Below, piece by piece: positions 1-64,000 of a DNA stretch of 64,000 nucleotides. The translations under genes and the position numbers were made by a program. The DNA lies in the NCBI GenBank assembly GCA_950295325.1, contig OX485809.1:5644001-5708000 (forward strand), read 5' to 3'. The notes beneath the pieces were generated by a model that saw only the letters and a program-made list of their open reading frames with translations, did not search any database and was not told the origin of the DNA. Every line of letters starts with the position of its first letter. The first letter of the stretch is position 1. The DNA comes from Polytrichum commune. Lineage: Eukaryota > Streptophyta > Polytrichopsida > Polytrichales > Polytrichaceae.

Positions 1-3000
1 TGACGACCCTGACTGCGTCCGTGAGCTCTGCTTGTAAATGCTGATTTTTTGTAAATGCTGCATGGTGTCGTCTGTTGCATGCGCTTTCTCTGTTCACATC
101 GACTATGGTGCCTCGAGGGCTATATACAGGTCTATCCGTGGGACTAGCGGTCAGGTTTGGGGTTGTGTGAAAGATATTTCTCGGTTTTGCCGGACTCTTA
201 CTATATCCACTTGGAAATACCTGTTGCTTATTGGTTGGGTTCACAACTTCTGTGCAGAGAATTGGGCGTGTAGGCCTCTGGTGTCTGAGATCACGATGCG
301 GCACCGCGTGTATGTGGAGCAAATTGGACGGGAGCGGGTTATGTGAAAGGAACATTTCGCCTCTACAGGTTTGATGTGAGAACAAGGTAATTCAGCAGCC
401 TCTCTCGTACTCGGATTGTCTTACCGAATCGCTGAGATGAAGCAGAGCTCGCAGGCAGCAACTCAGTTTGCGAAGTCGGACAATACACACTGGTGAGCCA
501 CATATTTACCTTGTTTCTGTGACCTTTACATTTTGTGTACAAAACATGCCTGTCTCACTCAATAGGTCGACCATAATGTGACCCCTTCACTTGGCAGTGG
601 TGAGCGCCTTGACGGTGGGCCTCATGTACATGAAGATGGCAGGTTTGCTTTTGGATCTGCTGCCTTTGCAAACAGGCTCCAATTTGTTAATGGCTGTGGT
701 CTCGGCCATTGAGATGGACTCATATTCTTGTAGTTTTGGCACACCAGCTCTTGGGCCCATTGTGGCATATTTGACTTTTGCGCCCTGGCTTTTTAGAAGA
801 TGTGAGGGGTGGCGAATTTGTAAATGGCAACTAGAGAATGCCTGGTGCGACGGCTGCGTGCTGGGATTTAACCCTACATCTGGCATCGAACACGGTGTAA
901 TGGATTGAAGGAACATCTATGTTTGTCGTTAGTTGGTTTTCGTGTGGGACCTGTAGAATTTCTCATATTTAGCCTTCTGGGCCCTGTAATTTGGTAAGCA
1001 TATTAGGTATGCCCTAAACTTGAATAGCGTCTCCGTGGTTCATGCAAGGCAGAGGCTTTTTACTGAAATTTAACTTTAGCATCTGTGCAGCAGTCTACGT
1101 AGTTATGGAGGACACCTGTTCTTCTACCATTCCAGCCTATCACAGTTTTACAGCAGGAGGCAAGTCATGCGGCGGCTTGCAAACTTACCTGAGGCAAGGT
1201 GCGCTGCATGAAACCCTCATTGATCTCTTAGCAAGTGGATCAGGTCGGTGATTTGAAGATGTTTCTGAGGCATTGTAACGCTCTAATAAAGCAACATGTC
1301 CATATTCCTGAGTGTTGGAACGTAGAGGAGAGGTGGTTATAACATAAGGCTTAGAGGGACAGATGTAATAGAAGTTTATTTTCCAAATGACAGATTTGCG
1401 TCCTCCCCATAGTTGCTCACTATGAGACTTATGTCCAAGGGTTTGCCTCAAAGTGCTCGTCGTTGGCATGAGCTAATTTGTGGAGTTCTTTTTGCTAGAT
1501 GAGAGTGGTTGGGACCGATATGCAATGATGGAATGCAAACGGATGGTTGTGAATTGGTTGTTCCTACAGTCACATGACAGCTAATGTTGCAATCAGGCCT
1601 TCCACATTGTTCCCTGTGGTTAGTTGTGGTATGACATATATTGGTTCTCCCTCTCCTGATATTGGAAAGCCAGGGACGTTTTATATGTTTCATTTATATG
1701 TATCCCCTACAAATAACCTGCTTCATTAGCATTTCCGTTGCAGTTGTTCAGAGCTTGAAAGCGTATTGTATGGATTGGGTTTAGGGTTTTGCTAGCTATC
1801 ATGACTGTTCTTCGCTGGTCTCCATATCTGAACAAGAGTGTTGAAATTGGAACTTGACATACCTATCTTTTATTTGTGTTGGGCGGCAGGCAGTTTTGGG
1901 TTGAGCTGTGGAGGATGTCACAGCGGAGTAAGAAATCAAAGCAGTCTCGAGACTGGGCTCACCACTTCCAGTCTAGGTGAAGCTTCTCAAAGAATCCCAA
2001 ATTGTTTGGCTGCAACACACAGCTAGTAGAGGATATTGAAGAGGCTATTGGCAAGAGTGCAACGTGTGTGACTTGACAAGGTTAGATGTGTATGGTAATG
2101 TGGTAAGGCCCTTTTCAAATAGTCCTGTGTATCTATACAAACAGTGAATCTGAATTGCATGTTGTGCATGTATTTGGATGTGATCGCATTATATCGCTCA
2201 AGAGTTGGTGTTTCCTTTTCTTACTTCTTCAGCTGAATCTTATACCAACTGAAAATTTAGCATACACCAACCCGACTCTTCCGACACAGTATGCTCTCAT
2301 TTCCATCTAATCTTTGACTTTGTACACTTCTACTTCAGGCGAGGCATCATGTTGTTGCAGTCAGCTCCTTGTTGCCAACTATTTAACGCTCTAGGATCAT
2401 GCCAAGGGATGGACTGGATCGCATCAATGCGAAACCCTAAACAGAAACCCGATGGGCTTCAATTCAGCCAGGGGTATGTATTCAACATCACCAAATTGCA
2501 TTGCTTTACTTCGTTAGATATCATGTATGGGTGCAAATGAGGACAACTCCCTGCAAGAGGATCTTCATGATGGCTGTACTTATATGAAGATGGCAGTACT
2601 TACATTAATTATGTTACCGCCTCCCGTTACAGACAGACACATGGCATTATGAGTGCAATCTTATGCTATTTGAGAGGATTGTTATTTTAATTGGATTCAC
2701 CAACTTCATTAGAGGACCTATTTTCCACTAGGTAGTCTTGACATTAGTACCAACAGCCTGCACTCGATGCGATGTAATACGGACACCGCCATCAATGCGC
2801 CGCCCCACATGTGGTCGACGATAATGGTCGAAGACGCCCGATTCGCATAATGGGGTAAACCCGATCCGATACGGCCATAATGCCATTACCTGATGAGGCG
2901 TACTTCGAGCTATCGCTAACGATTGGGCAAACTGCAACGAGCGCCATTGAGTTACAATTATCATCCTAAATGACTATATGTATTCGAACGCTCCCGTAGA

Positions 3001-3085
3001 GTGCAGGTGATTACTGTGGATTAGAGTGCAGGATTACCGGAGACGCTCCTCATTCAACCAGCGAGCTCCTATCGTGCACCTCTCC
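1..3085. other. Leading region without a recognised gene
   Basis: This stretch has higher GC and less simple repeat than the spacers further right, so it may be intron, UTR or flank of a gene lying mostly to the left. Short open frames exist on both strands, such as 38-346 and 591-908 on the + strand, but none shows a domain I recognise, none is joined by convincing splice sites, and the frames at 587-916 overlap on both strands. A GC-richer island at about 2728-2964 is open on the minus strand and is discussed under findings. No tRNA, rRNA or transposon termini were seen. Confidence 0.4.
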
Positions 3086-4164
3086 ATGGCGGATCCATGG
3101 TTGGCGCTGGAGGTACTGCGGGAGCTGGACGACGCGGGAGCTCGATACTTCGCGCTGAAACTGCTCTCTCCGACTTCGCGCCACTACCTGGTAAGAATCT
3201 GAGTGCCACACTGCATCTGCATTTGTTTCAACTTGTGTTGAAAACCTTCTGCTCTCAAACGCGGCATCTACGTGGGTTTTGGGTACATCACTGGGCGCAA
3301 TCTCACAAATGCATGGTGTTGGCATATCGCAGGAGATCCCTGTGCATTTCACCGACGAGACAGGCTGGCCATTCGACGAGCAGTGCGCACTGGTTACGTC
3401 TATCAACACCGAGAAGGAGTGGCCACTGCAAGTGAGGCGGCTATCCGATGTGCGCGGCGGAATCTCGGCAGTGAGCGTCGGTGGCGGGTGGGCAAACTTC
3501 CTGGCCGACCAGAACGTCGGGTTCGGAGCGTTGATGACGTTCGAAGTCGTGGACGAACGAAGGCTGGTGGTCGCACTCCACCATCGCCGCACCCCCGAGG
3601 AGGCCGAAGAGACCGACAACGAGACCGGATTGGTGCGAGATTGTCGCGGCGGCGACCTTCCCGAAGTCATCAACACTCGCCCTACGACATTGACAGTGCT
3701 CCCCGAAGTCCGCAGCGATGTTCGACCCCAATTCCGCAAAACACTTCGCAAGACCCACGTCTTGAAGCACGCCTCAAGCAGAATTGTAAGTGCTTACCCT
3801 TGTTGCCGCCCTTAGCGTCACTCGTATTCGCGTTGTAGGGTTTCTGTTACACACTCGTGCCACAACTAGCATATAAAGCCCGCACGCTAACGGCGGCCGG
3901 AGATGCATGGGGCTTGCGCAGGATGTCCCAACGCACTTCTGGCGCACTCACGGAGTGGAGCTCTTCGACGGCATCTCGTACACTTTACACGGCCCGCTGC
4001 GTCCATGGAGGGTGGAGACACATACGCACACCTATGGCAAGCAGACGGCTTGCTCCTTCACGAAGGGATGGGTGGGCTTCGTTACCGCGAACGACCTGCA
4101 GCTCGGCGACAAGGTGATATTCACGCAGCTTGGACCACTCGAATTTGCAGTGAGGAAGGTGTGA
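3086..4164 (+). CDS. Two-B3-domain DNA-binding protein (REM-like), three exons
   Basis: Proposed exons are 3086-3190, 3333-3785 and 3922-4164, joined by GTAAGA...GCAG and GTAAGT...GCAG introns, both phase 0, giving 266 residues. The ATG at 3086 starts the first B3 strand (YFALKLL at residues 21-27); the intron falls just before EIPVHF, where B3 folds have their I-P-x-x-F helix. B3-1 ends near residue 125 with a GGWANFL segment and FEVVDERRLVVALHH. An acidic and arginine-rich linker follows. B3-2 (about residues 165-266) shows DVPTHFW, PWRVET, KGWVGFV and LQLGDKVIF, the normal G-W-x-x-F-V and L-x-x-G-D signatures. Each B3 domain is split by an intron at the same structural place, suggesting internal duplication. 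B3 proteins are plant transcription factors; two tandem domains and no ARF or ABI3 extras point to the REM class. The target genes are unknown. In domain 1 the usual L-x-x-G-D is replaced by VGFGALMTF, so that copy may bind DNA weakly. Confidence 0.82.
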
Positions 4165-7100
4165 ACTCCGAAACTCGTTGGAGCTGTATACCCTGCTCCG
4201 CCGGTCTGGTCGACATCCACTGCTTTGTCCATGTCGCCCGGCATGTCATGATAGTTTTGGTGTCTCGCAAAGTGTGAAATTGCGCGCAGGAGCTCTCCTG
4301 GGCACAGCAGGGCGCCGTTTTGAGCATGGGCGTAGGTCTCTTTTGCCTAATTCCAGTGCGCTGGAGTCGTCATTATGCTGACATTTTGAGTAGAAGCAGC
4401 CCGTTGGTAAATGGTCTCAATCCATGTCTGTGGGCTTTGAGTGCAAGAACATCTTGGCATGTAACTCAATTGGCATTGTATATATGCACAGTCTAATATT
4501 GCACGTCGTCCTCGCAATCTCGCAAACCGAATCGCATTTTTCTCGCGCACTCATCTCGCACCGAAACACATGTAGTGCCGCAGTCCATGTTCATGCAGAT
4601 GTGAGTCGGTTGCGATGCCATAGTCCTGGGACTGGGACCAACGTGACGCCACCATTCAGTAGGAGCTCCCGATTCGTCCATGTGTCACCACGTCCTTGCC
4701 CATGAGGTCACCTCACACTGCGGTTGGAGGCGTCACAGGCAACACCGGTCGCCAAAGTCACCGGGTGACTCCCTGGCGCACGTCACGTCGACCACAAAGG
4801 ACTAACTCGCACTTGCGTCCAGCGTACGTCCGGCACCCCACCCCACACCGTATACACGGTGCATGCATACGTATTCCATTTTCCCAGCCCACCGCACCAC
4901 CTGGCACTTGGAAATACCTCAATAATGCCCTGCACTAACAATTCAAGAAAGAACTGCATAGCACTCTTCCACACTTCGGGGCCCACCCACACAAAAAAAT
5001 GGCTTTGAAGTCGGTGCAAGGAAGACCACTATTCCACGAATAGTACGCACCTCTGCCCCAAAATACGGTGTTCTACCTGCACCCACCGTCACGGGGCAAC
5101 CTCCTTTAAGGGTTAATATGAGTTGGGAGGCCTCATTGACCTCAACCCCCCCCCCCCCCACCCTCCCTTTCAATTGGAACATTGGGACCTAACATACCTA
5201 GTATATTGTGTGTAATCTTGAAAGAAGGTCAAGGCGAGTTAGAAGCTTGCTAATGGGGACGACCTCTCGCCAATTTGGATTGGAATATTGCGGGATTGAG
5301 GTGTGATTGTAGTCATGTTTGTGGAGATGTTTAGATTGTGTTTTTGATCACAAGTATACCATGTTGTTAAACACGATGGCGGGCCGAGGTTGAAGGTTGG
5401 GAGATGACAAGTTAGGGTCACATGTATCCAATAGAGTATTTAGACAGCTTAGGAATAAAAACAACTTGTCAAATGTGGGATTGGTGCCTTCTTCGGGAAC
5501 ATGACAACTAAACCCAAAACCCAAAACCCATGACAAGCTTGCATGCCAACTTTGGAGCATTGCCAATGACGACGAACTTCTTGCAAGTGACAACCGAGTT
5601 ATTTTTCTAGTTGCACTAGATGCCTTGTGTGACCTAAACCTTGCCAAACGCCTTACATTGGAAATGGCAAAAGCTCATTTTGGATGACCATTGTAGGGTG
5701 GGAAAAGCGCATAGATTGCTAGTGTAAAGATCAAGGATTGATTTAAGGCTTGGTTTTTTAGCTTCATCTACAGTATTTTGCACCAAAAACAACACTCATA
5801 TGAACATTTTTTTTGTGCATCTATGATATCTTAATGAAATCTTTCGAAATTTTTGTCATAACAATAAAACATTCTTTTGATACAATTAATTGTTGGCTAT
5901 CATTTTTTGCATATACCTAATGCTAATATACGCATCTACATAGGGAGTTGAGTGGTCGTAGACAACTGCCTAGTTGTCTACTCACATAAGCAATCTACCA
6001 TATGTAGTCGACTATTGATAGGAAGAATCAACCTTGTGTAGTTGGTAGTAATCACCGATCATGTCTATTATTATCTTCAGTACTTGATTACACTATCAAT
6101 TCTTGAAAATGACTGCTTGAAGTTGATGTTGTAAAACATCACCCTCTTGTGACAAATTTTGTTATCACAATAACATTTATTGGGTGTCGTGTCAAACCCA
6201 ACATGACACCATCGGCCCATCACATCAATTTGCACATCCATGGCGTGGCCCACCTTGTTCTTATTATGAAAATTAATTTGAACTCTAGAGATATAATGCG
6301 GCCTGCACCAATAGGACTATTTAGTGTAGCTAGGCTAGGCTAGACGTAGAATAAATGTAAGGTAGGCTAGGCTGAACTACCTAGGCATATTGGGTTACAT
6401 GTAGGAGTAATCAATCCCACGACATAATATTTTATTTAAATTGACCATTCTTAGCTAGAAACATGGGGTTTGAGCTTCGCCCAACCCCCTCCACTTTCTT
6501 ACAAGGTTAAGGTAGAGGGGTGCTTAAACCAACACCTTTAAGCTATTGCACATTCATACGGCTATGTGGTTAATAAGATCATATTAGCCTTTGGGCTAAA
6601 CATAGGTATAAAGAAAGACAAAACGTTTTAGCCTCAAATGAATATTTGATGAATATTTAAAGTCAAAACCACTAACTTTCTTAAACGGATTCATAGGCCC
6701 TGTGTATAGGATGAGGATCCCCCAACTTCATTGCCTAGAACCAACACAACATAGTTGGGTGCTAGACCTAAGCTAGATCAAAGCCCAACTAGAAACGGTG
6801 CGCAAAGTCACATGGCCACCTTCATGATCCCACCCAGTTCACTTGCAAAACCGTCACCTTGCATCATGGGAACTGACCCCCTTACATCCTAAAAACCGAC
6901 CCCCTTTGTGCTTACAAGCCTACTTCCTTGGCTTTGTGAATAGAATAGCTATAATCCCCGCCCATGGCAAGTATAGAATGACTAGAATAGGCATTCACAA
7001 GTCACCCTAAATCCACCTTGAATTAACCCGAGATAGAGTGGAGCTCGTTACCTACCCTACTTGGAGTTAGTGGAGGCCACTAGTGGCACCTAAAACCGTC

Positions 7101-7247
7101 ACTTTGTGGGCCCGGACACTCATACACTACGGGGAACAGTTCAAGGTAATAGAGTGTTGGCAATTTGGAGGCATTTATAGGTGTTGGTTATGGGTGGGAT
7201 GTTGGTCTTAGCACCCTCTACCTTACATGTGATTGATGGTGGGCAAA
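4165..7247. other. 3' flank and AT-rich spacer
   Basis: From 4165 to about 5000 the sequence keeps a genic GC level and probably includes the 3' UTR of the B3 gene. A C-homopolymer of about 14 lies near 5147-5161. From 5200 on the DNA is AT-rich spacer. The only coding-like trace is about 5531-5680 (+), where a frame reads LACQLWSIANDDELL... before stops; I cannot assign it. At about 6302-6325 a TATTTAGTGTAG motif matches the terminal repeat of the element at 33876-34671, but no partner end was found nearby. Nothing else was recognised. Confidence 0.4.
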
Positions 7248-7260
7248 GACAATTGTTGCA

Positions 7261-7630
7261 TAGATAGATAGAAACTCCGGTCCCTTTTTAGCAAGGGGCC
7301 GGCGTGAATAAAGTGTCCGTTCGTAATGCCAATGACCCGATGCCCACCAGACAAGGGGACATTGGGACAATACTACTCTCCCCTTTCGAGGATGGACACT
7401 ATAGTGACACACTATACTAGTTCCTAGCTAGCCACTAGTGCCTTGAAGATACCGGACATGGTATCCCCCCAAAGGGCTTTGAGGTACCCATACAACAAGG
7501 TCCAAGGACCCCCCACCATAGTTGGGTGGACTAAGGTGGTGAGCACCACGCCGGCATGAGGAATAGAACCCACAACCTCCTCATTGGGGGCCATGAGCCC
7601 TAACCACCAAGCCAAGGCCCGTGGTGCCTT
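7261..7630 (-). mobile_element. tRNA-derived SINE, copy 1
   Basis: About 370 bp, minus orientation. Read on the minus strand, it begins with a tRNA-like head holding an A box (TGGCTTGGTGG) and B box (GTGGGTTCTATTCC) about 35 bp apart. It continues through a conserved body and ends in a GATA/CTAT simple-repeat tail. It is flanked by a perfect 13-bp duplication, GACAATTGTTGCA, at 7248-7260 and 7631-7643. Two other copies lie at 46219-46587 and 49924-50282. The open frames inside it are incidental. Such elements are transcribed by RNA polymerase III and moved by LINE machinery in trans. The perfect target duplication argues for a fairly recent insertion. Confidence 0.88.
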
Positions 7631-7643
7631 GACAATTGTTGCA

Positions 7644-9919
7644 CCTTGATACTAGTGGTTGTAGGGCTAGTAATCAAGAACAACGGAAACTCTCTAAAGA
7701 ATTGTAGTGAGTTCATTGTCAAAGTCCAAAACAATCGTTAGAATATGATTGAAGAATGAATACATACATGCATACATATGTTGTTGTTGTTGTTGTTGTT
7801 GTTTGTTTTTTTTTATTTTTTTTATTTTTTTTATTTTTAAGTTTTCTACAGTCAACTAATGGTCTTTGATTCAACCAAACTATTCTCAAATGTAGGTAAT
7901 CGTTGTCAAGTCATGGAGGTGGGCGGAGTTATACATAATTTTTGGAATGAACTTTCTTCAATTATTTCAAGAATGTTGAGCATGTTATGTTGAGTTTAAA
8001 TGAAGCTCATTAAATTGGTAGAAATGATTGACCTTTTAAAGGCCTCAAGGATAACATTTCGTATTTTTATTGTCCATTACAATCGACGTTGTCAACAATC
8101 GGTGGCTTGTGGAAGCACGGGTTGCATAGATGCACATGATGTGGATGGGTGAGATTGAGAGTGAATATGTGACAAACTCCATCTAATTGTGACAACAACG
8201 GGTGCACGGAACATTTTAAGAAACACCATGTTACTTACGCATATATGAGTCCTACCTATTGCCACACCCCTCCCCCTCCCTCCGCATCATTATGGGCAAC
8301 AAACTCTATGCATTAGTTCACTATAAGGACTTGGGGGGGGGGGGCACTTGTCACTAGGATTAATAATAACTTGCATGTGTCACCTTCAATTTCATACCAC
8401 ATACGCAACAACTGAAAGATTGCAAGAAAAACAAGGATAAAAATACACGTGTACAAATTATAGATTGCCTCAAATACATGTACGTGTCCAGAGTTGATGA
8501 ATCCACTCATTTATAGAAACACAACTTTGTATATCCCGCCTAGATGAAGGGCCTATTAATTTTACATGTTATAAACATCATATAATAACCCGAAATATGT
8601 ACCGGTATACAAACCTTGCTTTCCACAATTTCCTCCTTACAATGAACAAAAAAATTATCAAATAATACCCCTTTGTGCACCAAGTGAGTAGGTATTGCAA
8701 CAATAGAGTGCACCCCCTAGAGGTAAGATTTTAGGAAAATGAGTTGGCAACACACAATAACATATTATTAGAGACCCATAGGTGACTAGTACGAAGATTA
8801 CATTTGTTTAGTGGTTGACCATATTATTAATTGAGCTTGATCAATATTATGAATTTGTGGTATTTGTTCACACTGTTTCTTTGCAAAGAAAAGGATACAC
8901 TAGTGCAAAAACATTTTTGTCCTTTGGTGGTACATCATCTACCCAAGAATATAGGAAACACAAATCAAGAAAATGTCAATTCTAGGCATCAATACAATTA
9001 AAAGCCTTTTCGCCTTAGTTATAGTCATGTGTTTTTCCATGCTAATATTCATACTCAACCATGGATTTCTCTTACCTCTTAGGGATGCTGACGCTCCATG
9101 CCTTACAAAACAAAAGTTCATATTGAAGTCACTTGTTGACCAATGCAATTGAAGATGACGAGGAGGAAAGGTTCATGCATTCATAACGTAGTTGCTCTTC
9201 ATATTCAAAGAGACCTAAACATAGACCCACGACATTTGCATCAAAATTGTGCAAACTTGTAGAGACCTTATGTATCCCCTTTCCTCAAGACTCTTGATGA
9301 AAGAAGAGTTCCAAAATTCAACATGAAGGTGTTGTATGATGTGGGCAATGTACTCTTGATTTGTTTATGTACATGTTTTTTTATGTCAATTATAATGGCT
9401 CTTAGGGTTTCTCATCAAATCTACATTTGGCAATTGAATCATCTCATCTTCACATGCATTTGCAACATTAATTCTTATGTACATATATTTCTTTTTCGTG
9501 TTTTTGCTTTGTTTTCATGGGTTTTGTGAATATTTACATGCCAGTTGTACAATGCGTGGTGAAGAACACCATATTTTATCCAATTTGAAGCCGGTAGTAG
9601 ACTACATTATATTTCTTTAAAATGGTGTTAAATCATAAAAGAATTGCTAATTTGGAAGATGTGTTGGTAATGGAAAATGCTACACACATGATATTTGATG
9701 GGAGGTTGAATATGACATGCTAACCCATGTTGCCATGTTGGCTTGTTTCCCCTCATTTTCATGTTTTGATTCCTAAGAAAAATAAAATCACCTTACTACT
9801 TTTGGTGTTGAATCTAGTTTCATGAAGACCAAAACAAAACATTGAGGTTCAAAGCACTTATCTTCAAACACCATGGATTAAAACATTGTCAAATACTTTT
9901 TGTTGAGGTAAGAATCCTA
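7644..9919. other. Spacer upstream of the SMP-domain gene
   Basis: AT-rich sequence with a (TTG)n tract near 7780-7805, T-rich runs just after it and a G-homopolymer of about 12 near 8333-8344. No protein-coding exon was recognised. The promoter and any untranslated first exon of the SMP gene should lie here, but no TATA box or transcription start can be picked with confidence. Confidence 0.35.
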
Positions 9920-12900
9920 ATGTTGGGCATTGGTGAAAGTGGATGTGGGCTTTATCAATGCCTCCCTGCCTTTGCAATGGGAGTAGCAATGTTAGCATTT
10001 GTGGAAATGATCATACTTGCATATATGGCCACACGCATGCTCAAGAAAAAACACGAGCTGGAGGAAATGGACAATTTGAATGACTCTAAAGATGTCACGG
10101 AGGAGCTCGAGGGATCAATAAGGTTCAACCTTCAGGTCGCTTACCTCTACATGAAATTTGTAAAACAAAACAAACTAAGATTTGGAGCTCATGTGCTAAG
10201 TGAACCTCAATGCTCACTTCTAATCATATGTTGGCCATTGGATTAAGAGTATTTGTATAGGTATATATGACATTTCAATCCAATATTGCTTTAAAATGTG
10301 AAATGGTTATCATTTAACAAAAACTTCATGCATTATTTTTCTTGCATGAAGTATTTGTAGCTTTGAGGAGAACATTTCTATGTGTGCCATTCATGGAGAA
10401 TATACATCGATACAAAATTGAATCTAAAGAATGTAAATGTTTTGGAAATAGAACACACCATGTTTTTATCAACTTCTTCCCATCGATACCTATTTAGAGT
10501 CTTGACTCACAAAACCCTAAAGGATTATTCATTTGCCTTTGTTATATAGGGAGACATGTGGGTAGCACCGCTTAAACAAGGAGATCACTCAAAAGCAACA
10601 CTGAAAAAATGCAAGGACAAACCTCCTGTTGAAGACGGGGTCCTCACGGGGATTGAGGAAGAAAAAATTGAGATTAGCAAACCCATATTGAAACATGCGA
10701 AGTTAATGGGACAATTGTTGTATTTGTACGGATTGGATGGAAGTGAGGATAAGATCCTCGTGAAAGGTTGTGAGGTCGTGGCCATATCCGGCAATGAGAA
10801 AGCTTCAAAAAAATGGTGAATATTTGACAATTTACATGATTACATCTATGATACAAAAGCATGGAATCAACATAAGACTTTGTCTTGCTCGAAGAGAGAA
10901 GCATAAAAATCCATATATATTTAATTATTTGTATATAATTAGAACATGTTCTTTCGTTTGGGTGTTTTGGTTAGGGCTCGCAAACACCCTATCAAAGTGC
11001 GCCATAGCCAACGCCAACTTTTAGGTGAATGCACAGAGTGCATTTTGTTCATTGAAACGAGTTTGCAGAAAGAGACTTGGTGTGAAGTTCTCCGAGTGGC
11101 CTCAAAATCAAGCCGTGAAGCCCAAGAGTGGTACATAAAGCACAAGCTCAAGTTCGAAGAGTATTGTTCCTCACTTGAGGCAACTACACACCTTATTACC
11201 CAATTTCATTCAGGAGCCAATGACATAGGAGTTTACGTGGAACGTTCCAACTCATCGGGCTCAAATGGTGTGCCTGTTAAAGGGTTTTGGAGTGCGGTCG
11301 AAAAACTAAAGCTACCAAAAGGAGGAGGCATTGGGAGTAATTATATGATGAATCGGAGGAAAGCGTGTGATCTCTTGAGCATGCCGCATAGTATTAATAC
11401 ACAGACTACTCCTCCCTCACAACATGGGAAGCTAGGAGGTGGGGCAGATATGGATGCTACGTCAAGCAACCATCATGGGGCGAGCAACGAGGCGGATATT
11501 AATCAAGGCAACGTGTTTTTTAATATGTTCATTTCGAGGTTGTTTTTTGATTGGTCCCAAAGCTTGTCCCTTCAAGCCAAGTATCATGAACAACTCCAGG
11601 CAAGAAAAAACATTATATGTATCTATATCATTTGGAACAGGTGTTGAAGAGGGGATCCCATTTCTCTCTTCTTGCCGTTTTTGTGAATTGTAGCCCGTTG
11701 CAAGTATACAAACACATCATGGTCTCCCTATTTCTCGTTTTTTCTTCTTCTTTTATAATTATTTTTATCTTCTCATTGTTCAAAACAATCAAACCAAACA
11801 TGTTGGTCTTAATATTTATGATCGCCTACAAGAATATGAACACAAGATGACTTGCATGACATGATGACCAAATGACCTTTGCACATTATATAGAGAAAGA
11901 CGACCATCTTGCAACAATGATATAAGTAATGCTAATAGGAAACCTCTCAATTTCTCCTTCCACATGTAATTTGAATCTTGGGAAGTTCTTCCCATCGCCA
12001 AGTAGATTGTGTAGGGTTTGCATGGTAAATACCCCAAGAAATATATTTCGTTCCACAACATCTACTTTAGGGACTCTAGTGAAAACTTGCCCCTCCCAAG
12101 TTTGTTGTTGGTTCATTGCAACTAGATGCCACTAGAGTAAACCATGACTTGTGACCTCAAATTAGGGACCAATTTGACTAAAATAAGAAACAACCAAAAT
12201 AACAAAGTTTCTTTGTTTTGCCTCCCTTGGGCAGATGTCACAAGCCCCCTCCCCCCCCCAAAAAAAACCTAAGGATAGAGAGAAATAAGGCCCCCATATG
12301 CAACACTTTATAGCCCTACCATCCCATGAGGCTAAAATGGTGTACATATTGATGACTTATGAAGTCTCTTACATCCTCATTTTGTGTGCACTTTTGTGCA
12401 GCAAATGCTCTCAAAGACGAAGATCCCGGGTTTTATCGAGCAAATTGTGTTGACTAGTTTAAATTTTGGGAAGTTCCCCCCATTGCTAAGTAGCTTGAGG
12501 GTGCTACCACCAAATCCCGAAGGCATCACAAGCCTTGGCATTGACATTGAATATGTTGGTGGTGCCTACATGGTTTGTGAGACGCGTGTTGTGAATGTGA
12601 GGTTGGAAACGCATCCCAAAATTTCTGGTGATCCTGTTGGCGAAGATGTAGCCATTATCGCCGGCTCCCTTTACGACCCCAACCATGAGGGTAAAAGATT
12701 ATGACATCATTTTTTTAAAGAAGAAAAGGAGGTTTAACATAATGATAGTTTAGACCATGACACCATTCAATGGTCATACATCACTCAACACTAGGGTGTT
12801 GCATCCCCTGGATCCATAGAGCCCACATTCCAAGAGGAAGGCCATACGTATTATCTTGTGTCATGGTCAAACATGATCATGACAAGGAGAATGGGTTCAT

Positions 12901-15900
12901 ATTCACGTTGGCGCATGAACATCGATGTTTTTTCTTCTTATTTTTTTGCTAAACCCTTACCCCCATAAAAATTGGAAATTTTAGGAGAATCATACCCCCT
13001 TATGATGGGCAAAATGAATAGTAATCAACATGAGTAATATTGATTTGATGAGGGCAAACTAACAATTGGGTCATACCCATGATTCACTTGCCAGAGCTCA
13101 CACGTTTCTTAGACTAAAGAAATATCTAATTAGACAATTAGCATGCAAGCCTTCCCATTGTGTAGGGCTTAACATAGGATGTGTAAGTTGCAGTTGACTC
13201 CAACCAACTTGGTTGGGGATCAACTGTCCATGATTTGAGGTGAGCTAACCTTGTTTAAGTCAAGGTTCCCCTTTTAGAATGGGTGCACATCCTAGCCAAG
13301 TTGTGAAATGTAATGGCCAACCTCCTTGTGAGATGTCCTCGTTAAACAACATACGTAATGGAGAGTGGTTTTCTAATGTCATATGGCCCACCCCTCTTAT
13401 TAGTGGACATACTTAGTATCCTGCAATTTTGATCCTAAGTTGTTGTCTAAGGTGGGATCGAAGGAAACTTAACCATACTATTTGGCAAGGCCTCCTTGAA
13501 TATGCTCGGATTTTCATGAACAAAAACCTTCAAGAGCGCAGAACAAGTCAATAGCTTTGAAAAAGTCACGAACAACTTCTACATGTTGTGGGGATGCAAC
13601 AACCTCCTCTACCACCGGTCCAAACATAGTGTCTCTTGGAATGTCAAATCTTGGTTTGTTTGTTTAGTTGATCATGCACCTTAGATATCATGCCCTTCTT
13701 AAGATTGTATAAATTCTACCACGTGCACCCCAAAGAGTTGCCCTCACTCTACTTTGGATACGGGTGGCCTCGTGTGTTTTGAGGGAACGAAAACCTTTTG
13801 GTTTCTCTTAAAAGAAAAAGAAAAGGATGCTAAGTTGCTATAATATTACTTTTTGAAAAAGCAAAAAAAAAAAAAAAAAAAAACTTCTCAAAATAGGAAC
13901 TTGATTGGAGCAGAGTTAGAAATTGAGATGAGGGAGTCTCACCATCGCAAGAACGGGTGGAGATATCTTATCAAGTCTGCCTTGGACCGGCTTGCTGCAC
14001 GTGTGTCACAGGTGAACAAATATAATCAAGCCTTCATCACACTTAATTATAAGTTCATAAAGATTTCCCAGCAAAATAAGCTTCTCTCTCTCTCTCTCTC
14101 TCCATATGTATATAAAACATGTTGTAAAGTTGGTTCATATGTAACGGTGTACATGAGGGTAAAGGTGCATGCTAAAACCAATATCCCATCCAAAACCAAC
14201 ATTTCAAAATTTTGCATTACATCAATGTTGAGAATGCCCACCGCCTTAACATTGAGAACCAATTCAAATAAGACATATAAGTTTGGTGGGTGGGAGTCCC
14301 TCGTCAATTGCTAATGAGAGTCATTGAAAACCTTTTCAATCTAACAACACCTAGTATAATATGCTTAGCGGTTAAAGTGATAGTTTTAGCACCTACTTTA
14401 CGTACACAACACATTAATTAGCAATGATCCGATCATGAAATACTACTACTACAACTTTGTCTTTGATTTAATACGATGGTTTGCTTTAGTGACGTCCACC
14501 ACATGTCGGGACTCGATATGATGCAGGTGACTTCTTCGGTGTGAATCATCAGATGAGAGCCTTGAAATTGGATCTTACAATGTGCTGGAACAGGTCCCCC
14601 TCTTGATGTCTGTCAAGCTTGTCTCCCTCAAAGGCACGTTGTTGATCAAGATCCGGCCACCCCCCTCCGACCACATTTGGTTCTGCTTCCAGGCCATGCC
14701 CCACCTCGAGATTGCCGCTGAGGTCTCCATTGGAGACCATAAAATCAACAACGCGCTCTTGGGTCGCTATGTCGTGCAAGTCATCAAGGTTGGTTTCCAA
14801 ATAAATCTTCTCTCCCTCTCTATCTCTGCCCTCTCATGAGTTCCCAACAACCCTAATTGTAAGAATATAAATGTTTCTCCTCAAAATCTGGGAAACTCAT
14901 ATAACATTGTTGAGCCAATCCAAAAGATGCGCTTGGTTGTGACAAATTCTTTTTAATATATATACATATATACATATACATCTACATCTACATATATACA
15001 CATATACATACATACATACATAATTTAAGTAAAGTTGGTTTGTTTGGCAATACACTTCAAAAGAGCTTAGGTTAATTCGTCCAAGTCATCAAGGTTGATT
15101 TGCAGATTAAGCTATTAATCCTCATGTCTTTTCCCCTCCCATGAATTACCAACTTTTGCACAACCCTACTTACAAGAGTACATGTTGCTTTAGAAAAATT
15201 GCTAAACTCAAATACTATTGATTCACCAATCCAAAAAGTTGCACATGCTAGCTGTGTGGAATGCTCTCTCCTTGATTATAATTGGCTTGATTGGCAAAGC
15301 TCTTCGAGGAAGTTAGGTTATGTCATCCAAGTCATCAAGGTCCCCTTACCATGAGCTATTGGGCCGCTACGTTGTCCAAGTCACCCCCAGGGGGTGGATC
15401 CTTCATTGGAAACCTAAATGACGTGCGTGGGTGACTATGAAAGGAAACCCCCTACATATGAGAAACTTATAGATAAAAACAAACGTTTACATTCCTAACA
15501 ATGGTATTTAAGTATTAAATACTTAATAATGGTCACGTACTTTATACTAAGCTTTTTAATTTAACGTGATAGATGCCTTCACTAAATACACAAAGCATAA
15601 ATCATGAATTAAACATGCCTTTTGTACATAGATAACCCACTTTCACTTTCCGATGAGAAAGTCATTGAGTTTTTTTCATCCATAGAATATAACTCAAAGA
15701 AGTTGACCCAAAAACACACATCATTTGGATGATATAAGATAAATTGGATGAAACTAGCATATATATGGTCAATTTGTCCTCTAACCTTAGGATCCCCTTT
15801 TGTACATCTGCTTTGACTTCAAAATACTACGTACACTAATGCCTCAAATAATACCCCTTCCTACACTCTTGTTAGTTCATAGTCGATACGAAGAGTTTCC

Positions 15901-17330
15901 AACATTTCCAGAACCCTAATTGCAAGAGCATATGCATCTTCCAAAAATCATATAACATTATTCATCCAGTTGAGAAGGTACCTAGTTGTGTGGAATGTTT
16001 ACCCCTTGGTTTTAGCAGGCACAATTGGTATAACATTCAAGAAAGAAATTGGGTTATGTCATTCAAAGTCATCGAGGTTGGTTTCCATATTAATTAATTA
16101 ATTATCTACTCTCCTCTCTTCCCCTCCCATGAGTTTGCAACATTTCCACAACCCTAATTGCAGAAGCATGTGTTGCTTCCCAAATCTGGGAAGCTCATAT
16201 AGCATTATTCAGCCAATCTAAAAGGTGCACTTGGTTGTGTGGAATGTTGCTCTCTCCTTAATTACCGCAAGCTTGATTGGTAATTTTTTAAAAAGGAGGT
16301 TCAATTATGTCCTCCATAACATTACTCAACAACGTGGGCCCTCAAAGTATAACAATGAGATGTTGTGTGTTCAATCTAAATATGCGTCTCCCGATGTAGC
16401 TTTTCGAGCATCTCGTTGTTGTATTATGAGGGTCCACAGGACGAGAGTTAAATGTTGAGTACTGTTATGTCCAAGACATTGAGATATATTTCCATTGAAA
16501 TCATTTATCCACCTCCCTTTCCTCGCATCAGTTTCCAACATTAAGATTGATGGAAAAGTTCCTCTTGTTGCATGACCATGCATTCACGATTGGTTTGATA
16601 ACTCTTGGTGTGTAAGGGAGTTTATTCCTCACAGAACCGTAAAAGCAAACTTGTCCATTACAACCATATGTTGTGACTTGTCCATTGCAACTCATGGGAA
16701 GAATACGCATAAACAAATCACTTTGGTTGCCAATTGTCCAAAAACCTCCAGCTGAAAACCAAAATGATTTACATGTGCAATTTCCTGCCACAAGCCGCAA
16801 CGGATGGTTGTAATGAACGAGTTTCCTTTGAGTCGAAGTGGCCTCGCCGATGTTTCGAAGCCTAATAGATTTACGTCACCACTGACACTCTTGTGATGCC
16901 TAAATTTACATTTTGCCACTATATCCAAGCACAATTACACATACATACACACATATGTAATAAGCAATCGAGTGTTTTTCCCCAATTCCCTTCTACAATC
17001 GCTTGCTCCCGCGGCGTTGAACTTAGAGCATCGATGTTTGCGAAGAATGTGTAGAAGACTCTGAAGAAGGAATGGGTGTATCCAAACGCGCAAGACGTGC
17101 ACTTGAAGTGGATGATGTCGGACCCCGAGGATTGGTTGCCGCGTAGCTGCCTGCCGGTGGCGTTCTCGCCCTCCAAAGGCATGAAAGATGACTCCGACAA
17201 GATCTTCATGGGCTTGGAAGACGACAAGGATGAATCCGAGTATTCCCTCGGCGCATCCTCCGTGGAAGACGACGATGACGATGATGAACCGAGTGCCATG
17301 CACGAAACGGGTGAAACTTTCTCGATTTGA
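9920..17330 (+). CDS. SMP-domain membrane-contact lipid-transfer protein (TEX2/Nvj2-like), seven exons
   Basis: Proposed exons: 9920-10159, 10550-10815, 10975-11599, 12402-12690, 13914-14011, 14594-14788 and 17055-17330, giving 662 residues. An N-terminal membrane segment (about 15-41) precedes a charged linker. A PH-like domain (about 115-215) shows IEEEKIEISKPIL, LVKGCEVVAIS, a tryptophan split across exons 2 and 3, HPIKVR and ETWCEVLRVAS. The SMP domain (about 348-600) runs from VFFNMFISRLFFDW through IPGFIEQI, SLGIDIEYVGGA, WRYLIKSALDRLAARVSQ, KIRPPPSDHIWF, VSIGDHKI and SDPEDWLPR. The tail is acidic. SMP domains form a lipid-carrying tube; TEX2 and Nvj2 homologues sit in the ER membrane and act at contact sites. 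No frameshift or internal stop is needed. Introns 1-6 fit GT-AG except intron 3, which needs a GC donor. The start at 9920 and the exon 4/5 junction are the least certain parts; the frame is also open back to 9842. Confidence 0.82.
11600..12401 (+). other. Probable GC-AG intron of the SMP-domain gene
   Basis: Exon 3 ends in phase 0 at ...CTCCAG, followed by GCAAGA instead of GT. Exon 4 begins after TTTTGTGCAG in phase 0 with CAAATGCTC. The next GT candidates downstream (about 11617 and 11640) leave the exon in the wrong phase. CAG|GCAAG is the classic strong context for the minority GC-AG class. Confidence 0.6.
14789..17054 (+). repeat. Last intron of the SMP gene with decayed copies of the exon 6 / intron boundary
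   Basis: This 2.27-kb intron contains several degenerate copies of a 200-250-bp unit starting at the exon 6 donor region. Recurring landmarks are CAAGTCATCAAGGTTG (at the true donor, about 15080, 15330 and 16070), a CCTCCCATGAGTT-like segment followed by ACAACCCTAATTGCAAG, AAATCTGGGAAACTCATATA, and TTGTGTGGAATG before a Leu/Tyr-rich pseudo-coding stretch. At about 15355-15390 a copy extends into exon 6 itself (CTATTGGGCCGCTACGTTGT). A TA/CA-rich microsatellite occupies about 14955-15025. Confidence 0.6.
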
Positions 17331-18860
17331 TCGATGATGAAGCTGTGAATCAGGAGCTTATGAAGATGAATTGAATGCTCAGTCGTCGTTTCAATGCAGT
17401 AGTAGTAGTAGTAGTAGTATATAGTGTCTACATGTAAATTTGTTTGGGTTGCACCGCTGGTTGATGAAGATTGATTGCTCCTCATTGAAGTCGTTGAAAT
17501 CGATCGTGACTGGAGTCTACCAATGTTCAATTCAGTGTACAAACTTCACAGGGTTCTTTTGGTTTGTCAACGTGATTGATATGTTTCGATGGGTTATGTT
17601 AACTGTCCCTTGATTGGAAATGGATTGACACCAACAAAGCTTCAAATTGACAGAAGTTTAAGATTGTGATCGACCTATGCACCAACCCAAATAATTCCAC
17701 CTCCAGGCTCGGACATAAGCTTGGTGCATCTTTTGTGGAAGAAGAGGATGAAATAAAGACAAAGATACGAGTGGATACCAGAGATTCTTTTCTTTTCTTT
17801 TCTTTCCATTTGATGATGATGAAGTTATTCAGGAGCAAGAATTGAATGCTCCATCATCATTTCAATTCAGTAGTATATAGTATCTATGTGTAAACTGTTT
17901 GGACTGATGCAATATGAATTGTTCCTCATCGAAGTAAATGTAGATCCGATGTAGAGAACCTTTGAAATTGATCATGAATGGATTCTACCACATGCTCATT
18001 CAGAGCAGAGGCGCCCATAACTGATCACTTAAGAGACTATGCATGAAAGCTCAAGAAGTATAAGGCGGTGCAAATTTCTCCCATGTAGGAAGTTAGAAAT
18101 CATGAGGACTGCAAATTTTGCAGTATGTTTCTTCCTTCCATTGAAATTGCTGTGAATTTTTGAAGTCAAAAGTTGGTCCAAACACATCACCAATGTCTAG
18201 AGTCTACCATAACCTATCATTTTGGGACGAATTTCTCCTCACTCTAGCACTCAAAACCGAGGACATGTGTCAACACTATTGATTCCCTAGTGAGATAACC
18301 TAACTAAAGTCGGAGACTTAGGGTTACTTTTCATGTAGGCCACGTTGCCCACCAAATTCTAATGAAAATGTAGATTTCACTTGGCGACATCCACATTTCC
18401 ACTAGAATCTGGTGGGCAAGAAGCCTACATGAAAAACTAGCCCTTAGGAACCATGAAATGTGGAACCTTGTTTTTATTGAAACCGGTCCCCAAACCTTAT
18501 TGAAATTATGGCACCCTATAGATTCCGGATGGGGTCGTGATTGGGAATAGGTGGCTCTACTCTAGTGTACAAACTCCAAAGGTTTCTCAGGGTTGTCGAC
18601 ATTGATTGAAATGTTTCGATGGACAATGTGAACATCCTCTTGACTTGGAAATAAGTCAATAGCAACCACAAAGCCCAAATTGACAAAAGTAAATAAAGAT
18701 TGTAACCTAAATAATACCAACCAAAGTAACTCCACCTCAGACATAAGCTTGGTGCACCTTCTGTGGACGAAGAAACAAAGTACCATCAGGGATGAAATTG
18801 TCTCCATTTTCGACGATGAATTTTAATTTGGAGTGTTAAGAGATGAAATGCTGGGATCTT
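17331..18860 (+). repeat. Tandem decayed duplicates of the SMP gene's 3' end
   Basis: The end of exon 7 and the 3' flank are repeated downstream. The segment holding the acidic codons, the stop region, TTGAATGCTC...TTTCAAT and the (GTA)n/TATATAGT run (about 17225-17430) recurs at about 17700-17900 with TTGGTGCATCTTTTGTGGAAGA. The following flank (TGTACAAACTTCACAGGGTT, GATTGATATGTTTCGATGG, AGCTTCAAATTGACAGAAGT) at 17535-17715 recurs at 18567-18760. That copy again leads into a decayed exon-7-like segment at 18740-18830. None keeps an open frame of useful length. A 100-bp inverted repeat at about 18335-18436 lies between the copies. Confidence 0.6.
18335..18436. repeat. Short foldback (inverted repeat)
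   Basis: The left arm CATGTAGGCCACGTTGCCCA continues into CCAAATTCTAATGAAAATGT and is mirrored on the right by ACATTTCCACTAGAATCTGG, TGGGCAAGAAGCCTACATGA. The arms are about 42 bp around a short loop, a likely miniature foldback insertion. Confidence 0.5.
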
Positions 18861-19322
18861 TGTTTATAGGTTAAGGTGTGCAGGTGTTATTTGGTTATGT
18901 TTCCTAAATCACACCCCCTATACTTGATTGGTGTGTGGCTTAGTGAGAATCAAAGAACAAACACCATAAGGACGTACATCACATGTTTTTTAAATATTGG
19001 ATTATGTCTTTAATAAATATTATCAACTACTTCGCATTCATAGTGAACACCGCTGAAAGGACCCATACAATCAATCAAGAAATCAACAAACACGCATTTC
19101 CAATAAGCATAATTAAATCAAGGGAAGTCTCGATTTCAATCCAGTTTTTCTTGTTAATGCTTCATCGTAGATTTGCTAATGCAATGCAAGTTTCGTTTTG
19201 TAGATCTAATCAGTGAAAGTTGGAGAACATGAAAAGCAAACCGAATCAAGGCTCGGGGAGAATTATTGGTTAGAGTCAGATGAACCGAGTATGCCCAAAA
19301 ACTTCCCAAGCACTGAACTGAA

Positions 19323-19931
19323 TAAGGGCCACCTCACACACAAGGCTAAAGGTCCTTGACCATGGCAATGTAAGAGCTCTCATTGGTCGAAAAGGCGGAG
19401 ACCGTCCAAGTTCACTTCACACTAGGAGGTGAAGTCCTAAAGGCCCAAAGAAAAGTTCGTGGATGAAAAGTCTACATGGAGTCCTACATGGCTAGTTGTT
19501 GATAAGGGTGCATGGTCTACCGGAATTTGCATCAGACCCACCTCCAAGAGGTGGGCTTGACGCAAATTCCGGGAGACCATGACTTTTTTAATATATTTTT
19601 CCAGCAGGATAGATTTCAGGACAGACTGCATGGCAGAATCTAGGACAGATTCCAAGACAGATTCCAGGACAAACAAACACCACCAAGTAGTTATCTTAAA
19701 TTAATAAACTTGGAGACATATTATATTAAACCAAATCCTCCCCTCTTTTTCCGCCAACAAAATATGCAATGGTCCCGCAACATGGTTCATTCTCACTTCA
19801 CACTATGCTTGAGGACCCAAGACTACATAAAATGGCTTTCCCAACACCCATGGTACGGCCTTTGGATGAGAGTCAAGGGTCCTCACCATTACAAGGTCAT
19901 GGCTCTTGGCTCATGTGTGAAGTGGCCCTAA
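19323..19931. mobile_element. Degenerate relatives of the AGGGCCACTTCACAC MITE
   Basis: At 19325 the sequence AGGGCCACCTCACACACAAG, followed by a ggtccttgaccatgg-like stretch and AAAGGCGGAGACCGTCCAAG, matches the ends of the 500-bp MITE family described at 37527. An internal hairpin surrounds the CCCACCTCCAAGAGGTGGG core at about 19540. A second fragment, 19780-19931, ends in GTGTGAAGTGGCCCT, the mirrored terminus. Between them lies a short direct-repeat tract of AGGACAGATT-like units (19612-19676). Confidence 0.5.
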
Positions 19932-20591
19932 CACTCACATACCTTGGGATCCGAAATACATTCCCTTTAATACATGTGTACAAAATAATATCTCATCCAC
20001 AACTCTGGGTTATTTTTTTCAGTAGCTGGATATATATCCTGATTGGGGGCACTCATTAAAACTAGCCACTGACAAGCCCACCCAAAAAGAAAAGAAAAAG
20101 AAAAGGAAAAAAACTCGATGGGTCACAGGTACCCACAGCAACCCCCATGGCTCAAGTGTCAGCTTGTAATTATAACTTACGATCGAGAATGACTTGAAAC
20201 TAGGGGACTAAGTTAGCATGCCTCTCATCCATCCAACACTAAACCTTAATTCATTCAGTGTCCAATCTTAGATGGACGCCTGTATTTGGAGTGGTGTATG
20301 GTTGGTTGTGGATCTAAGAACGGACATCATAAGAAAAGAACATATACAGACCTATGTTGAAAAGAGATTGGACTACGTGGTCTGAATTTGTTATCCAATC
20401 AAGATGCAATAGCCACATGTTTGTCATTCAATAACAAGGAGAATCTCCACTTTCATAACGAGTAGGAAATTCATGTGAGTTCTAAAAATACTGAGGAAAG
20501 TGAGTATGGTCATGACTTGGACTTGCAATGAGAAGCGAGTGCAAAGGGAAAAGGATTTGTTCAAAATCCGCTTAATTACTTTAGACTACAT

Positions 20592-21003
20592 TGATCACCC
20601 CAGTTAGTGAGGGAGGGTTAGTACTGCGTGTGGGAAATTAGTGACGGTGATACTACGTTTACTTACACTGTGAAATTAGTGCCATCAAAAGACATAGGAA
20701 GCCTAATCCGTCCCAACATTGTTCATTGATTATATGATTCATGGCAACACCATCTACTGAAACTATCGGCACTATTCACTGACAAGCATGTGTTTGTATA
20801 TAACTTTGTAACACTCCACAAGTACCTTAAAAAACACATTGTTTTTGTTCTTTTTTTCTTATTTGAAAATGTATGGTAAATGAGCTTGCATTATTGACTT
20901 TAGTATCACTCGATAAAAAATTCAACGCTTGCTAATCTTAAGACTTGACATTATAGTGTGTGTTTCAGGAATTAATACCGCACACACTTATTGGGATAAT
21001 CAT
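20592..21003. mobile_element. MITE with TGATNAnnCCAATTAGT-type ends, copy 1
   Basis: Left end TGATCACCCCAGTTAGTG mirrors right end CACTTATTGGGATAATCA. The body (GTGTGGGAAATTAGTGACGG, GAAATTAGTGCCATCAAAAG, TATGGTAAATGAGC) is shared with the copy at 45510-45896. About 410 bp, no coding capacity. The superfamily is not assigned because no clear target duplication was seen. Confidence 0.6.
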
Positions 21004-21104
21004 CGTAGTTTGTCAATTCATCTCAAGCAACTCGGACTAAACTAATTTGGGGACTTTGAACACAGTTTTGGTGTCGAATTACCTTAAAAAAAAACCAACC
21101 TCCT

Positions 21105-21402
21105 GGCTGCATACTATACCATGCCCCCAGTTAGACCACATCTTCATTTGGCTAGGCCCCACCCCTCCCACGCCTCCTTCACTGTCCGGTCTTCCTACCC
21201 GCACCTGCATAGGAACTCTTCCCTGTTGGCAACCAATGTGAATATACCCGGTCAAAACTACAAATATTCAAGTCGTCACATTGGTTCCCAATAGGGAAGA
21301 GTTCCCACGCAGGTGCGGACATAAAGACCATGCAGTGAAAGAGACATGGGAGGGGCGAAACCCAGCCAAATGAAGATGCGATCTAGCTTGGAACTATTCC
21401 AT
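21105..21402. mobile_element. Foldback element with ~130-bp arms
   Basis: The left arm (CACATCTTCATTTGGCTAGG..., then CGCACCTGCATAGGAACTCT, TCCCTGTTGGCAACCAATGTG) is inverted in the right arm (CACATTGGTTCCCAATAGGG, AAGAGTTCCCACGCAGGTGCG, CCAGCCAAATGAAGATGCG), around a loop of about 35 bp. It is a noncoding hairpin element, followed by a run of about 20 T at 21408-21427. Confidence 0.65.
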
Positions 21403-21559
21403 ATAGTTTTTTTTTTTTTTTTTTTTTGGTGGTGTTAAATGAGAGGTACGCTTGTGAAGTGCGATTGTTCCATCATGGATGAATCTCATCTCCTTGCCTC
21501 GCCTCGCCCACACTCGAACCTCATATTGAACTTTATTGTTGTGTCTGTGGCTTTAAGTG

Positions 21560-22978
21560 AGCCTGCGGGTGCAGGCACCTTGTAAGTTAAATGGCATGGC
21601 CCATGCAGGGTGCAACTTGAGGGAAGCTTTTTCAGAATGCCACATTAAATGCCACATGGCAGTTAAAACGTTGGGCGGCAACTCCGGGGGTGGGAAGAAT
21701 GTCCATAGCTTGATTGAGTTACCGAAAGCTAGGCAGGTAGGAATGTGAGACCCTTTTGACGCTATGTGATCGATCACATTCCATGTTTCCATTGGTGAAA
21801 TCGCCATAAAATTCCCTTAAAAATGAATCAAAAATTGTGTAGTGCTTCATTCTTGAAAATTTGAAAAATAGTCCCCACATGCCATAGAGTTACAAGCTCC
21901 TCAAGATACTTGTTGAACTTGAAGTTACTTACGGCCGCTTTATTACACACATACCAAGAGCCGTAAGTATGAAAATCTAAGGGTCCTTGAGAATCATCCA
22001 AAGGCCGTACTCTTGGGGGGAAAAAATCCACTCTTGCAATGGATGGGACCTCAAGCTTCGTGCAAAGTGCAAGTGCACCATGTTGAGGGACCGCACCATA
22101 TATTATGGACGATCGGTATTACTAGGTAGTTGAAAACCCCACCATGACAACATAATGCTTGTGAAAGCCAATGACAATTGAATCGGTTGCCACAACCCCT
22201 CGTCTCACATCAGACCACCTCTAATAAACCATGATCCATGATCCATTTGGTGCCATGTAGGGCGCCACATAAATCCTTTTTTTTCCCTTTGGTCCCTCGG
22301 TCCCTTAGGGTTTAGCGTAAAGTGAAGCCGGACCATCTCCGGCTCCTTCACCAACCACATAATTTGTACATCACGGATCAAGGACCCTCTAACTTTACTG
22401 TAAAGTGGCCCTCCCTCAATTCCAAAAGATTGGAACTATAAAGAGCATGTAGGTAGGAAAAGAAAAGAAAAGAAAAGACAAAAGAAACCTCAAAGTCTTT
22501 TACCCTGACATGCGATGTCCGTTCACTGCCTCCCTCTTCATCATCTCCTTCTGCGAAAAGTACATTCTTGTGCCAAAATATTTTCTGTGTGTTTTGGCAG
22601 TCAGTCAGTGGCAAGAGCTGGTAGCCAGATTCCAGGTTCCTTATATACCCACTCATCATCATTAATAAGTTATGGTCATTGAATTCGAACCAAGTCGGTG
22701 TGACCAGTGCACATGTTCTGTTTCCAGGCCCAAAACCAAATTCAATTCAGTTCCATTCCATTCCTTTCCTAGCCAGCCTGCCTGTTGCTTGCTTATAAAT
22801 CACAAGAAGCCAGGGACTTTTAAGTTGATGCCACTAGGGCGTCAAACGTCATAAATTTGTCCTGTAAAGGCATGTCAACTTGAAGTGGTACTCCAATCCC
22901 AGCCTAAAAAGTTGTCATGAAGTAGTGTGCAGCTTGGAGGCCTTTTTCTTTTTTGGTAAAAGCAGAGTGGATGCTCGA
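21560..22978. other. Spacer with MITE scraps
   Basis: No gene was recognised. A sequence at about 21931-22010 (ACGGCCGCTTTATTACACAC, CCAAGAGCCGTAAGTATGAA) resembles the ends of the AGGGCCACTTCACAC family. Short pyrimidine-rich and (AAAAG)n tracts (22456-22478) occur. Confidence 0.35.
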
Positions 22979-23748
22979 CATAACATTATTCCGATTCATA
23001 ACAATGTTTTGTAGGATTGACAGTAGAGTTATCCCTTGAACTCAACCGGAGTTTTGGTAGGGAGTTGGTTGTTTCGCATCAATGATCGGGGAGAACCAGC
23101 ACTTAGTTACAAATGAACCGGTTGAGTTTGAGAAATAACCGGTAGAGTTTGAGAAATAACCGGTTGAAGTTCAAGTCTACAGGAAAATTACTGATCAATT
23201 TAGAGGAATTTATAGAATATACCCCAATTTAATTATAAAAAAACCGAAGGATGTCAACATATAACCGGTTGGACTTGCCAACACTAGGATCTCAACCGAT
23301 TATGCCCAAAAATCTCCCCAATCATTGTTTCGCGTGCATAACTTTCCATGTGTCAGTAAGTTTTGGGTGCATGCTTGGAGTCAATGTGGAGGTTTGAACG
23401 AAGGACATTCCATATTTTGGTTCATTGGGTACCATACTCATTTTGGCATCTTGGCATGCCGTGCCGAGTTTGGTACCCAATGAACCAAAATATGGAATGT
23501 CCTTTGTTCAAACCTCCACATTGACTCCAAGCATGCACCCAAAACTTACCGACACATGGAAAGTTATGCATGCGAAACAACCAACTCCCTACCAAAACTC
23601 CGGTTGAGTTCAAGGGATAACTCTAATACTCCACACAGGATTCCATGATATTTCCCACATTCAGTCTGAATGTGGGAAATATCAGAGACTATTGTGTGGA
23701 ATAATGTCAGTCCCATAGAACATTGTTATGGATTTGAATAATGTTATG
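22979..23748. mobile_element. Long foldback element with CATAACATTA ends, carrying nested insertions
   Basis: Ends are CATAACATTATTCCGATTCA and, inverted, TGAATAATGTTATG preceded by AACATTGTTATGGATT. The arms also mirror each other internally: CCGGAGTTTTGGTAGGGAGT versus ACTCCCTACCAAAACTCCGG, and AAGTTTTGGGTGCATGCTTGG versus CCAAGCATGCACCCAAAACTT, around a loop near 23440-23465. Both outer flanks read GA, suggesting a short target duplication. The left arm is interrupted by the hAT-like MITE at 23080-23327, and the right arm by a small palindrome at about 23627-23702 (TCCACACA...TGTGTGGA). No coding potential. Confidence 0.7.
23080..23327. mobile_element. hAT-like MITE, copy 1
   Basis: A 248-bp element with terminal inverted repeats CAATGATCGGGGAGA / TCTCCCCAATCATTG. 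It is flanked by 8-bp duplications TTTCGCAT (23072-23079) and TTTCGCGT (23328-23335, one mismatch). The opposite arm of the host foldback (about 23564-23585) keeps the uninterrupted site, reading GTTTCGCATGCATAACTTTC when inverted, which fixes the boundaries. The 8-bp duplication is typical of hAT transposons. Internal CCGGTT(G/A) motifs recur. Other copies: 39000-39230 and a degenerate one at about 39553-39965. Confidence 0.8.
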
Positions 23749-24745
23749 GAGTAAGCTTCAAAGGTCTTGAATTAGTCTAGTTCGAGTCATTGGAGATGAA
23801 TCGACTACGGAATTGTCAAGGGTCCAGTTTCCATGTTGGATGGATGAGAGGTATGTTGGTATGGGTTGTTTCTCTCGTTCCTTTGACCTGAGGTAACTTA
23901 TGAGTAGTATTAGTAGCATCACATGATAAGGGTTGTGGGCTTTGTGTGGTCATTTGTCTTCATTCAACACATGTTTGAGTGTTATATGGCAAACATTCAT
24001 ACCTTTTTTTCATTTTGGAAGTGAAGTTGAGGTGGTTATTGGAGAGTTATGTTAGGCAAAGGAGGGGTTAGGCTAGGGGGATACCATTTGACGACTGTTA
24101 ATCGTTAGATGTAGTTGTTGTCCACCATCCACAATCAAAATTTGGAAAGATGGGGATTGAGATTTTGGGGTTGGGCAACAACTTATTGCTCCCGTCCATC
24201 CAAGCGATAAAAATTTGACGACGAGAAATAAGTATGTGAGTGCAGCATGGCGTCATGTAAACTTTGGGTGAGCTCTACATATATGGCCTTCATAATGAAA
24301 ACACACACTATTTCATGGCAACCAATTTTTGTTTTGTGCAACTAGTTTTTTCTTTGGTCCAATTAATTTGGGACGATGGCAAGGCTTATAATTAAAAAAT
24401 GAAGGATGAAAAAACACAGTTTACAATGAGACTAAACTATGTGCTCAAATTATAGACAACATTCTAGAGGCAATAACTAAAAAATTTAGGAGGACCTATG
24501 TGACCACTTAAAGAAAAGAAAAAACACATCCTTCATTTTGAAATCATGTAATTATTGTATCTCAATTCCAACTCTAAAACTTGAGATATAAATCTATGCA
24601 ATTCGTAGCAATTGCAAATCGGATGAGAGAATTCCCAATTTGATCCAACATTCAAAGTAGTATTTGGAGCTCGAGTGCATTAGGGGCACACACACCTTAC
24701 GTAACTAAATTGTGGGTTGAAGTGAGTCAATTACCACACATGCTT

Positions 24746-24778
<33 letters not shown>

Positions 24779-25007
24779 TTAGATTTTGAAGTTGATGATG
24801 ATCATTTATTTTTATTTTTTTCTTTCCCATGGTTTGTGCATGCTTGGGATGACATGAATACATGCAGAGATTCTACATTGTACAATGCACAAAGTTCCAT
24901 TTCAATTTTCATGACGGAAACAAATTTAGTTGTTGATGATGACATGAACACTTTGATTGCTTCAATGCATATTGCAGGAATTCCAACACATGCCAACTCA
25001 AGTTATT
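23749..25007. other. Spacer with (CA)n microsatellite
   Basis: AT-rich noncoding sequence with an (AC)n tract at about 24749-24776. The open frame 24710-25009 is carried partly by that microsatellite and has no recognisable domain. Nothing else is supported. Confidence 0.4.
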
Positions 25008-25383
25008 AGGGCCACTTCACACACGAGCCAAGAGCCGTGACCTTGAAATTGTGAGAGCCCAAAAGAAAGTGCCCAAACACATGATAAAATAGAGTAAATC
25101 AACAGTTGTGAGCATTTGGAATGCCATGGTCTCCCAATGGTTTTGTGTTAGGCCTACCTCCAAGAGATGGTTTTTGAAAATAGTCCAAGTGGCCACGAAA
25201 CATGATCCATGCGATGCCATGTAGGAATCCATGTGGACTTTACATCCATCTTGCATTCACATACTATGTTGGTCCTTCAAGTGTAGTGTGAAGTGAACTT
25301 GGACCGCCTCTGCCTTTTCCACCAATGAGAGTGCTTGAAGTGTAATGGTCACGGGCTCTCAGTCTCGTGTGTGAAGCGGCCCT
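25008..25383. mobile_element. AGGGCCACTTCACAC (Tourist-like) MITE, internally deleted copy
   Basis: Begins AGGGCCACTTCACACACGAG and ends GTGTGAAGCGGCCCT, the mirrored terminus. It carries the family's internal landmarks CCTACCTCCAAGAGATGG, CCATGTAGGAATCCATGTGG and TTTCCACCAATGAGAGTGCTTG, but at about 375 bp is shorter than the 500-bp full copies: the central block present at 37600-37720 is missing. Flanks are TTA and TGA, roughly fitting a TNA target. Confidence 0.65.
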
Positions 25384-25907
25384 GAAACCTATTCTACTCT
25401 CTTAGACATTGTAGGATGAAGTGAGCTTGATTCCTTCTCTAGCATACCAAGTTACATGCACATGTTGTACAAAAAGTAAATTTAATCAAAGTTTTTAGAA
25501 TTTCAAACCAACTATTATGGACCCGGTTGATTGATGGTCTCTAGCTATGTGTCTACCATAATCCTCAAAATCAACTTATGGTATAAAAACGAAGCCCCAA
25601 TCCTTCCACAAGCCATTTTATTGCATTACAATTTGACTTCGTGTGGGTCGGAACAAACCTTTCAGACCATTTACTAGGAAGATCGATGCACGCTATGTAA
25701 TTACCCACTATCTTAAGAGCACGTTCAATCAAGTTGGATGGAAAATCACGTCACGTGTGTGTTAAGGAACTGGGTGTAAATCTATGGCCAATCTGATGAC
25801 TCCAATTATGGGGAGGTTGCATTTTGAATCTCTCGAACTTGGGTACTTTGTTTGAATGCCATGTACATTGACGGATGCCAAAATACATACATCACCTCCA
25901 CCCTTTG

Positions 25908-27222
25908 GCACGGGTAGATCACTCTAAGGCATTTTTGTGCACCACGTGCGGCTGGGGTTTTTTTTTTTGTTTTGGGGCTATTTACCTTCAAGGGCTGAAT
26001 TAAAGCCTCCCTATAATTACTTAAATTTCAAAAATGGCCCATTTGTTTTCACCCTTTCATTACTTATATTGTCCAAGTCACTGCAATTTTTTGTACTCTA
26101 TATTCGGGGCCATTCACGATCAAGGTACTACTTTCGGGACAAAGGACTTCAGGACTTTGTCGCATTAATCTTGGTTTTTATCATGATTTACTATTATTTG
26201 ATCAATAAATTTTACATAAACAAGTAGATAGTTCATAAGCTTTATCAAGAAATATTTTTATTATTATTTAATAATCACCCTAAACCCTAAACCCTAAACC
26301 CTAGGCCACATCAGTGGCATTTTTTTTGCTATTTAGGTGTGCATTGGTGGTCAATTATTTCATGTTATATATCTTGGTACCTTGGTAAAAGTGTCATGTG
26401 TCCATTCATATAAATTTTTTTGTCCAATTCTAATACTAGACGTTCCTTTTACGTGTGGCCGTGAGTATATGTATATTTGGACATGTTTGGTGCCACATGT
26501 AAAGTTGGGCAATTGCTATTCAATACATATATGGTTCTATTGGTACACACTTGAACGATGAGTGTGAGGAAAAAATTTGGGATTGTTTCGATTGATTCTT
26601 GTTGTCCTTTTCATTCCTTGATCCTAAGGTGAACAATTAAGACAACACTCCTGAATGTCCTTTAAGGAATCAAAAGGATATCTTAGATGACCCTATTCCT
26701 TCTAAATTAACTTAGTCAGTGTACTCGATATGGAGTATGAAATGTAGGTATGATCCAAAATATGCTTCACAATACAAATCTAAGCATACCAAGCATGTGA
26801 AGTTATCCAAAAAAGTCCGTTTTCCGTTAGACGGCCAAAAGTAGTACCCTAACCGTGAATGGCCCCATTCCTTTTAAGTAATAAAAGCTAATATACTTCC
26901 TAATGCAATTGACGAGTGCTGAGGGAAAGCATGGAAACAAAGAAGGGTGCAAACATCCCCGTGAGTCCTAAACCCATTTACATACCAAACTAAACATACC
27001 TTCTAGGATCCTTATCTTCAGCCCCTATATTAATTTTACAAAAAAATAATGGCCCACGTTTTATGTCCATCTAACTTACTTATAATGGGATTGTCTACAT
27101 TTAATGGCCCCTTTATTATTTGGAATTCCTTTATAATTTTATTTCAAATGATTTTAATCCTCTCTATATTATGCCACACGTCGTTTTTAAAATGCACTAA
27201 GTGATCTACCCGTGCCCTTTGG
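25908..27222. mobile_element. Outer inverted-repeat element hosting another MITE
   Basis: GGCACGGGTAGATCACTC at 25908 is mirrored by AGTGATCTACCCGTGCCC ending near 27220. The neighbouring GGCATTTTTGTGCACCACGTG is roughly mirrored by CCACACGTCGTTTTTAAAATGC. The enclosed 1.3 kb is noncoding and contains the element at 26107-26864. Confidence 0.5.
26107..26864. mobile_element. Nested MITE with GGGGCCATTCACG ends
   Basis: Left terminus GGGGCCATTCACGATCAAGG then TACTACTTTCGGGAC; the right end reads AAAAGTAGTACCCTAACCGT GAATGGCCCC, its inverse with few mismatches. ATTC flanks both sides. Inside is a short interstitial telomere-type run of about three CCCTAAA units (26278-26302). Confidence 0.55.
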
Positions 27223-27849
27223 AAGGCCTTCGTGTTGATTTCATCATCCACACACCGATGCATTCATAATTATAAAACCGCCCGGATTGCAAATTGTGAG
27301 AGATGATCCCAAGTTCGTTGAGTCGGAATGAGCGTGAACATGCGCAATGCGGTCCTTACCTCAATCACGACCACAATGTTGCTCTCACAACTCACGATTG
27401 TTGCGGTGTAAATTTGACGGCGGCAATTCGTCTCCAATCTCTGTCCAAATGTTGTTGTCTATGTCATATGCTACAACGCAGGGGCGTGGCCAGGGATGTT
27501 CTCCGAACATACACTCTAGTCACTCCGGCCTCCTCCGCAGACCAAAGTTCTTCTTCTTTCTTCTTTGCTACAACGCCATGTCGTTCAACACCGTTAACAC
27601 ATGACCTCTCGTAGTTTGTACAGAGGTCTTTGTTACACCATACAAATCCCCCATACAAATTGCTCGCTTGTGGTTGCCTACGGGGCCTTCGTTTCCACAC
27701 ACTTGGTCGTGGAGTCAAAGATGCGTCGTAGTTTTGGAGGTCAAGAGAAGAGATGGAACATTTTTGAGCCTTGCAAATTCGATGGCGGCGGGTTTGGTAT
27801 TTTGTCGGTACTCTCGTGTCATCGGATTGCACACCGAGAGACATTGAGG

Positions 27850-28165
27850 GGTTGATCACACCGGCCAGTTTCGACACCATATGTCAGCATCTTTGGTTGT
27901 GATAGTGTGAAAAGTGGTGGGCCCACATTTATTTATGAAGATAATCCTCAACAATTTCAGAGCTACAACCGAACGAAAATTTTGGTGTGATCGGGGCCTA
28001 AAGGGCTGATCACACCGGCCCGTTTTGACACCATCCATTGACATCTCCAACTACAATAGTTTGAAAAATGATGGACCAACATCTATTTATGAACATAATC
28101 CCCAACAATTTCACGGCTGTAACCAGATGGAAAGTTAGGAGTGATTGGGGCATGAGTGTTCAACT
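27850..28165. repeat. Two-copy tandem repeat, ~157-bp unit
   Basis: The unit beginning TTGATCACACCGGCCAGTTT at 27854 (with GACACCAT, then ATTTATTTATGAAGATAATCCTC and AACAATTTCAGAGCTACAACC) is repeated from 28011 (TGATCACACCGGCCCGTTTT, ATCTATTTATGAACATAATCCCC, AACAATTTCACGGCTGTAACC) at about 80 percent identity. It lies in a GC-richer block (27300-28500) where open frames occur but no protein was recognised. Confidence 0.6.
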
Positions 28166-29385
28166 CAACCGAGTGAAACCCTCCCCGTGACTAGAAACAT
28201 CGTGGATGCTTCATTGCCAAACTCGACAATGGCGGGGAAGAAATGACATATCATGCATTAAATGCAACTATTTGTGTCGGTGGACTTGGTCGTGCTCCAT
28301 GTGCTCAAATGACTCTAGGATGTAGTTTGTGGCTATGGAGTTGCCACGGTGGTGCTCGAGCTCCACTCTCTCGTGTTCGGACACCGAAAAGCATGGATTT
28401 CCAAATTTGACGGACGACCCGTGACCTTGAGAGGTTGCTTTTCACATGACACTCCTTATGAATAAGTGAACAAATACTATCATGGATGATGGATGAGTTC
28501 ATCCATTGGCCAAAACCCTACCTTCTATTGTGAGCAGCTTGTGATGAAATATTGTCATGAGTGATTGAAATTTGGATGAAAATCCACTTGGTAAGTGATA
28601 GTAATTGCAACGCTATAAATCTAAAACCCCCCACAAAATTTACAAGGAATGACAGATAATGTTGGGTTAACATTTAGTGTTGGTGACACTACACCGCAAC
28701 TTACAATTAGTATTGAGCAAGGCAATTATAATTGGTGACACTCAACATCTTGTTTAGTGTAGTGAGTGTAATAAATCATTCCAATAAAAATGAAATGCCA
28801 CTGAAGATGTATTGTATTTAGTAGATGTCGAACATGGACAAACAGGTGTCTATTAGGTAACTTGACTCAAGGTTTAGCTGAAAATGTTATCCTTAGCAAG
28901 TTTATTGCTTAGCAAGGGGAGGCAATTCGTAGCAAAAAACAATTCTCTGCAAGTAAAACCTGACGTAAAAGTTTAGGGTGAATTAACTCGTAATTCAAAC
29001 TTTAGCAAAAACTTCTATCGAGGTCTGTGTATAAGAAGTTTCTTAAGAGTACAAGTGGTGAACATAAAAGTATAAGTGTTGAAGTCGCCATGTAGCAAAG
29101 GAGAGAATAAATTATCAGATACAAGTGGACATCTCATTCATCCAACATAAAAACCATGAACTAATATGCAACATAGATGTTAGTTTTTGGGTTGATTTGA
29201 TACATGCATTAGTTTTAAAGACCCCAAATTAATCCGAGTCATTCAAGATGAACCAAAGACAAACTTATTGGAGGCGCGTTTTTTTATACACTTTTAAAGT
29301 ACGCGCATGTATGACGATTCCGTCTCCCGTAGCAGATATGAAGCTGGAATCTTGAAATGTCTCTCTGGGAATTTTGTTTGTCTTA
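28166..29385. other. Spacer, no gene recognised
   Basis: Moderately AT-rich DNA. Around 28670-28765, TTAGTGTTGGTGACACT and ATTGGTGACACTCAACATC form a loose inverted/direct repeat pair ending in TTTAGTGTAGTG, possibly a MITE terminus. No coding exon is supported. Confidence 0.3.
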
Positions 29386-29388
29386 GGG

Positions 29389-29645
29389 CCGCTTTACACT
29401 ACGGTGGAGAAGTGCACCGGTCGGTCAAGAATTTTCGCCCAAGACGTGGTTGTTTGAGGCGAGGGATGGTATGCCGGAGAAGATGAAAAGATAATAAAAT
29501 AATGCCTTAAGAAGTCTTGACCGGCCGTAGTGTAACGACCTAGAGGAGAAGTGTATTGGACAACTTCACCAAGAAGAGAAGTCCACCGGACTACTTCACA
29601 AAATGGTCAAAGCCGGCCATAGTAGAAACCTTACCCCCTAAATGA
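29389..29645. mobile_element. MITE fragments related to AGGGCCGCTTTACACTACGG
   Basis: AGGGCCGCTTTACACTACGG then TGGAGAAGTGCACCGG at 29387 is partly mirrored by GACCGGCCGTAGTGTAACGAC at 29520-29540. A further repeat of the GAGAAGTCCACCGGACTACTTC palindrome follows, with CGGCCATAGTAG near 29615. The ends recall the fragments at 31053-31330. Confidence 0.45.
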
Positions 29646-29833
29646 CCATTGTATTGATATTTTAAAAATTATATTGATAGATAAAATAAAATGTACGTGG
29701 CAATGTTCTAGAACTTTTTTCATGACAATAATTAATTTGAAAATGTTCCACCTCTATAATACATCCAAACTAAGGCAAACAAGTAGGTAACATTATCTTC
29801 TTATTGATTTTTAAAGAAATTACATGTTGGTAT

Positions 29834-30592
29834 AGTCCAACCTTGTTAATACGACACTCGTTTATACGACACCCTCAATATTACGACACATTTTTACGAG
29901 ACCAAACTTTTTAGTTCAAAACTCCCTCTTTTATACGATTACAACACTCGATAATGCAACATGTAGAATATCCGTTTTGTCATATTAAAGAGGTAGTTAA
30001 TGCTAGAATTCCTTTCATCTATATAATGTACATCTAAAACACATCCATTTTCACTTGGGAACTACTTGGGAGCTTCACTTATTGTTGGGAACTTAATGGT
30101 AATTAGGGTTACTAGTGTAGAATGGACATGGTTAGGGTGAGAGTGGCCTCTTGCCTAGTATGTTGCCTTGTACACGGGTGATATATTATCATCAATATCT
30201 TGATGCTAAACGTCATGCATCATTGTTGTCTAGTTTCTTATTATAGAACTCTTTATATTTTGGTGTTAATGAAATTATTAGTTTCCAAAAGTTAGATGGA
30301 AATTTAGATAAGATGACAGTTGCTAACTTGGGTAGGCCACACCAAAGATCTTTGGACTCTTATTTTAAGGGTTCAAGAGAATATTTGTAATTGTTTAGAG
30401 TTATAAGTTGTTATTTCATACCATCTATATTGCTTAAACTCGTTGTATATATTTTTAAGCTCATATTACTTGTGTTTTCGTATTCCCTCAATAAAACGAC
30501 AACTTTACGTCATTTGTCATATTAACGAGAAGACGACACCTCGATAATACGACTTCTTTGTATTTCTTAAACGTGTGTCATACTAAAGAGGG
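29834..30592. mobile_element. Pogo/Tigger-like nonautonomous element
   Basis: The left end reads GTCCAACCTTGTTAATACGA, CACTCGTTTATACGACACCC, with further TTACGACAC and TTACGAGACC units. The right end, inverted, reads CCCTCTTTAGTATGACACACG and then TCGTATTATCGAGGTGTCGTC. Repeated TAATACGACAC motifs next to (C)AACCT-type ends are characteristic of pogo-type Tc1/mariner elements. About 760 bp, no transposase remnant, so a MITE. Confidence 0.5.
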
Positions 30593-31052
30593 AGAAAAAT
30601 AGTGCAAAGATTTCTCTCTAGGCAATCACACCCCCTTACGTTTCATAACCACGTGCGATAAAATTTTGCTACCCTATATTATATGCCATATATAAATTTA
30701 AAAATTATGATTTTTTTCTACATATGCATAACCATTGACAATATGTTTTGTATATTTTTTTGAAATTTGTGAGCATCTTAGTTTTTTTTAGTAATTGTTT
30801 TAATTCAATTTTGCATCATTCTAGTTAGAAATGGTATGTTTTATAAAATTTATAAAAAAAATCATCAAATTTGGTTATTATTTTTTACCATGTAATAGTT
30901 ATTGTGTATATCTACTCATGAAAAACAATTGATAATATTTTGACCCATTTTGGTGATGCTTTATGTATAAAGTAAATTTTATTTATCGCATGTGGTGTTC
31001 AACTTGACAATGGAGTGCACCCCCCGAGAGATTTCTCTAAGGAAGAAATATT

Positions 31053-31333
31053 TTATTGAGGTTGGAGTTCTCCGGAGGCCAAGTTTCTTGTCCAAGGCTT
31101 TGAGGTTGCCCAAGAAACTTGACCTCCGGAGAACTCCCCTTGGAAAAAGTGTGGCCACGTTGCCAACCATGCCATTATTTCATCCATGTACAAAGTTCTC
31201 CACCAAAGGACTCTTGGCCGTAGTGTAAACCACCACCGGACAAGAGTGTCACTCTCGGCCAATCAAATTTCAGAATTCCCCTAGAATTCTTGACTGGAGG
31301 ACTTCTCCACTGTAGTGTCAAGCGGCCTTTAGT
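31053..31333. mobile_element. Palindromic MITE fragment
   Basis: A near-perfect hairpin occupies about 31065-31138 (GTTCTCCGGAGGCCAAGTTTC inverted as GAAACTTGACCTCCGGAGAAC). It is followed by CTTGGCCGTAGTGTAAACC and, at the far end, GACTTCTCCACTGTAGTGTC AAGCGGCCT, the same terminus type as the elements at 29389. Open frames on both strands here are products of the palindrome. Confidence 0.5.
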
Positions 31334-31339
31334 CATGGT

Positions 31340-33502
31340 AAGTTACATTATTGAGCCATGATGTTGGATACTGCCAACATCATATACTCTTAGCCATTGG
31401 TTAAAATTGGGAAGTATCTCATCATGTTAGCCTTACGGTTACAATAGATTGTCATCTCAAGCTTCAAAATTATTGGTGTTGAGCAAGGATATTGCAAGAG
31501 GTGCACAAAATGATCAATGCAATGTGAAATATTGTTTTAAGTTATTCGATGCCATCTTAGTTTTTATTTATTTTACTTAAGATTTTTTTTGAAGCTACTT
31601 GAAAATAATCGTATGTCAGCTATATGTACCTCATTATTATTATTATTATTGCATAATGTGAAAGGGTGCTCATACATATCAATAGGGTCTTTCTTGAAGG
31701 AGGTGTGTTGCTTGGGATGGCCACCTAGATATGAGATTCGAGAGGCATTTTGTATTGTACGAAGAAAAAATATAATCATCTAAAGTTAAAAATTTATGTG
31801 GAGTTAAGTTTAGTTGAACTCTCCTTGAGCTTGGTGGGGTGGGGTTGTCTTTGGTCGGTGAGTTGTCCATAGCGCCTCTTTGTGTACAATGTTTGTAACA
31901 TGCTGATGTGACGCACTTAATCCTTAAACGTCTAAGAGGCCCTATCGAGGCCTGTCCATGCACGAAACATGTATTTGAGCTACATATTTTTAGTACCAGT
32001 ACACTATGTTAAAATAACCTTGCACAAAATTAACCCATTCTACTTGTGTATTTTTCAAATCGATTGAAAACCTCCAGGTTATTGGAATGCTCATAATTTG
32101 AATGCTCTTGGATGCAATTACATACTTATTATGATGATATTTTAAGTCACTTGTGAGTGTATTTTTATTTTGCCGTTTTTATAAGTTAATATACAAACAT
32201 AAAGCACAAAAACCAAAAGTAAAGAACTATATGTTGTTGGACTCGGTGAAGCTTGTAGAAAATTGTGTGTTTGGCCTTGTTAAGGAGTCCACCTCCTTTC
32301 CAAGTGGGTGTGTGTCTTCATGTTTCTTACTTTGTTCCCTATGTCAACTTATTCACATTCCGTCTTCAAACTAGAGCCCAAAGGCAAAACTTCATAACCA
32401 TCCAATCAATTGGAAATTCTAAAACTTTAAGGTTGGATAATCAAGATCTAATTAAGGCTTTGTGAGGGGAGAGAGCATGAAAGGCAAACCACTTTGTAAC
32501 CTCCAACCCAAAAGGCACAAATGAAGAGAGGGATATTTCGACATGGGTTCTTTGGTGACAAACGTGGGACTAATCCCCACTCAACATCACATTGAATTTT
32601 TGGGGCTTGGGAGTTCCAAAATTTGTGCTCCTTAGAATGTAAGAGTGGACCATTGTCAATCCCATTGTATGGAGATTGAAAGTAAAAAATCACTACTTTG
32701 TATTATTTGAGATCATATTCCAATGAGTCTTGATAACGTCATTTAATATTAAGCTCTAAAAGAGTTGATAAATATCTTCAAGTATTCAAAACAATAACAT
32801 CACATGATGATATTTCTCATGCAATGTTACCTGAGGTCATTTCTCAAAATAAAATACATATGTATTCTAGAGACTACTTCAAAGAGGTCAAGGTGTACAC
32901 GACTAATTTATTGGCAAACAAACAACAACATGGGTTGGGTCACAATTTTTCTTTTTTTAATATTTTTGTAAATTTTAAACCTATTTTTTCAGTCATTGCA
33001 ACAATCCCATTCATTATCAATCATTTATTATCAAATTTGAACTTATCATATTTTATAGACTTAACTAGCATTTTTTTAATACGTAACAAATAAATGGTAT
33101 AACTTCATGTGTCATAGTATAACATTTTGGGATTGCAAATGTTCAAAAATCCAATGATCACAAACAATTTTTTTTTCATACTTGTTTCACTGTGTCAAGA
33201 TTGAAAGACCAAGATCACAAAATTGGTTTTTCAAAAACCTTTTACGACATCATTTACTATTATTAATTGTACACACCAAATTTAAAAAATAGTCTTCACA
33301 TGACGATATTGCTCACAAATGTTCTAAACGTGAGACATGATTCGTTTCTTTATGGTTGGTGGAAAGAATTGTAGTAAATTCAATAAACACCCCAAAAAGG
33401 GCCAAACATTTAATATAGCTTCCAAGTGGCGAGGAACTCTGAGTGTATTTCTCAAGGGAGATGGATATGTATTGTATTTGGAATTATTAATGGATGGATA
33501 GA

Positions 33503-33537
<35 letters not shown>

Positions 33538-33870
33538 GCAAACACACACAAATATGTATATAATATATCATATATATCATATATATATATAAGAAAGGAA
33601 ATGTATTGTAATAAGATAAAACTACAACCGTGACATTGTACTGACTAAGAAGGGTCGTCCTTGAGTAGGTTGAACAACCGGACTAGATTCTAAAACCACA
33701 TAGTTGGAAAGTTCCCAATTACCTAGAAAGCAAATGACCGTGGTCAAAAGAGTAGCCATGCAACCAAGTGGCATATGACAATCAAACCAAAGGAGTGGGG
33801 AAGCCAATTGGTGACACCACCTAGGACTAGCGAATCAAGTGAGTGTAGATGTCTCACACTCGATAGGTTC
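31340..33870. other. Spacer with microsatellites
   Basis: AT-rich noncoding DNA containing (ATT)n near 31632-31650 and (TA)n/(CA)n at about 33508-33550 and 33570-33590. Open frames such as 32824-33093 have low-complexity Phe/Asn/Leu-rich translations and no domain. Confidence 0.4.
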
Positions 33871-33875
33871 ACACA

Positions 33876-34671
33876 ACTACACTAAATAGTCATATTAGCC
33901 CCCTTATTAGTGTGGGCCACATTAAACATCCATCTCCACCCGGCTTTACCAAATAACCAAAGTTTGGTACAATTCTCTCGGTTATGCCAGAAGCACCCCA
34001 ACTATCTTGGTGTACCTATAAGAACTTGCTCCGGAGATTTACAAGTGGGCTTTGGTTAAGTAGCTTTGACACATGTTCATTGTTTCATTTACCAAGCAAT
34101 GTCATGTTGGATAATTTTTGAAGCAAGGCCAAATGTCTTACCACGAGTTCAACTACTTTACCATCGGTTTTTGTTAATGAAACTCCACGCGCCCTCATAG
34201 CTAAAACTAAGGGCATCCAATCACAAGGGCTAGAGTGACAGTTTGAAAGGTCCTACATTCTTGCCTCATCTCTAGGGACTAATGTAAGGGTGTGGAAGCC
34301 TTGTTTTCAGAATAAATTTTTAAGCTAGGTCTAGTTATGCTAAAGTCAAGTGGGAAAGGGGCATATGTTTCTAGAGTCTACATTGATTTTCAACCCATGC
34401 CAAATCTCTTGATTTTAAATTAGTGTGGGTCACATTAGTTTTTTTCTAAGGAAATTGATGTGGGCAAATATTTTATTTTATGATAATTTTGAGTAAGGTT
34501 ACTATTTTATTTTAATGTAAGGTCTTGGTCAAAGGTCTCAAGGAAAACAAAGGGGAAGACCCCACTCTTGGACCCACGTTATTTCCATCCCAACTAGACA
34601 ATCAAAATCACCCAAGTTAATTATTTTCAAACTAGTTTTCCGCCCACACAATAGGGCTATTTAGTGTAGTG
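33876..34671. mobile_element. Element with ACTACACTAAATAG inverted ends
   Basis: ACTACACTAAATAGTCATATTAG at 33877 is mirrored by AATAGGGCTATTTAGTGTAGT ending near 34670, about 800 bp apart. An isolated single end of the same type occurs at about 6302-6325. No transposase was seen. The central 34000-34600 is noncoding. Confidence 0.4.
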
Positions 34672-35008
34672 AGACCACTAGCGTGTCACTTTTTAGTGCC
34701 TTCAAAGATGGGGTGGATACCTTGCCAAATAACATGTTTATTGGCACACAAACAAAGCGTAGCATGAATAACAATGTTGGTATGGTTTGGGTTTTCTTTT
34801 AATAATGTTCATGTATATATAACGAGGGTTTTACATTTTGTGATACTAGAGAGTATGGATACTTGACGGTCTTTTTTTTGTTTTCGCTACCATACATATT
34901 TTTATCATGCAAACCCTACTCAATAAACACTGTTTCGGGTTCACATACAAGCTTGCGGCTATGTTCAAGGTGAAGCGTCACTTATTCACACCAACACTTA
35001 GAGGTTGT

Positions 35009-35010
<2 letters not shown>

Positions 35011-35043
<33 letters not shown>

Positions 35044-36874
35044 CTTGAAAATCTGGTACTCTGATACACCAAATATGCCATTCCGGGCAGCCCGGTTAAA
35101 AATAAAAAGGAAAAATTACAATACAAAAGGCCGAAGGGTTCGGGGAAAGCAAGTATGTTCCTCTCCCACAGTGCTAGTCTGACAGCAGTTCCTCTACCAC
35201 AGAGTTAGCAGTCCAGTAAACAGAGACATGATTTGGGGACTTCCCGTCTGTAGCTGCTTATCGAAGTACTGAGATTGTTCGAGTGAAGGATAGCTTGATT
35301 TCTGATCAGACTTAGCAGGAGTACTGAAGTGAAGCTACTGTATCATCCACAGAAAGCATAGTATCGGTAGCAATTACTGATTTACTCCGAGGGAACAGCA
35401 GAAGACAGGAATTCGTGAGAAGTGGTTGAGTAACGGATAGAATTATCCAATCTGATCATTAAAAGAACCTCATAGGTTCAAGAATTCACAGCAAGATGAG
35501 CACACCCAACTCATCCAAGGACGAGCTCAAGGTGGCAATTATGTTTTGTTTCTTCTAAAAACAAATCATGGTCAAAATGGTTCAGTCACATATGAATGCT
35601 TGATATATATTTGAGATTTTACATATGTGAAATATTTCATATGGATATTTTAATATTTCCATGCTATATAAGTAGATAAAAAAGATATTTACCTATTCCA
35701 AGGATGAAGTATAGCCTTGTTGACATCGATAACAAGTAAGAGGTCTAGTGACACCTGTTGTACGCTCTACTAACACTTCTTGTAATTGTGGGGAGCATGG
35801 GCACAGGTGAGGACCTCTTCTACAAGTGCTATGCACCATTCGAAGAATTGTCCACTCATGAATAATTCCCCAAGAAAATTGTTCTTGAAATATGGAATAC
35901 TTACTATGAGTATATCTTTCTTGGAAAAAACAGTATCTACTATATACATTTTGACTGATAAAATACCCGATATAAGGGGATCTGAATTCTTTGTTATAGC
36001 TCAAAAACACTACGGAGATATTGTGGATAGTTCTCTGCTGAAATGCAGTTTCCAATAAAACAGACAGGACAATATATGATCTGCTATTTTTCTTTTATAG
36101 TATACGGTTGATGGACGTCTGAGACAAGTCCTCACCGATAAAGCAAATAACCAGATGAGAGTAAGGATGGGGGGTAGAGGAAAAAGGTACTTAGGATTTC
36201 CCCTAAGTCCTCATATGGTGACCACCTGACTAACTGAAGTCAGAAGTTATGACTACTAATAAATTGGTCAAGTCTTTCTCATACTTTCAAATGACTGTAT
36301 TCAGTAGGCACAAAGTGACAATAACAAATGTCTATTAAAGTGTGCAGACATGCTAATCAATGTGTAGCAAGTCTGAGAGGAAACTAAAGATGCGAAGGAT
36401 AACACATAGATCTGTGCAACTATTGCCGATCTACAAATAGTTCAGAAAAATATATGTGATAGAATTCTTACATACATACTTGGTACAAGAATGTGGTAAC
36501 AAGCTGCTATAGTCAGGAACGAAATTACGGATTTAATGCTTTTATAAAAGCTTCTTACGACAAATGGCTGGATTCTGACACCTGAAAATGAAGTAACTAC
36601 CATTTGAGTCTAGGGGTCACCTGTGCTCGCAGAACAGCTTCTGTTGATCAAGGTACAGATTAAAACATCACAAACCTCGGTAGTGACCAAGAGTGTTACC
36701 AAGGAAGGACAGAATGACGTCCGGCTCTAAAAGAATGTAAGAAATGAAGACATAAAACACCAAGGGATTATCAGGACCCTATTCAAAATGGGATGTATGT
36801 TGTCATTACCTGACTCTACAAGAGGGATGAAAGATCCTACTCTAACAAAGAGAATAATCATGACAAGATTGGTC

Positions 36875-36912
<38 letters not shown>
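35011..36912. other. Unidentified 1.8-kb island between two (CT)n tracts
   Basis: Bounded by (CT)n at about 35012-35039 and 36876-36913, this segment differs in texture from its AT-rich surroundings: balanced GC, few simple repeats, and no similarity that I can see to other repeats in the window. The longest frame is 35693-36055 on the minus strand (120 codons), ending with a Cys-rich C-x-C...C-x2-C stretch that I do not recognise. It could be an inserted element, an organelle-derived piece or a noncoding transcribed unit; the sequence does not decide. Confidence 0.3.
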
Positions 36913-36917
<5 letters not shown>

Positions 36918-37526
36918 GCAAGAGCCTTCCTAGCTAGGTAAAGTTGCCTCGGTATCAATACGATTTAGAATGATATTTGCCTAAATAATAATTTGAGCAT
37001 TCAAAGATTCTCTCACCTTGACAAACCCATCAAATATCATCATTTGATTGACACTACAATTTTTGATACCCATGGGTAGATTTCATAACATGACTCAATG
37101 TAACTCTCGTTCCATGGGCCTCACCATATAACAACCGGATGCTTGAAAAACTTGTGCAAGGAGACTCAAATTCAGATTGAGCTCCCAACATCTGACTGTT
37201 ATATTTTAAGGGCCCACGTCGATGAGTAATATTAGTCACTCGCATCATTATTGATTTTGATAATTGATACCATGCTTTCACCTATACACCAGACCAACAC
37301 TAGAACATATCCCCACCATGTCCCATCAAATTGCTCAAGGTGTTGATCCTTGCTAGCTAGAGAAAGCTCAAAATTTAAAAGCATGTGTTGCCATGCTAAA
37401 CAATTGAGATTGAGCTTCGGAATAGATCACACCTTGTGGTTGAACACTTTGTCATTCAAGCAAATCCAGGTGACCTCGAGAGCAAACCACGCCAAGTAGA
37501 CGTTACGCCTCTACACCCAATGGTGA

Positions 37527-38028
37527 GGGCCACTTCACACGCAAGCCAAGAGCCGTGACCATGAAATTGTGAGAGCCCAAAAGAAAGTGTCCAAAGGACT
37601 GTCCCAACACACCTCCAAACTCATGTGGTGTGATCATGGATCTTCAAGTGTAGTGTGAAGTCATATGTGACCGGACCCTCAACCATATGCGATTTCAATA
37701 AATTTCTATTCATGCGGCTCCTCACACATGATAAAATACAACAAATCAACGGTTGTGAGTGTCCGGAGTGCCATGCTCTCCTGGTTTTGTGTTAGGCCCA
37801 CCTCCAAGAGGTGGTTTTCGAGAACAGTCCAAGTGACCATGAAACATGATCCATTTGATGCCACGTAGGAATCCACGTAGACTCTACATCCAGCTTACAT
37901 TCACCTACTCCATCGGTCCCTCGAGCGTAGTGTGAAAGTGAACTTGGACCGGGCTCCGCCTTTTTCCACCAATGAGAGTGCTTGAAGTGTAATGGTCACG
38001 GGCTCTCAGTCTCGTGTGTGAAGTGGCC
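37527..38028. mobile_element. AGGGCCACTTCACAC (Tourist/Harbinger-like) MITE, full copy
   Basis: About 500 bp, starting GGGCCACTTCACACGCAAGC with CCAAGAGCCGTGACCATGA, ending GGTCACGGGCTCTCAGTCTC then GTGTGTGAAGTGGCC. Both flanks are TGA (37524-37526 and 38029-38031), matching the TNA target duplications of PIF/Harbinger-type elements. Inside are secondary copies of the terminal motif (CTCAAGTGTAGTGTGAAGTC, CTCGAGCGTAGTGTGAAAG), as if one MITE had been built from nested ends. Confidence 0.72.
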
Positions 38029-38088
38029 TGAGATCCCACTCCTTTGCATCAATCAATCCAAAAACTTCCACATGAAACCCCACGCCAC

Positions 38089-38999
38089 GATCGTGTTGGT
38101 GGAAGAAGAAGAAGAAGAATTCCAATAATCAACATAAAAAAGTCACCAGATGATGGACGATGATCTCGTTATTTGTAAGTATCGTGCTGGTGGAAGAAGA
38201 AGAAGAAGAATTCCAATAAGTAACATAAAAAGGTCACCGGATGATGGATGATGATCTCGTTATTTGTAAGTATCGTGCTGGTGAAAAAAGAAGAAGAAGA
38301 ATTCCACTAAGTAACATAAAAAAGTCACCGGATGATGGATGATGATCTCGTTATTTGTAAGTATCGTGCTGGTGGAAGAAGAAGAATTCCAATAAATAAC
38401 ATAAAAAGGTCACCGGATGATGGATGATGATCTCGTTATTTGTAAGTATCGTGCTGGTGGAAGAAGAAGAAGAATTCCAATAAGTAACATAAAAAGGTCA
38501 CCGGATGATGCACGATGATCTCGTTATTTGTAAGTATCGTGCTGGTGGAAGAAGAAGAAGAAGAATTCCAATGAGTAACATAAAAAGGTCACCGGATGAT
38601 GCACGATGATCTCGTTATTTGTAAGTATCGTGCTGGTGGAAGAAGAAGAAGAAGAATTCCAATGAGTAACATAAAAAGGTCACCGGATGATGCACGATGA
38701 TCTCGTTATTTGTAAGTATCATGCTGGTGGAAGAAGAAGAAGAATTCCAATAAGTAACATTAAAAAGGTCACCGGATGATGGACGATGATCTCGTTATTT
38801 GTAAGTATCGTGCTGGTGGAAGAAGAAGAAGAAGAATAATTCCAATAAGTAACATAAAAAGGTCACTGGATGATGCACGATGATCCCGTTATTTGTAAGT
38901 ATCGTGCTGGTGGAAGAAGAAGAAGAAGAAGAATTCCAATAAGTAACATAAAAAGGTCACCGGATGATGGACGATGATCTCGTTATTTGTAAGTAAGTA
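38089..38999. repeat. Minisatellite, ten copies of a ~90-bp unit
   Basis: The unit contains GTATCGTGCTGGTGGAAGAAG, a variable (GAA)2-6 run, TTCCAATAAGTAACATAAAA, GGTCACCGGATGATGGACGA and TGATCTCGTTATTTGTAA. Ten copies of the GTTATTTGTAAGTA landmark are present, with few substitutions. Most length variation lies in the GAA run. The array starts just after a MITE (38028), and its last GTAAGTAAGTA served as the 8-bp target of the next MITE (39000). Confidence 0.92.
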
Positions 39000-39230
39000 C
39001 AGTAATCGGGGAGATTGTTTGGGCATGCATAATCGGTTGAGATCCTCCTAGTGTTTGCAAGTCCAACTGGTTACATGTTGACATCCTCCGGTTTTCCTTT
39101 ATCAAATGAAGGTATATTCTATACAATGATTGGTAATTCCCCTGCAGTCTTGATGAACTTCAACTGGTGGGTTATTTCTCAAACTCAACCGGTTCATCAG
39201 TAACTAACTGCCGGTTCTCCCCGATCATTG
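39000..39230. mobile_element. hAT-like MITE, copy 2
   Basis: 231 bp, inverted relative to the copy at 23080. Ends are CAGTAATCGGGGAGA and TCTCCCCGATCATTG. Perfect 8-bp duplication AGTAAGTA at 38992-38999 and 39231-39238. Internal AATCGGTTGAGATCCTCCTA and CTCAACCGGTTCAT match copy 1. Confidence 0.82.
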
Positions 39231-39552
39231 AGTAAGTAAGCAGGATCTGCACTGAAGGAAGTACACATCCCATACAACTTTTGCTGCTTTCGAACGTCCA
39301 TTTGGCTTGCACGGGTGACAGAGGAATCACCTGCTGCGTCCTCTGTGAGTGCCATATCTTGTCAGTAATTAATTTTCGCTTGGATTCAACCGTATAAAGT
39401 AGCACTCATTTAGTTGGGGATCAAAAGAAGAATAATTGCAGCACATGCATGACAAGGTATGAAAACCTCTCTGGTTTCTCTGGTTTCTTCCACGTGAGAA
39501 TATAAGTAAATCCGACTTACAGCATTCTTCAGCCCTGCTCACGTGTAGTGGT

Positions 39553-39965
39553 GTCCAGGGAGATTTTGGGGCGTAATCGGTCGACATCCTAGTGCATGTG
39601 TTCCAAGTCCAACATGTTACGCAGTGTTGACATAACATTACTTAGCTTAGCCATGGCGTTCTGTATGAATGTTCACCGAATGTTTGAGAATCTTAGGCAC
39701 GGTGTTCTGTTTGAATTCACCGAGTTTCTGAGGATCTTAGCCATGGCGTTCTGTTTGAACTCACCAATATGTGAGGATCTTAGCCACGCTCCACAGAAAG
39801 TCATGGCTAAGCTGAGTAATGTTATGGACGTCTTTACATTTTTATTTGTTTATTAATTAGGGATATGTTTTACAAATTCCTTCAAAATGATCGGTTGTAT
39901 TTCATGAGGTCTTGAACTTCAACTGGTTCATTTGTAACTAGCAGCTAGTTCTCCCCGTTCGTTGC
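39553..39965. mobile_element. hAT-like MITE, copy 3, degenerate and interrupted
   Basis: Retains GGGAGATTTTGGGGCGTAAT, CGGTCGACATCCTAGTG, CCAAGTCCAACATGTTAC, CTTCAACTGGTTCATTTGTAAC and TAGTTCTCCCCG of the hAT-like family. It is split by the element at 39631-39826. The ends are too decayed to show a target duplication. Confidence 0.6.
39631..39826. mobile_element. Small MITE with CATAACATTACTTAGCTTAG ends, nested in a MITE
   Basis: 196 bp with inverted ends CATAACATTACTTAGCTTAG CCATG / CATGG CTAAGCTGAGTAATGTTATG. Both flanks read GA. The first ten bases equal those of the large foldback at 22979, so both may be moved by the same transposase. The interior holds three diverged direct copies of a CATGGCGTTCTGT(A/T)TGAA(T/C)-CACCGA-like phrase. 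Confidence 0.7.
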
Positions 39966-41629
39966 TCACATGTTTGTTTTCTACTTTCATGTAAACATGG
40001 TTTCTCCCTCTTTGCAAACCCGGGATTCATGTAGAATCATCTTCATATTCCAACATTTTACCTGACTTAATCCCAATATCTACTTATTATAAAATTTTGG
40101 GAAACAAATAGGTAGATATGGATGTAGAACGTCATGCTTGGAACTTCATCGTCCGATTAGGCGACTTATGTGTGCACTTCTTGTGGGATGCACATGTTGA
40201 GCCACTTTCCACGTCATCATCTTCCTCACTAGAATGTGATTGGTGGAGGTGAAGGAGAAATTGGGTGTTCTGGGGGTAGAATTAACTTCTCAAAAATCAT
40301 GCAATATCGAGCCAATGCATATTATGTAATGAAGATGTAAGTCATTGCCGTGTTCTATGTTGATATACTTGGTTGGATTGGCTTATTATGAGGTTTTTTT
40401 GGGAACATTTGCACCAGGATGGACAGTTCAAGGGCACTGGTCAGTGCCATTTGTGACTAAAGATTGTCATGGGCGACCCGATTTAATTTGTTGAATCTCG
40501 TGCACCCACAAGATGTTCTTTGTGTGTTGCAAACATTGATATGTGCAAGTAGGTTGCCTCTTTACCAATGCAATTTATGTTGAGTCAAAACCACATCACA
40601 AAAAGTTATAACTTTGTTCATTCGTCCATTCTGCAACCACAGTAAGAATATATTATTTGTGTTTTGTTATCGTGGTACCAAGTGTTGAAAATGACGTGGA
40701 ATGACGTGGTAGCATGGAGGCTACTAATTGGATTGCTAAGAGGGTAAGAGCAAACTCGTGCTTGTTCAAAGTATATTGAGGCTTTGGTCATGATTGTTGT
40801 GGGAGGAATGGATATGGGTGTGGCTCTTTTTGTCAATTTGAGGAGGTTTGTTGAGGAGTAGTATATTGCCGACTTGTGGTCAATGGAGAGGGGTGGGGCA
40901 TGGACCCACAAGCATTTTCAACTGGTAGTGAAGGGGGGTTTTACTAGTCTATTGGTGTTGGACAAGAAGATCAAGGGTTGCTTTGTATAGGATGAAAGTA
41001 TGCCAACAGGTCAAGTTATGTTATGCAACAAGTTGAGGGATAGGGGTTTTGCATACCTTCAGGGGCATGATTGGGTATTGTGTGAAGGACAATGACAAGG
41101 AGCATTTTGAGTGCGTTCATCACAATGTGTTGGCTGAGGAAACGAATGACAGAATAATGAAGTACTTGAAATTCAAGAAGGTTGGTTTGAACTATTAAGT
41201 GAGTCTCTCATAGCAACACTTTGCAAAGCGCTTATCAATGGGCGTGCTTCTGTACGAAGAAGCTTTTGGGTGTTACCGTTGTTGGCGTTCTGTGCCACAT
41301 GTGCATGAGTGGGCAATATTACCACGTGGGTGATCATGTTGAGGTCCGCATGGATGGATGTCAAGTGTCACTACAAGAGAAAAAAAGGTTTTTAGTATAG
41401 TGTTTTAGCAAGCATGTGCTTATTGGACCAACACTTCATGAAAAAAATGAAATCGACATGTTTCTAGTATAAGTGTTGGAAAATAGTCATTGTGGACACA
41501 TTGACGCCCCGAAGTTGTTTATAGGAACGACTCACATCGTCCTATAAACAATCAGACAATTTGCCCAATAGATTGTGTGAATTATGGTCGGTAATTTTTA
41601 AGGCGTATGTGGAAAATCATGTACACAGT

Positions 41630-43045
41630 AAATAGTAGACAATTTCCAGTATATAATAAATAAAAGTTCGTTAATAATAAAATAATATACTATAAATAGT
41701 AAATAAGAATAGCACACCATTAATAGAACTAATATAATAATATAACAAAATAATAAATATCAGACCATAAATAATAAATAATATACTATATACAATAGCT
41801 AAGAATAACATACTGGAGGTAATAAATAATATATTATATAAAGTATATAATAATAAAATACTATAAATAATAAACAGAAGACCATTAATAGTACTAATAT
41901 ACTATGAATATTGAAAATTAAATATCAAACTATAAATAGTAAACAATATACTATATACAATAGCTAAGAATAACATACTGGAGGTAATAAATAATATATT
42001 ATATAAAGTATATAATAATAAAATACTATAAATAATAAACAGAAGACCATTAATAGTACTAATATACTATGAATATTGAAAATTAAATATCAAACTATAA
42101 ATAGTAAACAATATACTATATACAGTAGATAATAATAACATACTGAAAATAATAAATAATAAACATCATACCATTAATAGTAAATATTATACTATATACA
42201 ATAGATAATAATAACATACTGAAAATAATAAATAATAAAGATAAAGATAATAAATAATAAATATCAGACCATTAATAGTACTACTATACTATAAATAGTA
42301 AATAGTAAATATTATACTATATACAATAGATAATAATAATATACTGAAAATAATAAATAATAAAGATAAAGATAATAAATAATAAATATCAGACCATTAA
42401 TAGTAATACTATACTATAAATAGTAAATAGTAAATATTATACTATATACAATAGATAATAATAACATACTGAAAATAATAAATAATAAAGATAAAGATAA
42501 TAAATAATAAATATCAGACCATTAATAGTAATACTATACTATAAATAGTAAATAGTAAATATCATACCATAAATAGTAAATATTATACTATATACAATAG
42601 ATAATAATAACATACTAAAAATAATAAATAATAAATATAAAGATAATAAATAATAAATATCAGACCATTAATAGTAATACTATACTATAAATAGTAAATA
42701 GTAACTATCATACCATAAATAGTAAATATTATACTATATACAATAGATAATAGATAATAATAACATAATGAAAATAATCATATATAATCATATATAATAC
42801 TATAAATAATAAACTATAAACTATAAACAATGAATATTAGGCAGTACATAATAAATATGATAATAGAAACATTAAATACGAGGCAGTAAATAGCAAATAC
42901 GAGATATTTAATAATAAATAATAGGCAGTATACAACAAATACTGGATAATAAATTATAAGCAGTAAATAATAGACAATAAATAATATATGCCGTATATAG
43001 TTGATATTATATTATATACATTAAATAAAAAATAAATAGTAACTT
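41630..43045. repeat. AT-rich tandem repeats inside the CACTA-like element
   Basis: Nearly pure A/T with sparse G/C. A unit of about 165 bp (landmarks GCTAAGAATAACATACTGGA, AACAGAAGACCATTAATAGT) is repeated about twice from 41785 to 42110. A shorter unit of about 126 bp (landmarks TAATAACATACTGAAAATAA, AAAGATAAAGATAATAAATA, ATATCAGACCATTAATAGTA) follows in about four copies to 42740. Below this there is a TAATAAATA/CTATAAATAGTA sub-rhythm. The array degenerates by about 43040. Confidence 0.88.
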
Positions 43046-43089
43046 GGGGCCTCTATATACAAATGTTTTAAATACTTCTAATATATCAT

Positions 43090-43290
43090 GCGCGGAGTGG
43101 TGGCTTAGTGGCTAAGGCCTCTATGTGGGAGCCAAGAGGTTCAAGGATCAAATTTCTTGGCCCCCGCCCTTGGCTTAGCCTACTAGGTGAGTGTCTAGGC
43201 ACTTAAAACTATAGGTGCTTATAGATGGCAAAGCTCGGGAGGTGAGGATTGGACTTAGTAAGGGTGGATATCTCTTTTAAATGACACTCA
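43090..43290 (+). mobile_element. Second tRNA-derived SINE-like unit
   Basis: GTGGTGGCTTAGTGGCTAAGG (A box TGGCTTAGTGGC, 43101-43112) and AGAGGTTCAAGGATCAAA (B box GGTTCAAGGATC, from 43138) are spaced as in a tRNA gene. The cloverleaf itself is not maintained and the sequence runs on into a body with no relation to the 46219/49924 family. Only one copy is in the window and its 3' end is not defined. Confidence 0.5.
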
Positions 43291-43929
43291 TTTATTATAA
43301 AATAGGACCACTCATTATTCAACATATCAACCAATGATAGCCCTACACATGCATGCACGCTTTAACGTTAAATAATAATTTAGTGTGGAGCCCGTAAAAC
43401 TTTTAGTATATTTAGACATCATAAGCAATGGTCCTAAACATATTGGCTATGTCCAAATAGACAATCCATGGGGTGTAGGGCATGGTCCCCCAAGACATGT
43501 CGTAAACAACACATTTTCTAGTAATATATGCTATTAGGTTACGTCTTTGTTTACTTCAATAAATGTCTTGTTACATGTCTAGATTGTACACAATCTCTAG
43601 TAGTGTGTGTGGCTTCCGTATGGAGGATCATGATGAACCCTTGTGATATTGAAATGGAAAACATCTCCAATGTCTTCTTTGATACAGTCGTGCGGTCTCA
43701 AACATGAGTTATTTCAATGCTAAAAAAATAGCGCTTGACCATTGTACCAAGGAACAAGAAATTAAGTGCGCTCTATGTGAGGAAGTGCATGTTGTCGTGG
43801 ATGGTGATAGAGTGGACCCAGAGTTGGAGAATTTACAAAGGGCTTGGATGGCGGGGGCCATCAGCACATGCTTTGCTCGACCTCCTCTTAAAACTTCAAA
43901 GCGTCAATCCTATCGGCGCCGTCGCTCAT

Positions 43930-44430
43930 AGGACCACTTCACACACGAGCCAAGAGCCGTGACCATGAAATTGTGAGAGCCCAAAGAAAGTGTCCAACGG
44001 CCATCCCAAGACACCTCCAAACTCATGTAGTGTGGTCACGGACCCTCAAGTGTAGTGTGGAGCCATATGTGGCCGGGCCCTCAACCAAATGCTATTTCAG
44101 TGACTTTCTATTCATGCGGGTCCTCACACATGATCAAATAGAAGAAATCAACAGTTGTGAGTCTTCGGAGTGCCACAGTCTCTTGGTTTTGTGTTAGGCC
44201 TACCTTCAGGAGGTGGTTTTTGAAAATAGTCCAAATGACCATGAAACACAATCCATTTGATGCCATGTAGGAATCCATGTAGACTTTGTCTCCATCTTGC
44301 ATTCACATACTCCGTTGGTCCCTCAAGTTGTAGTGTGAAGCAAACTTGGAGCGACCCCGCCTTTTCCACCAATGAGAGTGCTTGAAGTGTAATGGTCAAG
44401 GGCTCACAGTCTCGTGTGTGAAGTGGCCCT
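43930..44430. mobile_element. AGGGCCACTTCACAC (Tourist-like) MITE, full copy
   Basis: Same structure and orientation as the 37527 copy: AGGACCACTTCACACACGAG at the left, CTCGTGTGTGAAGTGGCCCT at the right, with the internal CTCAAGTGTAGTGTGGAGCC and CCTACCTTCAGGAGGTGG landmarks. The right side is followed by TGA, which is also the left flank of the foldback at 44434. Open frames inside (for example 44148-44585 minus) are incidental. Confidence 0.7.
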
Positions 44431-44433
44431 GAT

Positions 44434-44661
44434 ACCAGGGCCACACCGAAAACCCCAGCAGCTCCAGTAGCCAAAAACACCAGTCCTACGTATTCTCCAA
44501 AAATACAGGGTTGGGATTTCAGTTGGCTGGAGCTACTGGAGTGGCTGGAAGAAGGGGGTAGCCTGCAACCAACAACTCCAACCAACTAAAATCCCAACCC
44601 TGTATTTCCAGAGAATACGTAGGGTTGGTGTTTTTGGCTGGGCCGCCCGGTGTGGCTCTAG
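44434..44661. mobile_element. Foldback MITE with CCAGGGCCACACCG ends
   Basis: Arms of about 95 bp: ACCAGGGCCACACCGAAAAC, CCAGTCCTACGTATTCTCC and ACAGGGTTGGGATTTCAGTTGG on the left are mirrored by CCAACTAAAATCCCAACCCTGT, GAGAATACGTAGGGTTGGTG and CGGTGTGGCTCTAGT. Flanks are TGA on both sides. It appears to have inserted exactly next to the preceding MITE, sharing its TGA. Confidence 0.7.
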
Positions 44662-45509
44662 TATGAAAAAGAGGTGGAGGAGGCCTTTGGAGGCCTCCAC
44701 TTGTACTTGAATTTTGGGATTAAAGTGACCTTCATGGAGGCCTTCCAACCGAGGCGTCTTTTTGTGGTGCTTTATTTGGGCGTACTAATTATCAATCTTC
44801 CCAATAACACCCATGAGTGCGTGTTCCTATTCGGAGTTACGCAATGCTATAACTACATAACGAGAATGGGAGGTGTCACCAAGCAAAGTCATTATTAAAT
44901 AATTATAAACATTATTAAATGCGCAATAATAGGTGCATCTACCCTATGTTCTATAACGTCCATTGAACTCCTATTTGAACTCTTGAGGAAGACATTATTG
45001 CACTGTGTAAATCCGCATAGTAACACGCACTAATTGGGATGATCGGTGTCGTCCCAGACCAAGGGTTTGAATTTGTTGCGCTTTCTTTGTACAAGTAACT
45101 TATAGACTTGCCTTTTAGGTTGGTGTTGGTGATGCGGCAGGCTATATATTGAACCCAATAAGTTAGTGTCAATTTAAGCCAATACAACTCATTCTCTAAT
45201 TCCAGCATCGTTTTCTAATGCTATGGTGGCTCCTGCACTTGAACCTATGCAACTGCAGCTACAGTGCCCACCACTTTAGGACGCAAATACAGTATCCAGG
45301 AAAGTAAATGTAGGCAAGTAGCCAAAACATCTCTTAAAGTTCTTCCAGAAGGTTCTTATAAGTACAGTATCACTGTGTGCATAAGTATCATGTGTGCCTT
45401 ATGTGGTCAATGGTCTTATGTGGCAACCTCGTTCAGAGGTTTAGTTACACTAGGGGGTTAGGAGACCAAAAGAAGGTTTAGTAACCAAGGAAATATTGGT
45501 TAACGACAC

Positions 45510-45896
45510 TGATTATTCTAATTAGCAAGGGAGGGCCAGTAGTGTGTGTGGGAAACTAGCGAAGGTGGAACTGTATTTTTTCTTTACACTATGAAATTAG
45601 TGCCACCAAAAGATCCAAGGGTTCGTTGTTCATCCCGATATTGTTCATTGCAAGTATCATCACTTGGCCCGATTCACTAAGAAACATGTGTTTGCATGTA
45701 ATTTTGTTTATCACTCTACAAACACCTTTGAGCACGCACTAATTTGTTGTCTGAAAAATCTATGGTAAATGAGCATGTGTTCATGAATTTAGTAGCACTC
45801 ATTAAAAATTATTCCAGCCCTCGGTAACTTTGAGATTTGGCTAAATAGTGTGCGTGCTTTGAGAATTAGTACTACCCATACTAATTGGAATGATCA
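45510..45896. mobile_element. MITE with TGATNAnnCCAATTAGT-type ends, copy 2
   Basis: Left end TGATTATTCTAATTAGCAAGG, right end ACTAATTGGAATGATCA (inverse TGATCATTCCAATTAGT). The body matches 20592-21003 (GTGTGGGAAACTAGCGAAGG, GAAATTAGTGCCACCAAAAG, TATGGTAAATGAGCATG). A third partial end (CGCACTAATTGGGATGATCG) sits at about 45029-45048. Confidence 0.62.
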
Positions 45897-46218
45897 ATGT
45901 TGTGCCGAACAATGTTCACCTCCAGCTAGACTCCTACAATTGTGTCAACCATCACAAACAGAAACCAACTTTGTTATGTTTTGAGCATCCATTGAAGTAG
46001 ACTTTGAGCTTGGATAACGATTATTGGCGGATGATCAGCCAAGGCATTGACTAAAAATGGTTGACATGGTCGACATGGCTTTCTTCGAATTCCAAATGTT
46101 TACATTAACGCTTGGAGCTTGCGTTTTGTTGTCAAACTAAAAGTCCAAGTTCAAATTGTTTCAATCACACCAAAGTGTATGTCTATCAATCAAACAAACA
46201 AAGAGTGATTGTTTGACA

Positions 46219-46587
46219 TGAGGCACCACGGGCCTTGGCTTGGTGGTTAGGGCTCATGGCCCCCAATGAGGAGGTTGTGGGTTGTATTCCCCATGCTGAC
46301 GTGGTGCTCACCACCTTAGTCCACCCAACTATGGTGGGGGGTCCTTGGACCTTGTTGTATGGGTACCTCAAAGCCCTTTGGGGGGATACCATGTCCGGTA
46401 TCTTCAAGGCACCAGTGGCTAGCTAGGAACTAGTATAGTGTGTCACTATAGTGTCCATCCTCGAAAGGGGAGAGTAGTATTGTCCCAATGTCCCTTTGTC
46501 CAGTGGGCATCGGGTCATTGGCATTACGAACGGACACTTTATTCACGCTGGCCCCTTAAAAGGGACCGGAGTTTCTATCTACCTATC
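46219..46587 (+). mobile_element. tRNA-derived SINE, copy 2
   Basis: 369 bp, + orientation, with A box TGGCTTGGTGG and B box GTGGGTTGTATTCC (one change from the other copies), the same body, and a CTATCTACCTATC tail. Perfect 13-bp duplication TGATTGTTTGACA at 46206-46218 and 46588-46600. Confidence 0.9.
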
Positions 46588-46736
46588 TGATTGTTTGACA
46601 GAATTTTGTGGGTGTTGTCAATCCAAACATCAAAATTGGGTGGAATTCTTTTGGATTATAACACCAGTTTTCTAAATTCTCACACCATTAATATAAAGTG
46701 CACGTTGTCATCAATCACATCAAACCATGAGATTGA

Positions 46737-47237
46737 GGGCCACTTCACACACGAGGCTGAGAGCCCGTGACCAATACACTTCAAGCACTCCCGTTGGTGG
46801 AAAAGGCGGAGCCGGTCCAAGTTCGCTTCACACTATACTTGAGGGACCAACGGAGTATGCGAATGCAAGATGGATGTAAAAGTCTACATGGATTCCTACA
46901 TGGCATCAAATGGATCATGTTTCATGGTCATTTGGATTATTTTTCTAAAACCACCTCTTGGAGGTAGGTCTAACACAAAACCGGGAGATCATGGCACTCC
47001 AAACGCTCACAACCGTTGGTTTATCATATTTTATCATGTGTGAGGACATGCATGAATAGAAATTCATTGAAATAGCATTTGGTTGAGGGCCCGGTCACAT
47101 ATGACTTCACACTACACTTGAGGATCCGTGACCACGCTACAAGATGTTGAAGGCGTTTTGGCACGACCTTTGGACACTTTCTTTTGGGCTCTCACGATTT
47201 CATGGTCATGGTTCTTGGCTCAAATGTGAAGTAGCCT
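46737..47237. mobile_element. AGGGCCACTTCACAC (Tourist-like) MITE, inverted copy
   Basis: Full-length copy in the opposite orientation to 37527: GGGCCACTTCACACACGAGG then CTGAGAGCCCGTGACC at the left, and CATGGTTCTTGGCTCAAATG TGAAGTAGCC at the right. Flanked by TGA on both sides (46734-46736 and 47238-47240). Confidence 0.72.
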
Positions 47238-47240
47238 TGA

Positions 47241-48511
47241 GTGAATGTCTTTTCAAAACAAATAGAGGATTATTATTTCAATCCTTTGTTTCTACATATT
47301 CTATTTGCAGGATCTAAGAGGTATAATTAGGGTCAGTGACAACTTGGCCAACATCTCACATTTAATAGCAACATTCGGTGGATGTCAAACCTCCCCCTAC
47401 AAACTTTTAGGGGAAGGGGTCCAAATTGGGATAAGGATTGGGGCCCCCAACCTGCAACCCCTTGGGTAGCCCCCAACGAAAATTTTAATTTTTTTTTGGA
47501 ACCTGACCAAAAAACGATGCCCATCCTGACGAACTTTTTAAAAAAGAAAAAAGAAGAAAAAGAAATTTTCCTTGCATTCTCGAAGGCCACTTGTCCAAAA
47601 AACCCATATTGAGTACACCTCACCTCAAGGTCCAAAATCTATCATATATGTTCATTACCACTCACTAAATAACCAATTAAAAGAAACCATCCCATTTCCG
47701 AAGGGAAACCATCAATAAAGCATGTAATTAGCTTGGAAGTTAAGAATATCAACGAGTCCTCGTAAGGACCGAGGCTATATTTTTGTGATTTAGCCTTCGT
47801 AAATTTTAAATTGAACTTAACATGATGTGTTGATTTTAACTAATTAATTTTATAATATTATGATTAATATCTTCTCCTTTCACAAGTATTCATACACATT
47901 TAAACTAATTAGGCCCAATTAAAACTAACTAACTGTAATTGAGTGTAATAAAGCGCAAGGTCTAAGCATAATTTAGTGCTTCCCACGGTATCTAGATAAA
48001 TGTGGAAAGTATGAGAATTATATCAAACTAATTTATCCTTATTAAATAAAAAAGTATGCTTATTAATCAAACTAATAAGGCATAATTAAGGCATAGTTAA
48101 GGCATTAATTAACCACCAGCCGCTCCCCCCCCCCAAAGCCCGTTTTTCAATTTTTTTTTTTTTTTTTTTTTTGCATCTCTGATGCCTTTCTCGGGGCCTC
48201 TTCAACTCCATGACATGGCCCTTCAATTTTTTGTACTTACGTATCTTTATTTTTGTGGGCTTACAAATTTTTATCTTAACCATTTGAATGTATTAACAAA
48301 TTTGTGTTCTCCCATTTGCAAGATGATGTCCATAGTTTTTCAACTCGAGCATTTCCAAGAGGGTTGGAGAATGTGAATGACAATGCTTCACACATGCGCA
48401 AGAATCAAAACGAAAACTTTAACTAATTGATTGGGAATTTGCGCATGAAATTCGTTACCAAGTCATGCTTGAGTATCTTTTATTGGTCGCCTAAAACCAT
48501 TGCCTTTGGTT
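47241..48511. other. Spacer, no gene recognised
   Basis: AT-rich noncoding DNA with a T-homopolymer of about 22 at 48150-48172 and a C-run before it. Short overlapping frames on both strands at 47333-47635 show no domain. Confidence 0.35.
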
Positions 48512-51500
48512 AGACACGTACTAGAGGTGGATGTTCAATTACTGGAGAACAAGCTTGTTAACGGATACCATGAAGGTGACATGATCCTCTATGCTTCCAT
48601 TGTAGATGACAAAGGGAGAGTGGAACCAGTCACAAAAAACACTTATGATTCATGGAATGAGCACTGACAAATATGTCATGATTTATTTGCGATGTATATG
48701 AGAATTGATGACAAGTTTGGTGTTTTCAGTGGGAACATGTTTTGGGTGTGAGAAGGCAATCATAGGGTGAGTGCTTGGAGGTGTCATATTAACTGTTCTC
48801 ATCGCGAAGGCCCAAACTAGCGCAACATGGTTGATTGCATATTTTGGGATCCAATCAATTATGTGGGTATATTGCTTGGTGTCGTCCATGATATCAATAA
48901 ATAAATATTCTAATCCACCTTCTTATATTATTTTGTTGTTGTTTGTTTATATTAGTATTTATAATTGTTATTTTGAACTTCTTCTTGGTGTAGGTCCACG
49001 GAAAATGACCACGTCAAGACAAATTTGTCACAAAAGCTTCAATTGATTAAAAAAAATGGCACTCTATAATTTATATATTTTTGGGATTGCCTTATCGTTG
49101 CACATTTTGATGTTTGTGTCAACAAACGATATAAGGATGTGTGGTACCATTTACTTTAGATGTGTTTACCACAATCCTTGTACAAGGTGAGTGTACTTTA
49201 TACCATGTTACTCTAATAGGGTTGGAGGTTTGTCCAAAATTTTATATATATTCATTTCTATCCCCTTTGATCTCAATACAAACATCAATGGTAGAGGGAA
49301 ATAACAACTGCAACATAAGAGGCGTTGATGAAATACAATGATAAAACACCTTTGGCTTTGAGAATTGTGGAAAGTATGTAGTCTGCAATGGACAAAGCAT
49401 ACAAAATATACCGTCAAAGACATTAGAAATAATGACTTTGAGAAATTGTTTGTTGTTACAAATTTTGCTCATGGTGAAGATTTTTTGAAAGAGGTATTGA
49501 TCCTCACCATATACTTATATTTGCCAACACCGTGGAGAATTTATGACGAATGTAATGATGACATGTGTATGTTATACAAATCAATTTAGATAGTTTGGAT
49601 TCACTACAATACCATGTATGATGGTTGCAAAATTGCAAATGATTGCCACCACTCAAGTTGACAACAAATTCAAAGTTTGTTTGGTTGCGTTGGTAGAATT
49701 CTAGTCTCATGTCATGATAGTTGGAGCATGGTTGAATATAATATGGGTCCAATATCATCGAATGAGGATTTCCTCTCTACGTCGGATTATGTTCAGAAGT
49801 GTTAAATTCTTCATCGGACTAAAGGTTGCCAAACCGTGTTTAAGGATAAAACATCATTTAGTAAGTCACCCAAACTCGATGACTACGTTGGTAGAAAGAT
49901 TGCAATCAGGTGTATTATATACATGAGGCACCACGGGCCTTGGCTTGGTGGTTAGGGCTCATGGCCCCCAATGAGGAGGTTGTGGGTTCTATTCCCCATG
50001 CCAGCGTGGTGCTCACCACCTTAGTCCACCCAACTATGGTGGGGGGTCCTTGGACCTTGTTGTATGGGTACCTCAAAGCCCTTTGGGGGGATACCATGTC
50101 CGGTATCTTCAAGGCACTAGTGGCTAGCTAGGAACTTGTATAATGTCCATCCTCAAAAGGGGAGAGTAGTATTTGTCCCAATATCCCCTTGTCCAGTGGG
50201 CATCGGGTCATTGGCATTACGAACGGACACTTTATTCACGCCGGCCCCTTGCTTGAAAGGGGTTGGAGTTTCTATCTATATGTTATATACATGTGTTTAT
50301 CCTTGTAATATTTTGACTATCATTTTGGTTCAATGAGTGTTGTTGACATCAACAATTTGAATGCAATTTAATATACTTGTATTGATTTCTTGAAGTACAT
50401 CAAGAGTGAGCTCCTTGCAATTAATTTGATAAACAATGAACAATCTCCCTTTGTACTTTCCGGCTTGGGCCTTAGAAGGTAAATTATGCATATTCACTCC
50501 AGCACACTTTGATGATGCTAGAGTTCTTGAAAAATGTGACTTATGTACATTTACTAAACTTCTTTGCCATTTTTTAATAGTATACACTTGATGATGTATA
50601 TATGATATTGTGGTTGGTGATTACTTGTAGATGTCTTCGGGTGGTTATAAATTTCATCTTATGGTTGCAAACTTGCTAGAAAGGCTACATATTTCCAATA
50701 TTTCCTCACCTTCTAACACCATTCCGGAGTGGAATGCACACTTGATTTCCCACATTGAGGCCATGTTTGAATTCACTAATGCTTACCTTCATGAGGATGC
50801 TTACATGCTTGTATTCCTTCCCAAAGTAAAAGGAACTAAGCATGATGTAAAACTTATGCAAAACTTGTGATTTTGTTATTGCAAAGGTTTGGTAGGGTAT
50901 CAACAAGTTGTCATTATGTTTTTGAGTTGACAAGACTCTTACGGTACGTGATAAATATTTCCTTGTACATTGTTCCTTATTGATTATGTATTGTGTGTTT
51001 AATTCAAAATTATTTTGATACATTATAACTAGATTTATGTTTTTGTAGACTTTGCTTTTCATTGACAAGGTGAGATCATCGACTTGTTATGTGTTTCATA
51101 AGTGTGAGGGTGTGCCAAATGCGGATGCGGAAGCCATTGACATATTCTTTAATCTAATAAATCCTCAGACTCAACTCATGAACAAAGGGGTCCCATGGGA
51201 AAATGGTCATGAGAAAAACTTGAAATCTCTACAAGTTTTTATCGAGGTGGTAACTAAACTTGAAAATATGGTATGCCTATGCATCCACGCGTGCTTATAG
51301 ACCTCAATGCCTATCTTTCAAATTCAATTGCTCATTATCTATGTTTTTGTATTTGATGATTGATTTCTATATTGTTTGTAGGCATTTCTATTCATGCATG
51401 TGAGAGAAGCAGTCGCCACATTGTGGCCTTGGAGGGCGATCCGGCCATATTTGATGTCATTTTTGTCTTCATTGTGTAAAGGGACTCCACTTTTAACATG

Positions 51501-51857
51501 TGGAAGTGTACCTCACATTACATCTATTTCAAACAAAGACGAACTTATTTGGAAGGTTGCAAAGTGTTCTTGCTTTAGTAAGTATTTGCTTATCACTTGA
51601 TATGTGAATTTTGTTGTATTGCATATGGGTACAATTTAAAGTATTTTTAATTTTTAATTTGTGTGAACATAATCACAAGCCAATTCCAATCACCTCTTAG
51701 CTTGATGGTGCTTCTCCCATGTATAGAGAATATGGCATAGGTTATGGCAGCTACCTCCATAGCGGTCGCTCATCGAAAATCGTGACGGTTGGTTTGGTTG
51801 GCATTTGTAGATGATGAGGCAAAAGAGGGTATTGAAGAAGATAGTGAGAATGAATAG
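48512..51857 (+). pseudogene. Decayed ParB-like / DNA methyltransferase-like gene, interrupted by a SINE
   Basis: Coding fragments appear in order. 48512-48667 reads VLEVDVQLLENKLVNGYHEGD to a stop. 48731-48900 carries a GNMFWV-stop-EGNHRVSAW block, the G-N-H-R signature of ParB/Srx-type folds, then VDCIFWDP. About 49005-49050 reads TENDHVKTNL. 50631-50867 holds YLHEDAYMLVFLPK. 51052-51260 holds GVPWENGHEKNLKSL. 51387-51479 reads SIHAC...RHIVALEGDPAIF, shaped like the C-terminal S-x-x-x-A-C...G-R-x-x-x-x-x-E segment of N4/N6-type DNA methyltransferases. An acidic DDEAKEGIEEDSENE tail ends at 51857. ParB-like plus methylase fusions are known from bacteria and phages. Here stops, frame changes and a SINE (49924-50282) show a dead copy. 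The catalytic (D/N/S)PP(Y/W) and SAM-binding loop were not found. GT/AG-like joins between fragments suggest that the parent had introns. Confidence 0.45.
49924..50282 (+). mobile_element. tRNA-derived SINE, copy 3 (inside the methyltransferase-like pseudogene)
   Basis: 359 bp, + orientation, A box at 49941-49951, B box at about 49981-49994, tail CTATCTATATG. Duplication TTATATACA at 49915-49923 and 50283-50291, extendable by TG. A small internal gap around 50138 (loss of the AGTGTGTCACTATAG segment) separates it from the other two copies. Confidence 0.88.
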
Positions 51858-52390
51858 CATCATAATTCTTAGACAATATGACTGGATTTGTCTGGGTTGG
51901 ATTTCATGTTATGCCTTGCTTTGAATAAACTATAACAATCTAATGTGCATATGAGTTTGATTGGTGAATGGAGTAACCATATAAATTACCCATACCCGTG
52001 TACATGGTCCATCTTTTTCATGGCAAATAATCCAGAGTTATAGGAAACATGTAATCCTAATACCGTTTGAATTTTCCATCACCGCTCATCACATAGTATT
52101 CTCTACCTACATTATGAGCATGTTAACCCTAGCATGTTCTAGGGTCCCTTTGGTACATGGTGACATTTTGATTGATTAAAACGTCTTTTTTTACTATGAG
52201 TTTTTCCAATATATATGAACAACTAATTATGTTGGGTGCCTAAGATTGGTTTACACGAAGGACACCAATTTTTACTTACAATAAATATGGTGTTCTTAAG
52301 GTATGTTGCCCTATTGTGGGCACTTCCAACTCCACCAATGATTTCACATTTGGATTGAATCATAAATTGTTGCATTAGCAATTCCAAATC
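51858..52390. other. Spacer, no gene recognised
   Basis: AT-rich noncoding DNA between two coding remnants, with no repeat terminus recognised. Confidence 0.3.
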
Positions 52391-52756
52391 ACATATTGTC
52401 ATATTGTCATATTATTACCCTCACACACACATACTATACAAGTCATCGAATTCACATACTGCCACGATAGGTTCCCCGAACAAGCAATCACACAAAAGCA
52501 CGCCAAATACGACCCGTAAATTAACGCTATACAAAACAAAGGATGGAAAACAAAGCCCCTTATCACTATTACAACAAGAGTAAGAGGAGCTATACACAAA
52601 CAATCCATTGAAAAACTAGATGCCCTCAAAATTCCAAAGTCTAGCATCAAAAACCTCATGAAAAACCTACATCAGAATGCCATTAAATACCTCGCCTACC
52701 TTGTACTTAACAAAAGAAAACTTGATAATAAACAAAATACCGTCGCACCCCCCTAA
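52391..52756 (+). pseudogene. Coding remnant, probably the 3' end of a retroelement ORF
   Basis: One frame runs from about 52391 to a TAA at 52754-52756 with a single internal stop at 52517-52519. It contains TYCHDRFPEQAITQKHAKYDP before that stop and, after it, GWKTKPLITITTRVRGAIH, IPKSSIKNLMKNLHQNAIK and LVLNKRKLDNKQ. The continuous amphipathic, Lys-rich reading across the stop implies genuine former coding. I associate such C-terminal stretches with LINE-like or other reverse-transcriptase ORFs but cannot name the family. The open frame on the opposite strand (52399-52659) is a shadow. A short A-rich run follows at about 52808. Confidence 0.4.
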
Positions 52757-55700
52757 AAAGGGTCCAAAACCCCACACCTCATTTGTTACTGTAGTTCTAT
52801 ATATTTAAAAAAAAAACCAATAGAGCCACCCTCTCAAAAGAGGCATAACTCCTCATGCTACAACATGGTCCGCCATGTTAAGCATTTGGATAACGGGCTC
52901 ACATTCATGCCGGTACAATGTACGGGCGTAATTTTTCTTTCTTTTTCTTTCTTTCTTGTCATTTAAAGTTCCAATAAATTATAATTGAGATGCAAATGTT
53001 ACAACGGGTCAAAGTCAATATAGATAGATACATAGATTTTTAATTTTTTTTAATTTTTTTTCTCCAAATGACCATGTAGAGACTCCCCATTGTGTTAACA
53101 ATTGAACTAAAGTGGTTAATATATTTGTGCACATGGGTAGTCCAACAATATATATTTGTCCGCATGCCTTTTTGGTGTCCGTTCTTACTTACAAGCCCTA
53201 TCATGTGTTGCTTAGATACATGTTTCCAAATGAGAAGATTATCCACAAAATCTCACAGTCCTTAAGCCTTAAGGCATTGAAAATTTGAGAGGTCCCGTTT
53301 GCCTCTCAATGTCATGTGGAGGAGTTTAAGATTATTTTTATTTTAAAACATAAAAAAGAAAACCTATATGAAATCAACCCATCTATCATGTACAATATTT
53401 TAATTGGAGGCTTCAAATAATTAGTATGAATTAGAGAATAAATTGAGTACATATAAATAGTGTAGACTCAAATACATAAGATCATCATCGTCACAAATGA
53501 CTTTATTTTCACTTAACTTTTAAACACCCTATGTTAATTATGGATCTGATACCACATACCAAATAAAACACTATTTCAATACTTTTTGGAGGTTTGCATA
53601 GATTTCCATATATACAAAATAAATACATCCCACGTCCTTTAAGGGTTCAATAAATTTGAGGGCAGAGTGTTAAAATTAACATGGTAGTGAAGGTATCTCA
53701 AAATAATGGATTATAATGAATTTGTGCATTCAAATTTTTGCTCATTGACCATATCATGTCCAAGCGTCTCCTTTTTAAAAGATAAGGTTTACTGCCTAAT
53801 TTAGAGTTAGTGGGTTTTGTGGGTTGATTTCCTATCAATGACTAATCTCGGGGGGGGGGGGGGGTAGTCATTGGTTGGAGTAGCAATATACGTGTGAACA
53901 AATGATAGGGTATTTAAAAAACATGGGGGCTAAAAATTATGAATGGACTTAAGAGTAATATAGGGTATCAAAAATGGCACTAGACATCTTTAAAGTACTA
54001 TAGGGTATGGAATAATAAGTAATTTGGAATTATAAGTAATGCAAGCCATTTTTCTATTAACCCAAAGTAGAAATTTACATAATGATAGCATGTGAAGAAA
54101 GAAGAAGAATTGAAAGTAATACCCCCTATAAAATGGTGGTTGTTCGCACCTATATCCTTAACTTTTTAAAACACTGCCCCCCCCCCCCCCCGAGTGACTA
54201 ATGCATTCAGATTCTATCATGACGTTTATAACTTAGCGAGATTTTCGCACTTGTATGCACATGACACACATGCATCGAGTTTATTCCCTTGAGTGTTGTA
54301 TGAATTCACAATTCATGCGATTCATGCGATTTCTATAATGCTCATATCCATGCTTGCTAATACCATTTTACAATTTTGTCCAATGGATTCGTATTTCAAG
54401 CAATTCTTAACAACCTACCAATACTCATTAGTTTTTATTTACATGTTTTTGCATCACCATGTATTAATTATGAAAGAATACAAGTGATTTTCCTACATTA
54501 TCCAACTATAACATACACAAAACAAAGAAGATAAAACAAGGTAATGAATCAAACCATTCACAAATGTGAGTGTGACAATGCAATACATCACTAAATTTAT
54601 AACGTGTTTAGGAACACAAATCTAAAACATTGCACAAGTGCATTACGTGTTCACTACCAGTCCACCTACTAAAAATAAGCATTTAACCATGTCAACAAGC
54701 TCCATACCCGTGTGGGTATGGGAAGAAGTTGGTGAATGAACTTCACGCGTCAATGTAAAGCATTGATGTTTCTTTTTCTTTTCTTCTTCTTTCATAATTT
54801 GTTCCCATGCAATAGTACATGGTGACACACAAATGCTTATTGATTACCTACCCACACTAATATGGGTGTTTGGTGCGCAATGATCTACATTCATGTGCAT
54901 GTTGAGATGGTTAATGATATTGGTAGTATCACGTATGATTGCTCTATTTGTAGACTTACACCACATCATGACACATATCATTGGGTCACTCGGGAGGTAT
55001 TTAAATTCCTTGTGTAACAAAATATATAGTCTTGATAATCTTTGGACATAAACATTATTGAAATTTTAAATTTAAATTAGGTCCCAAAAATTCAATTAGA
55101 GAATATGCTTAGAATATATTCAATTTAGGGAATTTGTATACTTCTCTCATTACTTATAGCTCTTGAGAAAAGCTTTTTTTGTTGCATGTGTTATGGAAAA
55201 TATACACATACAATGCACCCTTCACGTGACACATATGAATTTATTATTTACTTATCCACATTATTATTATTTTGCTTTACCATAGTGATCTACATATATG
55301 TGCGAGTTGAGTGGATGCCCAACAAATTGAGTAAGGCATGTGAGCCTAATTTTTTTTAACCTTTTTTTACCTTTTTACTTTTTCTTTACTTTTTCTTCTT
55401 CTTTCAAATGGTCACGAATGTACAACCCACCCGAATTTGTATCATTTTGATGAAGAGACCTACCACAAAGAGTGTGACCCAAGGGAAATGCTCTATGCCG
55501 AGTTATCCTAAATTCCTAAGAAATTTTAAAAATACCAAAATGCATATGCTTTCATGGGTTTCACTAACTGAGTTTGATGTATATTTTAATTTATTTCCAT
55601 ATGCGAACCATCATAACACTTGCTCAATTGCCAACATGATTGGGAGGGCCTATACGACCACTTACTCAACACTTGTAAATGATTAAGATATTCACATGAG

Positions 55701-56380
55701 CTCCAAAAACGATGAAGCAAATGGCTACAAGCACAATTAGAATTTACTGATCATCTCACATTGATCGCGCGTTTCATATTTTATGAGAAGTGGGTGCAAA
55801 GAGACTAATATCCATCTCAACCATGTCTACCTTACATAACATTATATAGCAGGCCGAGCCTCTTATGAGGGTCCAACATGCATCAATTCAGATCTGGAAT
55901 ATAAACCGTTTTCAAATCCTTGACATTGTAGAGTTTACCAGTTGAATATGAGTTCAACAGAGAGTTGTATTAGCGAAGGATATATCTCATCCAATGTAAA
56001 GTGTGGAGGTTATACCCATTATTAGAAAAGAGAGTAAGACCCCACCTCTTAGTAGTGTTATGTAACGTATGGTGAGCCACTGCGACATTGCAACGCAACT
56101 ACCCATTAAAAGCCGCATACTTAAATTCGATTCAAAGTTTGAAAACCGAATAAAGGAGAGAATCATTCGTTGTAAGTGACCATAAACTGAGTGGCTCCTT
56201 CATTTAGAAACGCGCATGTGCACAGTTGAGGAGGTCAACAACAGTAGGACGACATCTGACGGGCACTGACGGGTAGCGGTTTGAGCCTCCGGCAGCGCAG
56301 CCGCCCAGCCCCTCCTGAAATCAAACCCACTGAGGAGTCGGAGGTAGAGCGAGCGTGGGCCGCTACCATATACCCATCGC
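52757..56380. other. AT-rich spacer before the CSLD gene
   Basis: No gene was recognised. At about 53838-54205 a G14 run preceded by GACTAATCTC and a C14 run followed by GAGTGACTAATGCATT may form the ends of a 370-bp inverted-repeat element. Around 55430-55560 a broken frame (FDEETYHKECDPREML...) looks like an old coding scrap with many stops and no assignable family. The last 180 bp rise in GC toward the CSLD leader and probably contain its promoter. Confidence 0.35.
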
Positions 56381-57558
56381 TCGCCTTCCCACTCCTTCTT
56401 TGATTCGCTCATCCCCAGTCTTCAGATCATGTCTACGCTTCTGCTCCACCGTCACCTCTCCGGTGAGTCGCCAAATCAAATCTCACCTCTTCTCGTGCCC
56501 TGTGCTCTTAGATCCACTCACACTTCTCTAACTTTGATCTCTCTGCACCCTCAATCCCGCATTGCTCGGAATGCGCTAGGTTTGGGAACTTGGATTTAGT
56601 GTCCGAATTCTCGAAGCATCGGAGTGGCTTAAGCGAGGAGAGAGGCGGAGAGAGAGCGAGAAAGAATCATGGCATTCAAGTGGATGGGTTATGTCGTGGA
56701 TTTAGTACTGGGGGTTAAGAGTGCCCGGATTTAGCCCATCTGCTCACCAGGCCTTTTTTTTGAGGGAGAGGACTGAGGATACAATATCCGTGTTGGAAGT
56801 GAATGTCGACTGAGTGAGTAGGGAGATTTTGTGTTGGTGGATTTCGGGGTTTAGTGGAGGGTTTTAGCGTTTTTACTGCCGCATTTTGTGTGGGGATTCT
56901 CAGGAGGATTCAATCTTACTGTCGACTGTGGGAGTGGGAGATTTGTGTTGGATTATGACTAGTTTTTATTGATTTCTGAGTGTGGTGTGGTGTTTCAATA
57001 CAATGGCAGGCGGAGGCGCGGGGTTTAGTGACGTCGACGACGCTTGCAGGAGCTGGACCTGCTAGCTAGTGCTAGTTTGAGCTTGGATTCCGAGCTCGTG
57101 ATCTAGTTGTGTCCCGATCCGGAGATTTCGGATCTCAACGATTGCGAAAGTATTGGATTTGAATTCCTTGAAGTTCATGTATGTCTGACGATTAGGGGAG
57201 GAGTGGATTCGAATTTCCACGTTCATATCTGTTTAAGGATCAGGATAGCTGTGGACTCGAAATTCAAGTTCATGTATACCTGAGGAGTGAGGAGGAGTGG
57301 ACATAATCTAAGTTCATGGATGTTTATGGATCATGGGAAGAATGGACTTGAAATCCAAGCTCATATATGCTTGAGGATCAGGGGAGGGGTGAACTTGACA
57401 TCCAACTTCATGTACTTCTGAGGATTAGGGGAGTAGTGGGCCTAGAATCCATAATTCATTTATGTGTGAGGGTTAGGATCGAGGTGGATTCGAATCCACA
57501 GTTCATGCATGTGTGAGGATCAGGGTTAGGGGAGAGGGGAGGAGAATCCGACGTTGCA
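56381..57558 (+). promoter_or_regulatory. CSLD 5' leader with probable UTR intron and a minisatellite
   Basis: GC rises sharply near 56280. A strong donor CCG|GTGAGTC at 56461-56468 after a CT-rich stretch suggests a 5'-UTR exon, with possible acceptors at CAATGGCAG (57009) or GCTTGCAG (about 57050). From about 57160 to 57545 lie eight degenerate copies of a 47-bp unit (landmarks AAGTTCATGTATG, CTGAGGATCAGGGGAGGAGTGGA). They carry many ATGs upstream of the true start. Whether they are in the mature leader or in an intron depends on the acceptor used. Confidence 0.5.
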
Positions 57559-60500
57559 ATGTCGTCACCGAGGTCCGCTGCAACAGGTGGGCTTGGGTTC
57601 CGGGGAGCGGGGAAGGGAAACAACAATGGCAACAACACAAACAACAAGCAGAACGGGAGCAGCACAAATGTAGCAGTGGGAGGTGGTCACCACCACCATG
57701 CAAGGCGAACCTCAAGTGGGAGGTTTATGAATTTGTCACGGGACGACAGCGACATGGGGGGCGTGACGGACAGTGAGATGGGGTCGGAGTTTCTGTACAC
57801 GGTGCAGATCCCCGCGACACCCGACCACCAGCTCATGTCCGCCACACCGTCGGTGCGGCCCATGGACAGCGCGATCGCGGGGAAAGCCGAGCAGCAGTTC
57901 GTGTCGAGCACGATTTTCACGGGCGGCTTCAAGAGCGTCACGCGCGGACATGTGATGGAGAAGATGATGGAAGGCGACGGTAACCATCCGCAGCTTGGGG
58001 GCGCGAGAGGACCAGTGTGCGCCGTGGACGGGTGCGACGGGAAAGCCATGCGCGACGAGCGTGGTGAGGACATGACCCCTTGCGACTGCCTGTTCAGGAT
58101 CTGTCGCGACTGCTACATCGACGCCTTGAATGGCTCCGGGAAGTGTCCTGGGTGCAAGGACGAGTACAAGATCCCTGACGAGATTCCGGGGTCGCAGAGT
58201 GGGCCTGATTCTGACCTCCGGGCGCTTCCTCCGCCGAGTGACGACAGCTCCAAAATGGACCGGAGATTGCAACTGAAGACGAAGCCCGGGTTGCTGATGA
58301 GCAACCAGGGCACGGATTTCGACCATGCCCGCTGGTTGTATCAAACCAAAGGGACATATGGGTATGGCAACGCGGTCTGGCCCAAAGACGATGGCTACAA
58401 TGATGGCAATGGCCCTGAGCTTCCCCCAATGGGCGCCCTGCCCAATTTCAATGACAAGGCTAGACGCCCTCTGTCGCGCAAAGTTACAATCTCCGCTGGT
58501 GTCCTCAGTCCCTACAGGTAATCTAAACCAGTTTGCTAATAATTTAAGGCCATGTGCCATGCCATGGGTTGGAATGATCCATTCGTTTTGGTTTTGCTAA
58601 TTCTTCTAATTGGGTGGTGGGGGGGGGGATGGGGAAAATTTTATGGGTTGGAAAGTGAGGAGTGATCTATACATTTGCTTCAGACTAATGGGAATGTGAG
58701 TAGGAGTGTTTTTGTTACCTTCTCTGGCGGCATCGGACGGATAAATCTCATTGGTTTTGAACTCCAGGACATTAGAATTTAGGGTTGTAGTGAGAAACTA
58801 TGCAGGTAATAGGTAGACATGTAATTGTCAATTGATACGGATTGCGAGGAAGGGTAGCATTAAAAGAATGAATCTTGAACTCTGGCATTTGCTGATACTC
58901 GCCGTTGGATGCCATATCCATCAGGTTCAAGAATGATCTATGCACTTGCTTCTCATGGAAATGTGGGTAGGGTTGGTAATAGTTTCATTCTCTGGTGGCA
59001 TAAGATGGATAGGTCTCATTGGTTTATTAACTCCGGGGAATTCACGAATTTAGGGTTTTCTGTGAGAAATTGAAAGGCATGTAATGTTCGCTGATGATGA
59101 CTATGAGTAAGGATAAAACTTTCCATACGAGGTTCTTCATCGGAAGAACGAGTTAGAAAATACGGTGAATGCAGAGGACGGTTTCTTTTTTACAATTTAG
59201 GTTTCGGGCCTGATCTCATGTCTTCAATATCAATGAAAGTGGCGCCTTCTGCTTGAATTCATTAGGATTTGAAACTCCCATAGGGTTAAGGGTTGAGGGT
59301 TTAAAATTACAATGTGGACAGGATGTTCTCATCTTCAAAAGATGAATCTCCACACTGCTGAATGTATGAAGTCGGGGCAATGCGGGTGATTTCAAAGCTT
59401 AATTAATTGGCGATGCGCTGAAGTTAGTTGTGGGATTGTTCTGCCAGGTTGCTGGTAGGAATTCGAATGGCGGTCCTGGGCCTGTTTCTGGCATGGCGTA
59501 TCCGACATCAAAATCAAGATGCCGTGTGGCTATGGGGAATGTCGGTCGTTTGCGAAATCTGGTTTGCGTTCTCCTGGATTCTCGATCAGCTGCCCAAGTT
59601 GTGCCCCATCAACCGTATGACAGATCTGACAGTGCTCAAGGAGAAGTTCGACATGCCTTCTGCTAACAACCCCAGCGGGCGATCTGACTTGCCGGGTGTG
59701 GATGTGTTCGTCTCCACAGCCGATCCCGAGAAGGAGCCCCCACTTACAACAGGCAACACCATTCTTTCAATTTTGGCATCCGAGTATCCTCTGGAGAAAC
59801 TCGCATGCTACCTCTCAGATGATGGAGGGGCACTTCTCTCTTTCGAAGCTTTGGCGGAGGCAGCCAGCTTTGCCCGCATTTGGGTTCCGTTCTGCAGGAA
59901 GCACAAGATCGAGCCACGTAACCCAGAGACATATTTTCTGTTGAAGGGAGATCCCACGAAGAACAAAGTCCGCTCCGACTTCGTGAAGGACCGCCGGCGT
60001 GTGAAGAGAGAGTACGATGAGTTCAAGGTGCGTATCAATGGATTGCCTGATGCTATTCGTCGCCGTTCAGACGCTTATAACGCTCACGAGGAGATTCGTG
60101 CCAAGCGCAGCCAGATTGAGACGGGAGGAGATCCGGCGGAGAATCTTAATGTGCCCAAAGCTACTTGGATGGCCGATGGAACACATTGGCCCGGTACCTG
60201 GATGAATTCCGGGAAGGAGCATGGGCGTGGAGACCACGCGGGTATCATTCAGGTACATAAGTTCACAAAATGCACTTCTATAACTTTTGATTTAATTGCT
60301 AGAATTATGTGTTTGTTTGCGTGATCTTGTGACCAAATACCTCGCTTCACCTCAATTGGGTTACATTAAGACAGTCACGAGACAGGAGCTATATAGCAAG
60401 AATATTCAAACTTGTTAAAGGAAACCCCACAATTACTCATGCCCCAATGGCTCCATCCCTGCAGTTGGCTAATGTGAAAGGTAATTGTTTTGGCAGGTGA

Positions 60501-62431
60501 TGCTTGCTCCTCCCACCGCCGAGCCGCTAATGGGAAGCAGCGACGAGGAAAACATTATCGACACCACAGACGTTGACATTCGATTGCCCATGTTGGTGTA
60601 CGTGTCTCGTGAGAAGCGACCAGGCTATGACCACAACAAGAAAGCAGGAGCCATGAACGCTCTCGTGCGAACCAGTGCTGTCATGTCAAATGGACCCTTC
60701 ATTCTCAATTTGGATTGTGATCATTACATTTTCAACTCCCTGGCGTTGCGAGAGGCAATGTGCTTCTTCATGGACAAGGGAGGTGATCGTCTCGCCTACG
60801 TTCAGTTCCCCCAGCGTTTCGAGGGCGTCGATCCCAACGATCGATATGCCAATCACAACACTGTCTTCTTCGATGTGAACATGAGGGCGCTGGATGGACT
60901 GCAGGGACCGGTGTACGTGGGTACTGGATGTGTTTTCAGAAGAATCGCCCTGTATGGGTTTGACCCACCTAGGGTTCGTGAGCACGGAGGGTGCTACAGC
61001 TTCTTCTGCTGCTGCTGCGCAGGCAAAAAAAATAAGAACAAGAACAACAAAAAGAGGGCCATGGAGGTGAAAGGTCTGACCGAGCACACCAGCGACGAAG
61101 ACGATGACATCGAAGCCAGCATGCTCCCGAAACGTTACGGTAGCTCAGTGACCTTCTCTTCCTCGATTGCCGTTGCGGAGTTTCAAGGGCGACCTCTTGC
61201 TGACAAGGGTGTCTTGAATGGCCGACCTTCCGGCGCGCTCACCATTCCTCGGGAGCCACTCGATGCCAGCACAGTGGCGGAGGCTATCAATGTGATTTCA
61301 TGTTTCTACGAGGACAAGACAGAGTGGGGTGGACGTGTGGGATGGATTTACGGGTCCGTGACAGAGGATGTGGTTACCGGTTTCAGAATGCACAATCGTG
61401 GTTGGCGCTCGGTGTATTGTGTGACAAAGCGAGATGCATTCAGAGGAACTGCTCCCATTAATCTTACAGATCGTTTGCATCAAGTAACTCATTCTAAATT
61501 CTGCTTTTCCATGGCGAAACCTGAAGTTTTCCACACATTGCAGATTTATGTGTGTTCATGCCTGATTTCTACCCATTTGTCCTAATTGTTGTAAAGTGTG
61601 TGATTCTCATCGCTTAAACCCTAACTTGTGCAGGTGCTTCGGTGGGCAACGGGTTCTGTCGAGATTTTCTTCTCCAGAAACAATGCCATATTTGCAACCT
61701 CTCGGATGAAATTCCTACAGCGTGTTGCATACCTTAATGTCGGTATTTACCCATTCACATCAATCTTCCTTCTAGTGTACTGCTTCCTGCCCGCTCTCTC
61801 GCTCTTCACCGGACAGTTCATCGTCCAAACCCTAGACCTTTCCTTCTTGATCTACCTGCTCATCATCACCGTCACCCTCTGCATGCTCGCCATCCTGGAA
61901 GTCAAGTGGTCCGGCATCACTCTGGAAGAGTGGTGGCGAAACGAGCAGTTCTGGGTGATCGGAGGAACCAGCGCCCACGTTGCTGCCGTTTTCCAAGGTC
62001 TGCTCAAGGTTATGGCCGGAGTGGACATCTCCTTCACTCTCACATCCAAAGCCGCCGGAGAGGATGAAGACGACATCTACGCCGACCTGTATGTCGTCAA
62101 GTGGACATCTCTCATGATTCCTCCCATCACTATCGGCCTCACCAACATGATCGCCATTGCAGTGGGCATTTCCCGAACGATCTACAGCACAATCCCCGAG
62201 TGGAGCAAGCTTCTGGGAGGAGTGTTCTTTAGTCTCTGGGTGTTGTTCCATCTATACCCATTCGCCAAGGGTTTGATGGGCAGGGGAGGCAAGACACCTA
62301 CCATTGTTTACGTCTGGGCTGGGCTTCTCTCAGTCATCATCTCCCTGCTCTGGGTTTATGTCAGCCCTTCTACAAACAACAATTCTAGTTCCAGCAGCGG
62401 CAGCAGCGGCGGCGGTTTCCAGTTCCCTTAG
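57559..62431 (+). CDS. CSLD: Cellulose synthase-like D glycosyltransferase, four exons
   Basis: Exons 57559-58517, 59448-60252, 60497-61483 and 61634-62431 give 1182 residues, the usual CSLD length. CSLD proteins are processive family-2 glycosyltransferases (beta-1,4-glucan or mannan type) of the plasma membrane and Golgi, needed for tip-growing cells and cell plates in studied plants. Seen in order: a Ser/Gly/Asn-rich start; a zinc RING-type domain at 154-200 (CAVDGC...[17 protein letters not shown]...KCPGCKD); two N-terminal membrane segments (about 321-340, 350-375); catalytic D444-D445 ([10 protein letters not shown]); plant-conserved region; D661-x-D663 (NLDCDH); class-specific region with CysCys run and an acidic/basic stretch; T877-E878-D879 (TEDVVTGF); Q917-V-L-R-W split by intron 3; about six C-terminal membrane segments; a Ser/Gly-rich tail ending FQFP. 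All joints are GT-AG and the frame is intact. The start at 57559 is the first in-frame ATG after the repeat leader and opens an MSSPRS N-terminus. Confidence 0.97.
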
Positions 62432-63999
62432 ACGATTCCCAGCCCAGCCCACCGCTTGTGAGCTAACTTTTGTGATCATTTGTCACCGAAAATCCAACAC
62501 CCCAATCCAGCTCTGATATTTCCATATTTACAGCCTTCAGTTTATGTTAGAAACCCTAAACCCCTAAACCACCATGTCCGAAGGATGATGGTATTTGATC
62601 AACAGTGTAAATGTGGGAGTGAGGATTAAGAAGCCAGTAGAGATCTCTATACTAAGACATGTACTATAGCATATCATTCAATGAGGAAGCAAGAATTGGA
62701 GGGAAACCTTGCAGCCAAGCAACGGTATTATCAAGAATCTTGCGACATTATTAGAGAGAGATTAGCGATGACTTGGGGACGGCGCACATATAATTCCCTT
62801 GGGTCCAATAAAAAAAATTATGCAGGAGGAGGCACATTCAAGTGGAGAGATGTTGTTTTTCATCTTTCAGGGGTTTTATGTCATTCGTGCTTTTTTAGCA
62901 TGGTATTAAAGTGCTGGTGAAAACCTCCTAACCTAATTTTGTTTTTCCTGACAAAGCTTGGCTTTGTCTGCCCCCTTCAGGATATCATTCAAAAAGAGCT
63001 TTTCTAATGCAAAGCCGAATTCTACAGTATTTGTCCCCTCTGGTGTCGTCTGTCATGTATCCTTGTTTAATCCTAGGATGATTGTCGCCCCTTTTTGCAT
63101 GGGCTTTGTACTTGTGTATGTTGTGCGATTTGGGTACAACCTTGGGATTCGGGCAACAAACGGTGTCTATTTGACAAGATGTGCATGCGCCACAAGGTCG
63201 ACAGTATACATCTCTTCCAATCATGGCATTCACATACACTTTGTGCCTCGGCAGTTCCATTCAGAATCAATACTTTTACTAGCTCAACGGTTTCTGCAGA
63301 AATCATGCATCAACAGACATTGTTCATTGTGACAGGTAGGTCATCTATCATTACTATTATTTACTAACTCGTGCTATATGCAACAACAATATTTTTCTCC
63401 CTCAATAATTCTAAACGATTGGACAACAGTTGGAAACAACTGACAACTGAATGTGAATGTCTAGTAGTCTCAATATTCAACTGTTACCGCAAGTAGACAC
63501 ATTTCCAATCCGAACTGTGTAGGGTTTGAAGCAATGGTGAGCATCGAAAAAGAACAGATTGATGAGTTAACTTAACCCTTTCTACTCAACCCATGCATTT
63601 AAATCAACGAAGATTTGCGAACATGAAGCCGAGTTTGACAACAAGTTCACGTAGCAGTAACAGATGTTTACATGAAAGCCTCGAAGGGCAGAGTTTATGC
63701 AAGCCCAGGCTTGTCAGGGGAAACAAAATTGGGTGCAGAGCGAGTCGTCTAGCTAGCTAGCTACTTACCAACAGAAAGAAGCAAACGATCCATCCCAACC
63801 CACGGCGGACAGAGCGCGGGATGGAAGGCAAGCTTCTTTGGGAGGTAGGTATACAAAGAATTTCTTTCAACTTGACTGCCTGCACATTATTCTCACTTGC
63901 CAACAAGGGAAGGGGTTAGCGATGGTTTTATGTGCGTCGAGGTTCTCATCACTATCTCTCTATCACTCGCAGAACTCAGGCAACCTGTGGTGAGCAACC
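62432..63999. other. CSLD 3' flank and right edge
   Basis: The 3' UTR of CSLD presumably occupies the first few hundred bases; AATAAA occurs near 62807. Frames at 62958-63332 and 62985-63260 overlap on both strands and show no domain. At about 63771-63890 on the minus strand there is an open stretch bounded by TGTGCAG (acceptor) and GTTG|GTAAGT (donor), so an exon of a gene continuing to the right is possible but unproven. Confidence 0.35.
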
Positions 64000-64000
64000 T

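Follow-up and report, generated by a model that had tools for sequence, protein, structure and literature searches.

The DNA analyzed here, the window, is a 64-kb stretch of the Polytrichum commune assembly (contig C7, positions 5644001 to 5708000; 407.8 Mb in 64 contigs). On its plus strand, at approximately 48482 to 52105, lies the relic of a multi-exon gene, preserved as ordered exon remnants that have better-preserved relatives elsewhere in the genome (Table 1). An earlier sequence-only reading had proposed such a relic, with a ParB-like block followed by a methyltransferase-like region, and the translated frames of the window bear out the place and the order that it gave for the fragments, which lie on the plus strand. 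The relic runs beyond the end assigned in that reading (51857), and DNA similarity to relatives continues to 52113.

Table 1. Features of the relic and, in the last four lines, of the rest of the window (feature, position in the window, strand, basis)
N-terminal conserved exon remnant	48482..48901	+	tblastn with L052 exon; alignment A2; EGNHRVSAW box read in this frame; three in-frame stops; ParB-like by GNHR box only
Following middle exon remnant	49022..49156	+	similar frames in L048 (1617-2030) and A3 (11420-11695), by eye
Middle part of element, frames broken	49563..49925	+	DNA 77% to L071 (two blocks); 76% to L069 over 49724-49925
Inserted dispersed repeat	~49921..50280	+	SINE-like by eye, tRNA-like stretch; sister copy at 46216-46557
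Short frame just 5' of motif IV exon	50475..50543	+	translation only
Methyltransferase motif IV exon remnant	50634..50946	+	MT4_B match in two pieces, E 7e-18; frame 50634-50867
Motif X/linker exon remnant	51049..51273	+	MT1_B match over 51124-51273, E 3e-11
Exon after SAM motif I (SIHACERSSRHIVALEGD)	51381..51476	+	MTend match, E 1e-4 (this query also matched 18 other stretches, E up to 0.5)
Probable right terminal repeat	~52078..52105	+	by eye against termini of L067, L068, and L069; L069 DNA similarity ends at 52113
91-bp tandem repeat	38090..38995		ten copies, 93% match
AT-rich long compound satellite	41653..43035		units of 7 to 165 bp
Foldback or MITE-like element, ~3.1 kb	44006..47161		inverted arms of 221, 65, 38, and 100 nt, 85-97%; similar DNA also in L067 and L070
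Cellulose synthase-like gene, presumably of CSLD type	~57517..62428		PF03552 in 3/3 frames scanned, best E 4.9e-146; consistent with a land plant

The window fragments alone retrieved no matches in Pfam, PHROGs, NCBIfam, PDB, or viral contigs, and their identification thus rests on relatives. The ParB-like fragment matched the open exon of one relative (L052) at 47.9% identity over 140 amino acids (tblastn; E 4e-39), and the methyltransferase fragments matched other copies in the genome at 44 to 45% identity (E 7e-18 and 3e-11). Judged by these comparisons, the fragments are not chance matches. The frames at 50634 to 50867, 51049 to 51273, and 51381 to 51476 form a methyltransferase-like series, with SIHACERSSRHIVALEGD in the final one. 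Within the motif IV remnant there is a frameshift near 50854, plus stops, and the family's catalytic site has decayed further here. A search for a left terminal repeat within the window returned no candidate better than those from shuffled sequence, no transposase remnant was found within the window, and Rfam gave no matches on it.

The dispersed repeat inserted in the relic aligns with its sister copy in blocks of 97%, 94%, and 96% identity (91% over 371 aligned positions). One of these copies lies within the relic and the other within the foldback element.

Taken together, the window copy is a dead, decayed right half of a transposon, and it is inactive because its frames are broken, an insertion has been taken up, and CpG has been lost. 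The three in-frame stops of its first exon fall at sites where most other rows of alignment A2 have tryptophan. The relic has an observed/expected CpG ratio of 0.45, lower than the ratios of two open exons of relatives (0.77 and 0.79) and of the cellulose synthase gene (0.81); such depletion is what methylated, decaying DNA would show. Between the window copy and L067, dN/dS is 0.81.

Copies, ends, and gene order of the element family

A genome search with a 77-amino-acid exon from the window (the first 77 amino acids of the motif IV exon remnant) gave 773 first-look candidates, among which 150 matches were scored for this one exon (the window copy and 149 others). These lie on contigs C1 to C7, C37, and C39, thus including all seven large contigs (∼42 to 78 Mb); with about 150 scored matches, the family is therefore large and dispersed. 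The two best matches after the window copy itself are 56 to 58% identical and have broken frames, and many further matches are 38 to 50% identical with open frames (17 with an open frame of 416 amino acids). We examined 27 stretches and a further eight returned by the 77-amino-acid search. Two lineages, A and B, are ∼46% identical in the motif IV exon, and near-identical copies are scattered over different contigs. The A copies have a common, fixed right end and a left extent that varies. For none of the copies of this genome that we examined could open frames be demonstrated in all genes: stops interrupt the GNHR exon of A3 and B2, both genes of A4 are broken, and in B1 the transposase is broken by stops. 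In B copies (L050, L051, L054, and L055), repeated blocks occur upstream of the methyltransferase part, and the GNHR exon was undetected in B1, B3, and L051.

Right ends take the form ...CTTTCCCC in A copies and ...CACTCCCC in B copies. Subterminal repeats of the CGCTCACCGCTC type occur at right ends, with similar repeats, in reverse complement, far upstream. The inverted ends of the three better copies (A3, A4, and B1) are imperfect and contain GAGCGG/GTGAGC repeats, and each of these copies is flanked by 10-bp target duplications. Those of A3 (TGTAGTGGAC) and B1 (GGGCAGAGCC) lie directly at the left terminal repeat and were found by script at 2 of 12 right ends, and that of A4 (GGGTCGCGAC) was found by eye; for the other 10 right ends, the script scan for flanking bases found no matching left end in the stretch examined. 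All three duplications are within the range for Mutator-like elements (MULEs), given as 8 to 11 bp in the available text of a Mutator review, which also describes several MULEs with extra open reading frames (PMC6446971). The three elements with both ends measure ∼15.7, 10.6, and 7.5 kb, the ends used for A4 being off by a few bases. Outside the recognized exons, these three copies contain tandem repeats of 170 bp (4.3 units), 63 bp (13.4 units), and 359 bp (4.4 units), the last in B1.

A transposase-like gene lies on the opposite (minus) strand in A3, A4, B1, B2, L051, and L052. Only its SWIM end was seen in L066, which is among the closest relatives of the window copy. The gene or its end was thus present in 7 of the 24 stretches tested, many of them not long enough to include it. 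In B3, pieces of the transposase are arranged differently, and A1 has no transposase in 10.8 kb upstream. The protein ends in a C-x-C...C-x-H finger, and Pfam SWIM matches four of six members, the best (E 0.0088) falling under the cutoff. Its core, a conserved opposite-strand protein aligned from four copies, has no Pfam transposase match. Because of these two results, membership in the Mutator group rests on target duplication length, ends, and finger. On the plus strand, the GNHR exon is followed, after a gap of 2.4 to 4.5 kb, by the motif IV exon and then by the motif X and motif I exons. Transposase, GNHR exon, and motif IV exon share an identical order and orientation in A3, A4, B2, and L052. 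The sequence-only reading had considered that intact relatives might be carried by mobile DNA; the dispersed family, inverted ends, target duplications, and transposase-like gene support such carriage. In appearance, the carrier is a DNA transposon of plants and not a phage.

Two further open frames were seen next to A copies. A 507-amino-acid frame just 3' of the A1 right end (L045, 7173 to 8693) has no Pfam match and presumably resembles a transposase-like plant family. A 694-amino-acid frame 5' of the A2 copy (L046, 159 to 2240) is retroelement-like by eye and has no Pfam match at E values up to 0.01.

The methyltransferase-like and GNHR parts of the second gene

The profile for the METHYLTRANSFERASE part of the gene was alignment A1, in which exon pieces were joined for 11 members. 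Against PDB, the top 3 of its 12 hits were DpnA (two sequences, E 3e-4) and CcrM (E 0.043); the remaining nine were ribosomal protein S2 (E 0.23 or worse). PF01555 was matched by 7 of the 11 joined-exon members at E values up to 10, the best reaching 9.2e-7 (29.5 bits versus a cutoff of 26.7). A family HMM retrieved the phage methyltransferases L108 (E 1.1e-9) and LW81 (E 4.7e-7), compared with 0.56 for the best of 1,000 shuffles; these two are a nonindependent sample, since both had been found earlier with a family member. A search with the joined L049 methyltransferase gave 98 phage records at E values up to 10 (best E 2e-4); among the 15 matches listed, 12 carried a DNA methyltransferase or methylase annotation and 3 had none. 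By sequence, the L049 matches indicate distant homology and are not proof of a phage source. The N6/N4 methyltransferase homology proposed for the C-terminal region is thus borne out by the matches of relatives to PF01555, DpnA/CcrM, and phage methyltransferases.

The Pben1 methyltransferase and its relatives were tried as a yardstick and rejected, as they belong by our reading to another class and hhalign failed with them mixed in. The family HMM did not detect any of eight phage methyltransferases of the Pben1 type.

In the LW81 alignment, DPPYN of the phage enzyme stands over DLPEN of the family, which fixes the catalytic position. The (D/N/S)PP(Y/W) motif that the sequence-only reading had put forward for checking is absent from all 22 copies that cover the site, six of which are near-identical A copies, also when phenylalanine is allowed at the last position. 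Half of these copies (11/22) have D-[LIV]-P-E, and the others have DFPE, NLPE, NLPG, DLPK, NLPM or similar, or decayed forms. The FxGxG-type motif fared better in part: read by eye, the SAM-binding region is kept, in a form looser than FxGxG. It consists of D..ASTG or D..AGVG, then SIHAC...H.VA.E.D, and it follows the motif IV exon. The family thus has the permuted motif order IV-X-I, with motif X kept.

For the ParB assignment of the N-terminal part, the support comes from the GNHR box, with no profile signal. GNHR, corresponding to the GxxR phosphate motif (Box II of ParB/Srx), is present in 9 of 11 copies, with GNHM in L049 and DNHR in A3. In alignment A2 (nine copies, four of them read through stops), G-N-H is invariant and the GKMFFVWEGNHR block is conserved; by its sequence, this block resembles the ParB/Srx GxxR box. 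No ParB profile match was found in Pfam (nine members), in PDB, or against 11 phage ParB proteins; within the last comparison, the hhalign runs have little weight, because the same method missed the methyltransferase with a mixed, unsuitable phage set. The GNHR exon of L052 had no phage match at E values up to 10 (tblastn). Because no profile comparison supports ParB, we call the N-terminal domain ParB-like by motif only.

Selection was estimated from a few pairs with copies common to several of them, using only pairs with pS below 0.6 and skipping stop codons. In lineage A, dN/dS was 0.13 to 0.66 for the GNHR exon and 0.16 to 0.37 for the motif IV to I exon (five pairs each, not every A copy being in both sets). 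B copies gave 0.79 to 1.29 (six pairs), and the L053/L044 pair gave 1.11. On these values, the gene looks constrained in lineage A, and the B copies look dead.

Interpretation and comparison with known systems

We consider it probable, though by no means certain, that the window holds a decayed Mutator-like element and that the product of its second gene has the methyltransferase fold with an altered catalytic site, serving perhaps as an epigenetic helper resembling VANC of Arabidopsis. The GNHR-box and methyltransferase domains would form one protein, which would bind the element's own repeats and may influence how the element is methylated or silenced. By analogy, the protein would most likely be a SAM-fold DNA-binding factor or an enzyme of altered chemistry that aids expression and jumping of the element in the manner of VANC and VANDAL. 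We favor such a role over ordinary DNA methylation because the catalytic motif reads DLPE instead of DPPY, without the first proline and the aromatic residue, although the SAM region is retained. The helper role of the methyltransferase-like gene is what we infer from this analogy. A bolder version, possible but doubtful in our estimation, is that a plant transposon lineage acquired a bacterial-type DNA methyltransferase fold, altered its catalytic site, and joined it to a nucleotide-switch-like GNHR domain, yielding a sequence-specific epigenetic factor that would act on the element's own tandem and terminal repeats. If true, this would be a second, independent kind of transposon-encoded anti-silencing or self-marking system.

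The second gene might also be a passenger, captured once by the transposon in the manner of Pack-MULEs and without function for the element. Uptake of genes by MULEs is known (available parts of PMC6446971 and PMC6431247), and the B copies evolve near neutrality; however, the gene keeps a constant orientation to the transposase across the diverged lineages A, B, and L052, and dN/dS among the A copies (0.13 to 0.66) fits poorly with a gene of no use, so that we regard capture without function as unlikely. More improbable still is an enzyme that continues to methylate DNA at N4-cytosine or N6-adenine, with the element marking its own copies. The retained SAM motif region, motif X, and PF01555 match would all suit this activity, as would the bacterial-type N4 methyltransferase that works in Marchantia sperm (accessible text of PMC8566409 and PMC8885841), but (D/N/S)PP(Y/W/F) occurs in 0 of 22 copies and the LW81 alignment sets DPPYN at DLPEN. 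The active DNA-modifying enzyme envisaged in the sequence-only reading, with its catalytic motif missing throughout, is therefore unlikely.

That the copies constitute a host gene family, whose members merely lie near transposons, seems to us very improbable. The copies are very numerous and multi-exonic, and the opposite-strand transposase was not seen in the arrangement described above in 17 of 24 stretches, many of them too short; yet three copies sit between target duplications along with a transposase gene, and near-identical copies are scattered over different contigs. A phage or viral origin of the locus was rejected, as the window fragments matched phages only at E values of at least 2 (tblastn). 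Two phage matches that were inspected lay beside lysis genes or in unannotated proteins, and viral contigs, scanned both with window fragments and with family alignments, yielded no confirmed relative. Overall, the relic, the methyltransferase homology, and the mobile carriage of the sequence-only reading stand, its ParB domain finds no profile support, and its active enzyme is unlikely. The dispersed family also explains the recurrence of bacterial-looking methyltransferase fragments in this genome, for which recent transfer or contamination is not needed.

The second gene resembles the beta-class PF01555 enzymes (DpnA and CcrM) in motif order IV-X-I, SAM region, and profile match; it differs from them in that the catalytic (D/N/S)PP(Y/W/F) is replaced and in being an intron-containing gene of a plant transposon. 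Fusions of ParB to N6/N4 methyltransferases are described as frequent in phages in the available part of a survey (PMC12704722), and 36 ParB-methyltransferase fusion enzymes are reported from Paracoccus prophages in the accessible text of another paper (PMC6536676). As in the fusions that these texts describe, an N terminus with a GxxR-like box here precedes an N6/N4 methyltransferase, whereas the N-terminal domain here is without detectable ParB homology and no phage genes were seen around it. According to the same survey text, the ParB/Srx fold occurs in eukaryotes most often as sulfiredoxin (PMC12704722). Marchantia DN4MT1 is likewise a bacterial-type amino-methyltransferase (4mC) in a land plant (available text of PMC8566409) but, in a comparison by description only, is presented in the accessible part of PMC8885841 as having no extra terminal domains. 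Among open-license PMC papers, we found no plant transposon with a methyltransferase-fold gene. New here is what carries the gene: a family of Mutator-like elements, in which the methyltransferase-fold gene is the second.

To our knowledge, few transposons encode their own epigenetic helpers, and VANDAL/VANC of Arabidopsis is the standard plant case. The SET domain, an extra MULE gene product, is a histone methyltransferase domain. In the available text of the Mutator review, the extra open reading frames of MULEs are SET, OTU, PMD, or unknown, in contrast to the DNA-methyltransferase-fold protein found here, and the review's main text does not contain the word methyltransferase (PMC6446971). 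Like the MULEs and VANDAL elements described in that text, the family has a similar target duplication length, terminal repeats, a SWIM-type finger, and an extra gene beside the transposase (PMC6446971). VANC binds noncoding regions of specific VANDAL copies and causes loss of silent marks, and its target regions form tandem repeats, according to the accessible part of PMC10398659; tandem repeats are likewise present in A3, A4, and B1. With its many scattered copies and a second gene of methyltransferase fold, the family would offer a case to compare with VANDAL/VANC, one that would make the recruitment of bacterial DNA-modification folds for control of transposon silencing testable.
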